A stretch of 64,000 bases of DNA from an uncultured Clostridia bacterium. Its GTDB lineage: Bacteria > Bacillota > Clostridia > Oscillospirales > CAG-382. Shown here one piece after another: positions 1-64,000 of this stretch (positions are counted from its first letter, which is position 1; each line of letters opens with the position of its first letter). The notes beneath the pieces are model-generated. The model saw nothing but the letters and a program-made list of their open reading frames with translations. It did no database searches and was not told the origin of the DNA. Location of the stretch: NCBI GenBank assembly GCA_947630765.1, contig CANRIX010000001.1:174743-238742 (forward strand). The letters are read 5' to 3'. The translations under genes and the position numbers were made by a program.

Positions 1-675
1 CCTTGCGCTGTCGCCGCAGAGCGTTTCCAGCTCCGCGAGCACCTGCTTGCGTTCCCCGCTCACGCCGACGAACCCGCACAGTTTTTCCGCCTGCTCCGGC
101 GGGATCCCCTCCCGCGCACAGGCGCGACGCAGATCGTGGGCGTTCTTTCCGGCGACGTATCCCGCCGCTTCCCGGCGGAACGCCTCGCTCCCGCCGCAGC
201 CGTCGAGCAGGGCGTGCAGGACGCCGAGGTGCGAGATCTCCAGCACGTACGACGGCGAGATCGCCTCTAAACTCTTCGCCGCGAGCAGGACCGCCTCGAA
301 CAGGTCGTACAGATCCAGATCCCCGACGCATTCCAGCCCGGTTTGCAGGATCTCCTTGTACTGCCGCGTCCCGCCGGAAACGCGGTAGACGTTTTCGTTG
401 TAGCAGACCTTCTGCTTGCAGCCGCAGTCCGTGCCGTCCTCGTCGCGCAAAGAGCGGACGATGGAAAGGGTCACGTCCGGCTTGAGCGCCAGCAGCCGCC
501 CGTCCGTATCCGAAAACGCGATGATGCGGTCGCTGACCAGAAACTCCTTATTGCGTGCATAGAAGTCGTAGGACTCAAACTTGCCCATCTTGAACGGGCG
601 GTAGCCGTAGGCCGTGTACAGCTCCCGTAGAGCGAACACCGCTTTTTCTTCCCGTTTGAGCAATCGCTCGTTCAT
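1..675 (-). CDS. hisZ: ATP phosphoribosyltransferase regulatory subunit HisZ, 3' end cut by window edge
   Basis: The minus strand is open from an ATG at 675 to the window edge and gives 225 residues starting MNERLLKREEKAVFALRELY. The class II synthetase-like fold is recognisable from the KPDVTLSIVR segment (about residues 66-75) followed by a VCYNENVYR stretch, as in HisZ and HisRS. HisZ is the non-catalytic partner of short-form HisG in the first step of histidine synthesis. The HisRS reading is less likely because the N-terminus is short, the sequence is HisZ-like throughout, and the gene follows a YerC/HisR-type regulator by 35 nt. The C-terminal part and any hisG lie outside the window. 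Confidence 0.85.
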   Translation of the reverse strand, partial: MNERLLKREEKAVFALRELYTAYGYRPFKMGKFESYDFYARNKEFLVSDRIIAFSDTDGRLLALKPDVTLSIVRSLRDEDGTDCGCKQKVCYNENVYRVSGGTRQYKEILQTGLECVGDLDLYDLFEAVLLAAKSLEAISPSYVLEISHLGVLHALLDGCGGSEAFRREAAGYVAGKNAHDLRRACAREGIPPEQAEKLCGFVGVSGERKQVLAELETLCGDSAR

Positions 676-710
676 GTCCGTGAACCCTTCCTTTCCTTTT
701 CGCTCCCCGC

Positions 711-1016
711 TCAGTCCGTTTGCCCGTCCGAGCGGTCCAGCGCGAGCTGGTAGCCGCCGTTGCCGTAGGATAAGCACTTGTTGACCCGGCTGATGGTCGC
801 CGTACTGACTCCGGTTTCCTCGCAGATCGCGTGGTAACTCACGCCGTCGCGTAAAAGGCGGGCAATCTTCAGACGCTGCGCGATCTCGATGATCTCCTTG
901 ATGGTGCAGGCGTCCTCAAAGAACGCATAACATTCCTCCACGTTGTTCAGAGAGAGGATCGCCCTGAAAAGCGCGTCCGTTTCCTCGGTATGCCAATTTT
1001 TCACGGGTTTGCACAT
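711..1016 (-). CDS. yerC: YerC/YecD family TrpR-like transcriptional regulator (HisR-like)
   Basis: A 101-residue protein with a TrpR-like helix-turn-helix: EIAQRLKIARLLRDGVSYHA (recognition part about residues 42-62) followed by ICEETGVSTATISRVNKCL. This is the YerC/YecD family, members of which have been proposed as histidine-pathway repressors (HisR) in Firmicutes. Here it sits 35 nt before hisZ on the same strand, which supports that role. A consensus promoter and an inverted repeat covering the likely transcription start lie directly upstream, suggesting autoregulation. The DNA-binding role is well supported by family; the histidine effector is inference. Confidence 0.85.
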   Translation of the reverse strand: MCKPVKNWHTEETDALFRAILSLNNVEECYAFFEDACTIKEIIEIAQRLKIARLLRDGVSYHAICEETGVSTATISRVNKCLSYGNGGYQLALDRSDGQTD

Positions 1017-1027
1017 CCTTTCTGCTT

Positions 1028-1053
1028 TATCGCTTTAGCGCGGTAGCTCGATA
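1028..1053. promoter_or_regulatory. Candidate operator: 26-bp imperfect inverted repeat
   Basis: The arms TATCGCTTTA and TAGCTCGATA are inverted copies around a GC-rich centre; 9 of the 13 position pairs are complementary, including the outer five. It lies just downstream of the yerC -10 box, where a bound repressor would block initiation. Binding by the adjacent YerC/HisR-like protein is inference. Confidence 0.5.
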
Positions 1054-1061
1054 ACTTCCCT

Positions 1062-1090
1062 ATTATATCACGGCAAAACCGTTCTGTCAA
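1062..1090 (-). promoter_or_regulatory. Sigma-A promoter for yerC-hisZ
   Basis: On the minus strand there is a perfect TTGACA (1085-1090), a 17-bp spacer and a perfect TATAAT (1062-1067), about 45 nt before yerC. Confidence 0.85.
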
Positions 1091-1117
1091 GGGGGAAAAT
1101 CAAACTTTTTTCGCGTT

Positions 1118-1900
1118 TTACCGGCGGATCGGCAGCCAGTCCAGCGCACGCTGGATCCACTTGTCCCAGAAAACCCAATTGTGCGTCCCTTCGCCTTCCT
1201 CGTAGGTCACGTCAAGTCCCTTTCCGCGCAGCACGTCGACAGCGTGCAGGTTGTCGCCGTGCAGGAAGTCCTCCGTCCCGCAGCAGGCGAACAGAAGCGG
1301 TTTGTCCTTCGCCTTTGCGGTTCGGTCGGCGGCGACGAACAGGTCGTCCTCGCTCTGCGCGAGAGAAGCGGGAGATTCGTAAATGGCGTTCCAGAAACGG
1401 GCGTTTCCGGGCATCTGACGACCGACGAACGCGGAAATGTCCAGCACGCCGGACAGCGACGCCGCCGCACAGAACCGATCCGGGCGTCTCAGCGCCAGCT
1501 TGAACGCCCCGTAGCCGCCCATCGAAAGCCCGGCGGCAAACGTATCCTCCCGGCGCGGAGAGATGCGCGGGAAGAAGCAGCGGCAGAGGTTCGGCAGTTC
1601 CTCGGACAGGAAGGTCCAGTAACGCCTGCCCATTTGCATGTCGCTGTAGAAGCTCTGTTCGCCGAACGGCATGATGACGGCGATGCCCCGCTCGGACACA
1701 TACCGTTCGATCGACGTGCGGCGCATCCAGATGGTCTGGTCGTCGGAAAGCCCGTGCAGCAGGTAGAGCACCGGGTAGCTATCTCCCCCGTCAACGCTGT
1801 TCATGCCGATCTGGTTGGTCGCCGTTTCCGGGAGAAGTGCTTCAAAGGTGATGCAGTGTCCGAGGACGTTAGAAAAGCATTGGACTGTCAGGTGTGCCAT
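1118..1900 (-). CDS. Alpha/beta-hydrolase esterase (esterase D / tributyrin esterase-like)
   Basis: A 260-residue protein of the putative-esterase family (PF00756-like). The nucleophile elbow GLSMGGYGAF is present (about residues 122-131), with an upstream YLLHGLSDD oxyanion segment. The catalytic Asp is probably in the CCGTEDFLHGDN region and the His in EGTHNWVFWDKW near the C-terminus. No signal peptide is seen, so it is likely cytoplasmic. The ribosome site is GAAAGGAA 10 nt before the ATG. It starts 30 nt after the Nudix-AlkD gene on the same strand and is likely co-transcribed. The natural ester substrate cannot be read from sequence. Confidence 0.8.
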   Translation of the reverse strand: MAHLTVQCFSNVLGHCITFEALLPETATNQIGMNSVDGGDSYPVLYLLHGLSDDQTIWMRRTSIERYVSERGIAVIMPFGEQSFYSDMQMGRRYWTFLSEELPNLCRCFFPRISPRREDTFAAGLSMGGYGAFKLALRRPDRFCAAASLSGVLDISAFVGRQMPGNARFWNAIYESPASLAQSEDDLFVAADRTAKAKDKPLLFACCGTEDFLHGDNLHAVDVLRGKGLDVTYEEGEGTHNWVFWDKWIQRALDWLPIRR

Positions 1901-1930
1901 GATGAAAAGTTCCTTTCTATATTGAAACGG

Positions 1931-2995
1931 TTATGTATTTTCGGTTTCGCGAAGGGCGCGCAAGCGCCGCTTGAGCGGTTCGGGGATGCGTCGGCTCTCC
2001 AGCGCCTTTCGGACCGCTTTGCGGCGGACGGACGGCGGGAGCCGATCGGGTTCGGTGAAATACGGCAGGGTTTCGCGCTCTTGCTTGGCGAGGGCGGTGG
2101 CAAAGAACCACGCGGTCATGGTTTCGACGTAGTATTCCCCGGTCGGCAGGGCGGCGACAAGCGCAAGCAGTTCCGGGTCGAACCGCTCGTCGAGGAAGTA
2201 CCGCTGCAGCATGCCGACGCCGTAGCGCACGGTATAGGGGCGGGCGGACGTCAGCCAGACGCGGATGTGCGCGAGCAGGTCGTCCGGGCGCTTCGCGAGG
2301 GCTTTCGGGTTGACCGTGTCGCAGACCGCCCAATTGTCGATGTACGGCAGGAACCGTTCGAGCGCCTCCATCGCTTCTTCCGGCTCGCGGAATCGTTCGA
2401 GCAGGAAGCCGTGCAGGAGGTTTTCCTCGTAGCACCCGTGCGGCAGGACCCGCAGGAACGCGTCCCCCATCGCCTTCCCGGAAAGCGCCCGGGCGAGCTT
2501 GCGCAGGACGGGGATCCGCACGCCCCGCACGCTTTCCGGCGGGACCGTCGGGAGCAGGGCGCTCTGGAACGCCTGATAGTCCGCGTCCCGCAGGGATTCG
2601 ATCTTCGCTCGGACGCAGTCCGCCTGGATACGGTCGAGGATGGTCTCGTCCGCCGGACAGAATTGGAAAAGCGGGATCTCCTCCGGGGTGATCCAGCGCA
2701 GGTCGTTGTGTTCGAGTTTCTTCGGCACGCCGGACGCGATCCGGGCTTCAAACAGCGTCAGCCGGACGGTCAGGTCCGGGTAGGCGTGAACGACCTCCAT
2801 GTAGGCGTTCAGCGGTTCGACCGTGACGTCGAGCTCCTCGCGGCACTCGCGCACGAGCGCCTGTTCCTTGGTTTCGCCGGGTTCGACCTTGCCGCCGACA
2901 AACTCCCAAAGCAGTCCCCGCGCCTTGTGCGCCGGACGCTGGCAGATCAGGAAGCGCTCTCCGTCCCGGAGCAGCGCCGCAACGACTTCCGTCAT
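1931..2995 (-). CDS. Fusion of a MutT-type Nudix hydrolase with an AlkD-like DNA alkylation repair domain
   Basis: A 354-residue protein. Residues 1-135 form a Nudix domain whose box runs G35 to V57 (GKVEPGE...RECREELDV). This fits 8-oxo-dGTP or related nucleotide pool cleaning. Residues ~145-354 are HEAT-like helices of the AlkD/COG4912 DNA alkylation repair family, with segments such as NWAVCDTVNPKAL and YTVRYGVGML. The ATG at 2995 was chosen because GGAGG lies 8 nt upstream; the ORF stays open further upstream without a ribosome site. No in-frame stop or obvious frameshift separates the halves. One protein joining nucleotide sanitation and base repair is plausible; substrates are inferred from families. 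Confidence 0.85.
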   Translation of the reverse strand: MTEVVAALLRDGERFLICQRPAHKARGLLWEFVGGKVEPGETKEQALVRECREELDVTVEPLNAYMEVVHAYPDLTVRLTLFEARIASGVPKKLEHNDLRWITPEEIPLFQFCPADETILDRIQADCVRAKIESLRDADYQAFQSALLPTVPPESVRGVRIPVLRKLARALSGKAMGDAFLRVLPHGCYEENLLHGFLLERFREPEEAMEALERFLPYIDNWAVCDTVNPKALAKRPDDLLAHIRVWLTSARPYTVRYGVGMLQRYFLDERFDPELLALVAALPTGEYYVETMTAWFFATALAKQERETLPYFTEPDRLPPSVRRKAVRKALESRRIPEPLKRRLRALRETENT

Positions 2996-3046
2996 TCGTT
3001 TTTCCTCCCTTTTTTGCAAAATTCGCACTTTTCCAACAAAAAACTG

Positions 3047-3075
3047 TTGACAAGTCAAGATGCTTTTGGTAAAGT
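3047..3075 (+). promoter_or_regulatory. Probable sigma-A promoter for the gene at 3124
   Basis: TTGACA (3047-3052), 17-bp spacer, TAAAGT (3070-3075). The -10 box is weak but position and spacing fit. Confidence 0.55.
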
Positions 3076-3123
3076 ATAGGAAAGACCGTTCCCCGTAACG
3101 AAGATGCAAAGGAGGGCCCGTCC

Positions 3124-4188
3124 ATGGCGAGCAAACTCGAAAAACCGCCGCAGAAAGCGGTCGATCCCGTCGAGGAATTTCTCAGTCAGCTTCCCTATCC
3201 GATGCTCGGACTTGACGAGAAGCGCAGACTGACCTCCCGCAACTTCAGCGATACCGTCAATATCCACACGCCCCGCAAACAGGCTTCCATCGACCCGCTG
3301 CTTTCGAGCGCGGACCGAAAGAAACTCGATTCGCTCGAAGACGGCAAAGAGACCGTCGTCGAACTGCGGGGCGAAAGTACCCGTTCCGCCATCGTCGCCC
3401 GCCGGCGGGACGGCTATCTCGTCGCCCTGCGGGACCTGACCGCGTCGCTCGCGTCCAAAATCGCCCGAAGGGGCTGCGAACCGCCGCCGTTCTTCCGTCT
3501 GACCGTCGGGCAGATCGACCGTATGCGCACGCAGAAGACCCTCTCCGACGAGGACCTGCGCACGCTTCGCAGGAATATCAAGCGAATGGTCCGCTGCAAC
3601 CTCGAACTGGGAATGTACCTCCGTTTCACCGAGGACCTCGCCGAGAAAGCGCCCCTCTGCGACGCGACCGCGCAGCTTCGGCGATTGCTCGCGACGGCGC
3701 TCAAAATGCTCAATCCCAACGGGTTCCGCCCGTCCGTGAAGCTCCTCGACGCGCCGCAGTACGTCCGCGCCGCATCGGACGAGCTTTGCTACGCGGCGGC
3801 GACCCTGCTTTCCGTCGCCGCAGAGCACACCCGTTCCCGGGAATTCTTTCAAATCCGAAGCGACATCTTCGACGACGAATACATCTTTTCCGTCTGCTTC
3901 GAGCCGGCGTTCGGCGAGGACCTTCGCAGTCTGGTGCTTTCCGGGGACTACGAATCCGGGCTGGAAACCGTCTGCGGTGGACTGTTCTTCGACCTGCTCG
4001 TGCTCAAAAAGCTCGCCGAATGCAACGGCTGGCGCTTCGCCGTCGGTCGGGACGGGGAATCCGAGGACGTGCTTCGCATGATGCTGCTCTTCCCCTGCAC
4101 CCGCTCCGACGCGCTGCGGCTGGAAGAACCGGCGGACCGCGAACCGCTGCTGCGCTTCCTGCTCCTGCCGGCCCTTCTCCCGGATTGA
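3124..4188 (+). CDS. Hypothetical protein resembling a degenerate PAS-histidine kinase
   Basis: A 354-residue soluble protein that I do not recognise with certainty. The N-terminus (about 15-60) reads like a small PAS-type sensor. Residues ~125-170 form helices in the place of a kinase dimerisation domain (DEDLRTLRRNIKRMVRCNLE), but no phospho-acceptor His is visible. The C-terminal ~150 residues have the alternating pattern of an HATPase-like domain without clear N or G boxes. If this reading is right, it has lost kinase chemistry and may act as a scaffold or antagonist. It stands alone behind its own promoter with GGAGG before the ATG. No response regulator is adjacent. Confidence 0.45.
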   Translation: MASKLEKPPQKAVDPVEEFLSQLPYPMLGLDEKRRLTSRNFSDTVNIHTPRKQASIDPLLSSADRKKLDSLEDGKETVVELRGESTRSAIVARRRDGYLVALRDLTASLASKIARRGCEPPPFFRLTVGQIDRMRTQKTLSDEDLRTLRRNIKRMVRCNLELGMYLRFTEDLAEKAPLCDATAQLRRLLATALKMLNPNGFRPSVKLLDAPQYVRAASDELCYAAATLLSVAAEHTRSREFFQIRSDIFDDEYIFSVCFEPAFGEDLRSLVLSGDYESGLETVCGGLFFDLLVLKKLAECNGWRFAVGRDGESEDVLRMMLLFPCTRSDALRLEEPADREPLLRFLLLPALLPD

Positions 4189-4259
4189 ACGGGAACCGTT
4201 CTATTATACCGCGTACAAACCTGTTTGTCAATCAAAAACAAGCAAAAATCCCGTCTTTG

Positions 4260-4283
4260 GAGCGTGTCGATTACGACACGCTC
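4260..4283. terminator. Perfect 10-bp hairpin between convergent genes
   Basis: GAGCGTGTCG - ATTA - CGACACGCTC. It is followed by only a short T run on the plus strand, so it may terminate the gene ending at 4188 weakly. It abuts the 3' end of repeat copy A. Confidence 0.5.
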
Positions 4284-4483
4284 TTTCGGGTGGCAAACAC
4301 GATCACAGCGACTTCGCGCACTTTGTGCGCTCCGCCTTGTTCCGTATTTTCCCCCCGAATAACCCCCCCTTTCGTCGAAAACCGGCTCGGCTTGCGCCAC
4401 TTCTGACGCCGCCATCGCCGGTTTTCTCTGGAGGTGTCCCTCCGGCGGCACATGTCCGCCTACGGGACGTTTTTTATTGTATT
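4283..4483 (-). repeat. Dispersed structured intergenic element, copy A
   Basis: About 200 bp, read on the minus strand, starting 30 nt after gatB. It aligns almost end to end with 37398-37588 (copy B). Hairpin P1 (4436-4468) pairs GTCCC-GTA-GGCGG with CCGCC-GGA-GGGAC. Hairpin P2 (4378-4425) pairs AAAACCGGC with GCCGGTTTT and encloses the identical core GTCAGAAGTGGCGCAAGCC, which holds GGC-GCAA-GCC with a GNRA-type loop. The two copies differ in both stems by changes that preserve pairing. A G-rich stretch and a less conserved tail follow. The two copies differ by a 2-nt indel in that stretch, which argues against a coding role. It fills most of the 325-nt gap between gene ends. Confidence 0.75.
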
Positions 4484-4513
4484 TTTTGTTCCGCTGGCGT
4501 CTTTTCGATTCCG

Positions 4514-5974
<1,461 letters not shown>

Positions 5975-7429
5975 TTACTTTCGCTCCTTTCCGGTTTGCT
6001 CAAACGCGTAACCGACGCGGTAGAGCGTGGATTCGTCGAACGCACGTCCGAGCAGCTGCATCCCGATCGGAAGCCCGTCCCCGTCCTCGTCGCAGGGCAG
6101 GGACAGCGCGGGAAGCCCCGCGATGTTGGCGGGGACCGTGTAGACGTCGCCGAGGTACATCTGCAGCGGGTCGGCGATCTTTTCGCCGAGCCGGTAGGCG
6201 GTCGTCGGGCTGACCGGCGAGAGAATGACGTCGCAGGTCTCCAGCGCCTGCTCCAGCTCCCGGCGGATCAGCGTCCGCACCTGCAGAGCTTTCTTATAGT
6301 ACGCGTCGTAGTAGCCGGCGCTGAGCGCGAAGGTGCCGATCATGATGCGGCGCTTGACCTCGCTGCCGAAGCCCTCGCTGCGGCTGGCGCAGTAGAGGTC
6401 GGTGATGTCGTCGTAGCTTTCGGCGCGGTAGCCGTAGCGCACGCCGTCGAAGCGGGACAGGTTCGAGGACGCTTCCGCCGAGGAAAGCACATAGTAGGCG
6501 GGCAGCGCGTGATCAACGGCGGAAAGCGAGAGCTCCTTCAGCTTCGCGCCGAGCCCCTCGAGCGTTTTCGCCGCACGCTCCACCGCGTCCTTTACCGCCG
6601 GGGCAAGCCCTTCGCCGAAGAACTGCTTCAGCACGCCGACGACCAGCCCCTCGACACCCTTTTCCAGCTCCGCCGTGTAGTCCGGCACCGGCAGGGAGAC
6701 GCAGGTCGCGTCACGGGGGTCCTTTCCCGCGATGGCGCCGAGCACGATGGCGTTATCCCGCACGTCGGACGTCAGCGGTCCGATCTGGTCGAGCGAGGAC
6801 GCGAACGCGACCAGCCCGTACCGGGAGACCCGCCCGTAGGTCGGTTTCATGCCGACCACGCCGCAGAAGGAAGCCGGCTGGCGGATGGAACCGCCGGTGT
6901 CCGACCCGAGCGCAAACGGCACTTCTTTCGCCGCCACCGCCGCCGCGGAACCGCCGGACGAGCCGCCCGGCACGCGGGAGGGGTCGCGAGGGTTGCGGGT
7001 GGGGTGGAAGGAAGAATTTTCGTTGGAGGAGCCCATGGCGAACTCGTCCATGTTCAGTTTTCCGAGCAGGACGGTCCCCTGCGCCTGCAGTTTTTCCCAG
7101 ACCGCCGCGTCGTAGGGCGGGACGAACCCGCGCAGCATCTGCGAAGCGCAGGTGGTCAGGATCCCCTTGGTGCAGAGGTTGTCCTTGAGCGCCATCGGCA
7201 CGCCCGCCAGCGGCGGAAGCATCTCCCCGTCGGCACGACGCTTGTCGATGGCGGCCGCGGCGTCCGTCGCCTGCTCCCCGCAGACGGTCAGGAATGCGCC
7301 GATCTCTTCTTCTTTTTCCCGCAGATGCCGCAGGAACACGTCCGTGACCTCGACGGCGGAAAGCTCGCGGGAAGCCAAATATTCGGAGAGTTCGGCGACG
7401 GAAAGTCCGAGGATCTGTTTCTTTTCCAT
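5975..7429 (-). CDS. gatA: Asp-tRNA(Asn)/Glu-tRNA(Gln) amidotransferase subunit A
   Basis: 484 residues of the amidase signature family. The Ser-cisSer-Lys triad is visible: Lys82 in ALKDNL, Ser157 in GGSSGGSAAAVAA, and Ser181 in SDTGGSIRQP. GatA hydrolyses glutamine and channels ammonia to GatB. The start at 7429 has AAAGGAGG upstream. It lies 15 nt after the AspRS-GatC fusion and directly before gatB, so the whole GatCAB complex comes from one transcript. Confidence 0.97.
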   Translation of the reverse strand: MEKKQILGLSVAELSEYLASRELSAVEVTDVFLRHLREKEEEIGAFLTVCGEQATDAAAAIDKRRADGEMLPPLAGVPMALKDNLCTKGILTTCASQMLRGFVPPYDAAVWEKLQAQGTVLLGKLNMDEFAMGSSNENSSFHPTRNPRDPSRVPGGSSGGSAAAVAAKEVPFALGSDTGGSIRQPASFCGVVGMKPTYGRVSRYGLVAFASSLDQIGPLTSDVRDNAIVLGAIAGKDPRDATCVSLPVPDYTAELEKGVEGLVVGVLKQFFGEGLAPAVKDAVERAAKTLEGLGAKLKELSLSAVDHALPAYYVLSSAEASSNLSRFDGVRYGYRAESYDDITDLYCASRSEGFGSEVKRRIMIGTFALSAGYYDAYYKKALQVRTLIRRELEQALETCDVILSPVSPTTAYRLGEKIADPLQMYLGDVYTVPANIAGLPALSLPCDEDGDGLPIGMQLLGRAFDESTLYRVGYAFEQTGKERK

Positions 7430-7444
7430 TGCGTTTTCCCTCCT

Positions 7445-9529
7445 TTACTCTTCCACGACACGCGGGACGGTGATATAGCCGTCCGCGGCAGTCGGGGCAT
7501 TTTCCAGAAGCGTTTCACGCGGGAAGGACGGGACGACCGTATCCTCGCGCAGGACGTTTTGCAGGTCCGCCGCGTGCGCCGTTTCCGGCACGCCGCTCGT
7601 ATCGACGTTGGAAAGGCGGTTGGCAAACGCGATGATCGCTTCCATCTCGCCGGGAAGCGTTTCGCGTTCCTCCGGCGTCAGGCGAAGCCGCGCGAGCGAC
7701 GCGATGCGCTCGACGTCGACGGTCGGCTTGCGCTTCGCCGCCGTGCGCTCCCGTTCCGCGCGGACTCCCGCGCCGCCGAGCAGACCGAGCACGGCGAGCT
7801 GGGCGTCGTCGACCGGGGTGGGCGCCTGCGTCATCGGGCAGGACGCGTCCTTGACCTTCGGGAAGGCGATGACCTCCCGCAGCGAGTCCGCACCGCACAG
7901 AAGCATGGTCAGCCTGTCCAGCCCGAACGCGAATCCGCCGTGCGGCGGCACGCCGTAACGGAACGCGTTGACCATGAACCCGAACCGCTCCTCGATCTGC
8001 GCGTCGGAAAAGCCGAGCGCCTGGAACATCTTCTCCTGCACGTCCCGGCGATGGATGCGGATCGACCCCGAACCGAGCTCGACCCCGTTGAGCACCACGT
8101 CGTACGCCTGCGCCCGCACCTTCTCCGGGGCGGTCAGCAGGTAGGGAACGTCCTCCTCGTAGGGCATGGTGAACGGGTGGTGGGTCGCGACGTAGCGCTT
8201 TTCCTCCTCCGACCATTCAAACTGCGGGAAATCCGTCACGAACAGGAAGCAGAATTTATCCTTATCTTTTAATCCGAGCATTCCGCCGAGCTCGTTCCGC
8301 AATCCGCCCAGCACCCGCCGGACCGTCTGCAGCTTATCGGCGCAGAACAGCAGGAAATCCCCCGGTTCCGCCCCGCAGGCGTCCAAAATCTCCCGCAGCT
8401 CCTCGGGCTTGAAGTATTTCGTCAGCACCGAGTACAGTTCCCCGTCCGGCCGCACGGCGATCCACGCCATGCCCTTTGCGCCCAGCCGAACGGCGGAAGC
8501 GGTCAATTCCTCGATCTGCGTGCGGGTGAAATCCGACTTGCCCTTGACGTTGATGGCGCGAATGACCCCGCCCTGGTCGGCGATCGAGCGGAACACCGAA
8601 AATCCGCACCGCCCCGCGACCGGCGTGATGTCCACGATCGGCAGTCCGAACCGCAGGTCCGGCTTGTCCGAACCGTACATGTCCATCGCCGTCTGCCACG
8701 TCAGGCGGGGGAATGCCCCTTCGACTTCCCTGCCCATGCAGGTCTTGAAAAGGTGCTTGAACATCGCTTCGAGGTGTTGCAGGACGTCCTCCTGCTCGAC
8801 GAAGGACATCTCCATATCCACCTGCGTGAATTCCGGCTGGCGGTCGGCACGCAGATCCTCGTCGCGGAAGCACCGGGCAACCTGATAGTAGCGGTCGATC
8901 CCGCCGACCATCAGCAATTGCTTGTAGATCTGCGGCGACTGCGGCAGCGCGTAAAAGGAACCGGGGTGTACCCGCGACGGGACGAGGTAGTCCCGTGCGC
9001 CCTCCGGCGTGCTCTTGCAGAGCATCGGCGTTTCCACGCAGACGAAGCCCTGCGCGTCGAGGTATTCCTCCGCGCAGCGCTGCAGCGCGTGGCGGAAACG
9101 CAGGTTGCGCTGCAAAGACGGTCGACGAAGGTCGAGATAGCGGTACTGCAGCCGCAGTTCCTCCCGCACCGACGCGTCGCCGTCCGGCGAAAACGGGACG
9201 GTCTCCGCCTGCGAAAACACCTCGAGCGACTCCACCGCGAGTTCGACGGTGCCGGTCGAAAGCAGGGGGTTGACCGTCTCCGCGTCCCGCAGGCGCACGC
9301 GCCCCCGCACCGCGACGACCGACTGGTTCTTCAGCCCCTCGGCGACGGAAAACTGCTCCGGTCCGAGTTTTTCGAGGTTGCAGACCGCCTGCAGCGTGCC
9401 TTCGCGGTCGTGCAGGTCGACGAAGATCACGCCTCCCATGTCCCGCACGGTCTGCACCCAGCCGCAGCAGGTCTGTTCGCTGCCGACCAGCTCTTCCCGC
9501 AGTTCTCCGCAATAGATGGTTCGTTTCAT
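7445..9529 (-). CDS. aspS-gatC: Aspartyl-tRNA synthetase fused to amidotransferase subunit GatC
   Basis: 694 residues without an internal stop. Residues 1-~585 are a complete bacterial AspRS: OB anticodon domain, motif 2 (CFRDEDLRADRQPEFTQ), a GAD insertion domain, and motif 3 (GFAFGLDRLTMLL). After a short basic linker (RAERERTAAKRKP), residues ~600-694 are a complete GatC with its VERIASLARLRLTPEE opening and YITVPRVVEE end. Residue 31 is Met; His or Leu at this position has been linked to non-discriminating versus discriminating bacterial AspRS. The fusion ties the enzyme making Asp-tRNA(Asn) to the amidotransferase that converts it. A T-box leader controls the operon. Confidence 0.95.
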   Translation of the reverse strand: MKRTIYCGELREELVGSEQTCCGWVQTVRDMGGVIFVDLHDREGTLQAVCNLEKLGPEQFSVAEGLKNQSVVAVRGRVRLRDAETVNPLLSTGTVELAVESLEVFSQAETVPFSPDGDASVREELRLQYRYLDLRRPSLQRNLRFRHALQRCAEEYLDAQGFVCVETPMLCKSTPEGARDYLVPSRVHPGSFYALPQSPQIYKQLLMVGGIDRYYQVARCFRDEDLRADRQPEFTQVDMEMSFVEQEDVLQHLEAMFKHLFKTCMGREVEGAFPRLTWQTAMDMYGSDKPDLRFGLPIVDITPVAGRCGFSVFRSIADQGGVIRAINVKGKSDFTRTQIEELTASAVRLGAKGMAWIAVRPDGELYSVLTKYFKPEELREILDACGAEPGDFLLFCADKLQTVRRVLGGLRNELGGMLGLKDKDKFCFLFVTDFPQFEWSEEEKRYVATHHPFTMPYEEDVPYLLTAPEKVRAQAYDVVLNGVELGSGSIRIHRRDVQEKMFQALGFSDAQIEERFGFMVNAFRYGVPPHGGFAFGLDRLTMLLCGADSLREVIAFPKVKDASCPMTQAPTPVDDAQLAVLGLLGGAGVRAERERTAAKRKPTVDVERIASLARLRLTPEERETLPGEMEAIIAFANRLSNVDTSGVPETAHAADLQNVLREDTVVPSFPRETLLENAPTAADGYITVPRVVEE

Positions 9530-9577
9530 TTGCTTTTCGGTTCCTTTCCAGAATGTCTGCTATGCGAACGGGCACAG

Positions 9578-9895
9578 AAAAAAGCGCCCTTCGCCGAATC
9601 CCTTCGCAGGGAATCGGGACGAAAAGCGCAAAAATGCGTTCTCCGCGGTACCACCCGTCTTGCCCCCGTTCCGCGCCCGAAAGCGCCCGGGAAGCCGCTC
9701 CGCCCGCACAAACCATGCGGTCCGGCTGTAACGTGCCGACACGTCCGCACCTACTGCCCCGCGGGAAAACCCCGCGAAGGTTCCGCACGGCGGCTCCGGG
9801 AGGTTCTTCCGCCGCAATTCCGTACCGCCCTTCCCACCGTCGGCGGCTCGCTTTGACTACCCTTGCGGTTTACTCTTCCCATCATCGCTTTTGCA
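9578..9895 (-). promoter_or_regulatory. T-box riboswitch of the aspS-gatC/gatA/gatB operon
   Basis: On the minus strand the leader starts with GATGATGGGAAGAGTA (stem I base and AGTA motif near 9871). It continues through the AGCGAGCCGCC...GGTGGGA distal stem I region. The hallmark T-box GGGTGGTACCGCGG lies at 9643-9657. A long hairpin ending GGGCGC then TTTTTT (T run 9578-9583) is the terminator. The helix CCGCAA/TTGCGG and the pairing GGGA/TCCC bracket the specifier loop, whose 3' side reads CGGAAGAACC. This contains GAAC (plus-strand 9803-9806), that is overlapping GAA (Glu) and AAC (Asn) codons. Uncharged tRNA(Asn), and possibly tRNA(Glu), should favour readthrough. Confidence 0.93.
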
Positions 9896-9931
9896 TGGCA
9901 CCCAAATTTGGATACCATTTCCAGAATACGC

Positions 9932-10384
9932 TTAAACTATTTCTGGATTTTTAACACTTTGTAAATTGTCCGTAAATTCCCGCGTCAACTGCGGCAGCAA
10001 GGCGCTTCCGAGCACCGACCGACGAGTCACGATGCCGACGAACACGCCCCGGTCGTCCACGACGGGGACGAAATTCTGGTCCATCAGTCGGTTGAGCAAT
10101 TGGTCCATCATCTCGCCGACCCGGACCGGCGGATTCCAATTCTTGCGCAGCAGGTCGACGACCCGGCGCTTCTCCAGCGATTTCATCGCGCAGTCGCCCT
10201 GTTCGAGCAATGCCCAGAGGAAATCCCCCTCCGTGACCGTGCCGACATATCGACCGTCCCGGGCGATGACGGGAATGGCGGTATAACCGTAATGACGGAG
10301 CTTTTCGAGCCCGTTGCGGACGCTTGCGGTGTCCTCAAGATACGCGACCTGACTCTTCGGCGTCAGAAAACGAAGTAAATTCAT
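9932..10384 (-). CDS. CBS-domain pair protein
   Basis: 150 residues made of two CBS motifs and little else. The first is around residues 15-60 (SQVAYLEDTASVRNGLEKLR, then YTAIPVIARDGRYVGTVTEGDFL). The second is about 80-135 (VRVGEMMDQLLNRLMDQNF, then VPVVDDRGVFVGIVTRRSVL). Stand-alone pairs usually sense adenine nucleotides and regulate a partner; the partner here is unknown. GAAAGGAG precedes the ATG. It ends about 40 nt before the T-box leader on the same strand, so some readthrough into the aspS operon is possible. Confidence 0.85.
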   Translation of the reverse strand: MNLLRFLTPKSQVAYLEDTASVRNGLEKLRHYGYTAIPVIARDGRYVGTVTEGDFLWALLEQGDCAMKSLEKRRVVDLLRKNWNPPVRVGEMMDQLLNRLMDQNFVPVVDDRGVFVGIVTRRSVLGSALLPQLTREFTDNLQSVKNPEIV

Positions 10385-10640
10385 ACGAGAAACGCTCCTT
10401 TCCTTTGCGTCGGGAACCTTCTGTCTATAGCATACGATACGGTTGTGAACTCCGTATGAACGGAAGGAGCGAACAAGTATGAATTGTAGGGTTACACAAA
10501 AAGCCGAGCGGATTTTCTGGCGAAAAAGCGGAAAAAATTCCGTCCGTCTCTTGCATTTTTTTTGAATCTATGGTAGAATAGGCTGTGTTTTGTTGACACG
10601 ACCCTTTTGGCAACCAAAAGAAAGGAAGCGAAAACTCTCC
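10385..10640. other. Divergent intergenic region between the CBS gene and ilvE
   Basis: Contains the ilvE promoter and an inverted repeat ATACGG/CCGTAT (10437-10457) upstream of the CBS gene. No clear consensus promoter was found for the CBS gene. No RNA gene was recognised. Confidence 0.4.
10551..10579 (+). promoter_or_regulatory. Sigma-A promoter for ilvE
   Basis: TTGCAT (10551-10556), 17-bp spacer, TAGAAT (10574-10579). It lies about 60 nt before the ilvE ATG. Confidence 0.65.
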
Positions 10641-11699
10641 ATGGAAATCAGGATCGAAAGAACCGGGACCCCCAAGCAAAAGCCTGCGGGTGCGCTCGGT
10701 TTCGGCAAAATTTTTACGGATCATATGTTCGAGATGGACTATGACCCCGAAAACGGCTGGCACGACGCCCGCATCACGCCCTACCACGACCTCGTCCTCT
10801 CCCCCGCCTGCGTGGTGTTCCATTACGCGCAGGAGATGTTCGAGGGGCTCAAGGCCTACCGCGACGCGGAAGGGCGCGTCCGCCTGTTCCGCCCGGACAA
10901 GAACATCGAACGGATGAACAACACCAACCTGCGGATGTGCATCCCGCCCCTGCCGCCGGAGGACGTCCTGCAGGCGATCCGGGAAACCGTTTTGACCGAC
11001 GAAAGCTGGATCCCGACCGAGCCGGGGACCTCGCTCTACATCCGTCCGTTCATCTTCGCGACGGACGTCGGTTTGGGCGTCCACCCGTCCAAGCACTATA
11101 AATTCCTCATCATCCTCTCCCCGTCGGGCTCCTACTACGCGGGCGGGCTCGCGCCGGTGAAGATCATCGTCGAGGACGAGTACGTCCGCGCCGTCAAGGG
11201 AGGGACCGGATACGCAAAGGTCGGCGGGAACTACGCCGCGTCGCTCATCGGGCAGGAAAAGGCCGAGCAAAGCGGCTACGCGCAAGTGCTGTGGCTGGAC
11301 GGGATCCAGCACAAGTATATCGACGAGGTCGGTGCGATGAACGTGTTCTTCGTCATCGACGGTAAGGTCGTCACGCCGCTGCTGGAGGGCAATATCCTTC
11401 CCGGCGTCACGCGGGATTCGACGATCCAGCTGCTGCGCTCGAAAGGGTATGACGTCGAGGAGCGCCGCGTCTCCATCCAGGAGGTCTACAACGTCCACGC
11501 CGCCGGACGGCTCGACGAGATGTTCGGCACCGGCACGGCCGCCGTCATTTCGCCGGTCGGCGAGCTCAACTGGGACGGCGACCGCATCACCATCCACAAC
11601 AACGAGATCGGTCCGATCTCCCAGATGCTTTACGACGAGATCACCGGCATCCAGTACGGCAAACGCGAGGACCCGTTCGGCTGGAGCATGGTGCTTTGA
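10641..11699 (+). CDS. ilvE: Branched-chain amino acid aminotransferase
   Basis: 352 residues, the usual size of the larger (eukaryote-like, ilvE_II) class IV aminotransferases. The PLP lysine is probably Lys193 in GYAKVGGNYAAS. The cofactor phosphate-binding region is near GTGTAAVISPVG. It transfers the amino group between glutamate and branched-chain 2-oxo acids in the last step of Leu, Ile and Val synthesis or the first step of their breakdown. The ATG at 10641 follows GGAAG; an upstream in-frame codon lacks a ribosome site. It overlaps the next gene by one base in a TGATG junction. Confidence 0.93.
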   Translation: MEIRIERTGTPKQKPAGALGFGKIFTDHMFEMDYDPENGWHDARITPYHDLVLSPACVVFHYAQEMFEGLKAYRDAEGRVRLFRPDKNIERMNNTNLRMCIPPLPPEDVLQAIRETVLTDESWIPTEPGTSLYIRPFIFATDVGLGVHPSKHYKFLIILSPSGSYYAGGLAPVKIIVEDEYVRAVKGGTGYAKVGGNYAASLIGQEKAEQSGYAQVLWLDGIQHKYIDEVGAMNVFFVIDGKVVTPLLEGNILPGVTRDSTIQLLRSKGYDVEERRVSIQEVYNVHAAGRLDEMFGTGTAAVISPVGELNWDGDRITIHNNEIGPISQMLYDEITGIQYGKREDPFGWSMVL

Positions 11700-12850
11700 T
11701 GGACGGGGCGGAACGCGAACGGACGAAAACGCCGTTTTCGCAGAAACTGCGGGAACGCGGATTCTTCCGTCCCTACGTCGTCGTTTCCTTCGGCTGCGTG
11801 CTGTTCGGGATCGTCGTCTATGTGCTTTCGCGGTGTTTTCCCGCGTTCGCGGAGTTCTGGGCGCGGTATCCGTCGCAGGCGCTGCGGTTCCTGCTGGCGA
11901 AGGTCACGGGGATCCTGCGGTTTTCCGTCGTGGAATGGGCGATTTTTTCCCTGCCGCTTCTGATCTTCGGCTACTTCTTCTTTTCCTCCCGTTCGATGAA
12001 GCGGGATGAAAGCACCTACAACTATTACCGCTGGCTCCTGCCGCTCGTCTGCGGGATCCTCGCGGTGCTGACGCTGTTCTTTACCGCCTTCGCTCCCTGC
12101 TACTTCCGCTATTCGCTGGCGAAAAACCTTTCGCTGGAGGACCGCGAAGTTTCCGCGCAGGAGCTGTACGACACTGCCTGCGCGGTCTGCGAACAAATCC
12201 AGGACGTGGAGGATGAGGTTTTCTTCGCCTACGGCGGGGAATCCGTCATGCCCTACGATTTCAACGAGCTGGTGGACCGGGTCAACGAGGCGTATGCGCA
12301 TTACGCGGCGGACGCGGACTACGTCGGGCATTTCCGCAGCTACGCAAAACCGCTCGCGAGCTCGTCGGTGTTCACCTACACCCACATTTCCGGGGTCTAC
12401 ACGTTCATGACCGGCGAAGTCAACATCAACGTCAACTACCCCGATTTCATCCGCCCCTTCACGGTCGCGCACGAATTTTCGCACCAGCGCGGACTGGCAA
12501 AGGAGGAGGAAGCGAATTTTGTCGCCTATCTCGTCTGCGTCGGCAGCGAGGACCCCTATCTGCGCTATTCCGGGTACGTCAACCTTTTGCAGTACCTCAT
12601 GGACGCGCTCGCCGAAGCGGACGGCGACCTGTATCGACAGCTTTGCGCCGAAAAAATGCCGCTTTCGGTGCAGGGGGAACTGAACGCCTACTCCGTTTTC
12701 TTCCGCAAGTACAGCCACAGCACCGCCTCAAAAGTGACCGGCGCCGTCAACGACGTGTTCCTCAATTCCCAAGGGGAAAGCGAAGGCACGGCGAGCTACG
12801 GACTGGTCGTCGACCTCGCGGTGGCGTACTACCTGCGCGAAAACGAATGA
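11699..12850 (+). CDS. DUF3810-family membrane protein with a zinc-metalloprotease-like motif
   Basis: 383 residues. Three hydrophobic segments lie near the N-terminus (about 25-45, 68-92 and 108-125), followed by a large extracytoplasmic domain. That domain contains VAHEFSHQRGLAKEEEANF, an HExxH-type motif with downstream Glu residues, as in DUF3810 proteins. A zinc peptidase fold is likely; no substrate is known. The start was placed at the ATG overlapping the ilvE stop; a TTG one codon earlier is possible. The overlap suggests translational coupling to ilvE, though no functional link is obvious. Confidence 0.75.
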   Translation: MDGAERERTKTPFSQKLRERGFFRPYVVVSFGCVLFGIVVYVLSRCFPAFAEFWARYPSQALRFLLAKVTGILRFSVVEWAIFSLPLLIFGYFFFSSRSMKRDESTYNYYRWLLPLVCGILAVLTLFFTAFAPCYFRYSLAKNLSLEDREVSAQELYDTACAVCEQIQDVEDEVFFAYGGESVMPYDFNELVDRVNEAYAHYAADADYVGHFRSYAKPLASSSVFTYTHISGVYTFMTGEVNINVNYPDFIRPFTVAHEFSHQRGLAKEEEANFVAYLVCVGSEDPYLRYSGYVNLLQYLMDALAEADGDLYRQLCAEKMPLSVQGELNAYSVFFRKYSHSTASKVTGAVNDVFLNSQGESEGTASYGLVVDLAVAYYLRENE

Positions 12851-12887
12851 TCAACTCTGCCAAAAAACGAAAGGAAATATACCATTT

Positions 12888-15800
12888 ATGAAGAAACTCC
12901 TATCCGCCTTGCTGGCGCTCGTCCTGCTGTTCTCCTTCGCCGCATGCGGCGGAAACGACGGCGAAACCTCCGACGCCGAAACGGAGAGCGGCGAAACGTC
13001 GGGCGACGTTTCGGGCGGCGAAGCGGTCGCCATTGAACACGAAACGGTCGTCAGCATCGGCAAAAGCTACACGACCTCCATCGCCGCAGACAGCAAGTAC
13101 GAGGACACGTTCGGGACGGAACTCTGCGACGGCGTCTACGCCGACGTAGGCTCCTCCTACGGCGACGCGAAGTTCGCTGGATTCGCCGTCAGCAGCAGTT
13201 CGCTTGACGTCACGTTCGACATGGGCGAGGACTTCCGGCAGCTTTACAAGTTCGGCGTCAGCTTCCTCAACACGACCGAAGCGGGCATCGGCGGACTGGG
13301 CCTTTCCCGCGTCTACTATACGGACGATCTGGAAGGGAAATGGACCCGTGGTCCCCTGTTCCGCATCGCGCCGGACCAGCAAAGCGAGGTCCAGCTGGCG
13401 TGGGCGACGCTGGACGCCCCTGTCGACGCGCGCTACGTCCGCTTCTCCCTGAAAGGCACCGCAGCATGGCTGTTCCTGGACGAGCTGATCGTCATTTCCA
13501 ACACCGAGGGTTCCTCGCTCACCGCGAACTACCTCACCCAGCTTAACGCGGCATACAGCGACAACCGCCTTTCCGCCGACGACCTGCTCGCCGGAAGCGT
13601 GGACATTGCCCGCGACGACACGCTCGTCAGCGCCACCAAGGAAAAGTCCTACACCGTCTCCCGCACGGCCGGAGCGCTCTTCCCGGATACGGACGGCAAG
13701 CTGCTGACCGACGGGGCGGAAGCCGGCGCGACCTACGAAAGCGGCGCATTCGCCGGATATGACGGCGGCGAGGAGCTGACCGTCGACATCCCGCTCGGCG
13801 ACACCGTCGAGGGGCTTTCGGACTTCTCGCTTTCCATGTACCAGCAGGCGAACCTGCGCTACATGCTCCCGTACTACGTCGATTTCTATATTTCCGCGGA
13901 CGGGGACAGCTACGACCGCATCGGCCGCATATACGCCCCGAACGACCTGGACGTGACCAACTTCACCTTCGCCCTGCATTTCCGCAAGGGATTCACGGCG
14001 AAAGCGGTGCGGTTCGTGCTTGCGGAAACGGATACGGCCTGCTTCCTTATCGAGGAGGCGGACGCGTCCCTCCACGGCGAGGATACGACCAAGTACCTCT
14101 ATCCCCCGCTGGAGCTCCCGGAGGTCACGGAGCCGACCTACTGGCCGAATCCGTCCTCCAAGGTCACGAACCTTGCGCTGAACCTTCCCTACCAGATCGT
14201 TTCCGGCACGCAGCTCTCCTATGCCGAAGAAATTGAACACAACACCCTCGCCGACGCGGGCGTGCTGACCGACGGGAAGTATTCCCCCGACCTGACCTTC
14301 AACAACGGCTATTGGAACCGCACTCGGAACGGCGGCAGCCGGAGCATCTATTTCGACCTCGGCGCGAACAGCTCGGTCACCGGGTTCAAGATCAACTACC
14401 TGCAGTACCGCCCGTATGCCATCGTCGCCCCGTCGACCACCAACTTCTACCTCTCCGAGGACGGGTTGAGCTGGTACTCGGTCGGCATCGCGGTCTGCTC
14501 GCCGCAGACCGATACCGAATCCATTTCGACGGAATTGACGCTGGAAACGCCGTTCGAAGCACGGTTCGTCTGCGTTTCCTTCTCGAACAACCCCCATTCC
14601 TACGCGGACGAGATCGAGATCTACGGTACGCAGGCGATCACGGGCGGCACGAAGAAGCTGAGCGATTCCGGGCTGACGCCGTCCGAGAGCAACCGCTACA
14701 TGGCGCCGAGCGACGACATCCTCGGCGGCGTGACCGACATGGCGCTGATCTACTACGGCACGGAGGACCTCGACGAGGACTTCTTCCTGCCCTACGTCGC
14801 CTACCTTGACGCAGACGGGAACATCAAGGACACCCTGTTCGACGGATTCCTGTTCCTGCCCTCTCCGGGCGGCAAACTGCCCAGCGGCGGACTTGCGCAC
14901 GAGGGCGAGCAGGCGCTCAAAAACCCGAGCAAGCTGGTCGACTGGCAGTACCAGCTCGACGAGAACTTCAAGGAAGGACAGCACTTCGACGCCCTCAACA
15001 AGGCCGCCGCAAAGGTCAAGGAAGCCCTTTCCCTGCCGTCGGATTACAAGTTCAAGGTCTATCCGACCATCATGTACCCGCACGTCACGGCGACCGACTT
15101 CGGCGACATCGACGGGGACGGCGTGAACGAGGATTTCTCGAAGCTGGAGGACCGTGTCAAGGTGATCAGCGTCTATATGCAGATGTACCTCGATCGCTTC
15201 GCCGAAGCGGGGTACGAAAACCTCTCTCTCAACGGGTTCTACTGGTTCGCCGAGGCGGTCGCGTACGAAGCGAACGACACCCAGACGCTCCCGGCCGTCG
15301 CACAGGCCGCAAAGGAAAAGGGCACGCAGATCTTCTGGATCCCCTACTATGTCGCGAAGGGCTACTCCACCTGGAACAGCTACGGCTTCGCCGCCGCCTA
15401 TATGCAGCCGAACTACGTCTTTAACCTCAGTCGTCCGACGTCCCAGCTGTATACCGCTGCGGCACTCATTCGCAACCTCGGCATGGGCATCGAGCTGGAG
15501 GTCAACGACCAGGCGATTTCCCAGCTTCCGTACTACCGCCGGTATATGCGCTACCTCGGTTACGGCGCGGAAGCCGGTTACATGACGGAATCCATTCACG
15601 CCTTCTACCAGAGCGTGACGGTGTTCTACGACGCCTGCTATTCCGGGACGGAGATGGGGCGCAGCCTGTATGACGCGACCTACGGGTTCGTCAAAGGCAC
15701 GCTCGCGCCGCCCGAAAAGCTCCCGGACCTCTCCGAAACCTGCAAAGCGGGCGAAACGCTGCACGGCGAGCTGCTCGCGGACGTCGAGGGCATCAACATG

Positions 15801-15968
15801 ACAGAGCTGACGCTCTCTGCGGAGCACGGCTCGGTCACGCTCGACCCGGACGGCGGATACTGGTACGTCCCGAACGAAGGGTTTACCGGCACCGACAGCT
15901 TCACCTTCCGCTACAGCAATTACCTGCTGTGGTCCGAGGAAACCACCGTCACGGTCACGGTCGAGTAA
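12888..15968 (+). CDS. Large DUF4855 lipoprotein with discoidin-like and C-terminal Ig-like domains
   Basis: 1026 residues. A lipoprotein signal ends at Cys20 (FSFAAC-GG). Three beta-rich F5/8-type (discoidin-like) regions fill roughly residues 45-215, 230-400 and 420-590. The DUF4855 domain covers about 605-950, including LNGFYWFAEA, IFWIPYYVAKG and GMGIELEVND. A C-terminal cadherin/Ig-like repeat (about 955-1026) ends the protein. It is probably exported, tethered, and binds or cleaves glycans; activity is inferred, with the Glu in FYWFAE as a candidate catalytic residue. A paralogue is at 44454-46628. It follows the DUF3810 gene by 37 nt. Confidence 0.8.
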   Translation: MKKLLSALLALVLLFSFAACGGNDGETSDAETESGETSGDVSGGEAVAIEHETVVSIGKSYTTSIAADSKYEDTFGTELCDGVYADVGSSYGDAKFAGFAVSSSSLDVTFDMGEDFRQLYKFGVSFLNTTEAGIGGLGLSRVYYTDDLEGKWTRGPLFRIAPDQQSEVQLAWATLDAPVDARYVRFSLKGTAAWLFLDELIVISNTEGSSLTANYLTQLNAAYSDNRLSADDLLAGSVDIARDDTLVSATKEKSYTVSRTAGALFPDTDGKLLTDGAEAGATYESGAFAGYDGGEELTVDIPLGDTVEGLSDFSLSMYQQANLRYMLPYYVDFYISADGDSYDRIGRIYAPNDLDVTNFTFALHFRKGFTAKAVRFVLAETDTACFLIEEADASLHGEDTTKYLYPPLELPEVTEPTYWPNPSSKVTNLALNLPYQIVSGTQLSYAEEIEHNTLADAGVLTDGKYSPDLTFNNGYWNRTRNGGSRSIYFDLGANSSVTGFKINYLQYRPYAIVAPSTTNFYLSEDGLSWYSVGIAVCSPQTDTESISTELTLETPFEARFVCVSFSNNPHSYADEIEIYGTQAITGGTKKLSDSGLTPSESNRYMAPSDDILGGVTDMALIYYGTEDLDEDFFLPYVAYLDADGNIKDTLFDGFLFLPSPGGKLPSGGLAHEGEQALKNPSKLVDWQYQLDENFKEGQHFDALNKAAAKVKEALSLPSDYKFKVYPTIMYPHVTATDFGDIDGDGVNEDFSKLEDRVKVISVYMQMYLDRFAEAGYENLSLNGFYWFAEAVAYEANDTQTLPAVAQAAKEKGTQIFWIPYYVAKGYSTWNSYGFAAAYMQPNYVFNLSRPTSQLYTAAALIRNLGMGIELEVNDQAISQLPYYRRYMRYLGYGAEAGYMTESIHAFYQSVTVFYDACYSGTEMGRSLYDATYGFVKGTLAPPEKLPDLSETCKAGETLHGELLADVEGINMTELTLSAEHGSVTLDPDGGYWYVPNEGFTGTDSFTFRYSNYLLWSEETTVTVTVE

Positions 15969-15990
15969 GCGCAAGAATATTGCGGAAAAC

Positions 15991-16024
15991 AAAAAGGAGG
16001 CCCTCTCGCGGGGTCTCCTTTTTC
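15991..16024. terminator. Bidirectional terminator
   Basis: AAAAAGGAG-CCC pairs with GGG-CTCCTTTTT across a short loop, with A and T runs on both sides. It serves the converging DUF4855 and glycosyltransferase genes. Confidence 0.85.
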
Positions 16025-16044
16025 TTGTCATTCGCGAACGGTTC

Positions 16045-17073
16045 CTAATTGAACCGCACTACTTTGTGCGAAATCGTGTAAATCAGCAGGCAGAACAAAC
16101 GTCCCGGATAGCCGGGCAGGGAGAGCAGGAACCGCCCCGAACGGCTGAAATACTTCATGCGTTTCCCCCGTTTCGGGTCGATACGGCAGAGTTCCCGCCA
16201 AAATTCGGTCACCTGTCTGTCGGATTCCCGGGTATTCTGGATACGGGTGAACAGCACCGCGATGATCATCAGGAAGCTCAGGGAATGGTGCAGATACCGG
16301 CCGAGTTCGGGGTTCTCCCGGCGGATGGCGGGCACGTCGTGGGCGGCGAACGCCAGCGTCGTGACCAATCGCTGGTCCCCGCTGTGCTTCTTAAGCGATT
16401 CCTTCTCCACCGACTGCCCGACCCGCCCGATGGCGTAGCGGTAGAAGTCCGCGTCGAGGTAGTAGAGTTTTTTCACGAACGCGAGGGGGACGTAGACGAA
16501 CAGGTTGTCCTCGTAAAAGACGTGCTCCGGCAGCTTCAGACCGCTCCCCCGCACGGTTTCCGTCCGATAGATGCAGGAATGCAGGGAAAGCTGCTGCGAG
16601 ACGCGGAAATGGTGCGTATCCGCCCACGTCAGCACGCGCCCCTCCGGGAGCGCGTTGCCGAAGCGGATCGTCTGCCGCTTCCCGGTATCCGCGTGTTCGT
16701 AGACGTAATTGCAGACCATCAGGTCCACGCCGCCCTGCGCTTCGAGCCGTCCGAGCGTCTCGATCACCCGCGCCAGCGCGTCGCCGTCGACCCAATCGTC
16801 CGAGTCCACGACCTTGAAGTAAGTCCCCTGCGCGGCGGACAGCCCGTTGTTGATGCCGGACCCGTGTCCGCCGTTCGGCTGGTGAAGGACCCGCACGCAG
16901 TCCGGCGCGGAAGCCGCGTAGCCGTCCGCGATCTCCCCGGTTCGGTCGGTCGAGCCGTCGTTGACGATGATGATCTCGCAGTTCTCCTTTGCCGGGAGCA
17001 GACTTTCGACGCATTTGCGCAGGTATCCCTCCGAGTTATAGCAAGGCACGACAAAGGTTATCAGCTTTCCCAT
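16045..17073 (-). CDS. Family 2 glycosyltransferase
   Basis: 342 residues with the GT-A fold of GT2 enzymes. It has VVPCYNSEGYLRKCVESLL at the N-terminus, the nucleotide-binding IIVNDGSTDRTGEIA, and a DSDDW metal site (about residues 92-96). There are no long membrane segments except a hydrophobic stretch near residues 275-290. The acceptor sugar cannot be read. It has AAAGGAGG before the ATG, lies 30 nt after glnS on the same strand, and ends the nadE-gltX-glnS operon before a terminator. Confidence 0.88.
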   Translation of the reverse strand: MGKLITFVVPCYNSEGYLRKCVESLLPAKENCEIIIVNDGSTDRTGEIADGYAASAPDCVRVLHQPNGGHGSGINNGLSAAQGTYFKVVDSDDWVDGDALARVIETLGRLEAQGGVDLMVCNYVYEHADTGKRQTIRFGNALPEGRVLTWADTHHFRVSQQLSLHSCIYRTETVRGSGLKLPEHVFYEDNLFVYVPLAFVKKLYYLDADFYRYAIGRVGQSVEKESLKKHSGDQRLVTTLAFAAHDVPAIRRENPELGRYLHHSLSFLMIIAVLFTRIQNTRESDRQVTEFWRELCRIDPKRGKRMKYFSRSGRFLLSLPGYPGRLFCLLIYTISHKVVRFN

Positions 17074-17103
17074 GGATGACCCTCCTTTCGCCGTTTCGGA
17101 ACG

Positions 17104-18744
17104 TCAAAACGGTTTCTTATCCTTCAATTCAACGATCTGCAGGAACGCGTCCCGCTTGGAATCCTTGGTAAAGTAGCCGGTGCGGACGAACTGGTACTGC
17201 TCGCCGGGGGCCGCTTCCGCGAGCGAGCGTTCGACGCGGCAGCCCTTCAGCACGGTCTGCGACTGCGGGTTGAGGCAGTCGTTGAGCGTCATGCCCTCCG
17301 GCAGGTCGCCGGTGTTTTCCAGCGTGTAGAGGTGGTCGAACAGGTAGACGTCGGTTTCGACCGATTCGGAAGCGGAAAGCCAATGGATGGTCCCCTTGAC
17401 CTTCCGCCCGTCCGCGGGCATACCGCAGCCGGTTTCGAGGTCGGCGTGGACGGTGACCTCGGTCACGTTGCCTTCTTCGTCCGTCTGACAGCCGACGTAC
17501 CTGACGAGGTACGCCCCCATCAGGCGCACTTCCCCGCCGGGCTTGAGCCGGAAGAACTTGGACGGCGGATCCAGCGAGAAATCCTCCGCGTCGATATACA
17601 GCTCCCGCGTGAACGCGACGCGGCGCTTCCCGGCGCTCTCGTCCTGCGGGTGGTTGGGCAGTTCAAACCATGCCGTCTCCCCCTCCGGGAAATTCTCGAC
17701 CACGACGCGGATCGGATGCAGCACCGCCACGCGGCGAAGCGCCGTCCGATTGAGCTGTTCGCGGACGCAGTGTTCGAGCAGGGAGATGTCCACAAGGCTG
17801 TCCGATTTCGCGACGCCGATGCGCTGGCAGAAGTCCAGAATCGCTTCCGGCGGATACCCCCGACGACGCATTCCGCACAGCGTCGGCATCCGCGGGTCGT
17901 CCCAGCCGTCCACGCGCCCTTCCTCCACCAGCGCACGCAGGTAGCGCTTGCTCATGACGGTGTAGGTCAGGTTCAGGCGGGCAAACTCGATCTGCCGGGG
18001 ACGTGCGGGGACCGAAACGTGCTCGATGACCCAGTCGTACAGCGGACGGTGGATTTCAAATTCCAGCGAACACAGGGAAATGTTGACCCCTTCGAGCGCA
18101 TCCTGGATCGGGTGCGCGAAGTCGTAGGTCGGGTAGATGCACCACCGATTGCCTTGACGGTGGTGTTCGACGTGCTTGATGCGGTAGATGACCGGGTCGC
18201 GCATCCAGAAGTTGCCGGAAGCGAGGTCGATCTTCGCCCGCAGGGTGTACTTCCCCTCCGGGAATTCCCCCGCACGCATCCGCGCGAACAGGTCGAGGTT
18301 TTCCTCGACCGGGCGGTCCCGATAGGGCGAAACGGCGGGATGCGTCAGGTCGCCCCGGTACTCCCGGAACTGGTCCGGGGTCAGCTCGCAGACGTAGGCG
18401 AGCCCCTTGCGGATCAGCTCGACGGCGAACTCGTAGTCCTTTTCAAAGTAGTCCGAACCATAGAAGAATCGGTCGCCCCAGTCGAAACCCAGCCAGCGAA
18501 TGTCCTCGCGAATGGCGTCGACGTACTCGGTGTCCTCCTTGGTCGGGTTAGTATCGTCCATGCGCAGGTTGCAGACACCGCCGTACTTCCGGGCAGTCCC
18601 GAAGTTGATGGCGATGGCCTTGCAGTGCCCGATGTGCAGGTAGCCGTTCGGTTCGGGGGGAAAGCGGGTGTGGACGGTTTCGATCTTCCCTTCCGCAAGT
18701 TCCTCGTTGATGGCTTCCTCGATGAAATTGGTGGCTTCTATCAT
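17104..18744 (-). CDS. glnS: Glutaminyl-tRNA synthetase
   Basis: 546 residues, typical GlnRS length. The class I signature PPEPNGYLHIGHCKA is at about residues 30-44, with NLRMDDTNPTKED downstream, a VMSKRYL KMSKS-type loop, and the two beta-barrel anticodon domains in the C-terminal half. It charges tRNA(Gln) directly. GlnRS is absent from many Firmicutes, which use GatCAB instead, so its presence beside a complete GatCAB in this window is notable. It starts 24 nt after gltX, arranged as nadE-gltX-glnS. Confidence 0.96.
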   Translation of the reverse strand: MIEATNFIEEAINEELAEGKIETVHTRFPPEPNGYLHIGHCKAIAINFGTARKYGGVCNLRMDDTNPTKEDTEYVDAIREDIRWLGFDWGDRFFYGSDYFEKDYEFAVELIRKGLAYVCELTPDQFREYRGDLTHPAVSPYRDRPVEENLDLFARMRAGEFPEGKYTLRAKIDLASGNFWMRDPVIYRIKHVEHHRQGNRWCIYPTYDFAHPIQDALEGVNISLCSLEFEIHRPLYDWVIEHVSVPARPRQIEFARLNLTYTVMSKRYLRALVEEGRVDGWDDPRMPTLCGMRRRGYPPEAILDFCQRIGVAKSDSLVDISLLEHCVREQLNRTALRRVAVLHPIRVVVENFPEGETAWFELPNHPQDESAGKRRVAFTRELYIDAEDFSLDPPSKFFRLKPGGEVRLMGAYLVRYVGCQTDEEGNVTEVTVHADLETGCGMPADGRKVKGTIHWLSASESVETDVYLFDHLYTLENTGDLPEGMTLNDCLNPQSQTVLKGCRVERSLAEAAPGEQYQFVRTGYFTKDSKRDAFLQIVELKDKKPF

Positions 18745-18768
18745 GTTCGGTCGTTCCTTTCCGTATGT

Positions 18769-20454
18769 TCAGAGTTGCGCGAGAAATCCGTTCAGCCGGC
18801 GAAGCGTTTCCTCCTGCCCGAGCGCACGCATGACCGCGTGCAGGTCCGGCGAATTGCGCCGCCCGGTCAGTGCGACCCGCAGGAAGGCGCTGACGTCCGC
18901 GACGGACCCGCGATAGGCGCCGGGATCGGCTTTGTACGCCTTGCGGTCGGTGCAGTAGCCGAGCGAGGACGCGATTTGCTTGACCTTTTCAAACCACACG
19001 TCCGCGTCGTCCGCCGGGTCGTAGACCGCAAGGAAGCGCTCGAGCACTTCCTTCACGTCCGACGGGTCGTATTCCGTCAGCGGTTCCTCAATCGTAAAGT
19101 ACGCCGGGAAGAAGCACTTGACGAATTCCTTCGCCTGCTTCCAGCAGCCGAAATCCTTGCGGGGCTTTTTGCCGCCACGCCCGATCGCGAAGAGCGCGAC
19201 CGCACGCGACGGGTCCGCCCGCAGCGCTTCCGCAAACGGCGCGTCGTAAGCGTCCGCCCACGCGAGCAGCCGTTCGTACACCTCTTCGGCGGTCATTTTG
19301 GCGATGACGCCGCAGGAGATATCGTTCAGTTTATCGAAGTCCACAAGGCACCCGGAACCCGACATTTTCTTGATGGAGAACGGGAAATCCGTATACGGCG
19401 CGTCCGGGTTGGCGCTCCGCCATTCCTCGTAGTTGGAATTCAGCAGGGTCAGCAGGTATTCGCACACGCTTTCCGACGGGTAGCCGAGCGCAGCGTAGTC
19501 CGCCATGCCCGCCCCCAGATCCCGCTTGGACAGCTTCTTTTTCGCCCCGTTTTCCTCCCGGCGCAGCACCTGCGCCGTGTGGAGGTACTTCGGCGGGCGG
19601 AAGCCGAGATAGCGGAAGAGCTGGAGGTGCTTCGGCAGGCTGGGGAGCCATTCCTCCCCGCGCACGACGTGGGTGGTGCCCATCAGGTGATCGTCCACGG
19701 CGTGGGCGAAGTGATAGGTCGGGATGCCGTCGGATTTGAGCAGGATGAAGTCCTCGTCGTTGACCGGGAGCTCCAGATCCCCCTTGATCAGGTCGGTCAC
19801 CTTCTGCTTTTTTTCGCCGTCGCCATCGGAAAGGATGCGCAGAACGAAGGATTTTCCCGCGTCCAGCGCCTGTTTCGCCTGCTCCGGGGTGATTGTTCGG
19901 TTCTCCAGCATGGTCCGCCGGGTCTCCTCGGCGGTGGACGCCCAGTCCTTGGTCTTGTTCTCGTTCTTCTTGTCGGCAGCGAGCGCCTGTTCGAGCTCCT
20001 CGGGCGAGGAAAAGACCGGGTACGCCTTCCCTTCACGGACCAGCTGCTTTGCGAAGGTCTGGTAGATTTCCGCCCGCTCGCTCTGGCGGTAGGGACCGTA
20101 CTTCCCGCGGTCGGCAAGGTTCCCGTCGGCGTCCAGCGTCACGCCCTCGTCCGGGCGGATGCCGTAGACGTCCAGCGTGCGCAGCAGCGCTTCCGCCGCG
20201 CCCGACACCTCCCGACGTGCGTCCGTGTCCTCGATGCGCAGGTAGAATACCCCGCCGGACTGGTGCGCCAGCCGTTCGTCGATCAGCGCCTGGTAGACGC
20301 CGCCGATATGCACGAACCCGGTCGGGCTCGGCGCGAACCGCGTGACCTTCGCGCCCTCCGGCAAAGTCCGCGCCGGATAGCGCGCCTCGACGTCGGACGG
20401 CAGTTCGTGGATCTGCGGAAACAGCAATTCCGCCATTTGTTCGTTCTGTGTCAT
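18769..20454 (-). CDS. gltX: Glutamyl-tRNA synthetase
   Basis: 561 residues. The HIGH region reads FAPSPTGFVHIGG (about 40-52), the KMSKS equivalent is KKKLSKRD, and DGIPTYHFAHAVDDHLMGTTHV is the active-site helix region. It is somewhat longer than standard GluRS, with an insertion around residues 145-185 that is rich in charged residues (LAADKKNENKTKDW). It makes Glu-tRNA(Glu). With GlnRS present, a discriminating enzyme is expected but not proven. It starts 16 nt after nadE. Confidence 0.95.
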   Translation of the reverse strand: MTQNEQMAELLFPQIHELPSDVEARYPARTLPEGAKVTRFAPSPTGFVHIGGVYQALIDERLAHQSGGVFYLRIEDTDARREVSGAAEALLRTLDVYGIRPDEGVTLDADGNLADRGKYGPYRQSERAEIYQTFAKQLVREGKAYPVFSSPEELEQALAADKKNENKTKDWASTAEETRRTMLENRTITPEQAKQALDAGKSFVLRILSDGDGEKKQKVTDLIKGDLELPVNDEDFILLKSDGIPTYHFAHAVDDHLMGTTHVVRGEEWLPSLPKHLQLFRYLGFRPPKYLHTAQVLRREENGAKKKLSKRDLGAGMADYAALGYPSESVCEYLLTLLNSNYEEWRSANPDAPYTDFPFSIKKMSGSGCLVDFDKLNDISCGVIAKMTAEEVYERLLAWADAYDAPFAEALRADPSRAVALFAIGRGGKKPRKDFGCWKQAKEFVKCFFPAYFTIEEPLTEYDPSDVKEVLERFLAVYDPADDADVWFEKVKQIASSLGYCTDRKAYKADPGAYRGSVADVSAFLRVALTGRRNSPDLHAVMRALGQEETLRRLNGFLAQL

Positions 20455-20470
20455 AAGCGTTCGGTTCCTT

Positions 20471-22435
20471 TCATGATTCGTTTTCCCGCAGCCACGCCGC
20501 GCAGTCCGCGTCGGACGGCATGCGCCAATCCCCGCGCGGACTCAGGCTGACCGAGCCGACCTTCGGCCCGTCCGGCATACAGGAGCGCTTGAACTGCGAG
20601 CGGAAGAACCGCCGCAGAAATTCCTCGAGGCAGCGTTCGATCTGCTTCTCGTCATACCGCCCCGCGAAGGCGCGTCCGGCGAGGAAGGCGAGCTTCTCCC
20701 GCCCGAAGCCGTAGCGGAAGAAATGGTAGAGAAAGAAGTCGTTGAGCTCGTACGGACCGACGGTCTCCTCGGTTTTCTGGGCGATCTCGCCGTTTTCGTC
20801 CGGCGGGAGCAGTTCCGGGCTGACCGGGGTGTCGAGCACGTCCGTCAGCACCTCCGCGACGGCGGGGTCGGACCCGTCCGCGATATGCCGCACGAGATGC
20901 CGCACGAGCGTCTTCGGGACGGAGGCGTTCACGCCGTACATGCTCATGTGGTCGCCGTTATAGGTGCACCAGCCGAGCGCAAGCTCCGAAAGGTCGCCGG
21001 TGCCGACGAGCAGGCGGTTTTCGCGGTTGGCGAGGTCCATGAGGATCTGCGTACGCTCGCGTGCCTGCAGGTTTTCATAGGTGATATCCCGCGCATCCTC
21101 CGGCAGGCCGATGTCCCGCATATGCTGGATGCACGCCTTGTCGATGCGGATCTCCCGCACGGTCACGCCGAGCGCTTTCATCAGCGCGAGGGCGTTGTGA
21201 TAGGTCCGGCCGGTCGTGCCGAAACCGGGCATGGTCACGCCGAGCACGTTCGACGCAGGGTACCCCAAAAGCTGTGCCGCACGCACGGACACCAGCAGCG
21301 CAAGCGTCGAATCCAGTCCGCCGGAAATGCCCACGATCAGCTTTTCCGAGCGGATATTCGCCATGCGCGTCGCAAGTCCGGACGCTTGGATCTGCAAAAT
21401 TTCCTCGCACCGCTCGTGCAGTTTTTCCCCACGCGGGACGAACGGACACGGGTCCGCGTCGCCGTCGTAGAGCCGGTACGGGAGCGGCGGCAGGTCCAGC
21501 CGGACACGGCGGCAGGGCGTCGCGTGCAGGATTGCCGCACGCGCGGCGTTGTCGCGGAAGGACACGTCCTGCAGGCGCAGGGATTCGAGCTTGCGGACGT
21601 CGAAGCAGGCGCTCGTCAGTTCCGATTCCCGCGAAAAGCGCTTTCCCTCTCGCAGGATCGTTCCGTTCTCGCACAGTAGGGTCGCCCCGCTGAACACGAG
21701 GTCGGTCGAGGACTCCGTGACCCCGGCGCTGCAGTACGCGTAGCCGCACATCAGAGACGCGCTCTGCGCCTTGACCAGCGACGCACGGTAGGCCGCTTTG
21801 GTGACGATTTCGTCGCTCGCGGAAAGGTTGACGATGAGATTCGCGCCCTGCAGCGCGAGGAACGTCGAGGGCGGCAGCGGGACCCAGAGGTCCTGGCAGA
21901 TCTCCACCCCGACGGTCAGTCCCCAGTCCGTTTCGTACAGCATCCGCCCGAACGGGGCTTCCTGCCCCGCGAGCGCGACGGAATCCACCGCCGCGTCCGC
22001 GCCGGACGCGAACCAGCGCTTCTCGTAGAACTCCGCGCCCTCCGCGAGGTACTCCTTCGGCTGCACGCCGAGCAGTTTTCCGTTCTGCAATACCAGCGCA
22101 CAGTCGTACAGCGCACCGCCCGCACGGACCGGCATGCCGACCACGCAAAGCAGGTCGGACCCCTCCGTGTGCCGCAGCAGCGTTTCCAGCGCACGCTCGC
22201 AGGCGTCCAGCAGCACTGCATGCCGGAACAGGTCCCCGCAGGTGTAGCCGCAGATCGACAGCTCCGGGAACACCAGCACCGAACAGTGCTCGCCCTTCGC
22301 CCGGTCGAACAGGGCGCACAGCTCCCGCACGTTCTCCTCCGGCGCGCCCACGCGCAGGGTCGGCACCCCACAGGCGACCTTGCAGAAGCCGAACTGCACG
22401 TCCCGGTCCGTCTTTTTCGTAGATTCGTTCTCCAT
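20471..22435 (-). CDS. nadE: Glutamine-dependent NAD+ synthetase
   Basis: 654 residues in two domains. The N-terminal ~290 residues are a carbon-nitrogen hydrolase with Glu in VFPELSICGY, Lys near PKEYLAEG, and nucleophile Cys in GVEICQDLW. The C-terminal part is an N-type ATP pyrophosphatase with VGISGGLDSTLALLV. Ammonia from glutamine is used to amidate deamido-NAD+. The ATG at 22435 was chosen over an upstream ATG at 22465 because it keeps a normal distance from the promoter and an AAGG. It opens an operon with the Glu and Gln synthetases. Confidence 0.95.
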   Translation of the reverse strand: MENESTKKTDRDVQFGFCKVACGVPTLRVGAPEENVRELCALFDRAKGEHCSVLVFPELSICGYTCGDLFRHAVLLDACERALETLLRHTEGSDLLCVVGMPVRAGGALYDCALVLQNGKLLGVQPKEYLAEGAEFYEKRWFASGADAAVDSVALAGQEAPFGRMLYETDWGLTVGVEICQDLWVPLPPSTFLALQGANLIVNLSASDEIVTKAAYRASLVKAQSASLMCGYAYCSAGVTESSTDLVFSGATLLCENGTILREGKRFSRESELTSACFDVRKLESLRLQDVSFRDNAARAAILHATPCRRVRLDLPPLPYRLYDGDADPCPFVPRGEKLHERCEEILQIQASGLATRMANIRSEKLIVGISGGLDSTLALLVSVRAAQLLGYPASNVLGVTMPGFGTTGRTYHNALALMKALGVTVREIRIDKACIQHMRDIGLPEDARDITYENLQARERTQILMDLANRENRLLVGTGDLSELALGWCTYNGDHMSMYGVNASVPKTLVRHLVRHIADGSDPAVAEVLTDVLDTPVSPELLPPDENGEIAQKTEETVGPYELNDFFLYHFFRYGFGREKLAFLAGRAFAGRYDEKQIERCLEEFLRRFFRSQFKRSCMPDGPKVGSVSLSPRGDWRMPSDADCAAWLRENES

Positions 22436-22479
22436 GCAAACGACCTTGCCTTTCTCCGCTTCCAAAATCCTTACCCTTC

Positions 22480-22508
22480 ATTATAACCAACCGAACCGGG
22501 CTTGTCAA
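22480..22508 (-). promoter_or_regulatory. Sigma-A promoter for nadE-gltX-glnS-GT2
   Basis: Perfect TTGACA (22503-22508), 17-bp spacer and perfect TATAAT (22480-22485) on the minus strand. Confidence 0.85.
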
Positions 22509-22589
22509 CCGTCAGAGTGTGACATTTTTTCGGAATGGCGACTTTTTCCACGTCGGAACGATTTTTTTAGCCAACGGAAGACCTCCGCA

Positions 22590-22730
22590 TATACTGCTAC
22601 CGAGGGGAAAACCAGCGAAATTTGAGGAGCGAACGCTCTTCGGAGCAAGCGGTTTCCCCGCACAAACGGACGCGAAAACCCCGGACGTGCAAGACGAAAA
22701 GGTATGTCACAGGGAGGAACACGAACCGCC
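22590..22730 (+). promoter_or_regulatory. Possible promoter and structured leader of the DUF3343-aminotransferase pair
   Basis: TATACT at 22590-22595 could be a -10 box, but no good -35 is seen. The leader then has GGGGAAAACC (22604-22613) pairing with GGTTTCCCC (22651-22659), with one bulged A. This encloses smaller helices such as GAGC/GCTC. The pattern could be a structured RNA; no known riboswitch class was recognised. Confidence 0.35.
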
Positions 22731-22952
22731 ATGAACTGGATTCTCGTGCTTTCGTCCGTCACCTACGCGCTCAAGGCGCAGGAATTGCTCGGCAAACGGC
22801 AGATCTATTCCTCGCTCACCCGCTCCGCCGCGATTCGGAAGGTACGCGGGTGCGGCTACGGGCTGCGGGTCTCCGCCGGCGACCGCCTGCGGGCGGAAAA
22901 GCTCCTGCGCGAGGCGGGGATCCGGGTGCTCGGAACGGTGGAGGACCGATAG
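22731..22952 (+). CDS. DUF3343 protein (putative selenium/sulfur carrier-like)
   Basis: 73 residues starting MNWILVLSSVTYALKAQELL, the DUF3343 pattern. It ends GIRVLGTVEDR. The start was set at the ATG with GGGAGG upstream. DUF3343 proteins often accompany class V aminotransferases and, in some genomes, selenium-related genes; the next gene fits that pairing. The typical conserved Cys of some members (CG near the middle) is seen here as RGCGYGLRV. The function as an Se/S carrier is a family-based proposal, not shown. Confidence 0.7.
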   Translation: MNWILVLSSVTYALKAQELLGKRQIYSSLTRSAAIRKVRGCGYGLRVSAGDRLRAEKLLREAGIRVLGTVEDR

Positions 22953-23008
22953 ACGAAGGCGCACGCCGCTTTCAAAAAGCGTAACAACAGGAAAGGATTC
23001 GTCTGCGC

Positions 23009-24130
23009 ATGATTTATCTCGACAACGCGGCGACCGGCTTCCCGAAGAGCGACGCGGTCGGACGCGCCATGCAGGACGCGCTCGTCAGCTGCGGAAACCC
23101 CGGGCGGAGCAGCCACACCCCCGCGCGGAACGCGGACCGGGTGCTGTTCCGCTGCCGGGAACTGCTCGCGGAACGCTTCGGCAGCACGCCGGAAAACGTC
23201 GTCCTGACGAAAAACGCGACCGAGGCGCTCAACCTCGCCATCAAGGGGCTTTACCGCCCGGGCGGCGAGGTGCTGACTTCCACGCTCGAGCACAACGCCG
23301 TCATGCGGCCGCTCAACGCCCTGCGCGGTGCGCAGGAGATCACGCTCAAGCAGTTCCGGGTCGATCTGACGGACGACGGCGTGACCGTCGAAAACTTCCG
23401 CATCGCCGCGGGCGAGCGGACGGATATGGCCGTGCTGACCCACGCGTCGAACATCTGCGGGCGGATCCTGCCGATCCGGGCGATGCGCGACGCCGTGAAG
23501 CGGGAGGACCTCCTGCTGATCGTGGACGCTTCCCAAACCGCAGGACACATCCCGGTAGATATCCGCGCACTCGGCGCGGACGTTCTCTGTCTGCCCGGGC
23601 ATAAGGGGCTCTACGGCCCGACCGGGACCGGGGCGCTCATCTGCAACCCGGACCGCGTACCGTACTTCCGCACGATCCTCGAAGGCGGAAGCGGGATCGA
23701 ATCGCGGGCGGTCGGAATGCCGGAGGAACTGCCGGAACGGCTCGAAGCGGGGACGCAGAACGTCTGCGGCTTTGCGGGGCTTGCGGCGGCGCTCGCCGAA
23801 TTCCGTTTCCCGGACCGGGAGCAGAACCTGTTCCGCCTGCTGTTGCGCGAACTGCAAAGAAAGAACGGCGTGCGCCTTTACGGAGCGCCGGCGGACGACG
23901 CGTCGGCGGAAAAGTACGTCCCCGTGCTGCTGTTCAACCGGGACGGGATCGACTGCGAAGCCTTCGCCGAGCGGCTCGCTTCACGCGAGATCGCCGTCCG
24001 GGCGGGACTGCACTGCGCACCCGCCGCGCACCGGGCGCTCGGAACCCTTGAAACCGGGGGCGTCCGCGTCAGCCTCGGACGGGGCAACACGCCCGCCGAT
24101 TTGCAGTATTTCCTCGACGCGCTCCGCTGA
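23009..24130 (+). CDS. Class V aminotransferase: cysteine desulfurase / selenocysteine lyase-like
   Basis: 373 residues. PLP-binding elements are clear: MIYLDNAATGFPKS start, LTKNATEALNLAIKG, HASNICGRILPI, DASQTAGHIPVDI, and the Schiff-base lysine in LPGHKGLYGPTGTG (about residue 203). The mobile-loop cysteine is probably in VRAGLHCAPAAHRALGT (about residue 335). It should remove S or Se from cysteine or selenocysteine. It follows the DUF3343 gene by 56 nt, the known neighbourhood of the EF2568-like cysteine desulfurase family. The physiological acceptor is not visible. Confidence 0.85.
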   Translation: MIYLDNAATGFPKSDAVGRAMQDALVSCGNPGRSSHTPARNADRVLFRCRELLAERFGSTPENVVLTKNATEALNLAIKGLYRPGGEVLTSTLEHNAVMRPLNALRGAQEITLKQFRVDLTDDGVTVENFRIAAGERTDMAVLTHASNICGRILPIRAMRDAVKREDLLLIVDASQTAGHIPVDIRALGADVLCLPGHKGLYGPTGTGALICNPDRVPYFRTILEGGSGIESRAVGMPEELPERLEAGTQNVCGFAGLAAALAEFRFPDREQNLFRLLLRELQRKNGVRLYGAPADDASAEKYVPVLLFNRDGIDCEAFAERLASREIAVRAGLHCAPAAHRALGTLETGGVRVSLGRGNTPADLQYFLDALR

Positions 24131-24141
24131 CTTCGCATGAA

Positions 24142-24172
24142 AAAGCACGTCTCCCGAAAAGGGAAACGTGCT
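24142..24172. terminator. Terminator between convergent genes
   Basis: AAGCACGT-TCCC pairs with GGGA-ACGTGCTT around a GAAAA loop. T runs are short, so termination strength is uncertain. Confidence 0.6.
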
Positions 24173-24187
24173 TGCGGAAACGGTTCG

Positions 24188-25417
24188 TCAGTTCGCGTAG
24201 TACCCGTTGTTCGACAGGTAGCTCTCGAAATTGCGGATATGCGTCTTGCGGGATTTTCCGCTGTAGACGTACTTCGCGTTCGGCTCGCGCAGGCAGAACC
24301 GGCTGTACGTCACGGTCTTTGAGGCGGTGCGGTCCGCGATGGCGTCCTCCACCTGCGGATCAAAGACGTATGTATCCTCGCCGATCTCCATGACGACCCA
24401 GAAATGCCCGGTCATTCCGCCGCCGTTGGCGGACGTCACGCCCTCAACATAGTAGGTATCCAGCCCGATGTAGCGGGTCATGGCGATAAAGAGCAGCGAA
24501 TAGCAGTTGCAGGTTCCCTTGCCTTCCTGGAGCGCTTGGTAGGCGCACTCCCAGTACCCTTGGCGAGCGTGGGAAACGCGTTGGTAGACCATATGGTCGA
24601 TGACCCAGTCGTAGCAGGCTTTGGTCTTGTCATAGGTATCCATTCCCGGCGTAAGGATCTCGCCGAGGACTTTTTCGATAGCGGCATTCAGCTCCGGCAG
24701 GTCCGTCCGATACGGGTGCAGCTCGACGGAATTGAGCAGGTTGCGGATATTCCCCGCGACCGCGAGGACCACCGTTTCCTCCGTAAATCCGGGGGAAAGC
24801 GACAGCGCCTTGTCATAGGAAGAGTAGCCGTTCGCCGTCACGCACAGATGCAGGTCGGAAGCCGTCATCGTGACGGAATAGATCCCGTTTGCGTCCGTTA
24901 CGCCCTCGGAATTCCCGGCGTACACCATCGCGTCCTGGATCGGTTCGCCGCCCGTATCCGTCACGACCACCCGCAGGGTGTATTCCTCGAGGGGCTCCGA
25001 CGGCTCGTCGGGAACATCGGGGATCTCGGGAACGTCCGGCTCCGCGTCGCTCACGTCCGGCTCCTCCGGCTCCGGCGCGGAAACGGTCGGCTCGGAGACA
25101 GCGGGTTCGGAAACCGCAGGTTCGGAGACGGTTGGTTCGGAAACGGTCGGAACGGAACCTTCGTCACCGCTGTTTTCCAGGGTCTCGCGAACCGGGTCGT
25201 CCGGCTCGCCGGTCTGATGCCCCGACGGGACGGAAACCTCCGGCACGGAGACGTCCGGGCGCATCATCAGGGAAACAGAGCCCTTCGAGCCGTCCTCCGG
25301 CAGAGCTTCCTCCTCGGCAGGAAACCCCAGCGTCGCGATCGAGACCGAAAGCACCAGAATCGCAACGACAAGCGCCACGAGTATGACCAACGGCCGTTCC
25401 TTTATGTGTCCGTTCAT
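24188..25417 (-). CDS. Membrane-anchored transglutaminase-like protein with repeat linker
   Basis: 409 residues. One hydrophobic segment near the N-terminus (about 10-28) anchors it. An acidic Pro/Ser/Val linker follows, with SEPTVSEPAVSEPAVSEPTV repeats (about 93-113). Next is an Ig-like CarboxypepD_reg-type domain (about 145-220: GGEPIQDAMVYAG, VTDANGIYSVTM). The C-terminal transglutaminase/cysteine-protease core has Cys303 in GTCNCYSLLF, His338 in GHFWVVM and Asp353 in YVFDPQ, a plausible triad. The start at 25417 has GGAG upstream. It is likely an extracellular protease or cross-linking enzyme; substrates are unknown. Confidence 0.8.
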   Translation of the reverse strand: MNGHIKERPLVILVALVVAILVLSVSIATLGFPAEEEALPEDGSKGSVSLMMRPDVSVPEVSVPSGHQTGEPDDPVRETLENSGDEGSVPTVSEPTVSEPAVSEPAVSEPTVSAPEPEEPDVSDAEPDVPEIPDVPDEPSEPLEEYTLRVVVTDTGGEPIQDAMVYAGNSEGVTDANGIYSVTMTASDLHLCVTANGYSSYDKALSLSPGFTEETVVLAVAGNIRNLLNSVELHPYRTDLPELNAAIEKVLGEILTPGMDTYDKTKACYDWVIDHMVYQRVSHARQGYWECAYQALQEGKGTCNCYSLLFIAMTRYIGLDTYYVEGVTSANGGGMTGHFWVVMEIGEDTYVFDPQVEDAIADRTASKTVTYSRFCLREPNAKYVYSGKSRKTHIRNFESYLSNNGYYAN

Positions 25418-25488
25418 GCGTTTGAAAACTCCAATTTTCTTGACGTCTGCCGACGTCGGATCTGCCAAAAATTTCTTTTGGTTCCTAT

Positions 25489-25517
25489 AGTATAGCAAAA
25501 TTCTCCCGCATTGTCAA
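25489..25517 (-). promoter_or_regulatory. Sigma-A promoter for the transglutaminase gene
   Basis: TTGACA (25512-25517), 17-bp spacer, TATACT (25489-25494). Confidence 0.85.
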
Positions 25518-25631
25518 GCGAATTTCTCAAATTTTGTACAGGACGCCACATTCCCCGTGGCAATTTTAGGCAATCCGACGAAAAATACCCCTATTTTCCA
25601 AGGTTTTCAAGGGAAAGGAAGGAACTTTTTG

Positions 25632-26483
25632 ATGAATGACCGAACCCTTTTGGTTTTCGCGGGGGGCGATCTGCGCACGCTCGTCGCCGCCCGACTTTTC
25701 GCGTCCGAGGGACGGCGCGTCCTGCTGACCGGCTTTGATCGGTACGCCCCGCCTGAGGGATGCGAGGAGACGCTGGCGCAGTTCGTCCGCCTGCCGGAGC
25801 AGGCGCTTTCGCGGGCGGACGTCGTCGTCCTGCCCATGCCATACACGAAGGGCGGCGGGGTGCTGTTCGCGCCGTTCTCCTCGTCGGAGCTGCCGCTCGA
25901 GGATATTTTCCGGCTTTCCGAGCACGCGCAGGCCGTCTGCGGCGGGATGCTGCCGGAGGAGGACGAGCGGTTCCTCGATTACTGCGACGAAGCGATGCTG
26001 CTGCGCAACGCCGACGTGACGGCGGAAGGCGCACTGGTCCTCGCGGCACAGGCGATGCCGATCTGCCTCAACGGGTCGCGCGTGCTGCTCCTCGGCTTCG
26101 GGCGCATCGGCAAGCGGCTCGCCGTCAAAGCGCGTGCGCTCGGCTGCAAGGTCACGGTCGCGGCGCGAAAGGAGAGCGACCACGCGCTGATCCGCATGTG
26201 CGGGCACGAGGCGATCTCCTTCGGCGAACTGCCGTCCTATTTGCCGGAAGCGGACGTGGTATTCAACACGGTCCCGGCGGAAGTGCTTTCCCCGTCCGTA
26301 CTGGAAACCCTGCCGGAAACCATGACGCTCATCGACCTTGCGAACGCCGTCAAAAGCGGGAAACGGGTCCTGCAGGCGCCCGGCGTCCCCGGGAAATACG
26401 CGCCGGAAAGCGCCGGACGCATCCTGAAGGAAAGCGTCGAACGCGCCCTGACGCGTCGCGGACTCCTCGAACGGAACCCATGA
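25632..26483 (+). CDS. dpaA: Dipicolinate synthase subunit A
   Basis: 283 residues. A Rossmann dinucleotide-binding region reads VLLLGFGRIGKRLAVKARAL (about 150-169), typical of DpaA/SpoVFA. The N-terminal half contains the conserved LPMPYTKGGGVLFAPFSS segment. With DpaB it makes dipicolinic acid, the Ca2+ chelator of the spore core, from a lysine-pathway intermediate. The start at 25632 has AAGGAAGG upstream. Mother-cell sigma factor control is expected from the family; no clear sporulation promoter was recognised. It marks the organism as an endospore former or its descendant. Confidence 0.93.
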   Translation: MNDRTLLVFAGGDLRTLVAARLFASEGRRVLLTGFDRYAPPEGCEETLAQFVRLPEQALSRADVVVLPMPYTKGGGVLFAPFSSSELPLEDIFRLSEHAQAVCGGMLPEEDERFLDYCDEAMLLRNADVTAEGALVLAAQAMPICLNGSRVLLLGFGRIGKRLAVKARALGCKVTVAARKESDHALIRMCGHEAISFGELPSYLPEADVVFNTVPAEVLSPSVLETLPETMTLIDLANAVKSGKRVLQAPGVPGKYAPESAGRILKESVERALTRRGLLERNP

Positions 26484-26508
26484 ATCAAATGAAAGGAAGG
26501 AACGGATC

Positions 26509-27072
26509 ATGAAACTCGCCTACGCGCTCTGCGGCTCCTTCTGCACGCACGCGCGGTCCTTAGCGCAGCTCCGGCTGCTCGCCGAGGGAAACGACGTCTA
26601 CCCGGTGCTTTCGGAGATCTCCGCTTCGACGGACACCCGCTTCGGCGAAGCGTCGGCGCTCCGGGAAACCGTCCGCACCGTCACCGGGCACCCGCACATC
26701 GCCACCATCCGGGAAGCGGAGGAGGTCATCACCCGGGGCGGATTCGACGCACTGATCGTCTGCCCCTGCACCGGCAACACGCTCGCCAAGGTTGCTTCCG
26801 GCATCACCGACAGCGTCGTGACCATGTGCGTCAAGGCCCAGCTGCGGAACCGCCGCCCGGTCGTCATCGGCATCGCGACCAACGACGGATTGGGGGCAAA
26901 CCTGTTCAATATCGCCATGGTGCTCGAAAAGAAGAACGTCTACTTCGTCCCCTTCGGGCAGGATGACGCCGACCGCAAGCCGACCTCCCTCATCTGCGAT
27001 TTCCGCCGCCTGCCGGAGACGCTCGACGCCGCCCTGCGCGGACATCAGCTCCAGCCGGTCCTGCTCGAATGA
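26509..27072 (+). CDS. dpaB: Dipicolinate synthase subunit B
   Basis: 187 residues of the flavoprotein-like DpaB/SpoVFB family. It begins MKLAYALCGSFCTHARSL and has the conserved VCPCTGNTLAKVASGITDS (about 85-103) and IATNDGLGANLFNIAMVL. It follows dpaA by 25 nt with its own GGAAGG. Its stop is one base from the end of the convergent GH20 gene, so the two 3' ends abut with no terminator between them. Confidence 0.94.
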   Translation: MKLAYALCGSFCTHARSLAQLRLLAEGNDVYPVLSEISASTDTRFGEASALRETVRTVTGHPHIATIREAEEVITRGGFDALIVCPCTGNTLAKVASGITDSVVTMCVKAQLRNRRPVVIGIATNDGLGANLFNIAMVLEKKNVYFVPFGQDDADRKPTSLICDFRRLPETLDAALRGHQLQPVLLE

Positions 27073-27073
27073 A

Positions 27074-28843
27074 TCACGTCCGAAAGCTCCCCCGGATCAC
27101 GTCCAGCACCCGGTAGAGCTCGGATTCCTTGCTCTCCCGCCGCCACGCCTTCGCGTACCGTGCGCACCAGTCGTCGACGAAACCGTCCGGCGGCGCCGCG
27201 CTTCCGCCGAACCGCTTCGCCGCCGCAAGGTCGTGCAGATAGACCCCTTCGCAGGCGAGCAGCAGATCATTTTTGACGTCGCTTCGCATGGAAAGCGTTC
27301 GAAACCCGTCGGCAATCTCCATCGCCCGCTCCGCGGCAGACGTCAGGACCGCCGGGTCATCGCATTGCGGCATCCACGTCGGCGAGCCGTAGAACTGGTG
27401 GCAGTACCCGCCCCAGCATTCGATCAGCTGCACCTGCCCGAGCGCACGCAGCAGGCGGACCGCTTCCCCGGTTTCTTCGTCATAGAGCAGGTCGGACGCC
27501 CGCAGGTCGAAGGACGCGGACGGAGCGTCCTCGTATCGGTTCCAGCCGAGAGAAGCGGCAAGCGAAAGCCCGAAGAGCGTCGTATTGAGCGGTGCGGTAT
27601 GACCGTAATCCCCCCAGACGGTATTGAGCACGCCGAAAGCGTCGTTTTCATGCCCGGAACGGATCATGGCGGCGATATTCGGCTCGGACGTCGGCAGGAC
27701 TTCGCTGAAATGGTTCCAGCTCCACGTGCCGGGGCAGACCAATTGCCGCTTCCCGGACGCGCGGAAGAACGACGCGGCGGAGGTGTCGGGGTTCGCGCGA
27801 TAGTCCCAATTGAGCAGGACGACGTCCTCCGGCAGCGCGTCGATGCTTTCCGGGTGCTTGCGCAGGATGTCACCCCACATCAGGACCGTCCGCCCCAGCC
27901 CTTTTACATGTTCGGTCAACCCGCGCACGAACGAAAGGTAGAGCTCTGCCGGGTCCCTGCCCCTGTTGCGCCCTTTCCCAAGCTCGTCCGTTTCGTCGCC
28001 GCAGATGTTGAAGAACCGGCTGCGGAACAGACCGGCGTAGGTGTCGATCATGCCGGTGATCAGCGGCAGAGAGCGGGGATTCGTCGGGTCGATCGTGTGG
28101 TTCTCGTTTCGGAACGGCACCGGGTCATAGACGTATTCGCCCTCCGCCAATTCGGCGAGGTCCCGCCAGCGGGGACTTTCGAGCAGCCGGTAGAGGTGGC
28201 CGAACGTGGCGAGCGCCGGGACGAAATCCACGAAGTTAAGCCGGCAATATTCGTCCAGTTCGAGCAGTTCCTCCGCCGTAAAGCGGTTGTCCGGCGAAAT
28301 GATCCCGTCGTATGCCTCGAACGGGAAGGTGTGTTCGACGTAAAACTGCAAGGAATTTACCTTATAATACGCGAGCAGGTCGATCAGCCGCTTCGCCGTT
28401 TCGACGGTCGGCACGCGTCCGCGCGAAGTGTCAAGCAGCACCCCGCGGTACGCCAGATCCGGTCCGTCCTCGATTCGCAGGTTCGGGAGTATGCCGCCGC
28501 TTTTGCGGAGAAGCTGTCGCAAAGTCTGCACGGCGTAAAACAGCCCTGCGGGCGAATCTCCGCGCAGCCGCACGGAATTCCCGCCGACGGACAGGCTGTA
28601 CCCCTCTCCGTCCCCGTTCCCGGCGCTCAGACACACGCCGGTTCGCCCGTCTGGTTCGCCGAGCAGACGAAAAACGTCCGTTTCCGCCCCGCATTCGGCG
28701 GAAAGCTCGGACGCGAGCGTCTTTGCGGCATGGAAGATCCTGTCGTCGCAGGATTCGCCGAGCAGGATGCGCATTCCCCGCAGGGAAGTGTTTCCTTCGA
28801 GCCGGTCGACCCGGCGGGGCATCGGGATCAGATTCGGAAACAT
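27074..28843 (-). CDS. GH20-type beta-N-acetylhexosaminidase-like glycosidase
   Basis: 589 residues, no signal peptide. An N-terminal GH20b-like region (about 1-130) precedes a TIM barrel starting YRGVLLDTSRGRVPTVET. The Asp283-Glu284 pair in NICGDETDELG matches the substrate-assisted catalytic pair of GH20. WGDILRKHP and CPGTWSWNHF line the barrel further on. It should remove terminal beta-linked GlcNAc or GalNAc from glycans taken into the cytoplasm or from peptidoglycan fragments. GAAAGGAG precedes the ATG. Confidence 0.85.
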   Translation of the reverse strand: MFPNLIPMPRRVDRLEGNTSLRGMRILLGESCDDRIFHAAKTLASELSAECGAETDVFRLLGEPDGRTGVCLSAGNGDGEGYSLSVGGNSVRLRGDSPAGLFYAVQTLRQLLRKSGGILPNLRIEDGPDLAYRGVLLDTSRGRVPTVETAKRLIDLLAYYKVNSLQFYVEHTFPFEAYDGIISPDNRFTAEELLELDEYCRLNFVDFVPALATFGHLYRLLESPRWRDLAELAEGEYVYDPVPFRNENHTIDPTNPRSLPLITGMIDTYAGLFRSRFFNICGDETDELGKGRNRGRDPAELYLSFVRGLTEHVKGLGRTVLMWGDILRKHPESIDALPEDVVLLNWDYRANPDTSAASFFRASGKRQLVCPGTWSWNHFSEVLPTSEPNIAAMIRSGHENDAFGVLNTVWGDYGHTAPLNTTLFGLSLAASLGWNRYEDAPSASFDLRASDLLYDEETGEAVRLLRALGQVQLIECWGGYCHQFYGSPTWMPQCDDPAVLTSAAERAMEIADGFRTLSMRSDVKNDLLLACEGVYLHDLAAAKRFGGSAAPPDGFVDDWCARYAKAWRRESKESELYRVLDVIRGSFRT

Positions 28844-28891
28844 AGAGAACTCCTTTCCGGCGCGGCGGTTCGTCCCGCCGCTTCCCCTTTT

Positions 28892-28920
28892 CTTTTACCA
28901 GAACAAGTGGAAAAAGTCAA
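28892..28920 (-). promoter_or_regulatory. Sigma-A promoter for the GH20 gene
   Basis: TTGACT (28915-28920), 17-bp spacer, TAAAAG (28892-28897). A GCGGCGG/CCGCCGC hairpin sits in the leader just before the ribosome site. Confidence 0.6.
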
Positions 28921-28979
28921 GTCAGATCCGACGATTTTTGTGGAAAAAGCAAAAATTTTATTTTTTCGTGAATTTTCTC

Positions 28980-29008
28980 TTGACTTTATTGCAAAACATA
29001 AATATAAT
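28980..29008 (+). promoter_or_regulatory. Sigma-A promoter for hppA
   Basis: TTGACT (28980-28985), 17-bp spacer, TATAAT (29003-29008). Confidence 0.85.
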
Positions 29009-29120
29009 AGGTAGCGTGCAAAATTTGGGGATTTTTGAGTTCGTCCCCAAGGGCTCTGCGGAAGTTGCGCAATACAGCGGACCATCGTTACGGTCCGCAA
29101 GAACAGAAAGGACACAGCGT
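29009..29120 (+). promoter_or_regulatory. Structured 5' leader of hppA
   Basis: About 105 nt with two clear hairpins: TTGGGGA/TCCCCAA (near 29025-29050) and GCGGACC/GGTCCGC (about 29076-29097), the second ending close to the ribosome site. No known riboswitch class was recognised. Confidence 0.4.
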
Positions 29121-31379
29121 ATGCAACTCAACCTCGTACTCGGTCTTGTCATCATCGCCGCTCTGGCAGGACTGTCGTACGCCGCGATCAACTTCTTCTC
29201 CGTCAAGAAACTCGACGAAGGCACGGACAGAATGAAGACGATCGCCGGCGAAATCCGTCTCGGCGCAAACACGTTCATCAATTATGAGTACCGCGTGGTG
29301 GCGGTCGTCGCGTCCATCATCGTCGTGATCCTCGCGCTGCTGATCTCGTGGTCCTCCGCGGTCGCGTTCCTGATCGGTGCGGTGATGTCCGCTTCCGCCG
29401 GGTACATCGGCATGAAGATCGCGACCTACGCCAACGTCCGCGTGACCAACAAGGCCCGCACGACCAAATCCCTCTCGGAAACGCTCAAGGTCGCGTTCAA
29501 GGGCGGCTCGGTCATGGGTCTGTGCGTCTCCGGCTGTGCGCTGCTCGGCATCTTCCTGGTGTTCCTGATCTTCGGCCTCGGCTTCCGTCAGATCGACGCG
29601 GCCTGCGGCGAAGGCGAAGCGCTGGGGAACTCCCTCAAGAGCATCGTCGATATGGCCGGGGTGAATCTCGGTCTCGGCGGCAAGTTCTCCATGACCATCT
29701 CCTCCTACGCGCTCGGCTGCTCCATCATCGCCCTGTTCAACCGTATGGGCGGCGGTATCTACACCAAGGCCGCGGACATGGGCGCCGACCTCGTCGGTAA
29801 AACGGAGGCCCACCTCCCCGAGGACGACCCCCGCAACCCCGCGACCATCGCGGACAACGTCGGCGATAACGTCGGCGACGTCGCCGGTCTCGGCTCCGAC
29901 CTGCTGGAAAGCTACGTCGGCGCGATGCTGTCCGGCAGTATCATGGCCATCGAACTGTTCACCGAAAACATGATCCACAGCGCTGCGCTGCTCCGCTCCC
30001 TGATCCTGTTCCCGCTCGCCCTGTCCGGCGTCGGGTTGATCGGCTGCGTGCTGGGGATCCTCTCCCTGTTCCTCCGCAAGAAGCTCTCGGATAACCCCCA
30101 CAAAGAACTCAATGCGGCGACCTGGATCTCCGCCGCGCTCACCATGATCGGCGGTTTCGCCGTTGCCTACTGGCTCTTCTCCGGCATCTCGTTTGAAAAC
30201 GGCGCAACGTTCAAGGACGAAATCGGTTTCCGCTTCGGCTGGATCTCCCCGATGATCGGCGCCGCCATCGGGATCGTCGCCGGCATCGTCATCGGCAAGC
30301 TCGCCGAGTACTACACCAGTGCGGACTACAAGCCCACGCAGGAGATCGCCGCCGCTTCCAAGGAAGGTCCGGCGCTGACGGTCACACAGGGGCTTGCGGT
30401 CGGTATGATCTCCTGTATGTACCCCTGCATCGTGCTCGGGCTTTCCATCTTCTTCTCCTTCCTGATCGCGGGTCCTTACGGCGTCGCCGCCGCCGCCATC
30501 GGGATGCTGTCCTTCGTCGCCGCGACGGTCTCCGTCGATACCTACGGCCCGATCTCGGACAACGCGGGCGGCATCGCGGAAATGTCCTACCTTGAAGAGG
30601 ACGTCCGCGACATCACCGACACCCTCGACTCCGTCGGCAACACGACGGCCGCCATCGGCAAAGGCTTCGCGATCGGCTCGGCGGCCATGGCGGTGCTGTG
30701 CATGATGACCTCGTACATGTTCTCGTTCGCTGACAAGGGCGTTCTTGACAGCATCGATAAGATCGAAGATATGTTCAGCGCCGTCACCCTCAACGTCATC
30801 AACCCGCTCGGGCTGACCGGCGCCATCTTCGGCGCGGCGCTGCCGTTCCTGTTCTCCGGCCTGCTGATCAAGGCGGTCGCGAAGGCGGCGGAGCGCATGG
30901 TCGTCGAAGTGCGCCGCCAGTTCAAGGAGATCCCCGGGCTGCTCGAAGGTACGGCGCTGCCGGATACCAAGACCTGCATCGGCATCTCCACGCAGGGTGC
31001 GATCAAGGAAATGAAGTTCCCGGCGATCCTCGCCATCGCGTTCCCGATCATCTGCGGCTTCCTGTTCGGTGCGGAGTTCGTCGGCGGCATCCTCGTCGGC
31101 TCGACGCTCTCCTCGATCATGCTCGCCATCTTCACCGGCAACGCCGGCGGCGCATGGGACAACGGCAAGAAGTACATCGAGACCGGCGCGCTCGGCGAGG
31201 GCAACGGCAAGGGCTCGCCCACGCATGACGCGGGCGTCGTCGGCGACACGGTCGGCGACCCGCTCAAGGACACGGTCGGCCCCTGCTTGGATATCCTTAT
31301 CAAGATCATGTCCACCCTCTCCCTGGTCATGGGCGCTGCGTTCGCGCAGTTCAACCTGTACGGCTTGATCTCCAAGTAA
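29121..31379 (+). CDS. hppA: Membrane-bound cation-pumping pyrophosphatase, K+-dependent type
   Basis: 752 residues with about 16 hydrophobic segments. The pyrophosphate site is shown by DNVGDNVGDVAGLGSDLLESYVG and by DTYGPISDNAGGIAEM. The segment GNTTAAIGKGFAIGSAA has Ala and Gly where K+-independent enzymes carry Lys and Thr, so the K+-dependent class is indicated. Such enzymes pump Na+, H+ or both; the ion cannot be decided by eye. The true start is at 29121 (AAAGGA upstream); the ORF open from 28767 crosses the promoter. It has its own promoter, leader and terminator. Confidence 0.95.
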   Translation: MQLNLVLGLVIIAALAGLSYAAINFFSVKKLDEGTDRMKTIAGEIRLGANTFINYEYRVVAVVASIIVVILALLISWSSAVAFLIGAVMSASAGYIGMKIATYANVRVTNKARTTKSLSETLKVAFKGGSVMGLCVSGCALLGIFLVFLIFGLGFRQIDAACGEGEALGNSLKSIVDMAGVNLGLGGKFSMTISSYALGCSIIALFNRMGGGIYTKAADMGADLVGKTEAHLPEDDPRNPATIADNVGDNVGDVAGLGSDLLESYVGAMLSGSIMAIELFTENMIHSAALLRSLILFPLALSGVGLIGCVLGILSLFLRKKLSDNPHKELNAATWISAALTMIGGFAVAYWLFSGISFENGATFKDEIGFRFGWISPMIGAAIGIVAGIVIGKLAEYYTSADYKPTQEIAAASKEGPALTVTQGLAVGMISCMYPCIVLGLSIFFSFLIAGPYGVAAAAIGMLSFVAATVSVDTYGPISDNAGGIAEMSYLEEDVRDITDTLDSVGNTTAAIGKGFAIGSAAMAVLCMMTSYMFSFADKGVLDSIDKIEDMFSAVTLNVINPLGLTGAIFGAALPFLFSGLLIKAVAKAAERMVVEVRRQFKEIPGLLEGTALPDTKTCIGISTQGAIKEMKFPAILAIAFPIICGFLFGAEFVGGILVGSTLSSIMLAIFTGNAGGAWDNGKKYIETGALGEGNGKGSPTHDAGVVGDTVGDPLKDTVGPCLDILIKIMSTLSLVMGAAFAQFNLYGLISK

Positions 31380-31407
31380 AAAAGCGGTTTTCCGCTCCCA
31401 AATGCGT

Positions 31408-31448
31408 CCCCTCGCGGCTTTTTCCGCCGCGAGGGGTTTCGATTTTTC
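31408..31448 (+). terminator. hppA terminator
   Basis: Perfect 11-bp stem CCCCTCGCGGC/GCCGCGAGGGG followed by TTTCGATTTTT. Confidence 0.9.
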
Positions 31449-31527
31449 GTCCGGCTGTCCGCGGTTTGGTCAAAACTCCCAAAATTCGCGATATTTTTTG
31501 TGCAAAGGCGAAAATCGAAAAATGCCC

Positions 31528-31556
31528 TTGATTCTTTCCGCATTATGTGCTATACT
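31528..31556 (+). promoter_or_regulatory. Sigma-A promoter for the peptide-binding lipoprotein gene
   Basis: TTGATT (31528-31533), 17-bp spacer, TATACT (31551-31556). Confidence 0.8.
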
Positions 31557-31627
31557 AAAGCAGTATCAAAATCCCTGATTGTCGGTTTTTCGGATCGGCA
31601 ACCTCTTGGGAAACGTCAGGAGGACAT

Positions 31628-33583
31628 ATGGAACACACGAAATCAATGAGACGTGCGATGAAACGGGTGCTGGCGCTGGCGCTCTGCGTCTGCTTCGGCG
31701 TCCTGCTTCTGAACGCCTGCGGTCTGAAAGAGGACGAGAAGGGCGCTGTCGTCCAGCTCTACCTCGCGGATTTCCCGCAGACGCTGGATCCGGCGTTGCT
31801 GCAAGGCAACTCCGATACGACGCAGCTGCTCAGCCTGCTCTTTGAGCCGTTGACCCGCATGGACGACGACGGCGACGTGAAAGGTGCGCTGGCGGACGAC
31901 TGGTACGGGGAATACGATACCGTCAATCAGGAGTACGCGATCTTCTTTGAACTCAACGAATCGCAGTGGTCCAACGGCACCGGCGTGACGGCGGACGACG
32001 TGGTCTGGGCGTGGAAGCGCATCCTCAACCCGGACACCGAAAGCCCCTACGCCCCCCTGCTCTACTGCATCAAGAACGCCAAGGCGATCAAGGCCGGCAT
32101 CATGACGTCCGACGACCTCGGGATCACCGCCGAGGACGATCAACTGCTGAAGGTCGTGTTCGAGGACGCGAAGGACTTCTCCGAGGAGGAGCGTGCCGAA
32201 TACGGCATCCAGCCTTACGTCTACGACGAGGATACCTTCGAGTATGCGTGCGATCGGTTTGCGGAGAATGTTTCCAACATTCACCTCTCCCCGGTCAGCG
32301 AAAACGTCGTCAAGCGTTACAAGGACTATAAGTCCGAGGACGACCGCGACCACGTTTACCAGTGGGGCGATTATTCCGCCGCATCCATCGTCACGAACGG
32401 CATGTTCAAGGTGCAGTCGTTCGTCGCGGGCAACCGCCTTGTGCTCGAGCGCAACGGATACTACCGCTACGACGAGGACAACGATACCGACGAATACGTC
32501 ACGCCTTACCGCCTGAGCATCACGTACTACGAAGGCCAGATCAATTACTCCACCGAGCCCGATCAGTCGCAGGAGAACTATCAGGCGTCGCAGTACGACA
32601 ACGGGAAGATCCATATGCTCTCCCGGTTCACCAAGGATAACTACGGCTCGTATTCCAAGAAGATGGAAACGGCGAGCACGACCAACGGGTACGCCTACCT
32701 CTTCAATACCCGCACGATCACCGACGCGTCCGTCCGTCAGGCGCTCGCCGCCGCATTGGACCGCAGCGCGATCGTCAATGACGTGACCGGCACCGGCGAA
32801 GTCGCCGCGACCGGCTTCGTGCCGTCCGGGGTGTTCGACACGGACAGCGATTCCGATTTCCGCGAGGAAGGCGGCAACGCCTACGCGGATTACTCTTTCG
32901 ACCGTGCGCAGGAACTGCTCGGCGGTTCGCGCGGATCGTATAAACTTATCTACCTGATCCCGGAGGACTTCTCCCGCTACAACTCGACCCAGTTCTCCAG
33001 CAAGCGGTTGCTGGAGCAGTCGGTGGACAATTACAACGTCTATGAAAACATCGCCAATTACGCCATCGAGCGCTGGGGCGAACTCGGCATCAGCGTCGAA
33101 GCCGAAGGACTGGTGTTCAGCGAATACGAAGCGGCGCTGAAGGAAGGCGACTTCGACATCGCGGGCTACAACGTCATCATGGATTCGACGGACGCGCTCG
33201 CCTACCTCGCCCCGTACGCGACCATGTACAGCGGACGGCAGGTCACCATCGACCTCGAAGGTGCGGGCGTCACGCCCGGCTACACGGGTCTGGAAAGCGA
33301 TGAATATGACGCGCTGATCGACCGCGCGACCTATACGGCCGAACCGAAGGCGCGTGCGGAAGCGCTGCACGAAGCGGAGCAGATGCTCGACGAACTCTGC
33401 CCGGCAACGATGCTGTTCTACTACACGAACAGCTATGTCGCCGATTCCAAGCTCAGCGGCATCGGGAAGGCCGACTACTACGGCTGCCTGTCGCTCGAGG
33501 ACCTGAAGCTTTCCAACTGGCGCAAGGTCAATTCGGAGGAAGATGCGGCAAGTCTCGCGCTCGAAGAGGAACACGCCGATTAA
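31628..33583 (+). CDS. Oligopeptide ABC transporter substrate-binding lipoprotein (SBP_bac_5, OppA-like)
   Basis: 651 residues. A lipoprotein signal ends at Cys31 (VLLLNAC-GLK). The mature part shows family 5 solute-binding features: FPQTLDPALLQGN, LLFEPLTRMDDDG, ADDWYGEYD, VTADDVVWAWKRILNP, and a C-terminal lobe with VRQALAAALDRSAIVND. It should bind peptides at the cell surface for an Opp/Dpp transporter. No permease or ATPase genes are adjacent, and a terminator follows at once, so it works with components encoded elsewhere. AGGAGG precedes the ATG at 31628. Confidence 0.9.
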   Translation: MEHTKSMRRAMKRVLALALCVCFGVLLLNACGLKEDEKGAVVQLYLADFPQTLDPALLQGNSDTTQLLSLLFEPLTRMDDDGDVKGALADDWYGEYDTVNQEYAIFFELNESQWSNGTGVTADDVVWAWKRILNPDTESPYAPLLYCIKNAKAIKAGIMTSDDLGITAEDDQLLKVVFEDAKDFSEEERAEYGIQPYVYDEDTFEYACDRFAENVSNIHLSPVSENVVKRYKDYKSEDDRDHVYQWGDYSAASIVTNGMFKVQSFVAGNRLVLERNGYYRYDEDNDTDEYVTPYRLSITYYEGQINYSTEPDQSQENYQASQYDNGKIHMLSRFTKDNYGSYSKKMETASTTNGYAYLFNTRTITDASVRQALAAALDRSAIVNDVTGTGEVAATGFVPSGVFDTDSDSDFREEGGNAYADYSFDRAQELLGGSRGSYKLIYLIPEDFSRYNSTQFSSKRLLEQSVDNYNVYENIANYAIERWGELGISVEAEGLVFSEYEAALKEGDFDIAGYNVIMDSTDALAYLAPYATMYSGRQVTIDLEGAGVTPGYTGLESDEYDALIDRATYTAEPKARAEALHEAEQMLDELCPATMLFYYTNSYVADSKLSGIGKADYYGCLSLEDLKLSNWRKVNSEEDAASLALEEEHAD

Positions 33584-33607
33584 ACGAATTTCATAAGACA
33601 TACGCCG

Positions 33608-33653
33608 AAAGCGGCACGGAGATCTTTCCCGGTTTCCGTGCCGCTTTGTTTTT
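33608..33653 (+). terminator. Terminator of the peptide-binding protein gene
   Basis: 13-bp perfect stem AAAGCGGCACGGA/TCCGTGCCGCTTT followed by GTTTTT. Confidence 0.9.
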
Positions 33654-33752
33654 GGCAAAGGAGCCGGGCGGGAGTTTCGTTCCTTTTTTCGGAATAAACG
33701 AGGCCGGACGGGAAGCTTCGCCCCCTTTTTTCGGGAAAAACAAAAAAAGCAC

Positions 33753-33781
33753 TTGACATTTCGCCGATTTTGTGGTATCCT
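33753..33781 (+). promoter_or_regulatory. Promoter of tRNA-Lys
   Basis: TTGACA (33753-33758), 17-bp spacer, TATCCT (33776-33781). Confidence 0.8.
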
Positions 33782-33803
33782 ATGTGTGTTGTGAATCCGG
33801 CAC

Positions 33804-33879
33804 GAACCATTAGCTCAGTCGGTAGAGCATCTGACTTTTAATCAGGGGGTCCGGAGTTCGAGTCTCCGATGGTTCACCA
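33804..33879 (+). tRNA. tRNA-Lys, anticodon TTT
   Basis: Acceptor arms GAACCAT and ATGGTTC pair perfectly, with discriminator A and encoded CCA. The D arm is GCTCAGTCGGTAGAGC. The anticodon loop CTTTTAA gives TTT, and the T arm is CGGAG-TTCGAGT-CTCCG. It has its own promoter and terminator. It marks the left edge of an AT-rich accessory stretch. Confidence 0.97.
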
Positions 33880-33880
33880 G

Positions 33881-33914
33881 AAAACCCGACAAGTTTCGAT
33901 TTGTCGGGTTTTTA
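33881..33914 (+). terminator. tRNA-Lys terminator
   Basis: 12-bp stem AAAACCCGACAA/TTGTCGGGTTTT followed by further T residues. Confidence 0.9.
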
Positions 33915-34052
33915 ATTATTTATTTAAGTGTACATTACGGGTACGGATGTAAATAAGGCTTTTGTTGCATTTTCTCTTTTGCAATGTTACAATGTCTATA
34001 ATAAACAGTAATTTGTATGTGTTGTATCACTATCACATTCGGAGGTTATAGG

Positions 34053-34643
34053 ATGGATATTACAATTAAGCCGCTCACACCAGAGTTAATTAATGATTAT
34101 TTCGACTTTTTTGATAACAGAGCTTTTACTGATGATTCTCCGTATCGGTGCTACTGTCAACTTTACCAAATGACAAAGGAAATGTACCAATCTGAATATA
34201 ATAACGCTGCCGGAATTGACTATGGTGTTGTATCTCGAAAAATTGCCGAACAACAAATTGTTTCAGGAACTCTGCAAGGTTATCTTGCCTTCGTTGACGA
34301 TGTTGCTATTGGATGGTGTAATGCAAACGACAAATCCAACTTTCCTGTTGAATCGTGTACCGGTGCGCATTTCTATGCACCGGTAGAAAGATGCGAAAAA
34401 GCAGTAGTCTGTTTTGAAATCGCTCCGAATTTTCGAGGCAAAGGAGTGGCTACTGCACTGTTGCAAAAAGTTATATCTGATGCGAAAGCCAACGGCTATA
34501 TCGCTATAGAAAGTTTTCCTGTAATTCGCAGTGAACGATACGAATGGGATTGTGCTGGACCTATTCGCTTATATGAAAAAGCAGGATTTGTTAAGGTGGC
34601 AGAAGAAAAAGATTTTATAGTTATGAGAAAAGAATTACGATAG
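34053..34643 (+). CDS. GNAT family N-acetyltransferase, probably horizontally acquired
   Basis: 196 residues. The acetyl-CoA site is VCFEIAPNFRGKGVATALLQKVISDA (key residues RGKGVA, about 137-142), followed by a C-terminal RLYEKAGFVKVAEE strand. The start at 34053 has GGAGG 7 nt upstream. Its base composition is clearly AT-rich, with A/T-ending codons, unlike the GC-rich neighbours. This and its place between tRNA-Lys and the hairpin array suggest recent transfer. The substrate is unknown; small-molecule resistance or protein acetylation are both possible. Confidence 0.88.
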   Translation: MDITIKPLTPELINDYFDFFDNRAFTDDSPYRCYCQLYQMTKEMYQSEYNNAAGIDYGVVSRKIAEQQIVSGTLQGYLAFVDDVAIGWCNANDKSNFPVESCTGAHFYAPVERCEKAVVCFEIAPNFRGKGVATALLQKVISDAKANGYIAIESFPVIRSERYEWDCAGPIRLYEKAGFVKVAEEKDFIVMRKELR

Positions 34644-34745
34644 TATTTTACTGTAATACGCATCCATATAGTTTTACATTTGCGCAAGGGTTCAAACCCC
34701 TATTAAAAACTGGTGTAAATATCTTTTTTATAGTCCATAGACAAG

Positions 34746-35029
34746 AAAAAGGCGATTTCGAAAGCAACCGCCTTTTTCAATGATGTTTGCCCTGTCGGGC
34801 AAATGATGTCGGCTCTGCCTAATGATGTTGGCTTCGCCAACGATGCGTCCCCTTCGGGGACATGATATGTGCCACAGGCACATAGGGCAAATATCGCGTC
34901 ATTGCGACCGCAAGGGAGCAACAGCATTCCGCCGACAGGCGGTACATCATTTCGCCGTAGGCGATCCAGCATTCAACCGTCGCGGCAAGTCCGTTTGGCT
35001 TGCCGCGATTTTTACGCCCCCGAAGGGGG
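34746..35029. repeat. Array of short perfect hairpins with ATGATG/CATCAT spacers
   Basis: Hairpins in order: AAAAAGGCG/CGCCTTTTT (34746-34777); TTTGCCC/GGGCAAA (34786-34803); weak GGC/GCC (34809-34821); TTGGC/GCCAA (34828-34840); GTCCCC/GGGGAC (34847-34861); TGTGCC/GGCACA (34868-34882); TTGC/GCAA (34902-34913); CCGCC/GGCGG (34929-34942); TCGCC/GGCGA (34952-34964); CGCGGCAAG/CTTGCCGCG then ATTTTT (34981-35007); CCCCC/GGGGG (35017-35029). Most inner loops are 3-4 nt. Spacers in the left half read TGATG, ATGATG, CGATG, ATGATA; those in the right half read GCATT, CATCAT, GCATT, the reverse complement. This stretch fills the gap between the GNAT gene and the holin. No ORF is credible here. Confidence 0.8.
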
Positions 35030-35033
35030 ATTT

Positions 35034-35276
35034 TCACTTTGTTGCCTTTTTGCCGGCGCGCTCCCCTGCGCCGCCCGCTTCTTGGACTTCCGGCAGTCCT
35101 TCGACGGACATCAGCAGCGACAGGACCCCTGCCAACGCGGTCGCGCTCGCGACCGTCAGCCAGTTGACCCCTTCCAGCATCGCTTCGGCGCTGATGGTGG
35201 CGAGCGCCGTCTGCGCCATGGTTTTCATCGCGCGGATCCCCGCCGCTTTCAACCACCGTTTGGTCTTTGCTTTCAT
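35034..35276 (-). CDS. Phage holin, r1t-like
   Basis: 80 residues: basic N-terminus MKAKTKRWLKAAGIRAMKT, two hydrophobic helices (about 18-36 and 42-58), and the typical SLLMSVEGLPEV end before a charged tail. This matches small class II r1t-type holins that open the membrane for the endolysin. The ATG at 35276 has GAGGAAG upstream. It follows the endolysin by 17 nt in the same direction. No other structural phage genes are adjacent. Confidence 0.75.
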   Translation of the reverse strand: MKAKTKRWLKAAGIRAMKTMAQTALATISAEAMLEGVNWLTVASATALAGVLSLLMSVEGLPEVQEAGGAGERAGKKATK

Positions 35277-35293
35277 GCGTTGCGCTTCCTCTG

Positions 35294-36367
35294 TCAAAAT
35301 TTTTCCAGATCTGCGGCCTTCACCCGCCCGGTGTAGACCGCTTTTGTCGGTTCGGTGCTGACCAGCAGGACTTCCCCGTCCTGCTCCACGGCGCGAACGT
35401 ACAGCGTCGCCTGCGGGACCCACGCCGCCATCCGACCGCCGCCCGCGTACTGCGTCACGCCCGGTTTGCAGCGGACCCGGTCGCCGACCGCGAACCCGGC
35501 GGACGCCCCAATCGGCGCAAACGTCCCCGCGTCGACGTAACCGAACACCGTGCAGCCTTCGCCGGTGTGGCGAAGGTGATACGGGTGCTTGCTCTTGCCC
35601 AGCTTATAAATTTCCGTGATCTCCGCTTCGCCGCCGACGCACTCGTAGCCGGTCGCCGCGTTCGCGCCCCGGTAGTGGACCTTGCCGGTGTACAGGACGC
35701 GGTCGCCGACCTTGAACGCAGTCGGGTCCGCTTCGGGCGGATCGTCCGTTTCGGACGACAGCAGGTCGCGGACGCATTGCCGGAACCAGTCCATATCCTT
35801 CCCGAAGTTCGCCAGCCAGTAGTCCGGGTCGGTGTGCGTGCTCGCCATACCCGCCTTGCCGGCTTCGTTGTGCGAGCAGATGTCCCGCTCCGTAAACCCG
35901 TACCGCTCGCAGAGGTACGCGCAGAACTCCTGCGCTTCCCGCATGACGGCGTCGAAATAGGCTTCGTCCTGCAGGTCGTCCTCGCAAATTTCAAATTGCA
36001 CGCGAGCGTTCGGGTTGTAGTTGTAACTGCCGTTTTTGCCGGAAGAACAGCCCCAGCAGACCACGTCGAACGGAAGCGTGTTGTAGGTTTCCACTTCTCC
36101 CGCAGCGTTTACGCCGATGAACGCGTGGACGCACTTCTGGAAGCCCGCCTTGCTTTGGTTCCAGTGGTTGCCGTTCCCGTTTTTGCCGAGGTCGTCCAGA
36201 ATCGCCTGACGGTTTTCCTGCCCCTCGACCGGCTGTACATAGCGTTTCAGCGTCTTGTTGTTTGCCGCCGTGGAGTGAACGACGATGCCTTTCGGCTTGC
36301 CGCCGTCCATTTTGACGGACTGCTTGTAGCAGTCGTTTTCGATAAGATAGCATTGTTTTAACTGCAT
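35294..36367 (-). CDS. Phage-type endolysin: N-acetylmuramoyl-L-alanine amidase with SH3-like wall-binding modules
   Basis: 357 residues, no signal peptide. The amidase_2 domain covers about residues 10-175, with the zinc ligand candidate in KGIVVHSTAANNK and the later SHNEAGKAGMASTHTDPDYW. Residues ~208-270 form an SH3-like module (FKVGDRVLYTGKVHYRG, then SKHPYHLRH). A second SH3-like stretch (about 285-350) begins FAVGDRVRCKPGVTQYAGGG. The first module matches the repeats of the endolysin at 60243-62150. The start was set at the ATG with GGGGGGA upstream. It probably needs the holin at 35034 to reach the wall. Confidence 0.88.
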   Translation of the reverse strand: MQLKQCYLIENDCYKQSVKMDGGKPKGIVVHSTAANNKTLKRYVQPVEGQENRQAILDDLGKNGNGNHWNQSKAGFQKCVHAFIGVNAAGEVETYNTLPFDVVCWGCSSGKNGSYNYNPNARVQFEICEDDLQDEAYFDAVMREAQEFCAYLCERYGFTERDICSHNEAGKAGMASTHTDPDYWLANFGKDMDWFRQCVRDLLSSETDDPPEADPTAFKVGDRVLYTGKVHYRGANAATGYECVGGEAEITEIYKLGKSKHPYHLRHTGEGCTVFGYVDAGTFAPIGASAGFAVGDRVRCKPGVTQYAGGGRMAAWVPQATLYVRAVEQDGEVLLVSTEPTKAVYTGRVKAADLEKF

Positions 36368-36523
36368 TGTGCCTTGTCCCCCCTCAGTATTTGGTGTATG
36401 CGGTTTCGCGTCAAGATGTTTCTCCGCCCTTCGCATGGAAATGCGCATGGATTTCCGCGTCCCCTGCGCCGTCGCCTTTCAAAAAATTGAACAACTTTCA
36501 CTTTTTCCTCCTTTGATCGTCAT

Positions 36524-36614
36524 ATTCTGAATTGCAATCACATTTTACCACAGGAAAGCGAATTTGTCAAGGGGGTTTTGTGAAATATTTTCAGAATCTA
36601 TTGACAATGTGATT
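36524..36614. promoter_or_regulatory. Candidate repressor operators between the divergent promoters
   Basis: ATTCTGAAT (36524-36532) and TTCAGAAT (36590-36597) are related palindromic boxes. AATCACATT (36536-36544) and AATGTGATT (36606-36614) are exact inverted copies. The latter pair overlaps the lysis -10 and the repressor -35/spacer, positions suited to control of both promoters. Binding is inference. Confidence 0.5.
36542..36570 (-). promoter_or_regulatory. Promoter of the endolysin-holin cassette
   Basis: TTGACA (36565-36570), 17-bp spacer, TAAAAT (36542-36547), diverging from the repressor promoter. Confidence 0.75.
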
Positions 36615-36629
36615 TTTGTTCGATATAAT
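36601..36629 (+). promoter_or_regulatory. Promoter of the S24 repressor gene
   Basis: Perfect TTGACA (36601-36606), 17-bp spacer, perfect TATAAT (36624-36629). Confidence 0.88.
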
Positions 36630-36652
36630 TGCTTTGAAAGGAGGAACCGCAT

Positions 36653-37276
36653 ATGGATTTTTCCGCAAAGCTCAAACAGCTCCGCAAGGAGCGAGGGATC
36701 ACGCAGGAACAGCTCGCAAAACGGATCGGCGTCGAGCGTTCCACCGTCGGCAAATACGAAACGGGCGTCCGCCCGTCGATGGAAGTCCTGCGTAGAATTT
36801 CCACGGTTTTTGACGTAAGCGTGGATTATCTGATCGGGCAGGAACCCGTCGGGACGTCCCGCGTTCCCGGCAACCTCCTCCCGCTGGAAACCAAAAAAGT
36901 CCCCCTCCTCGGCAGGATCGCCTGCGGGCAGCCGCTCTTCGCGAGCGAGGAGCACGGGGAATTTATCGTCGTGCCGGACACGCTCGACGCCGATTTCTGC
37001 CTGCGTGCGCAGGGGGACAGCATGGTCGGCGCACGGATCCTCGACGGGGATATCGTGTTTATCCGCCGGCAGGATACGGTCGAGAACGGGCAGATCGCCG
37101 CCGTGCTGATCGGCGACGAGGCGACGCTCAAGCGGGTCTACTACTACCCGGAATCCGAAAAACTGATCCTGACCCCGGAGAACCCCGCCTATGAACCGTT
37201 GGTCTATATGGGCGAAGAGCTTGGCGAGATCCGTATCATCGGTCGCGCCGTGGCGTTTCAGAGCGTGATACGGTGA
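36653..37276 (+). CDS. XRE-S24 self-cleaving repressor (phage CI/LexA-like)
   Basis: 207 residues. An N-terminal Cro/CI helix-turn-helix spans 5-60 (ITQEQLAKRIGVERSTVGKY). The C-terminal S24 peptidase domain shows a Cys91-Gly92 cleavage site in LLGRIACGQPL, nucleophile Ser123 in GDSMVGARI and general base Lys160 in EATLKRV. All elements for RecA-stimulated self-cleavage are present, so it should be inactivated during DNA damage. The HTH is XRE-type, not the winged helix of housekeeping LexA. It is transcribed divergently from the endolysin-holin cassette, with shared candidate operators. GGAGG precedes the ATG. Confidence 0.9.
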   Translation: MDFSAKLKQLRKERGITQEQLAKRIGVERSTVGKYETGVRPSMEVLRRISTVFDVSVDYLIGQEPVGTSRVPGNLLPLETKKVPLLGRIACGQPLFASEEHGEFIVVPDTLDADFCLRAQGDSMVGARILDGDIVFIRRQDTVENGQIAAVLIGDEATLKRVYYYPESEKLILTPENPAYEPLVYMGEELGEIRIIGRAVAFQSVIR

Positions 37277-37340
37277 CGGGTCGCCTTTGACGGTCGATTT
37301 GCGGCAGGAATATGCGACTTTTAGAAGGAAAATGCGAAAA

Positions 37341-37364
37341 AAGCGCCGGTCGGCACCGACGCTT
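37341..37364 (+). terminator. Weak terminator after the repressor gene
   Basis: AAGCG/CGCTT with inner CGGT/ACCG and one mismatch, followed by a short T stretch. Confidence 0.5.
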
Positions 37365-37397
37365 TCGTCGTGTCAAAAAAACTCCAACACAGTCAAA

Positions 37398-37588
37398 ATA
37401 CAATAAAATAATGCCCCGTAGGCGGACATGTGCCGCCGGAGGGGCTCCTCAAGAGAAAAGCGGCGAAGGCGGCGTCAGAAGTGGCGCAAGCCGAGCCGCT
37501 TTTCGAACAAAGGGGGGGATTCGGGGGGAAAAGTCAGAGCAAGACGACGCGTAGCGACGTCGCCGCGATTGCGTTTGCCCCCCCGAAA
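37398..37588 (+). repeat. Dispersed structured intergenic element, copy B
   Basis: Same element as 4283-4483 in the opposite strand orientation. P1 (37413-37445) pairs GCCCC-GTA-GGCGG with CCGCC-GGA-GGGGC. P2 (37456-37503) pairs AAAAGCGGC with GCCGCTTTT around the identical core. Compared with copy A, one base pair in each stem is swapped on both sides (T-A to C-G in P1; C-G to G-C in P2). Like copy A it lies between convergent genes, downstream of a gene on its own strand (the repressor) and running toward the end of the ABC permease gene. It occupies most of this 321-nt gap. Confidence 0.75.
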
Positions 37589-37597
37589 AATTCCCCA

Positions 37598-40408
37598 TTA
37601 TTCACTCGCTTTGAGCGAATCCACCATATCGACCTTGCGCACGACCGGGACCGAAAGCAGGCTGACGAGCAGCGAAAACAGCATCGTCAACGCGAACGCG
37701 ATCACATAACTCATCGCCCCGATGTCCCGCCCGAACATGACGATGTCCAATTCCACCGTGCGAATGACGAACGCGTGCAGCAAAATCCCGAGCAGAAGCC
37801 CCACGACGTCGCCAAGCACCGCCAGAAGAAAGGATTCCCGGAACACATACGAGAACACTTCCGGCTCGTAAAAGCCGAGCACCTTGATCGTAGCGAGCTC
37901 CCGGCGGCGCTCGCAGATGTTGATGTTGTTGAGGTTGTACAACACGATGACCGCCAGCGCTCCCGCCGAAAAGATCAGCACATAGACGACGAAATTGAGT
38001 TTTTCGATCATATTCGAGAAGGTTTCGCGCAGTTCGCCGGAAAACTGCAGGTAGGCGACGCTTTCGCTCCCGTACAGCCGCTCCGAAACCGCCGTGCGCA
38101 CCTCCTCGGTGTCCTCGTCGAGCTTGACGAGCATACTCGACGGGGCGGGCTCCTCCCCGAACAGGTCGCGGTACTGCGACGGGGACAGGCAGGCGTAATT
38201 GAGCAGGTAATTCTCGAACACGCCGCCGACGCGGACGGTCGCTTCCCCGCCGTCCTCGCGTTTCAGCGTAACCTCGTCCCCCGCGGAAACGCCGAGGATC
38301 TGCGACGCCTTATCCGAAAGCAGCAGTCCGTCCGCCTGCGAAAGCGGGTCGCCGCTGCGCGTATGCAGGGAAAGGTATTCGCCGATTCGCGCTTCGTCCA
38401 GCGGGACGTAGAGCGTCACGTCCTCGACCTCGTCCCCACCGTTCTCCAGCGTCAGCGATTCCGCGCACACCGGCAGCACGCCGGTCACGAGGTCGTCCTC
38501 CGCGAATGCGCGAAGCGTCGGGTCGTCCTCCCAGACCGCCCCGTCCTTGAGCGAGACGGTCAATTCGTAGGTCTGCACGCGGTCGAACTGCCGGTCGACG
38601 ATGCAGCCGATGGAGTCCTGCAAACCGAACCCGGTCAGCAGCAGCGCCGTGCAGCCCGCCACACCGACCACCGTCATCAGCAGCCGCTTCTTATATCGGA
38701 ATAAGTTGCGGAACGCCACCTTGCGGTGGAAGGACAGCCGCTTCCAAAGGAAGGTCAGCCGCTCCAGAAAGATCCGCTTCCCGGCGACCGGCGCACGCGG
38801 ACGCATCAGCGACGCAGGCGTCTCCTGCAGCAGGCTCCGGCAGACCAGCCACGTCACCAGCAGGATCCCCCCGCAGACCGACAGGAATGCGGCGAGCGCG
38901 TAGCCGAATCGGAAGGACAGTTCCAGCTTCGGCAGGGCGAACATGATGCTGTACGCGTTCCAAATGACGCTCGGGAACAGCCACGAACCGATCAAAATGC
39001 CCAGCAGCGACCCCGGCACGCAGGCGCACAGGCAGTAGCCGAGGTACGACCAGAGGATCTCCCGGTTCGTGTAGCCGAGCGCACCGAGCGTACCGGCCTG
39101 CGTGCGCTCCTCCTCGACCATGCGGGTCATGGTCGTCATCGCGACGAGCGCCGCAACGAGGCAGAAGAACACCGGGAACACCAGCGAGATCGACCGAATC
39201 TTCTCCGAATTGGTCGAAAAGCTGTTGAAACTGACGTTGTCCGCACGGGTCAGCACCACCCACGACGGGGCTTCCAGCGCGTCCCTGTCCGCCTTAGCCT
39301 GCTCGATCTCCGCCCGCGCATCCGCCAGCTCCCGCTCGCCGTCGGCGCGGCGCTTCTCCAGCTCCGCCCGCGAATCCACGAGGACGCTTTTCTGTTCGTC
39401 CAGTTCCTTCTTCGTCTGCGCGACCCCGGCGGCGACCTCCGGCGGGAAATTTTCCTCTTCGCCGTAGAAAAGCAGCAGACCGTCGATCTGCGTTTGCAAG
39501 GCGCTCTCCGCGCCGTCGATTTGGCTTTGCGCCGACGCGATCTGTTCTTCCGCATCCGCAAGACCGCTTTCCAGCTCGTCCTCGGCGTCCTGCAGTTCGC
39601 CCTCCGCCTGCGCGATCTTGTCGTCGTAGGTCTTGCGGATGTCCGCGTACCGCACGTCGGAACGCTCCTTGCCGAGCGCTTCCGCGTCGCTTTGCTTCTC
39701 GTCAAGCAGGTCGAGGTATTCGTCGGCGAAACAGTTATATGCCGCCGTATCCGTAAATGTCACGACGAAATCGGTGAACACCGAAAGATCGAACGCGGAC
39801 GGCAAAAGGTACAGCACCGCGCTGACCTGCCCGGTCCCGACCGTGGTCTTTTCCCGTTCGATGGATAAGTACAGCGGGCTTTCCGCTAGACCGACGACGG
39901 TAAACGTCTGCGGGACCAGCCCTTCCGGGGCGTTCTCCTCGGAAACCGTAAAGGTGTCCCCGACGGCGTATCCGGCGGCGAACGCGCTCGGCATTTCCAG
40001 CACGCATTCGTCGGCTTTCTCCGGCATACGCCCTTCCGTGAGCGCAAAGCTGTTCACCCGCTCCTCCGCCGGCTCGGAAAAGCCCCAAAGTCGGGCGGTC
40101 AGCTCGTCTCCGTTGCGGTCGCCGAGCACGAGGTCCATGCTGTATCCCGCCTGCACGCGGTCGACGCCCGGAAGTGTGCGCACCGCGTCCCGATCATCGT
40201 CGGTCAGCCCCGCCGTGCCCTTGATGTCCAGATCCATGACCCGGTACTGCCGGTAGTAATCGTCCGCCGAATCCCGCATATCCGGGCAGGTCGAAAACAG
40301 CCCGACCAGGAACCCGCACCCGAGCGCGACGATCGCGAAAATCGAAAGAAACCGGGGCATTCCGCGCAGGACGGCGCGAAGGATCATTCGTCTGTAATTG
40401 CGTTTCAC
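37598..40408 (-). CDS. FtsX-like ABC transporter permease with a large coiled-coil extracellular region
   Basis: 936 residues, GTG start with AAAGGAG upstream. One membrane helix lies near the N-terminus (about 18-40). A MacB-type extracellular domain follows, interrupted by a coiled coil of heptad-rich charged sequence (about 255-395: QAEGELQDAEDELESGLADA and similar). Three FtsX-type helices come at about 415-550, a second periplasm-side domain at ~615-790, and three more helices at the end. It pairs with the ATPase directly upstream, 13 nt away. Such transporters export peptides or lipids, or transmit mechanical signals; the substrate is not readable. Confidence 0.88.
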   Translation of the reverse strand: MKRNYRRMILRAVLRGMPRFLSIFAIVALGCGFLVGLFSTCPDMRDSADDYYRQYRVMDLDIKGTAGLTDDDRDAVRTLPGVDRVQAGYSMDLVLGDRNGDELTARLWGFSEPAEERVNSFALTEGRMPEKADECVLEMPSAFAAGYAVGDTFTVSEENAPEGLVPQTFTVVGLAESPLYLSIEREKTTVGTGQVSAVLYLLPSAFDLSVFTDFVVTFTDTAAYNCFADEYLDLLDEKQSDAEALGKERSDVRYADIRKTYDDKIAQAEGELQDAEDELESGLADAEEQIASAQSQIDGAESALQTQIDGLLLFYGEEENFPPEVAAGVAQTKKELDEQKSVLVDSRAELEKRRADGERELADARAEIEQAKADRDALEAPSWVVLTRADNVSFNSFSTNSEKIRSISLVFPVFFCLVAALVAMTTMTRMVEEERTQAGTLGALGYTNREILWSYLGYCLCACVPGSLLGILIGSWLFPSVIWNAYSIMFALPKLELSFRFGYALAAFLSVCGGILLVTWLVCRSLLQETPASLMRPRAPVAGKRIFLERLTFLWKRLSFHRKVAFRNLFRYKKRLLMTVVGVAGCTALLLTGFGLQDSIGCIVDRQFDRVQTYELTVSLKDGAVWEDDPTLRAFAEDDLVTGVLPVCAESLTLENGGDEVEDVTLYVPLDEARIGEYLSLHTRSGDPLSQADGLLLSDKASQILGVSAGDEVTLKREDGGEATVRVGGVFENYLLNYACLSPSQYRDLFGEEPAPSSMLVKLDEDTEEVRTAVSERLYGSESVAYLQFSGELRETFSNMIEKLNFVVYVLIFSAGALAVIVLYNLNNINICERRRELATIKVLGFYEPEVFSYVFRESFLLAVLGDVVGLLLGILLHAFVIRTVELDIVMFGRDIGAMSYVIAFALTMLFSLLVSLLSVPVVRKVDMVDSLKASE

Positions 40409-40421
40409 GGAAATGCTCCTT

Positions 40422-41147
40422 TCACCACTCGATCTCGTCGACCGAAAGCGGGTGCTCCTGCATTCGCACGTCCGTCACGGTCCCGCTCCGCACGGTGATG
40501 ACCCGATCCGCCATCTTCGTGATGGCTTGGTTGTGCGTGATGATGATGACGGTTTTGCCGGTGGAGCGGCAGGTGTCCTGCAGCAAACGCAGGATGGATT
40601 GCCCGGTGCGGGAATCCAGCGCCCCGGTCGGCTCGTCGCAGAGCAGCAGCTTCGGATTTTTCGCGAGTGCGCGGGCGATCGCGACCCGCTGCTGCTCCCC
40701 GCCGGAAAGCTGCGCCGGAAAATTCGACATTCGATCGCCCAGCCCGACCGCCCGCAGCGTTTCCGCCGCGTCGAGGTGGTTCGGGCAAATGTCGCACGCC
40801 AGTTCGACGTTTTCGAGCGCCGTCAGGTTCTGCATGAGGTTGTAGAACTGAAAAACAAACCCGACGGAATGCCGGCGGTACTCCGTCAACGCCTTTTTCC
40901 CGCAGGCGCTGATCTCCCGCCCGTCCAGAAAAATCTTCCCGGACGTACAGCTATCCATTCCGCCGAGCATATTCAGCAGCGTGGTCTTCCCCGCCCCGCT
41001 CGGTCCGACGACGACGCAGAATTCCCCGCGACCGACCGTAAAGCTGACGCGGTCCACCGCGCGGATCTCCGTCTCCCCCGCCTGATAGATTTTGGAGACT
41101 TCCTCGAACCGTACGAAGTCCCCGTCCTTTTCCGTCTGCACAGCCAT
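40422..41147 (-). CDS. MacB/LolD-type ABC transporter ATP-binding protein
   Basis: 241 residues with all ABC motifs: Walker A GPSGAGKTTLLNM (about 48-60), Q-loop VFQFYNLMQNLTALENVELA, signature LSGGEQQRVAIARALAKNP, Walker B LLLCDEPTGALD, and H-loop VIIITHNQAI. It is of the LolD/MacB type that drives FtsX-like permeases. It is the first gene of a two-gene operon with the permease at 37598. AGGAAGG precedes the ATG. Confidence 0.94.
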   Translation of the reverse strand: MAVQTEKDGDFVRFEEVSKIYQAGETEIRAVDRVSFTVGRGEFCVVVGPSGAGKTTLLNMLGGMDSCTSGKIFLDGREISACGKKALTEYRRHSVGFVFQFYNLMQNLTALENVELACDICPNHLDAAETLRAVGLGDRMSNFPAQLSGGEQQRVAIARALAKNPKLLLCDEPTGALDSRTGQSILRLLQDTCRSTGKTVIIITHNQAITKMADRVITVRSGTVTDVRMQEHPLSVDEIEW

Positions 41148-41185
41148 TCGTCCTTCCTCCCGATACGATACATTCTTTCATTTTC

Positions 41186-41215
41186 ATTTTATCGCGAAAA
41201 TCCGGGCGGTTGCAA
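41186..41215 (-). promoter_or_regulatory. Probable promoter of the ABC transporter operon
   Basis: TTGCAA (41210-41215), 18-bp spacer, TAAAAT (41186-41191). Confidence 0.6.
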
Positions 41216-41260
41216 GCGCATATCGTAAAAAAATTGTAACATTGTGTCTATTTTTTGAAG

Positions 41261-41298
41261 AAAAGACCGCCTCCCGCGCTGTTGCGCAGAAAACGGTC
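41261..41298 (-). terminator. Terminator downstream of the membrane protein gene
   Basis: Minus strand: GACCG/CGGTC with inner GCGC/GCGC, followed by TTTTCTTC. Confidence 0.75.
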
Positions 41299-41332
41299 GA
41301 AGCGATGCTATCCAATTGTTTCGTTCCGCCGC

Positions 41333-42007
41333 TTACGGATCCAGGACGACCTGCTTCTGACTGAATGCGTTCAGGACGATTCGGTCGCCGAGGTCGTACA
41401 GCTCGTAATACTGCGTCGTCGAGCGGTTGCTCGCTACGTCGTTCCGAAACGTGCCATTGTTTTCAAAAATTTTATACTTCACCTCGAAGTAGTACACCGA
41501 GACCTCCCGTCCCTCGTATTCCGCCGTCGAACGGGACTGCGTCCGGTTGACCTCGATGTCGTAGAGCATCTGCATCGTGAACCGTTCCGGAGGCTCGAAC
41601 GTGTCGATATAGTACGGCGTCAGGAAGGAGCGGTAGGTCTCGCAGTCGCCGCGAATGACCGCGTCGAAATAGTCGTGAAAGAAGGCTGACGCGACGCCAA
41701 GGGATTGGTAGTTTTCCTCCGTGATGGTTTCGCCGGAGCCGTATTCCAAGTAGCGCACCGACCGATCCAGCCGCTGATACGCCGGATACTCGAAAATATC
41801 CCGGTCGTAATCCGCTTCGTAGAACACGTCGCTCGGAAGGGGGTCCGGGCGCTTGGGCGTGTCATGCAGCAGGAACGCCGTCAAGCCGAGCACCCCGGCG
41901 AGGACGGCGAGGGAAAGCAGAATAACCCCGACGAGCAATGCGACCCGTTTGATCTTTCCGCGGTCGGACAGCTCCTTCCATGGGGTCCTTTTTTTGGTTG
42001 CTTGCAA
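41333..42007 (-). CDS. Hypothetical single-pass membrane protein
   Basis: 224 residues, not recognised. After a basic N-terminus there is one hydrophobic helix (about 20-45), then an extracytoplasmic domain of mixed alpha/beta character with many Tyr and Asp residues (SVRYLEYGSGETITEENYQS). The domain resembles NTF2-like or DUF4878-type modules in length only. The start is a TTG at 42007, chosen because GGGAGGG lies 6 nt upstream; an earlier in-frame TTG at 42034 has no such site. It is flanked by terminators, so it appears monocistronic. Confidence 0.6.
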   Translation of the reverse strand: MQATKKRTPWKELSDRGKIKRVALLVGVILLSLAVLAGVLGLTAFLLHDTPKRPDPLPSDVFYEADYDRDIFEYPAYQRLDRSVRYLEYGSGETITEENYQSLGVASAFFHDYFDAVIRGDCETYRSFLTPYYIDTFEPPERFTMQMLYDIEVNRTQSRSTAEYEGREVSVYYFEVKYKIFENNGTFRNDVASNRSTTQYYELYDLGDRIVLNAFSQKQVVLDP

Positions 42008-42045
42008 AGCGTTCCCTCCCTTTTTTGCGGTCAAACAAGCAAGCA

Positions 42046-42067
42046 GGGCGAGGAAATCCCCTCGCCC
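42046..42067 (-). terminator. Hairpin after the sugar isomerase gene
   Basis: GGGCGAGG/CCTCGCCC on the minus strand, followed by a T/G-rich stretch; moderate terminator. Confidence 0.55.
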
Positions 42068-42082
42068 CGCCCGGAAAACGAT

Positions 42083-42946
42083 TTACTGGTGCAGATACCG
42101 CCGCAGATTGTCCGCGCCGATGCGGATGCCCTTCAGCGGATCCTCCATTCCCTCGAACTCGATCATCAGGTAGCCGTCGTAGCCCGCACGCTGCAGCGCA
42201 TGGATGCACTGGTGAACCGGCACGTTGCCGTGGCCGATGATCGCACCGCGCAGGTAGTTGCAGGCACGGGTCTGGAACCAGCCCTCGCCCGGCGCGTCCT
42301 CCGCGCCCGAGCGCTTGTGGAAGTCCTTGGCGTGCGCATGGATCGCATAGGGCGCCATCACGCCGACCGCGTACGCGTTGTCCGTGTCCGCGCAGGCGAA
42401 GTTCCCGATGTCGACCAGTGCGCCGAAGTTCTCGTCGCCGACCTCGTTGATGAGCTTCTCGACGCGCTCGGGGTCCTGCGCAAAGAACCCATGGTTCTCG
42501 ATGCAGGTCTTGATCCCACGCGTTTTCGCGTACTCCGTGACCTCGCGATAGGCTTTCGCCAGAATGGGCAGCACCGCGTCGAAGCTGCGGCGGGTCTTGA
42601 CAGACGCCGGATAGCCGGGGGTCGCATCGTGCCGCATGCACTTCGCGCCCAGCGCGACCGCGACGTCGACCATGCGCTTGACGCGCTCGACCTCTTTGTC
42701 GAAATCGTTGTTGAGGAAATCGGAACCGATGCAGAAGCAGACCGCTTCCACGCCGACCTCCTTGCAGTAATCGCCCAATTCCTTGGCCTGTGCGAGATAT
42801 TCCTCGTACGGGAGACCCTTCCCCCAGGAGGAATCCACGAAATCCACGCCTTCGCACCCGAATTCCTTGGCTTTGTCAATGCAGCCTTTGGTTCCGAGGG
42901 TGTCGATGTACTCGTGGAAGCTATACAGACTGACGCCGATTTTCAT
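42083..42946 (-). CDS. Sugar phosphate isomerase/epimerase (xylose isomerase-like TIM barrel)
   Basis: 287 residues beginning MKIGVSLYSFHEYIDTLG. Metal-ligand candidates are the Glu in CIENHGFFAQD, the Asp in ALVDIGNFA, the His in IHAHAKDFH and the C-terminal Glu in YLMIEFEGMEDP, as in AP_endonuc_2-like sugar epimerases. It would act on a monosaccharide or its derivative in the cytoplasm. It is the last gene of the operon with the solute-binding protein, DUF4855 protein and CBM9-like lipoprotein, which supports a carbohydrate pathway. The exact sugar is unknown. Confidence 0.85.
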   Translation of the reverse strand: MKIGVSLYSFHEYIDTLGTKGCIDKAKEFGCEGVDFVDSSWGKGLPYEEYLAQAKELGDYCKEVGVEAVCFCIGSDFLNNDFDKEVERVKRMVDVAVALGAKCMRHDATPGYPASVKTRRSFDAVLPILAKAYREVTEYAKTRGIKTCIENHGFFAQDPERVEKLINEVGDENFGALVDIGNFACADTDNAYAVGVMAPYAIHAHAKDFHKRSGAEDAPGEGWFQTRACNYLRGAIIGHGNVPVHQCIHALQRAGYDGYLMIEFEGMEDPLKGIRIGADNLRRYLHQ

Positions 42947-42992
42947 ACCTGTTTTTCAAATTCCTTTCCGAATTTCTATGGCTTCTTTTTGT

Positions 42993-44381
42993 TTAATCAA
43001 AGATGATGGTCGGCACTTTCGAGAGGTCGTTCAGACCGATGATGCCGCCGCCGTCGCGGATCGCGACGTTCTTCCAGGTGTCCTTGTCGCCCTGGTTGAC
43101 GGAGATGGAAACGCCGATGGTCGTGCCCTTCTTGCCTTCGATGGTTTCGCCCTTCTTTCCGCATTCGGAAAGCGGGATGGAAACCTCGTAGGTGGTCGTC
43201 TGGGCGCCGTCGTCACGCTTGGAGACGTTCTTTCCACCGAACTTGATGGAAGCGTCGCCGCAGTAAAGCTGGTTCGCGTCCTTGCCGGTATCGGTCACGC
43301 CGACACCGTACTGACGGAAAATGTTATCGGTTTGGGCCTGCTGGGTCTTACCGCCGCCGGTTCCGAAGTTCCAGTTTGCACTGTTCATGAAGTAATCGTC
43401 GGTCGGGGAAATCGACAGGACGTTGATTTGGATCGAATCGTAGCGCCACAGGCTCCCGGTCTGATCGTCCGGCAGATAGTGGTTCGGGGAATCGACGACC
43501 ACGCCGAGATACAGGTTTTCCGCATCGTAGGTCATGTAAACCTTCGCGGTGACTTCCACGTTCAGCTTCGCGAACTGCTCGTAGTTTGCGATATCGGAAT
43601 CCGGCTCGATCTCCCAGATCGGCTTGCCGTATTCGTCCTCGGTCACGGAGCCGTCGACCGTGGCGGTCACGTTTTTGATGTGCGCATCAAGCGCTTCCGT
43701 CGCACGGAAGCCGTGCGGGAAGACGACGGTTTCCGGCTTGAGCTTCTTGATCGCGTCCACTTTTTCCTGGAAATCCTTGTGTACGGCGAGGACGAAGCCG
43801 TCCTCCGGGATCTCGACGTCATCCTTGCCGCTGTCGCTGACGGCGAGGGACTTGGTGAGCGTATAGCCCCAGCTATCCGGGTTGTAAGTAAACACGAGGA
43901 TGTTGTAATCGTCGTAGCTGCCGTTGTCGCTGGCGATGGTTCCGCCGTAATCGTAGTTGAAGCCGATAACGCCCGCGACGCCGTCCTCCGGACCCTCGTT
44001 GAGCCCGGTCAATTGCAGGCAAGTCGCACCGGTAGCGATTGCGGCCTGCAGCTTCGTGCCTTCGCCGATCGACCCGTCCCAGCTGATAAACTGGGTAAGA
44101 GCTTCCGCGGCGGTCGTGCCGCTTCCGCTGGTCGTATCCGAGGACGCGCCGGAAGCGGAGCTCGTAGAGGCGGCGCTGCTCGCGGAGGAGGAAGCGCTGC
44201 TTGCGGAGGAGGCGCTGCTCGCGGAGGACGAAGCGCTCGAACTGGCGCTGTTCACCGACGACGTGCCGGACGAGGAGGTTGCGGTGCTTGATGCGCTGCT
44301 TGTTTCTTCAGGGTCACCCGAACATGCGGCGACGCCGACGACCAGAGCAAGCGCTAAGAGCAGAAGAAATAACTTTTTCAT
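42993..44381 (-). CDS. Lipoprotein with Ser/Ala-rich linker and CBM9/DOMON-like sugar-binding domain
   Basis: 462 residues. The lipoprotein signal ends at Cys20 (VGVAAC-SG). A long low-complexity linker of Ser, Ala and Thr follows (about 25-95); its DNA (about 44159-44260) is made of imperfect short tandem repeats. Residues ~95-215 form an unrecognised domain. The C-terminal ~240 residues show a CBM9/DOMON-like beta sandwich (AKVYMTYDAENLYLGVVVDS, WRYDSIQINVL, YEVSIPLSEC). It is likely a cell-surface glycan-binding protein. It lies 72 nt after the DUF4855 gene in the same operon. Confidence 0.75.
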   Translation of the reverse strand: MKKLFLLLLALALVVGVAACSGDPEETSSASSTATSSSGTSSVNSASSSASSSASSASSASSASSSASSAASTSSASGASSDTTSGSGTTAAEALTQFISWDGSIGEGTKLQAAIATGATCLQLTGLNEGPEDGVAGVIGFNYDYGGTIASDNGSYDDYNILVFTYNPDSWGYTLTKSLAVSDSGKDDVEIPEDGFVLAVHKDFQEKVDAIKKLKPETVVFPHGFRATEALDAHIKNVTATVDGSVTEDEYGKPIWEIEPDSDIANYEQFAKLNVEVTAKVYMTYDAENLYLGVVVDSPNHYLPDDQTGSLWRYDSIQINVLSISPTDDYFMNSANWNFGTGGGKTQQAQTDNIFRQYGVGVTDTGKDANQLYCGDASIKFGGKNVSKRDDGAQTTTYEVSIPLSECGKKGETIEGKKGTTIGVSISVNQGDKDTWKNVAIRDGGGIIGLNDLSKVPTIIFD

Positions 44382-44453
44382 GGGGATGTTCCTTTCTTGC
44401 TTTGCGGCTTAAAGCGGCTTTATTTTACTTTTTTGTTTCAAAATAATACGGTG

Positions 44454-46628
44454 TCAACCCTTTTTGCGCTTCCGAAGAAGCACGACCGCGACGCCCCCCG
44501 CGACAATTACGACGCAGCCGGCGATGATACCAACGATCGCCCAAGGGAAGCCGCCGGACTTGACGCCGGCAAAGTCACAAAGTGCCTTCGGCAGGTCCTT
44601 CGCGGTGGATTCGTCCACCTGCACGAACCCGAAAACGTCCTTGCCCGAATCGTCGGCGGACAGGTAGTACCACCCGTCCTCCAGCTGCACGGCGGTCGCT
44701 TCGCCCGCGGGGATCGAAACGGTCTCCGCCGACGCGTCCAAACGGGTATACACCGTCACTTCCCCGTCCAGCGCCAATTTCCCGGCACTTTCCGGGTCAT
44801 ACACGACCACTTTCACTGCCGACAGCTCGGAAACATTGTACCCGTCGGTCACGCTGAAGCGCACTTCGTACGCGCCCGGTTCCGCGCTCGAGCCGTTGAG
44901 CAGGTAGAACCCATCCCCTTCGAGCATGAACGGCAGTCCTTCCGGGATGTCGAGTTCGGCGGTTTTCAGGTCGCCGCGCAGACTGTCCTCGTCCGCAACG
45001 TCCAATCGCCCGGACGTGCGCTCCCCGACCGCACCGACGACGCACTGATCCTGCGCGACGGTCGGCGCAAGGGCGGCGAATGTGCCTTTGACGTACTGAT
45101 AGGTCATATCATAGACCTGCCGCTGGTCGGTCGAGGCGGCCGCCTGCGAACAGGAAAGGATCCCCGTCACGCCTTGATAGAGCATCATCATATGCCCGTC
45201 CATGCAGCCCGTCGCATAGCCGGTATGGACATATTTGTAATACCGCTCGCGGAAATCCGGCTTGCCGATGTCAAGCTCGAACTCCATGCCGAGCCCGTAT
45301 TTCTTCGCCTGTCCGGCGGAATCCTCCACCGTTCCGGGCAGCGGATCGCCGGTTTCTTCGTTCCCGCCGAACGCATAACCGCTCTGCAGGGTCGCACAGT
45401 CGAACCCGAGCTCCACCGCACGTTCGGAACCGGGCGAGCAATAATACGGGATCCAGATGGTTTTCAGATCTTTTTCATGGACGTAGTCGTTGAACGCCAT
45501 GATGAACGCTTCTTCATCCGAGGTCATGGTGTACTGCACGATCTCCTCGTGCCAGTACAGCCCTTTCAGCTCGAGATGCGCGAAATTCGCGTCCTCGAAT
45601 GCCCCGACGATGCGGTCGACGTAGGTTTTCAGCAGCTGCGTCCGATTTTCAAGGTTGTTCGGCGAGATCCCGCCGAGCGAATAGCCGCCGAACGCGAGAT
45701 ACGGGACCGAAAGGAACACCGGGTAACGGATTCCCTCTCCCAGTTCCGCACCGTGTTCGCCGACCAGCCGGTCCAAAGCGGCGAGGTTCGTGGTATCCGA
45801 AACGCCGAGAAGCTCGTCGATGTATTCGCTCCAGCCGGCTTCGGTCTTGAAATCGTGCGTGTTCGGCAGGAACAGCATGGACGAAAACATGGTATCGGTC
45901 ACGTTGCCTTCGGTATCGACGTACAGCAGATACGGGAGCAGCTTCTCCTCGGTATACTTGCCGGACGTGTACATCAGCACGATATTGCCGATGCCGTCGA
46001 TCTGCCCGGCGAATCCGCGTTCCACGAACGGTTCGTCCGCCGACGCGCTTTCCGCGCCGGAAGCGTCCGCCGCGCCGCTGACCGTAATTTCGTCGATGTA
46101 GGTATGTACGTCGCTCGAAAACGTGACGCGCACATACCGCGCACGATACGGCTTTTCCAGTTCGACCTTCTGCTCGACGAGCTGCGCGCCGACGCCCGCA
46201 ATGGAATCCGGGTCGTCGAGCGTGCCGACCGTGCCGAAGGTTTCGCCATCCTCCGACACCGCGACTTTCACATAGCGCGGACATTGCACGCCGCCGTTCG
46301 CCCGCAGACTGTCGACCTCCACGGAAGAAACCGCGCAGACCGACTCGAGGTCGATCGTGACGGTGACCGCCGTGCCGCGGTAGAGATGCAGGAACGCCCC
46401 GTCCGCCGGCGACGCCGACGTCGCGCGAACGCCGTCCGTCAGCGCGTTTTCCGGCGTATACGCCTTATTCGGGTACGCGTTTTCGATCGGACTGTCATAC
46501 GAAAGGGTATAGGACTTCCCGACGGAAAGAACCGTCTCCCCTTCCGCCGCGCAAACCGCGGAAATCGGCAAAACCGTCAAAACGCCCGCAAGCAGTACCG
46601 ACAAAAGCCGTCTCATTCGCAAATTCAT
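44454..46628 (-). CDS. DUF4855 protein with N-terminal discoidin-like domain and C-terminal membrane anchor
   Basis: 724 residues. A signal peptide (about 1-28, ending SAVCAAEG) is followed by an F5/8-type C-like domain (about 40-190). DUF4855 spans ~205-545, with LKGLYWHEEIVQY, TIWIPYYCSPG and GLGMEFELDIG matching the same motifs in the protein at 12888. A beta-rich region then leads to a C-terminal hydrophobic helix and a basic tail (VVLLRKRKKG), a sortase-independent anchor. The shared YW-x-E motif makes that Glu a candidate catalytic residue. It sits between a sugar-type binding protein and a CBM9-like lipoprotein. Confidence 0.8.
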   Translation of the reverse strand: MNLRMRRLLSVLLAGVLTVLPISAVCAAEGETVLSVGKSYTLSYDSPIENAYPNKAYTPENALTDGVRATSASPADGAFLHLYRGTAVTVTIDLESVCAVSSVEVDSLRANGGVQCPRYVKVAVSEDGETFGTVGTLDDPDSIAGVGAQLVEQKVELEKPYRARYVRVTFSSDVHTYIDEITVSGAADASGAESASADEPFVERGFAGQIDGIGNIVLMYTSGKYTEEKLLPYLLYVDTEGNVTDTMFSSMLFLPNTHDFKTEAGWSEYIDELLGVSDTTNLAALDRLVGEHGAELGEGIRYPVFLSVPYLAFGGYSLGGISPNNLENRTQLLKTYVDRIVGAFEDANFAHLELKGLYWHEEIVQYTMTSDEEAFIMAFNDYVHEKDLKTIWIPYYCSPGSERAVELGFDCATLQSGYAFGGNEETGDPLPGTVEDSAGQAKKYGLGMEFELDIGKPDFRERYYKYVHTGYATGCMDGHMMMLYQGVTGILSCSQAAASTDQRQVYDMTYQYVKGTFAALAPTVAQDQCVVGAVGERTSGRLDVADEDSLRGDLKTAELDIPEGLPFMLEGDGFYLLNGSSAEPGAYEVRFSVTDGYNVSELSAVKVVVYDPESAGKLALDGEVTVYTRLDASAETVSIPAGEATAVQLEDGWYYLSADDSGKDVFGFVQVDESTAKDLPKALCDFAGVKSGGFPWAIVGIIAGCVVIVAGGVAVVLLRKRKKG

Positions 46629-46651
46629 TTTCGCTCCTTCAAAGTTTCGCC

Positions 46652-48184
46652 TTACGCGACGGAATCCTTATAGGCTTCCACCGTCGCGTGCATATCCGTC
46701 TCGACCGAGGATTCGATCGCCTCCCAGCGGGAAGCCAGATCGTTGGTCGTGCCGTTGATCAGCGAACCGTAGAAGTTGATCAAAGCGCCGTTGCCCCAGT
46801 TGAAATAGGAACCGAGGTCATAGAAACGGCTGCCGTAGACCAGGTCCAGCATCTCGGAGTCCTCTTCGGACAGCGTCTGCAGCTGAAGCGTTTCCTGATA
46901 GTACGCCTTTTTGACGTCGCCGCCGTAATAGCCGAGCGCGTCGAGCAGAGCGTACGCCGCATCCATGTTCCTGCAGCAGATCGGGATCCCGATGACGGAG
47001 GACTGGTAGCGGTTGACCGTATTGCAGTAACGCTCCTGGCTCTCGTCATACTTCGGGGTCGGCAGGACGCCGAACTCGAAATCCATATCCGTCCGCTTGA
47101 GAATGGAGATGGAGCTGGAGGTCGTGTTATAGAACAGCCCTCTCTGATTGACGAACATCTCCTCCAGTTCGGCAAAGCCGTATTTGGACGGCGACGAGCC
47201 TTGACCGATGATCAGCTCCGCCCGCTGGGTGATCTGCTTATCCGACATGATCTGGTAGACCTTGTCAAATATGGTCTGCCCCTGCCCGGAATCCACGTTG
47301 AGCTGGAAGTAGTCCTCGGTGTCCGGGTCGGTCGTCGCCATCGCGAAATCACAGCCGTTGACCAGCACCGTCGCGCCGTAGGCGTGGGAGAGGTTGCCGT
47401 AGGTGGCGTTAAAGCCCCATTCGCCGTTTTCGTCGGCATGGGACACCAGCTTGCACATTTCCTCGAAGAGATCGAGCGTGAACTTACCGTCCTTGACGAT
47501 GTCGTAAATATCGCCGTATTGCAGCAGATCCGCATTCTCCTCGTACATCTTTTTATTGTAGAGATAGAGATAGATATTGTCGTCGTCCGTGATCAGCGCA
47601 TCGCCGCTGAGGAAATAGGACTTCCCGGCGATGGAGATCGCGTCCATACATTCGTGATCCCACCACGGCTGGTCGATGCTGAGCTTTTCCGGTTCGATGG
47701 ACCAGAAAAGGTGATCCGTGATGCTCTGCACCATGTTGTCGACCGAATCGCAGACCAAATCAAAGTCCGCCGTACCAGCTTGCTGCTGTTCGCGAAGGTA
47801 CGCGACCGGGGTATTATCGGCATCGGTATAGATCTCGATCTTCAATCCGTGGTTCTGCTCGATCAGACCGTTCCGGGCCTCGACCGCCGCACTGACCTTG
47901 GTATAATTGCTGTCCTCGTCCGGGACAAACTGCAGTTCGCCGTAGGTATGGCGGCTGGTGCCGACGCAGAGGATCTTGACCGTCGTGTCCTCATAAAAAT
48001 CCTTGTAGAGGAAATTGTCTTCCGGGCTTGCGGTATCGCCGCCGCTGGCAGTTTGACCCGAAGCGGCGCCGGAGCCGGAGGAAGTCCCCCCGTCGTCCTC
48101 ACACGCGGCAAGCGCAAAAACGCACAGAAGGGCGACCAACAAAACACAGGTCAGTCGCGCAGCGATGGACTTTTTGCGAAACAT
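46652..48184 (-). CDS. Extracellular solute-binding lipoprotein (family 1, sugar type)
   Basis: 510 residues. The lipoprotein signal ends at Cys28 (CVFALAAC-ED), followed by a Gly/Ser linker. The mature protein has the two-lobe family 1 pattern: KIEIYTDADNTP, ADFDLVCDSVDNM, LYLYNKKMYEENADLL and FGVLPTPKYDESQ. Such proteins deliver oligosaccharides to ABC importers. No permease genes lie nearby, so it is an orphan binder or uses a shared transporter. The start at 48184 has GGGAGGG upstream. It opens the operon that continues with DUF4855, the CBM9-like lipoprotein and the isomerase. Confidence 0.87.
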   Translation of the reverse strand: MFRKKSIAARLTCVLLVALLCVFALAACEDDGGTSSGSGAASGQTASGGDTASPEDNFLYKDFYEDTTVKILCVGTSRHTYGELQFVPDEDSNYTKVSAAVEARNGLIEQNHGLKIEIYTDADNTPVAYLREQQQAGTADFDLVCDSVDNMVQSITDHLFWSIEPEKLSIDQPWWDHECMDAISIAGKSYFLSGDALITDDDNIYLYLYNKKMYEENADLLQYGDIYDIVKDGKFTLDLFEEMCKLVSHADENGEWGFNATYGNLSHAYGATVLVNGCDFAMATTDPDTEDYFQLNVDSGQGQTIFDKVYQIMSDKQITQRAELIIGQGSSPSKYGFAELEEMFVNQRGLFYNTTSSSISILKRTDMDFEFGVLPTPKYDESQERYCNTVNRYQSSVIGIPICCRNMDAAYALLDALGYYGGDVKKAYYQETLQLQTLSEEDSEMLDLVYGSRFYDLGSYFNWGNGALINFYGSLINGTTNDLASRWEAIESSVETDMHATVEAYKDSVA

Positions 48185-48200
48185 AAGGAACCCTCCCGTT

Positions 48201-48220
48201 TTGGCATTTCTTGGCATTTC
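48201..48220. repeat. Tandem duplicate of a 10-mer in the solute-binding protein leader
   Basis: Two exact copies of TTGGCATTTC side by side, between the promoter and the ribosome site. This may be a regulatory site or chance. Confidence 0.5.
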
Positions 48221-48241
48221 TGTAAAATAGTTTCTGTTTTC

Positions 48242-48270
48242 ATTATAGCATAGCACGCTTTTGTTTTCAA
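48242..48270 (-). promoter_or_regulatory. Sigma-A promoter of the carbohydrate operon
   Basis: TTGAAA (48265-48270), 17-bp spacer, TATAAT (48242-48247). Confidence 0.8.
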
Positions 48271-48289
48271 CGATGTTTTCTCTAAACTT

Positions 48290-49561
48290 TTAGGGATTAT
48301 TTTGTGCATTTTGCCCAACCGTCTGTTGAGCGGCCTCCAGCACGGCGAGCTTGATGCAGCAGCACAGGAGCGGCGCCGCTTCCGCCAGTTCGTTGAGAGA
48401 CGGATAGGTCGGCGCGATGCGCAGAATGTTGTCATTGGGGTCCTGCCCGTAGGGGAACGGCGCACCGGCAGCGGTCAGCACCAGTCCCGCGTCCTTCGCG
48501 AGCTCGACGACCCGTTTCGCCGTCCCGCACGGGAGCGTCATGCAGATGAAATACCCGCCGTTCGGCTTGGTCCACGTCACCCCCGGCACTTCGGAAAGCT
48601 CCTCCTCGAACACCCGGTAGAGCAGCTGGAATTTCGGGCGAATGATCTCCATATGCACCCGCATCTGCACCCGGACGTCCTCAAGCGTACGGAACACGCG
48701 GGAATGGCGGAGCTGGTTGAGCTTGTCATGCCCGATGGTCTGGACCTTCAAACAGGACAGGATGTGCGCGATGTTGCGCGGACTGGACGCGAGGCAGGAA
48801 ATCCCCGCCCCGGAATAGGTGATCTTCGACGTGGACATGAATTCGATGAACAGGTCCTCGTTGCCGTACTTCGCCGCCTCGGAGAAAATTTCCAGAAGCG
48901 TGTCCGGCGTGTCGGTCAGGTCGTGCAGGACGTAGGCGTTGTCCCAGAAAACCAGAAAATCCTTTGCTGCAGGCTTGAGCTGGGCGAAACGCTTGACGAC
49001 CTCGTCGGAATAGGTGATCCCGCTGGGGTTCGCGTACTTCGGAACGCACCAGATGCCCTTGATCGTGTCGTCCTCGGCGACCAGCTTTTCGACCAGGTCC
49101 ATATCCGGCCCGTCGGACAGCAGCGGGACGTTGATCATGCGGATGCCGAAAAGCTCGCAGATGGCGAAGTGGCGGTCATACCCCGGCACGGGACAGAGGA
49201 ACGAGATCTGCTCGTACTTGCACCAGGGCTTGCAGTCCTCCCGCACCCCGCAGAGCATCGCTCGCGCCACCGTATCGTACATCAGGTTCAGGCTGGAATT
49301 GCCCCCGACGATGACCTGCTCCATCGGCACGTTGAGGATCTCGCCGAAGAGCCGTTTCATTTCGTTGATACCGTCAAGCCCGCCGTAGTTGCGGCAGTCC
49401 GTGCCGGTTTCGGAAAAGCATTCGTCGTTGCGAATGACGGCGGTCAGCAGGCGGGACATGGTGCCGAGCTGTTCGGGAGAGGGCTTCCCGCGGGACATAT
49501 CCAGTTTCTTTCCGCGGGCTTTGATGGTTTCGTACTGCTTGATGAGCTGTTCGTGATTCAT
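48290..49561 (-). CDS. Aspartate aminotransferase, subgroup Ic (MocR-like fold type I)
   Basis: 423 residues of the family found as stand-alone aspartate aminotransferases (PF12897-like). Features: LDMSRGKPSPEQL near the N-terminus, NYGGLDGINEMKRLFGEIL, VGGNSSLNLMYD, WCVPKYANPSGITYSDE, and the PLP lysine in MSTSKITYSGAGISC (about residue 240). It should interconvert aspartate and oxaloacetate using glutamate or 2-oxoglutarate. The ATG at 49561 has AAGGAAG upstream. It lies 49 nt after asnS on the same strand, linking aspartate supply and asparagine charging. Confidence 0.88.
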   Translation of the reverse strand: MNHEQLIKQYETIKARGKKLDMSRGKPSPEQLGTMSRLLTAVIRNDECFSETGTDCRNYGGLDGINEMKRLFGEILNVPMEQVIVGGNSSLNLMYDTVARAMLCGVREDCKPWCKYEQISFLCPVPGYDRHFAICELFGIRMINVPLLSDGPDMDLVEKLVAEDDTIKGIWCVPKYANPSGITYSDEVVKRFAQLKPAAKDFLVFWDNAYVLHDLTDTPDTLLEIFSEAAKYGNEDLFIEFMSTSKITYSGAGISCLASSPRNIAHILSCLKVQTIGHDKLNQLRHSRVFRTLEDVRVQMRVHMEIIRPKFQLLYRVFEEELSEVPGVTWTKPNGGYFICMTLPCGTAKRVVELAKDAGLVLTAAGAPFPYGQDPNDNILRIAPTYPSLNELAEAAPLLCCCIKLAVLEAAQQTVGQNAQNNP

Positions 49562-49610
49562 GCGTTTCGCTTCCTTTTTTCTGATAACATATACAGCGTA
49601 TTCGCGTCGG

Positions 49611-51017
49611 TTAGAATTCGGCACTGCCGGCGGTGCGGGGGAACGGTTCGACGTCGCGGATATTGGAGATGCCGGTCAGGTACATGATGAGCCGTTCAAA
49701 GCCCAGCCCGTACCCGGCGTGCTTGACCCCGCCGTACCGGCGCAGGTCGAGGTACCACCAGTAGTCCTCTTTGCGAAGCCCCAGCTCGTCCATACGCGCT
49801 TCGAGCACGTCCAGCCGTTCCTCGCGCTGGGAGCCGCCGATCAGCTCGCCGACGCCGGGGACCAGCATATCCGCCGCGGCGACGGTCTTTCCGTCGTCGT
49901 TGAGACGCATATAGAACGCCTTGATCTCCTTCGGATAGTCCGTGACGAACACGGGGCGGCCGAAAACGGTTTCGGTCAGGTAGCGTTCGTGCTCGGTCTG
50001 CAGGTCGCACCCCCACGAGACCGGGTAGACGAAGGACTGCTTGCTTTCCTGCAGCAGCTTGACCGCTTCGGTATAGGTGCAACGGGCGAAGGCGTTGTCC
50101 GCGACGAGCGTCAGCCGTTCGAGCAATCCCTTGTCGACGAATCGGTTGAAGAACGCGAGCTCGCTTTGGCAAACGTCGAGCACCCGTCGAATGACGTAAC
50201 GGGTCATCTCCTCGGCGAGGGCGGTGTCGTCCTCGAGGTCGGCGAACGCCATTTCCGGCTCGATCATCCAGAATTCCGCCGCGTGGCGGGGGGTATTGGA
50301 GTTTTCGGCGCGGAAGGTCGGACCGAACGTGTAGACGTTGGCGTAGGCGAGCGCGAAGCATTCGGCTTCCAGCTGGCCGGAAACGGTCAGGTTGGCGGGC
50401 TTGCCGAAGAAGTCCTTGGCATAATCCACCTTCCCGTCCTCGCGCAAAGGCGGTTTTTGCGGGTCGAGCGTGGTGACGCGGAACATCTCCCCCGCCCCCT
50501 CGCAGTCGCTCGCCGTGATGATCGGGGTGTTCACATAGACGAACCCCTTCTCCGCGAAAAACTGATGGATCGCCTGCGCGGCGACCGAACGGACGCGGAA
50601 TACCGCGTTGAACGTATTGGAACGCGGACGCAGGTGCGCGATGGAGCGCAGGAACTCGAAGGAATGGCGCTTCGGCTGGAGCGGATATTCCGGCGAGGAC
50701 GCGCCGACCACCTCCACCCGTTCCGCCTTCAGCTCGAACGGCTGCTTGGCGTCCGGCGTCAGCACCAGCGTCCCGTCGACGAGCAGGGACGCGCCGACGT
50801 TCTGGCGGGAGATCGCCCTATAGTTTTCCAGCTTGCTTTCCTCCAGCACCACCTGAAGGTTCTGGAAGCAGGTGCCGTCGTTAAGCTCGATGAATCCGAA
50901 GCTGTTGGAGGCGCGGATACTGCGGACCCAGCCGCCCAATTTCAGCGTCCGCCCGGCGAAGGCGTCCGGCGAAGCGAAGATCGACCGCACGGCGGTCAGT
51001 TCCTGTTTGATTGCCAT
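49611..51017 (-). CDS. asnS: Asparaginyl-tRNA synthetase
   Basis: 468 residues. The OB-fold N-terminus reads [27 protein letters not shown]. Class II motif 2 is in [20 protein letters not shown] and motif 3 is [16 protein letters not shown], which is the AsnRS signature rather than AspRS. It charges tRNA(Asn) directly. The start at 51017 follows GGAGGG and lies downstream of the promoter; the ORF open from 51143 crosses that promoter. Its coexistence with the T-box-regulated AspRS-GatC/GatAB route suggests the latter serves asparagine synthesis or backup charging. Confidence 0.95.
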
Positions 51018-51055
51018 AAAACCCTCCGAAATCATTTTTTTTCGCAATTTTTCAT

Positions 51056-51084
51056 AGTATACCACATTCCCGCGTCTCTTGCAA
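51056..51084 (-). promoter_or_regulatory. Sigma-A promoter of asnS
   Basis: TTGCAA (51079-51084), 17-bp spacer, TATACT (51056-51061). Confidence 0.8.
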
Positions 51085-51137
51085 GTCCCCGACGGAAAAA
51101 ATTCACAGAAAATTTGTCGGTATTTTGCGTCTCCCCC

Positions 51138-51166
51138 TTGCAATTCCGTTTTGGGTGTGGTATACT
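51138..51166 (+). promoter_or_regulatory. Sigma-A promoter of the ABC exporter
   Basis: TTGCAA (51138-51143), 17-bp spacer, TATACT (51161-51166). It rules out the in-frame start at 51125. Confidence 0.8.
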
Positions 51167-51229
51167 CTTTCTATCTGTGAAAAGGAAAAACGGTCCGATC
51201 GGCGTCCGTCGCCGAAACGGGTGAAGCAT

Positions 51230-53584
51230 ATGGGTGCCCAAGTCAATACCGATCCCCAACCGAATACCGCGAAAGCCCGGCAGACGTTTTTGGGGAGGAT
51301 CCCCGCGTCGGTGTGGGCGTATTTTGCTGTGTACGGCGTTCGGAAAGAGGACGTCCTGCTCGCGTTGCGCAGCGACCTTTCGGTCGACGGGCAGTCCTGC
51401 GACTGCTTCGTCCTGCTGACCGAAAAAGAGGTCTTACGCGCCGAAGGGTACCTTGAGATCACCCGCGAAAAGGGACTCTCGTCCTCCGGCAACCGCCGCC
51501 GTGCGGAAGCCTACCGAGCGGATCAACCGTTCCGTATGCCGGTGTCGTCCGTCCGCGAGCCGGAGGTCGAACTGCTTCTTTCGAGCGGTCGCGCGGTCTG
51601 CACGGACGCGGACGACGGCGAATCGCTTCAACTGTTCGGGTTTACCGCAACATACAGCCACGACGCGACCGTTTTCTGCCGCGCCGTCGTCGAATTGCAG
51701 GAAAACGGCTTTCTCTCCGAGCGGTTGCTCAAGGGGGAGGACGCGGACAGCAAGATCTGCCCCCGCTGCGGACGGCGGTTCCCGGACCGCGGACGGCGCT
51801 ACTGCCCGCACTGCCTTGAAAAGACCGGGCTTGCCAAGCGGCTCGCCGGAATGTTCCTGCGCTACAAGGGGTTCGTGCTGTTGATCCTGCTTACCCTGTT
51901 GCTCAACGTCGGGCTTTCGCTGGTCACGCCATACATCAGCAACAGCGTGCTCTACGCCGACGTGCTGGACCCGTCCGGCTCGCTGTACGGGAAGATCGGC
52001 GCTCTGGTGCTGACGCTCATGGCGGTACGGCTGCTGTCGCTGCTGGTCAGCCTCGTGACCGGGACGGTCAACGCGAAGGTCGCCGCCGAGGTGTCCTACG
52101 ACCTCAAGACCGACATCTTCCAATCGCTCGGCAAGCTGTCCTTCTCCTTCTTTACCAACCGGCAGACCGGCTCGCTGATGACCCAGATCAACAGCGACTC
52201 GACCACCATCTACTGGTTCTTCTGCGACGGCTTCCCCGCCCTGCTTTCCCAGATCATTCAGCTGCTTGTGCTGCTGGTCGTGATGTTCGGGATCAACGTG
52301 GAGCTGACGCTGTACACGTTCGCGACCATTCCGCTGTTCTTCGTCTCGTTCCAGCTGCTTTCGCGCCTTTTTGAAAAGCTGTATGCGCGGAACTGGTCCC
52401 GTCGGGCTTCCTATAACTCGTTCCTGTCGGACGTCATCAACGGCGTGCGCGTCGTCAAGGCGTTCTCGCGGGAGGACGCGGAAACCAAGCGCTTCGGCGC
52501 CCGCAGCGAAGCCGCCGCGGAAGCGTCGAAGGAGCTGGAATACACCGCTTCCCGCATCTATCCGTTCCTCGGATTTGCGCTCAAGCTCGGCAGTTACGTC
52601 GTCTGGCTGGTCGGCGGGTGGTACATCATGGACGGGACCCGTATGGATTTCCCGACGCTCATGACCTTCTCCGCCCTGCTTTCGCTGGTCTACTCCCCGA
52701 TCGAGATGCTTTCGGACGTGACCGACTGGTGGAGCGACTGCCTGAACGCTCTCAAGCGGCTGTTCGACATCAAGGACGCGAAGGTGGAGGTCGCCGAGTC
52801 GCCGGACGCGATCGACCCGGAGGTCCTGCGCGGGGAACTGGAGTTCCAAAACGTCACCTTCTCCTACGTCGAGAACCGCAAGGTGCTCACGGATATCTCC
52901 TTCCACGTCCCGGCGGGGAAAACGCTCGGCATCGTCGGGCAGACCGGCGCCGGAAAGTCCACCATCGCGAACCTCGTCACCCGCCTTTACGACTGCGACG
53001 AGGGGCAGGTCCTGCTCGACGGCAGGAATATCAAGGACTATTCCTTCGCCTGCTTGCGGCGGAACATCTCGATCGTTTCGCAGGAAACCTACCTGTTCAA
53101 CGGCACGGTGCTGGAAAATATCCGCTACGCCCGCCCGGACGCGAGCTACGAGGAGGTCCTCGCGGCCGCCCGGACCGCCCACGCGCACGATTTCATCATC
53201 GGCTTCCCGGACGGCTACCAGACCCGCATCGGGCAGGGCTTCCGGCAGCTTTCCGGCGGGGAGCGTCAGCGCCTTTCCATCGCACGCGCCCTGCTGAAAA
53301 ATCCCCGGATCCTGATCCTCGACGAAGCGACGTCCGCCATGGACACCCAGACCGAGCGCAGTATCCAGAACGCCCTGACCGAGCTGTCCCGGACCCGCAC
53401 GACCCTCGTCATCGCCCACCGGCTCTCCACCCTGCGGGACGCCGATTCCCTCATCGCCATCGAAAACGGCAAGCTGATGGAAGCGGGGACTGCGTCGGAG
53501 CTGATGGAGAAGCAGGGCGTCTACTACAAGCTCTACACCCTGCAGGCGGAAGCGCTCAAGAACGTCGGCATCGCGGCGGACTGA
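51230..53584 (+). CDS. ABC exporter (permease-ATPase) with an N-terminal PH-like region and zinc ribbon
   Basis: 784 residues. Residues ~25-165 are a cytoplasmic beta-rich domain (LTEKEVLRAEG, PVSSVREPEVELLLSSG). A zinc ribbon follows with Cys177-x2-Cys180 and Cys192-x2-Cys195. Then come six transmembrane helices (about 212-500) and an ATPase with Walker A IVGQTGAGKSTIANL, signature QLSGGERQRLSIARALLKNP and Walker B ILILDEATSAMD. It forms a homodimeric or heterodimeric exporter. The added ribbon is known from an uncharacterised exporter subfamily; its role may be metal or partner sensing. The substrate is unknown. Confidence 0.9.
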   Translation: MGAQVNTDPQPNTAKARQTFLGRIPASVWAYFAVYGVRKEDVLLALRSDLSVDGQSCDCFVLLTEKEVLRAEGYLEITREKGLSSSGNRRRAEAYRADQPFRMPVSSVREPEVELLLSSGRAVCTDADDGESLQLFGFTATYSHDATVFCRAVVELQENGFLSERLLKGEDADSKICPRCGRRFPDRGRRYCPHCLEKTGLAKRLAGMFLRYKGFVLLILLTLLLNVGLSLVTPYISNSVLYADVLDPSGSLYGKIGALVLTLMAVRLLSLLVSLVTGTVNAKVAAEVSYDLKTDIFQSLGKLSFSFFTNRQTGSLMTQINSDSTTIYWFFCDGFPALLSQIIQLLVLLVVMFGINVELTLYTFATIPLFFVSFQLLSRLFEKLYARNWSRRASYNSFLSDVINGVRVVKAFSREDAETKRFGARSEAAAEASKELEYTASRIYPFLGFALKLGSYVVWLVGGWYIMDGTRMDFPTLMTFSALLSLVYSPIEMLSDVTDWWSDCLNALKRLFDIKDAKVEVAESPDAIDPEVLRGELEFQNVTFSYVENRKVLTDISFHVPAGKTLGIVGQTGAGKSTIANLVTRLYDCDEGQVLLDGRNIKDYSFACLRRNISIVSQETYLFNGTVLENIRYARPDASYEEVLAAARTAHAHDFIIGFPDGYQTRIGQGFRQLSGGERQRLSIARALLKNPRILILDEATSAMDTQTERSIQNALTELSRTRTTLVIAHRLSTLRDADSLIAIENGKLMEAGTASELMEKQGVYYKLYTLQAEALKNVGIAAD

Positions 53585-53698
53585 AAGCCGCCCTTTTCCG
53601 CCCGAAAGCACCAAAAAAACACCTTTTGCATACCCTTTCAGCGAGGGTTCGCCTTCCTTTTTGAAAAGATCACTCCCCCCACGGAGGTTTAGTATTCT

Positions 53699-55003
53699 AT
53701 GCGAATGACCGAAAAACTGTACATCAACGGCGGAAAGCGCCTGCAAGGAACCATCTGCTGCGGCGGCATGAAGAACGCCGCCGAGCCGATCCTTTTTGCG
53801 TCTATCCTGGTCGGAGACGTCTGCACCATCGAGCACGTCCCGGCGGTCGAAGATACCCGTTTCATCTGCGACATCCTCGATTCGCTCGGCGCGAAGATCG
53901 ACTTTGACGGCGACGGGCGGATCCGCATCGACACCCGTCCGGTCACCCGGGCGGTCATCGAGCGGGCGGATTCCTGCAAGCTGCGCTCCTCCTATTACCT
54001 GCTCGGCGCGGGACTTGGGCGGTTCGGGTACGCCAGCACCGGCCTGCCCGGTGGGTGTGACTTCGGCTCGCGCCCGATGGACCAGCACATCAAGGGGTTC
54101 CGTGCGCTGGGCGCGACGGTCGAAAAGGGCGAGCTGCCCGACGGAAATATCACCTGCGACAGCCGGGAGAACGGGCTGAACGGCGCGTCGATCTACCTCG
54201 ACGTCCCGTCGGTCGGCGCGACCATCAACATCATGCTCGCCGCCTGCAAAGCGAACGGCAGCACGGTCATCGACAACGCGGCGCGGGAACCGCACGTCGT
54301 CGACGTCGCGTCCTTCCTCAACAGCTGCGGCGCGGACATTCTCGGCGCCGGAACGCCGACCATTCGCATCAACGGCGTTCCCGAGCTGCACGGCTGCACC
54401 TACGCCGTCGTGCCGGACATGATCGAAGCCGGCACCTACATGATCGCCGCCGCCGCGACCCGCAGCGAGGTCACCGTTTCCAACGTCATTCCCCGCCACC
54501 TCGAATCCCTGACCGCCAAGCTGCAGGAGATGGGGGTCCCGGTCGAGGAGGGCGACGACAGCATCACGATACACGCCCCGGCGGAGGACGACGCGCCGAT
54601 GCACGCGGTCCGCGTCAAGACCGCCTTTTACCCGGGTTTCCCGACCGACCTCCAGCCGCAGATCGCCGTCCTGCTCTGCCTCGCCAACGGGGAAAGTCGG
54701 CTGACCGAATCCGTCTGGGCGAACCGCTTCCAGTACGTGCCGGAGCTGCTGCGCATGGGCGCACGAGTGACGTTTTCCGGGTCCGACCTGCTGATCACCG
54801 GCGTGGACGCCCTGCAAGCCGCCAACGTGCGTGCCGTCGACCTGCGTGCCGGGGCCGCGATGGTCATCGCGGCGCTGTCCGCCGAGGGGCGGACGGTCGT
54901 CGACGACATTCACCATATCCTGCGCGGATACGAGCATATCGTCGAAAAGCTGACCGCCGTCGGCGCGGATATCCGCCGCGTCGAGCTTTCGGACGAGGTC
55001 TGA
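53699..55003 (+). CDS. murA: UDP-N-acetylglucosamine 1-carboxyvinyltransferase
   Basis: 434 residues of the EPSP-synthase fold. Lys25-Asn26 in GGMKNAAEP bind the substrate, and Cys120 in the LPGGCDFGSRP loop is the usual fosfomycin-reactive position, so the protein is predicted sensitive by that criterion. Other conserved parts are SVGATINIMLAA and VPDMIEAGTYMIAAAATR. It commits UDP-GlcNAc to peptidoglycan synthesis using phosphoenolpyruvate. GGAGG lies 11 nt before the ATG. It is followed by a strong terminator. Confidence 0.95.
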   Translation: MRMTEKLYINGGKRLQGTICCGGMKNAAEPILFASILVGDVCTIEHVPAVEDTRFICDILDSLGAKIDFDGDGRIRIDTRPVTRAVIERADSCKLRSSYYLLGAGLGRFGYASTGLPGGCDFGSRPMDQHIKGFRALGATVEKGELPDGNITCDSRENGLNGASIYLDVPSVGATINIMLAACKANGSTVIDNAAREPHVVDVASFLNSCGADILGAGTPTIRINGVPELHGCTYAVVPDMIEAGTYMIAAAATRSEVTVSNVIPRHLESLTAKLQEMGVPVEEGDDSITIHAPAEDDAPMHAVRVKTAFYPGFPTDLQPQIAVLLCLANGESRLTESVWANRFQYVPELLRMGARVTFSGSDLLITGVDALQAANVRAVDLRAGAAMVIAALSAEGRTVVDDIHHILRGYEHIVEKLTAVGADIRRVELSDEV

Positions 55004-55117
55004 TTTTTTCCTCGCCCCCTTTCAGGCATCGCCAAAAAGCGAGGGCGACCCGAAAAGGGGGCGTCCGTTCGGACGTTTCGGATCCGACCGGCGATCCCCG
55101 CCGCACGGAAACGACAA

Positions 55118-55169
55118 AGGGCTGCCGCACATCGTGCCTTTACGCACGGGCGGCAGCCCTGTTTTTTTT
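55118..55169 (+). terminator. murA terminator
   Basis: 10-bp perfect stem AGGGCTGCCG/CGGCAGCCCT followed by G and eight T residues; it reaches the stop of the convergent rluA-like gene. Confidence 0.9.
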
Positions 55170-56128
55170 CAGCGAAACAGCGAGAGGAAATACGGCTCCT
55201 TCGCGCGAACCTCGACGCCGTTCAGATACGCGAGCAGCGGAAAATCCGCTTTTTCCGGGCGGAAGCGCAGAGAATAGGCGCACAGCGCCTGGTGCGCGAA
55301 CCCGCTTTGCCGGTCCGCCTTGTTGACGGCGTACTTCCCGTCGCCGAGCAGCGGATGCCCCGCGTCGGCGAACTGCACGCGGATCTGGTGCGTCCGCCCG
55401 GTCAACAGGGTGATTTCCAGCAGGGAAAGCCGCTTTTCCCGGTCGGTCCGCAGCACACGGTAACGGGTGACCGCCTCCTTGCCGGAACGGGAACTGACGC
55501 GGACGGTATTGGTCCTCGCGTCCTTCTCCAGCCGGCTCCGCAGCTCGCCCGACGGGTGCGAAAACAGCCCGTGGACGGCGGCAAGGTAGGTCTTTTCGAC
55601 CTGCCGGCGCTTGATCATCCCGTTCATCTCCGCGAGCGCACGGGCGTTCTTCGCGGCGATGACCAGCCCCTCGGTGTTGCGGTCGATGCGGTTGCAGAGG
55701 GCGGGGGCGAAGGCGTTTTCGGCTTCCGGGCGGTAGGCGCCTTTCCGATAGAGGTAGGCTTGAATCAGGTGAATGAGCGTGTAGACCTGTTCCTCCTCGT
55801 CCGAATGCACCAGCAGTCCGGCGGGCTTGTCCGCGACGAGCAGGTTTTCGTCCTCGTAGGCGACGCGCAGGGCGTCCGTTTCCCCCAGAAGCTGTCGGAA
55901 CGCTTCCCTTTCGGGCGGCCGCTCGAAAAATTCGTCCCGGATATACAGCGAAAGCACGTCCCCCTCCCGCAAAACGGTGGATTCCGTCGCCTTCTTGCGG
56001 TTGACGGTCACGCATTTCTTGCGAATGTACTTGTACAGCAGGGAAGTCGGCATGGTCCGAAATGTTTTCGCGAGGAATTTATCCAGCCTCTGTCCGCTGT
56101 CGTTGGGACCGACGACCAGCTCTCTCAT
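55169..56128 (-). CDS. RluA-family pseudouridine synthase
   Basis: 319 residues. An N-terminal S4 RNA-binding domain (about 12-70: QRLDKFLAKTFRTMPTSLLY) precedes the synthase domain. The catalytic Asp is in NRIDRNTEGLVIAAKN (about residues 142-157), with an Asn in place of the usual His at the motif start, as seen in a clostridial RluA subgroup. The later LLTGRTHQIRVQFADAGHPLLGD motif is intact. It modifies rRNA or tRNA uridines. Its ATG overlaps the stop of the upstream CBM9-like gene by 3 bases, so the pair is coupled. Confidence 0.9.
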   Translation of the reverse strand: MRELVVGPNDSGQRLDKFLAKTFRTMPTSLLYKYIRKKCVTVNRKKATESTVLREGDVLSLYIRDEFFERPPEREAFRQLLGETDALRVAYEDENLLVADKPAGLLVHSDEEEQVYTLIHLIQAYLYRKGAYRPEAENAFAPALCNRIDRNTEGLVIAAKNARALAEMNGMIKRRQVEKTYLAAVHGLFSHPSGELRSRLEKDARTNTVRVSSRSGKEAVTRYRVLRTDREKRLSLLEITLLTGRTHQIRVQFADAGHPLLGDGKYAVNKADRQSGFAHQALCAYSLRFRPEKADFPLLAYLNGVEVRAKEPYFLSLFR

Positions 56129-56748
56129 GCGTCCTCCCGCAGCCGGAACACCCCGAAGCATTCCGGGCGGTGGAAGTCCGGCGTCTCGCTGTCCACCGGC
56201 GCCCACATCCCGTAATGCGGGATCGGCGTTTCGTCCCCGCACTTGTAGAAGTTGCCGCGCAGCTCGTCCCCGGGCGCGAACGTGTCCTTTCCGAACAGCG
56301 TCCCGACCTGTCCGAGCGTAAAGAACGCGTCGACGGTCCAGCGGTCGTCGAACCGCTTTGCGCGCACGGCGGGCAGGTCCGAAAGCAGCTCGTGCAGCGG
56401 GGTCTTCGGCTTGCGCCCGGGCCGCAGGGCGGACAGGAACGCGCCGTTGGCGTTCATTTCAAAGTTGATGTAGTTCGGCTGCGTCGGATTGAAATTGACG
56501 AAGCATTCCAGACAGCTGTCCTTGTAGACCGGCTGGTTATAGACGGTGCTGTCCGCCTTCGGGTCCGTTTCAAACGCTTCCATGTGCAGCGCAAAGCCCG
56601 CGTCCCGCACATACACCATCTGCGCGAAGGCCTTCGGGGCATATCCCGCGGTCCAGCGGTAGGTCGAGATGTCCGCTTTCGGGACGTTTGTAAAGTCCGC
56701 GCACGGGCGGATCAGGACGGGATAGAGCGGGGTGTTGCCGGTTTGCAT
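56125..56748 (-). CDS. CBM9-like carbohydrate-binding family protein
   Basis: 207 residues, no signal peptide. It has the sequence pattern of CBM9-like single-domain proteins in Firmicutes: AQMVYVRDAGFALHMEAFE, VYKDSCLECFVNFNPTQPNYINFEMN, and GNFYKCGDETPIPHYGMWAPVDSETPDFHRPECFGVFRL. It is probably cytoplasmic; a ligand is unknown. The ATG at 56748 has GAGGAA upstream. It overlaps the pseudouridine synthase in an ATGA junction, an arrangement with no obvious functional reason. Confidence 0.8.
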   Translation of the reverse strand: MQTGNTPLYPVLIRPCADFTNVPKADISTYRWTAGYAPKAFAQMVYVRDAGFALHMEAFETDPKADSTVYNQPVYKDSCLECFVNFNPTQPNYINFEMNANGAFLSALRPGRKPKTPLHELLSDLPAVRAKRFDDRWTVDAFFTLGQVGTLFGKDTFAPGDELRGNFYKCGDETPIPHYGMWAPVDSETPDFHRPECFGVFRLREDA

Positions 56749-56784
56749 ACGCGTTTCCTCCCATAGGACGTTTTTCCGCTTCCC

Positions 56785-56813
56785 ATCATACACTTTTTTT
56801 GCATTCCTGTCAA
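56785..56813 (-). promoter_or_regulatory. Promoter of the CBM9-like/RluA pair
   Basis: TTGACA (56808-56813), 17-bp spacer, TATGAT (56785-56790). Confidence 0.8.
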
Positions 56814-56832
56814 CCGAATCGCGAAAAAAATC

Positions 56833-56861
56833 TTGCAAATTCGCTCGGAAAGCGTTATACT
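56833..56861 (+). promoter_or_regulatory. Promoter of the tyrosine recombinase gene
   Basis: TTGCAA (56833-56838), 17-bp spacer, TATACT (56856-56861). Confidence 0.8.
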
Positions 56862-56898
56862 GTATAGGAGCAGTATAAAGCAACGAAAGGACACGGTC

Positions 56899-57930
56899 AT
56901 GAACGCGAAACCGGCGGAAAAGATCCCCGTCATCCTGCAAACCTTCCTTTCCTATAAGGAAACCATCCAAGGGCGCTCCCGCCTGACGGTACAGCAGTAC
57001 TATACCGACCTGCGCATCTTTTTCCGCTTCCTGCGGGTGTCCCGCGGGGAGGTCGAACTCGACCCGGGCGACCCGGAAGCGTTCTCAAAGGTGTCCATCG
57101 ACCGCGTCGACCGCGATTTCGCTGCGAGCGTGACGACCGACGAGGTCTACGCGTTCCTGCTGTGGCTCGCCCACGACCAGGGGAACCGTCCCGCCGCCCG
57201 TGCGCGTAAGCTGTCCGCCCTGCGCTCGTTCTACAAGTACCACACGACCAAATCCCACCAGCTCGAAAACGACCCGACCCGGGACATCGACACCCCCAAC
57301 GTCAAGCAGGCCCTGCCGAAGTACCTCTCGCTCGACGAAAGCCGCGCCCTGCTCGAAAGCGTCGACCCGTCCTCGGAGACCTATCGGCGGGACTACTGCA
57401 TGATCACCTTTTTCCTCAATTGCGGGATGCGGCTTTCCGAACTCGTCGGCATCAACCTGCAGGACATCGACAGCGACATGCGCAGGCTGACCGTGACCGG
57501 CAAGGGCAGCAAGCAGCGGACCGTCTACCTCAACAACGCCTGCCGGCTTTCCCTGACCGAATACCTGAAGGTCCGCGAGCAGATCGGCCGCACCGAGAGG
57601 CACCCGATCCGGGACAAGCAGGCGCTGTTCCTCAGCGAGCGCGGCAACCGCATTTCCAACAAGACCGTCCAGTGGGTCATCAAGAAGCACCTCGCGCTGG
57701 CAGGGCTGGAAGGAAAAGGGTACTCGACCCACAAATTACGCCACACGGCGGCGACGTTGATGTATAACAACGGCGGGGTGGATATCCGCGTCCTGAAGGA
57801 CATCCTCGGTCACGAGCAGCTCACGACCACCCAGATCTACACCCACGTTTCCGACCGCAAGCTGGCCGAAGCGATGGACGCCAATCCCCTGTCCGACGAA
57901 AAGCCGGAAGAAAGAAAGGAACCGAAATGA
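56899..57930 (+). CDS. XerC/XerD-like tyrosine recombinase
   Basis: 343 residues. A SAM-like core-binding domain (about 8-115) precedes the catalytic domain with Arg178 (GMRLSELVG), Lys202 (GKGSKQR), His278-x2-Arg281 (HKLRHTAAT), His305 (GHEQLTTTQ) and Tyr314 (TQIYTHVS). The complete RKHRHY set predicts activity. Its size and lack of attachment-site neighbours fit chromosome dimer resolution or a related housekeeping role rather than a phage integrase; no dif-like site was recognised here. It overlaps the thioesterase start by 4 bases. Confidence 0.9.
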   Translation: MNAKPAEKIPVILQTFLSYKETIQGRSRLTVQQYYTDLRIFFRFLRVSRGEVELDPGDPEAFSKVSIDRVDRDFAASVTTDEVYAFLLWLAHDQGNRPAARARKLSALRSFYKYHTTKSHQLENDPTRDIDTPNVKQALPKYLSLDESRALLESVDPSSETYRRDYCMITFFLNCGMRLSELVGINLQDIDSDMRRLTVTGKGSKQRTVYLNNACRLSLTEYLKVREQIGRTERHPIRDKQALFLSERGNRISNKTVQWVIKKHLALAGLEGKGYSTHKLRHTAATLMYNNGGVDIRVLKDILGHEQLTTTQIYTHVSDRKLAEAMDANPLSDEKPEERKEPK

Positions 57931-58658
57931 AAGAGCAAACCATCTCCATTTGCAGCTACGACGTCCTGCCGGACGGAACTGTCAAGCCGTCCGCCCTGCA
58001 GCGGTATTTCCAGCAGATTGCCCTCGACGACGTTTCCGCTTCCGGCGCGACCTACCCCGCCATGCGGGAACATTCGATGGTGTTCGTGCTGACCAAGCTC
58101 CGCATGGAAGTCCTCCGCCCGATCCGTTCCGGCGACACGGTCACCTTGAGTACCTACCCGTACAAGATCGAGGGCGTAAACTTCTTCCGTGCCTTCGAGG
58201 TCTGGCGGGGAGAGGAGCTGGTCTGCTGTGCGGACAGCCGGTGGGTGCTGATCAATTACGCCCGCCGGACCATCCTGCGCCCGTCGGAACTGCCGTTTCC
58301 CTTGACGGCGACCATGCCGACCGTGCCGCTGCCGGTCCTGCCGCGCAGGATCTCCCCGGTGCGTGCGCCGGAAAGCACGACGGCGCGGAAGGTGCTGCTG
58401 ACCGAGGTGGACGAGAACCGCCACCTGAACAACTGCGTCTATTCCGACTATCTGCTCGACCACCTTCCGGCGGACGTCCTGCGGAATCCGCTGCGCTCGC
58501 TGTGCATCCTGTTCGACCACGAGGCGTACCTCGGCGACACGGTCGAACTGCGCTACGAACGGGTCGAGGAGGGCTATATCGTCGACGCGCTGGACCGCAC
58601 GACCGAAAAATCCTGCTTTCAGGCGTTATTGGGTCTTGATTTTTCGGGGAAACTATAG
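57927..58658 (+). CDS. Acyl-ACP thioesterase
   Basis: 243 residues with two hot-dog halves of the FatA/FatB-like acyl-ACP thioesterase family. The first half has LQRYFQQIALDDVSASGATY and FVLTKLRMEVLRPIRSGD; the second has TEVDENRHLNNCVYSDYLLDHLP, where the Asn-x-His-like NRHLNN segment holds the catalytic residues. It releases fatty acids from acyl carrier protein in the cytoplasm. It is coupled to the recombinase gene by an ATGA overlap. The smpB promoter's -35 lies inside its 3' end. Confidence 0.9.
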   Translation: MKEQTISICSYDVLPDGTVKPSALQRYFQQIALDDVSASGATYPAMREHSMVFVLTKLRMEVLRPIRSGDTVTLSTYPYKIEGVNFFRAFEVWRGEELVCCADSRWVLINYARRTILRPSELPFPLTATMPTVPLPVLPRRISPVRAPESTTARKVLLTEVDENRHLNNCVYSDYLLDHLPADVLRNPLRSLCILFDHEAYLGDTVELRYERVEEGYIVDALDRTTEKSCFQALLGLDFSGKL

Positions 58659-58664
58659 TATAAT
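58636..58664 (+). promoter_or_regulatory. Promoter of smpB-ssrA
   Basis: TTGATT (58636-58641), 17-bp spacer, TATAAT (58659-58664). Transcription should start near 58671, before the GTG of smpB. Confidence 0.85.
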
Positions 58665-58691
58665 GAAGGGCAGGAAGGAGGGAATGACCCG

Positions 58692-59153
58692 GTGGACAAG
58701 ATCGTCAAGACCGTCGCGCAGAACAAAAAGGCCTACCACGAATACTTCGTCGACGACCGCTTTGAAGCGGGACTGCTGCTTTCGGGCACCGAGGTCAAGT
58801 CCGTCCGCAAGGGTTCGCTGAACCTGAAGGACTCCTTCTGCCGGGTGGACGGCGGCGAACTCGTCGTCTATGGGATGCACATCAGCCCGTACGAGAACGG
58901 CAACATCTTCAACCGCGACCCGTACCGTCCGCGCAAGCTGCTCATGCACAAGCGGGAGATCATGCGTCTGTTCGGGCTGGTCGGGCAAAAGGGCTACGCG
59001 TTGGTGCCGCTGTCGGTCTATTTTCGCGGGAAATGGGCGAAAATGGAAATCGGGCTGTGCCGGGGCAAAAAGCTCTACGACAAGCGGGACGCGGACGCGG
59101 AAAAGACCGCGAAGCGGGAAATGGACCGTGCCTTCAAGGAAGGAAATCGGTAA
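58692..59153 (+). CDS. smpB: SsrA-binding protein SmpB
   Basis: 153 residues, GTG start with GGAGGG about 9 nt upstream. An ATG 8 nt earlier is out of frame. Typical SmpB sequence: NKKAYHEYFVDDRFEAGLLL, GTEVKSVRKGSLNLKDSF, VYGMHISPYENGN, and a basic C-terminal tail (KLYDKRDADAEKTAKREMDR). It delivers tmRNA to stalled ribosomes. The ssrA gene begins only 6 nt after its stop, so the two are probably co-transcribed. Confidence 0.97.
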   Translation: MDKIVKTVAQNKKAYHEYFVDDRFEAGLLLSGTEVKSVRKGSLNLKDSFCRVDGGELVVYGMHISPYENGNIFNRDPYRPRKLLMHKREIMRLFGLVGQKGYALVPLSVYFRGKWAKMEIGLCRGKKLYDKRDADAEKTAKREMDRAFKEGNR

Positions 59154-59159
59154 CGAAAC

Positions 59160-59509
59160 GGGGGCGTAAAGGTTTCGACTGGGATCTTGAACGTGGGTAA
59201 GCGAGCGGAAGCGCACACCTTCCTTAAAAGGTGCAAAACAAACAAACGCTAACAATAACAGCGAACTCGTAGCTGCCTAAGCGCAGCTGCCGTCATCCCC
59301 GGGGGTACCGCGACCCGGGTGTATGGCGTGACTGAGCGGTGAACGTGCTCGGAGGGGCGTCCCGACCTCCGGCATGAAGAATCGGGACTACTTTTCCGGG
59401 GCGGCCGTGCATACCTGCCCCGGGCGGGGAATGTAAGTATGTACTGCGCTCGGAGAAAACCCGCCGGAAGGGTCTTAGGACAGGGGTTCGATTCCCCTCG
59501 CCTCCACCA
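59160..59509 (+). ncRNA. ssrA: Transfer-messenger RNA (tmRNA)
   Basis: 350 nt. The 5' GGGGGCG pairs with 3' CGCCTCC ahead of ACCA. The tRNA-like T arm GGGGTTCGATTCCCC is near the end. The tag reading frame starts at the resume codon GCA (59233) and encodes AKQTNANNNSELVAA before TAA at 59278-59280. Pseudoknot-forming GC-rich helices fill the middle. The start 6 nt after smpB suggests processing from a joint transcript. Its 3' end is a known type of prophage insertion point, and phage genes begin just beyond. Confidence 0.97.
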
Positions 59510-59513
59510 TTAG

Positions 59514-59570
59514 AGGAGTAAACGAACACGCGCGGCTCTTTGTATGTAGCACGGCGTTCGTGATGCTCCT
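59514..59570. other. Imperfect inverted repeat just after ssrA
   Basis: AGGAG...ACGAAC (59514-59527) pairs with GTTCGT...CTCCT (59556-59570). It could be the ssrA terminator region or part of a prophage attachment site; only one end is in view. Confidence 0.4.
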
Positions 59571-59602
59571 GCCCTTGTCTGTCGTAGGGTGAAGAACGGC
59601 AG

Positions 59603-59653
59603 AAAAAACAAAAAGGCCCGCACGGCGTCCAGAAGGCGCTGTGCGGGTCTCTT
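59603..59653 (-). terminator. Terminator of the prophage lysis operon (also works on plus strand)
   Basis: CCCGCAC/GTGCGGG stem with inner GCG/CGC pairs. On the minus strand it is followed by TTTTTGTTTTTTC, a strong T run. Confidence 0.85.
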
Positions 59654-59668
59654 TTCTTTGGGTGATGT

Positions 59669-60058
59669 TTACTCGGCCTTCGAGCTTTCGACGCTCTGTG
59701 CGTCGTTTTTCGCGCTCTCTGCGGGCCCTGCAATATAGCCGGCGATGTTGGCGTTCTTCTGCCAGTTATCCTTCGCGGCCGTGAGGGCGTCCTCGATCCA
59801 CTTCGTCAGGGTTTTCTCCGAGATGAAGGCTTTGAGGATCGCCGGGAGTTTCGGGTAGATCGCCGTGACGACCTGCGCCAGCTTCAGAGAGCCGGTGCCG
59901 CTGCCGAGATCCTTCTCCGCCTCCGTGACGAGCGCGTAGAGCATTTTCATCACGACGGACTTGTTGCCCTTGAAGGCGAAGAAGATGACCGCCGCCAGAG
60001 CGGCGACGATCAGAAGGACGAAGTCCCAGTTGTTGACGATGTAGTTGACGACGTTCAT
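59669..60058 (-). CDS. Phage holin, LLH-like
   Basis: 129 residues starting MNVVNYIVNNWDFVLLIVAA. A single strong N-terminal membrane helix (about 12-32) is followed by an amphipathic region (VTEAEKDLGSGTGSLKLAQV) typical of superfamily 6 (LLH) holins. It lies last in the lysis operon, next to ssrA, 5 nt after the small Cys-rich membrane protein. A role in timing lysis is inferred from family and position. Confidence 0.75.
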   Translation of the reverse strand: MNVVNYIVNNWDFVLLIVAALAAVIFFAFKGNKSVVMKMLYALVTEAEKDLGSGTGSLKLAQVVTAIYPKLPAILKAFISEKTLTKWIEDALTAAKDNWQKNANIAGYIAGPAESAKNDAQSVESSKAE

Positions 60059-60063
60059 GTCTA

Positions 60064-60246
60064 TCACTCCTTCTCGTTTTGCTTTTCGTGTTCCTCGCAG
60101 GGGAACGGGCAGCTCTCGCAGTCCTCTCCGGGCTTGCAGCCTTTCCCGTCCCATTTGACGAGGTTGATGATCCAGATGACCATGCACGCGAGGCCGATCA
60201 CTGGCGGGATCAGATTGAGCAGGGCCCCGATCTGCTCCGCGGTCAT
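60064..60246 (-). CDS. Small phage membrane protein with Cys-rich tail
   Basis: 60 residues: one membrane helix (about 8-30, LLNLIPPVIGLACMVIWIIN) and a cytoplasmic tail with four Cys (GCKPGEDCESCPFPC). Not recognised as a named family. Its ATG overlaps the endolysin stop in ATGA, so it is translated with the lysis genes and may be a second holin or antiholin. Confidence 0.7.
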   Translation of the reverse strand: MTAEQIGALLNLIPPVIGLACMVIWIINLVKWDGKGCKPGEDCESCPFPCEEHEKQNEKE

Positions 60247-62150
60247 GACTTCGTGAAGGCGTCGCGGTCTACCCAGCCGTAGACGGTGGAGGAGGAGCCG
60301 CTGATCGCCTTCAGGTGATACGGGTGCTTGCTTTTGTTGGGGAGGTAGATCTGCGTGATCTTAGCCTTGCCCGGCTTGCAGGAGGGCCCGGTCGCCGCGT
60401 TGGCGTTCGCGTAGTGGACGGAGCCGGTGAAGTTGACGATGTCCCCGACGGCCGGCGTCCAGTTGTCAGCAGCAGGAGCAGCCGCTCCGATGTCCGCGGC
60501 GTCTACCCAGCCGTAGACGTTGGACGAGCTGTCGACGTGGATGATGTGGTAGGGGTGCTTCCCGCCCTTGACGATCTTCGTGATCTTCGCCTTGCCGGGC
60601 TTCGCCGCGGGGCCGGTGGTCGCGTCCTCGCTGACGTAGTGGACGGAGCCGGTGAAGTTGACGATGTCGCCGACCTTCAGCTCCTTCGAGGTGTTGCCGC
60701 CGGTGGATCCGCCGGAGCTGCTGCCGGTGGAGATCGCGGAGAGCGTTTTCTCGTCTACCCAGCCGTAGACGCCGCCGACGAAGTTGCCTGCCTCATTGAC
60801 CGCGCGGGCGTGGTACGGGTGTTTCCCGCTCGGATAGACGTCGGTGATCTTCGCCCTGCTGGCCTTCACGGCCGGGCCGCTGCTCGCGTTCGCGCTGGTG
60901 TAGTGGTAGCCGCCGGAGAAGTTGACGATCTGACCGACGGAGAACTTCAGCGAGGAGGATCCGCTGCCGGTGTTGCCGCCGGTGCTCCCGCCGGTGTTGC
61001 CGGAGGATCCGCCGGTCGACTTGCCGGCCGTTTTCACGTCCTCGTTCTTGCCCGTGTAGGTGACGTAGGGGAGCTTGCCGTGCTTCGTCCAGTTGCGGGT
61101 GTTGTAGCCGCTCCGGGTGTTATTGCAGGCCGTGATCTGGACGTTGTTCGACCATTTCGGCGTACACTCGACCGCGAGGCCGCCGCCGATATAGAGGCCG
61201 ATGTGTCCCTCCATCCAGACAGCCTCGCCGATCTCTATCTTCGAGAAGTCGGTGGAGACGCCGGAGCAGACGCGGATCATGCTGTCAGCGCCGATGTCCG
61301 GCACGCCGTTTATGGCATAGCCGGCGCCGCCGTACTGCTTCGAGGCGTCGCCGCACCATCCCCAGAGCAAGCCCTTGATGAAGCAGACGCAGTCGAAGCC
61401 GAAGGTGTCGGCGCTCGCAGCGTTGATCATCTTCGTCCTCGCGGGGTCTTTGTTGTAGGAGTGGTTCGTCGTGTACCTCTTTTTGTTGGCGTCATTCATA
61501 GGCGCGCCGAAGCAGCCCATGACGTAGAGGGTCTTGTAGTTCTTCGCAGCGTTCTCGGCCCTCTGAGCGAGCTCTGCCGCGGTCGTGATTTTCCCGGACA
61601 TTGTGGTTCCTCCTTTGTTGCTGGTGGTAGTCTTTGGCGCGAACTGGTCGAAGAAGGTCTGACCGTAGCCCGCGCGGGTGTTTTGGACGCTGGTGCCCTG
61701 ATTTGCAGGGCGCTCGAAGTTCAGGAGCACGGCGTTCGAGGCTTCGAGGATGCTCCCGGTCTTTTTCAGCGTCGCGAGCACGCCGGCGAAGTCCTCGGCG
61801 AGCTCTTTGAGCAGGAAGCCGAGCTGCATCTCCAGATCGCCGATCGAGGCGCCGCGGCTCCTCGCGTAGTTCAGGAGCGCCTCCTTCCGTGACCAGTACG
61901 TCCACTGTGCGAGACCGTAGCCGGCCGAGTCGCGGACGAAGTTCGCATAGCTGCCGGAGTCGACGGCGGCGGTGTAGGCCGCGTCCGTCATTCCCAGCGA
62001 TTTCTCGTAGGTGTTTTGCAGGTTGTTCGGCACGAGGCCGCTCTCGGCCTGCAAATTTCCCATGAGGCCCGCGGCGCCGTGCGCCGTGAGCCCGTTGTCG
62101 GTGAGAAAATTCCAGATTTTCTCGGCGTTGTTTTTACCTCTGAGACTCAT
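60243..62150 (-). CDS. Phage endolysin: tail-lysozyme-like domain, NlpC/P60 peptidase and three SH3-like repeats
   Basis: 635 residues, ATG at 62150 with AGGAG upstream. Residues ~5-150 match the phage tail lysozyme family (AEKIWNFLTDNGLTAHGAAG, GYGLAQWTYWSRKEAL). Residues ~190-375 are an NlpC/P60-type peptidase with Cys in FGFDCVCFIKG and His in EGHIGLYIGGG. Three SH3-like wall-binding repeats with GKHPYH or SKHPYH motifs follow, separated by Gly/Ser/Thr linkers. Inside the frame, an ATG at 61601 is preceded by AAAGGAGG with a 7-nt gap, predicting a second 452-residue product with only the peptidase and repeats. It overlaps the genes on both sides. Confidence 0.9.
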   Translation of the reverse strand: MSLRGKNNAEKIWNFLTDNGLTAHGAAGLMGNLQAESGLVPNNLQNTYEKSLGMTDAAYTAAVDSGSYANFVRDSAGYGLAQWTYWSRKEALLNYARSRGASIGDLEMQLGFLLKELAEDFAGVLATLKKTGSILEASNAVLLNFERPANQGTSVQNTRAGYGQTFFDQFAPKTTTSNKGGTTMSGKITTAAELAQRAENAAKNYKTLYVMGCFGAPMNDANKKRYTTNHSYNKDPARTKMINAASADTFGFDCVCFIKGLLWGWCGDASKQYGGAGYAINGVPDIGADSMIRVCSGVSTDFSKIEIGEAVWMEGHIGLYIGGGLAVECTPKWSNNVQITACNNTRSGYNTRNWTKHGKLPYVTYTGKNEDVKTAGKSTGGSSGNTGGSTGGNTGSGSSSLKFSVGQIVNFSGGYHYTSANASSGPAVKASRAKITDVYPSGKHPYHARAVNEAGNFVGGVYGWVDEKTLSAISTGSSSGGSTGGNTSKELKVGDIVNFTGSVHYVSEDATTGPAAKPGKAKITKIVKGGKHPYHIIHVDSSSNVYGWVDAADIGAAAPAADNWTPAVGDIVNFTGSVHYANANAATGPSCKPGKAKITQIYLPNKSKHPYHLKAISGSSSTVYGWVDRDAFTKS

Positions 62151-62451
62151 CGTTCTCCTCCTTCTGTCTCTGTCTTTCGAGCGCTTCCCGGCGTCTGGCT
62201 TCGGCTTCGTCCTGCTTCTGCCACTCCCGATCCTGCCGGCGCTCTTTGGTCGTTTTGATCCACGCCATCGCGCCGCACTCGCCTCCGAGCGCGGCAAATA
62301 CGCAGGTGACGAGGGTGTCCGGGATCATCCCGGTCGCCTCGAAAACTGCGATCATTTTCAGCGTGAACGCTAAAAGGGCGACGGCGATGACGATGAGGAT
62401 CAGGTTCATCGTGCCGAAGCCCTTCTTCTGGTTTTCGTGTTTTCCTTTCAC
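62134..62451 (-). CDS. Small phage membrane protein with charged coiled-coil tail
   Basis: 105 residues, GTG start with GGAGG upstream. It has two hydrophobic stretches (about 15-35 and 44-60) and a Lys/Arg/Glu-rich C-terminal coil (RRREALERQRQKEENDESQR). Its 3' end overlaps the endolysin start by 17 bases. It may be a holin or spanin-like accessory; no family was recognised. Confidence 0.65.
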   Translation of the reverse strand: MKGKHENQKKGFGTMNLILIVIAVALLAFTLKMIAVFEATGMIPDTLVTCVFAALGGECGAMAWIKTTKERRQDREWQKQDEAEARRREALERQRQKEENDESQR

Positions 62452-62465
62452 GTCGCCCGCCTCCT

Positions 62466-62867
62466 TTACGAGTCGAAGATCGCGGCGATGCCCTGTTTCT
62501 GAAGGAACTCCTTCTGCGCGTGCTTCACGGTCGCGGCATAGTCCAGCGCGGCGTGCATATCCCCGTTGCAGTGTGCGTCGGGGATCCTCTGCACGGCCCT
62601 CGCTGTGGCCTCCGCGAGCGCGATCGCGGCGCTCGTGCTCTGCACGATGAGCAGCTCCAGATCCTCGTGCGCCTGTTCGCGTTCTTCCAGCGCCTTCCGG
62701 CGGGCGTCCGCCTCGTTCTTTTCCCTTTGCCGGCGTTCCTCCTCCTGCTTCGCGCGTTCGGCGTCTCGCTTCGTGATGCGCCGTTGGAGCAGCCAGAAGC
62801 AGAAGCCGGTGACGGCAGAGGGTACGCCCATAAAGACGACGAGCTGGTAAAGTGAGATTTCGATCAT
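62466..62867 (-). CDS. Small phage membrane protein with coiled-coil region
   Basis: 133 residues starting MIEISLYQLVVFMGVPSAVT. One N-terminal membrane helix (about 5-25) precedes a long charged helix (ITKRDAERAKQEEERRQREK) and a C-terminal DSTAI-like helix pair ending KQGIAAIFDS. Its start overlaps the reverse transcriptase stop (ATGA). I do not recognise the family; it belongs to the lysis operon by position. Confidence 0.65.
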   Translation of the reverse strand: MIEISLYQLVVFMGVPSAVTGFCFWLLQRRITKRDAERAKQEEERRQREKNEADARRKALEEREQAHEDLELLIVQSTSAAIALAEATARAVQRIPDAHCNGDMHAALDYAATVKHAQKEFLQKQGIAAIFDS

Positions 62868-63964
62868 TCTGTTAAATCCTCCGTTTCCGCCCTTTGGAAC
62901 ACGACGTTCCGCTCGATCCATCGCCGGAGCCCGTAGCTGTTGCAGTGCTTCATGAGTCCGTAGTAGCTCTGCATCGTGCTCTCGACCGCTTCGAGGTCGA
63001 TGAGGCCGGCCGCGTACTCCTTTTCGATGTATCGGATCCGGGCTTTCATTTTTCGCAGCGTTTTCCGCTTGATTTTTCTCCAGTCCGTGTGGACTTGGTA
63101 GCCGACGAAGGTGATCCCGTTCTTGACCTTGTTGATCGTTGTCTTTGCGTTTAGGTCGAGGTGGAGCTCGCGGTTCAGGAAGCCCTCGATCTCGTCCCTG
63201 ACTTCGTTCGCCTCCTCCTTCGTCGGGAGCAGGGCGATCATGTCGTCCATGAGGCGCTCGAAGTAGTGGACTTTGAGGGTGTGCTTCACGAACTGGTCGA
63301 GCTCGTTGAGGCAGACGTTCGCGAGGAGCTGAGACGTCAGGTTTCCGATCGGCATCCCGACCTCGAAAAGCCTCTCCGAGGGTGGGATGCTGTCGGCCTC
63401 GACTCCCGGCGGAAGTCCGAACGGCGTGTGGTCGCAGTTGATGATCCGCTCCATGAGCCAGAGAAGGCCCTCCTCGTCCGGGAACTTCTGCCGCAGGATC
63501 CGCATGAGAACGTCGTGATCCACGCGGTAGAAATACTTCGAGACGTCGAGCTTCAGGTAGTACCACTCGCCCGGCTTCCGTTCGACGGCCTGCATCCAAT
63601 ACTGGAGCCTATCGACCGCGCGCGACGTGCCTTTGCCGACGCGGCAGCCGTAGGAGTGAAAAATAAATTGATTGTCAAAAATCGGATTGAGCTGCAAATA
63701 GATCGCCCACTGCACGACGCGATCCTTGAAGCTGAGCGCCATGATGAGGCGTTTCTTCGGCTCGAAGACGTAGAACTCGCGGTATCTCCCGACGGTGTAG
63801 GTGCGCCAGATGAGCTCGTTCTGGATCTCGATCAGGTTCTCCTCCAGATGCGCCGAGAAGTGCGCGACGTCGTCCCGGAACCATTTCTCCTTGCCGGCTT
63901 CGTGGTACGCGCGGAGCAGGTTCTCCCATGAGTAAATCCGCTCGAAAATTGTGGGCTTTTCCAT
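62864..63964 (-). CDS. DGR-type reverse transcriptase
   Basis: 366 residues with GGAGG upstream of the ATG at 63964. It aligns by eye with the Bordetella phage diversity-generating retroelement enzyme: WENLLRAYHEA start, YREFYVFEPKKRLIMALSFKDRVVQ, catalytic Asp140 in LKLDVSKYF, and the DGR-typical IGNLTSQ (206-212; IGxxxSQ rather than QGxxxSP). The catalytic pair Asp240-Asp241 lies in RLMDDM, with Leu where most enzymes have Tyr or Phe. A C-terminal helical region follows. No template or variable repeat was found inside the window; they may lie beyond 64000. Confidence 0.85.
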   Translation of the reverse strand: MEKPTIFERIYSWENLLRAYHEAGKEKWFRDDVAHFSAHLEENLIEIQNELIWRTYTVGRYREFYVFEPKKRLIMALSFKDRVVQWAIYLQLNPIFDNQFIFHSYGCRVGKGTSRAVDRLQYWMQAVERKPGEWYYLKLDVSKYFYRVDHDVLMRILRQKFPDEEGLLWLMERIINCDHTPFGLPPGVEADSIPPSERLFEVGMPIGNLTSQLLANVCLNELDQFVKHTLKVHYFERLMDDMIALLPTKEEANEVRDEIEGFLNRELHLDLNAKTTINKVKNGITFVGYQVHTDWRKIKRKTLRKMKARIRYIEKEYAAGLIDLEAVESTMQSYYGLMKHCNSYGLRRWIERNVVFQRAETEDLTE

Positions 63965-64000
63965 TGTTGCCGCCTCCTCCTGTTGTTAATAAAAATGGCC

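Follow-up and report, generated by a model that had tools for sequence, protein, structure and literature searches.

The window, i.e., the whole 64,000-nucleotide stretch of DNA that was analyzed, contains two copies of a structured intergenic element. Covariance model R1 matches copy 1 at positions 4282–4485 of the minus strand (230 bits) and copy 2 at positions 37395–37590 of the plus strand (218 bits); both stretches named in the original prediction were thus found where they had been placed. The gatB gene (minus strand) lies upstream of copy 1, and the opposing ORF matches no Pfam family. Copy 2 is preceded by an HTH/S24 repressor-like gene and is opposed by a gene for an FtsX-like permease. 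Directly past copy 1 there is a perfect sigma-70 consensus promoter (TTGACA-17-TATAAT; window 4203–4231, minus strand) directed into the 3′ end of ORF 3124–4188, a possible miscall without any match in Pfam.

Each copy begins with an A-rich 5′ part containing the sequence TACAAT (4476–4481, minus strand, just ahead of stem 1 in copy 1; 37399–37404, plus strand, in copy 2). The consensus fold and covariation define the remaining parts: a 33-nt stem 1 with the loop GG-ACAUGUG-CC (4436–4468, minus; 37413–37445, plus), hairpin 2 (4377–4426, minus, GAAAACCGGC...GCCGGTTTTC, with the inner GCGUCA-GAAG-UGGCGC; 37455–37504, plus, GAAAAGCGGC...GCCGCTTTTC), and hairpin 3, which has a second G-run ahead of it (4285–4359, minus, TTCGGGGGG...CCACCCGAA; 37520–37587, plus, TTCGGGGGG...CCCCCGAA). 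Copy 1 ends in a short terminal hairpin, GAGCGTGTCG-TAA-TCGACACGCTC (4260–4283, minus), which resembles the right end TCGACACGCTGA of full-length relatives described below, while GTGTCAAAAAAAC (37370–37382, plus), immediately 3′ of the upstream gene's hairpin, is a possible eroded left end of copy 2, comparable to the CTGTCrAAAAA of the same relatives. The G-run ahead of hairpin 3 tends to mirror the internal G-run (window 4363–4372 versus 4347–4356, AAAAAGGGG...GGGGGAAAAA). These mirrored runs occupy the same place in most copies and both seem to covary between copies, a symmetry that suggests a possible triple strand.

The paired changes reported between the two copies, GTCCC/GGGAC to GCCCC/GGGGC and AAAACCGGC/GCCGGTTTT to AAAAGCGGC/GCCGCTTTT, are real. 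A GCAA tetraloop, which had also been assigned to the core, is unsupported in the window family because the predicted consensus inner hairpin is GCGUCA-GNAN-UGGCGC; relatives have a GC-GCGA-GC mini hairpin at this place. The minus-strand RNA of copy 1 folded with z = -7.6 versus z = -4.1 for its complement.

When copy 1 was compared to its own genome using blastn, 44 matching pieces were obtained (best E = 7e-115), which excludes a chance similarity. Model R1, built from 25 copies of the window genome, gave ~73 matches at E<1e-3 in the 2.1 Mb of this genome, both window copies among them. The existence of further copies in relatives, on which the original prediction had been made to depend, was borne out, with 36 and 44 matches in two genomes of the same genus. 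Aligned copies are ~195–250 bp in size and contain no transposase gene. Within the 25-copy alignment 98% of the cells pair, and double changes occur in 19 of 51 pairs; the 76 double-change cells compare with 22.6 +/- 5.1 in shuffled alignments and 1–22 when the pairing was slid to other partners. Some copies of the window genome (L016, L026, L027, L028, and L029) carry an extra near-perfect palindrome of ~25–31 bp, placed at one of a few sites of the fold and mostly differing in sequence from copy to copy. Searches of Rfam 15 at gathering and permissive thresholds returned no family at the element, in accordance with the view that it belongs to no known RNA family, and no intron match was obtained there from Rfam. 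Literature searches revealed no description of the element, and the family is a previously unlisted, ~200-base mobile DNA.

Weak matches elsewhere, together with an exact-pattern scan of all genomes, revealed a more general core; many matches of the scan were due to chance, and only those with a pairing stem were retained. In order, this core comprises an A-rich leader that often includes TACAAT, then stem 1, an ACCUUA-like linker, and a second hairpin. Stem 1 is nearly always 33 nt long; its 11 base pairs vary fully and enclose the loop GG-ACAUGYG-CC. The second hairpin combines a variable outer helix with a constant inner GGCGCGAGCGAACG that contains the GC-GCGA-GC mini hairpin. Across 20 diverse core sequences, 97% of the cells pair and 126 cells are changed on both sides, versus 34 in shuffles and 11–35 with slid partners; for a further 19 distinct core sequences, whose alignment was fitted to the model, the corresponding values were 91 versus 21. 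With model R2, 68 of 394 genomes of the order proved to carry the core, as did 14 of 391 genomes drawn from the class, 11 of these from other orders. Stems resemble each other within one genome and differ between genomes. TACAAT is kept in most relatives and is missing in several lineages; no -35 box or -35 enrichment was found ahead of it, and its interpretation as a sigma-70 promoter was therefore rejected.

Several individual loci of the wider family deserve mention. L374 (G197) and L375 (G162) each contain three copies arranged in tandem (period, 183 bp) in near-identical stretches, although the genomes are assigned to different families; the shared stretch may reflect recent transfer or cross-contamination of the drafts. 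At L377 (G193) and L383 (G115), a copy occupies the same site ahead of the same gene, in the orientation of that gene, the start of which resembles arginyl-tRNA synthetase; the two copies differ by one paired change in stem 1. At L422, L424, L425, and L427 (G036), a hairpin of the type GGGGGTACCCCCGAAAATCGTCAGATTTTTGGGGG recurs just past the element, and either G-run is a potential pairing partner of its C-run.

The ends of full-length elements were defined by aligning copies within G118, G234, and G277. Conserved ends lie well beyond the core, where the left one reads CAGnCTGTCrAAAAA and the right one TCGACACGCTGA or TTTTTTGACAGTCTC; the two ends are inverted repeats of one another in these genomes as well as in G261 copies. 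Among the copies of three related lineages with both ends recognized, 15 of 18 show flanking direct repeats of 12 bp or more (maximum, 37 bp), while mismatched flank pairs, used as a control, gave 0 such repeats. The repeated flank is mostly a complete intrinsic-terminator hairpin, e.g., GCCCCCCGCCCAAAACGGGCGGGGGGC; complete copies in related bacteria sit within hairpins predicted to end transcripts.

An insertion sequence with matching properties was found in G075, where CAGACTGTCGAAAAAC and GTTCTTCGACAGTCTG enclose a 484-aa transposase and the whole is flanked by a duplicated terminator hairpin. The transposase belongs to the IS1182 family (NCBIfam NF033551, 385.9 bits versus a cut-off of 270). 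Another IS1182 element, terminated by CTGTCGAAAAAG, is present in G052, a member of the window's own family. Because the G075 insertion sequence shares both the ends and the duplicated terminator hairpin, an IS1182-type enzyme is the likely mobilizer, a suggestion drawn from this single insertion sequence. The window genome yielded no IS1182 transposase, nor did G000, G118, G277, G022, G012, and others rich in copies, and PF13751 is absent from most element-carrying genomes; either the drafts lack the gene through incompleteness, or the enzyme has been lost, or another enzyme acts. Inverted ends, hairpin duplications, and an IS1182 insertion sequence with the same ends together lead us to describe the element best as a MITE of the IS1182 type. 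The non-autonomous mobile element that had been listed among several options is thus supported, given also its presence and absence at orthologous sites.

Within the window lineage the ends are mostly eroded and hard to define, and inverted ends are eroded or absent in most copies of the window genome. Several of these copies have a TGTCrA-like sequence 18–24 nt upstream of the modelled start, and a few, including window copy 1, retain the TCGACACG hairpin. Flanking repeats were detected in only 2 of 69 core copies of this lineage (G000/G001/G014), and L325 of the window genome has a 36-bp duplicated hairpin. The window-lineage copies are probably older than the full-length ones. Many of those in the window genome are also present in two close relatives. 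When eight sites were taken from relatives, several were empty in the window genome, two of these with element remnants, and we conclude that copies come and go, although insertion and deletion are not always distinguishable at changed empty sites. The left flanks at L318:7291, L320:3001, L323, L326:3001, L329, L338, and L341 have in common a different left part around CGCCGTTTTCTGATGCGCACCCAAGCGCTGC, as if another repeat had been joined to the core.

The position of the copies relative to genes is constant in one respect. According to gene calls from our own simple coding model, in which single cases may be wrong, the 3′ end of the element opposes a gene on the other strand in 41 of 52 copies (p = 4e-5), the stop codon of this facing gene being a median of ~14 nt away, and the same arrangement was observed for 28 of 33 copies in other lineages. 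Since most window-lineage copies are ~14 nt from the facing stop codon, there is often no room for a separate terminator hairpin, and the element has probably replaced that of the facing gene, which would fit the hairpin replacement reported for IS1272. Replication direction as a cause of the orientation was rejected, as there was no relation to local GC skew (29/53).

Maintenance of the folded form, which the original prediction regarded as apparently selected, is supported, as paired changes lie far above the controls whether the copies of the genome, those of the order, or orthologous copies are compared. For the last of these, 31 compensatory pair changes were counted in close relatives versus 0–8 with slid pairing, indicating that the fold was kept after insertion, unless conversion supplies the paired changes. 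In the window family, 309 G-U pairs were found versus 46 A-C mismatches, or 124 versus 46 after exclusion of the invariably G-U positions, and this excess marks the plus strand. The G-U:A-C ratio was 34:15 when the preceding gene runs with the element and 35:13 when it runs against it. Transcription of the neighbor was consequently rejected as the source of the bias, which does not arise from membership in the neighbor's transcript; the element's own RNA or single-stranded DNA is a more likely origin. A role in the 3′ UTR of the gene upstream, also considered originally, is not supported by these observations, as the strand bias is independent of the neighbors and the nearby stop of the facing gene is the constant feature.

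We propose, with a probability of roughly 0.72, that the element is a MITE moved in trans by a DDE transposase of the IS1182 family, with duplication of the target hairpin and conservation of the interior fold. An IS1182-type transposase would join the element to a host terminator hairpin, and repair would then copy the whole hairpin onto both sides of the element; in the window lineage, the element would have taken the place of the facing gene's terminator hairpin. Unlike that of ordinary MITEs, the interior would not be free to drift; the plus strand combines hypervariable stems with constant loops in a fixed plan that is kept between copies, genera, and orthologous copies. This folded strand, whether as RNA made from the element itself or in the form of single-stranded DNA, may be needed for the element's spread or upkeep. 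A wider reading, which we consider possible though doubtful, is that of a terminator-targeting class, distributed across a class of gut bacteria, that would require for its spread, beyond the terminal repeats, an internal part folded as RNA or single-stranded DNA; this RNA-like part, with its hypervariable stems and constant loops, would act jointly with an IS1182-type DDE transposase.

The maintained fold would also be expected if once-mobile copies were now kept by the host as transcript-end modules or small RNAs. The compensatory changes at orthologous sites, the location near the facing gene's stop codon in 41 of 52 copies and in 28 of 33 copies of other lineages, and a terminator-like hairpin with a T-rich tail on the facing gene's strand all agree with such a use, and Coxiella MITEs are known as sources of sRNAs (PMC5896051). 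However, copies are gained and lost between close relatives, G-U pairs are kept on the strand opposite to the transcript of the facing gene, identically in both neighbor arrangements, and TACAAT lacks a -35 box, all of which makes host use unlikely as the main explanation. A process without selection, in which template switching or conversion between copies perfects imperfect palindromes, would generate paired changes at the DNA level. The diverse core sets leave room for such a mutational process, since their pairs are almost all Watson–Crick, wobble is rare, and the bias is weak (G-U:A-C only 6:2 and 11:8); the similarity of stems within genomes and their difference between genomes point in the same direction. 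Yet this process has no strand preference, contrary to the 124 versus 46 of the window family, and would not explain why the 11-bp stem length and the loops stay constant although the stem letters change completely; we regard it as quite improbable.

Movement by a Y1 HUH transposase, as for a REPIN-like or IS200/IS605-derived element, is suggested by the strand-specific hairpins, the small size, and the high copy number. It is already contradicted and very improbable, as Y1_Tnp is absent from several element-rich genomes, IS200 copies in genomes with the element do not share its hairpin, and terminal inverted repeats with long duplications are not made by such elements; Y1/HUH enzymes were accordingly rejected as mobilizers. 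REPINs and other REP-derived elements resemble the IS1182-type MITE in being dispersed, palindromic, and dependent on a trans-acting enzyme, but they are smaller units that use an HUH enzyme and lack the combination of terminal inverted repeats and long duplications. Group IIC introns likewise insert at terminator hairpins and have a conserved RNA structure; however, no target duplication is expected for them and their arrangement relative to the terminator differs.

Among the closest known systems is the IS1182 family, in particular its member IS1272, which is reported to target stem-loops; according to a proposal of its authors, the complete stem-loop would be duplicated if joining took place at the base of the stem (PMC5678879). 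Both systems share short terminal inverted repeats, stem-loop targets, and a DDE transposase of the same family, here in a relative; in contrast to IS1272, which replaces the hairpin, the present element duplicates it as a whole, and it is ~200–250 bp long, gene-less, and conserved in its interior fold (PMC5678879). QMITE1 and QMITE2 of Coxiella are, by their description, similar in their small size, their frequent location between genes or in 3′ UTRs, their number of ~50 copies, and their ability to yield small RNAs, but they have short direct repeats of 2–11 nt and belong to another phylum (PMC5896051).

These results account for a high-copy intergenic repeat in many uncultured gut Clostridia, and the covariance models can be used to mask or annotate such repeats. 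They add MITEs that duplicate whole terminator hairpins to the knowledge of the IS1182 family and lead to the question as to why the fold of a mobile element without genes is kept so precisely even though its stems change freely.
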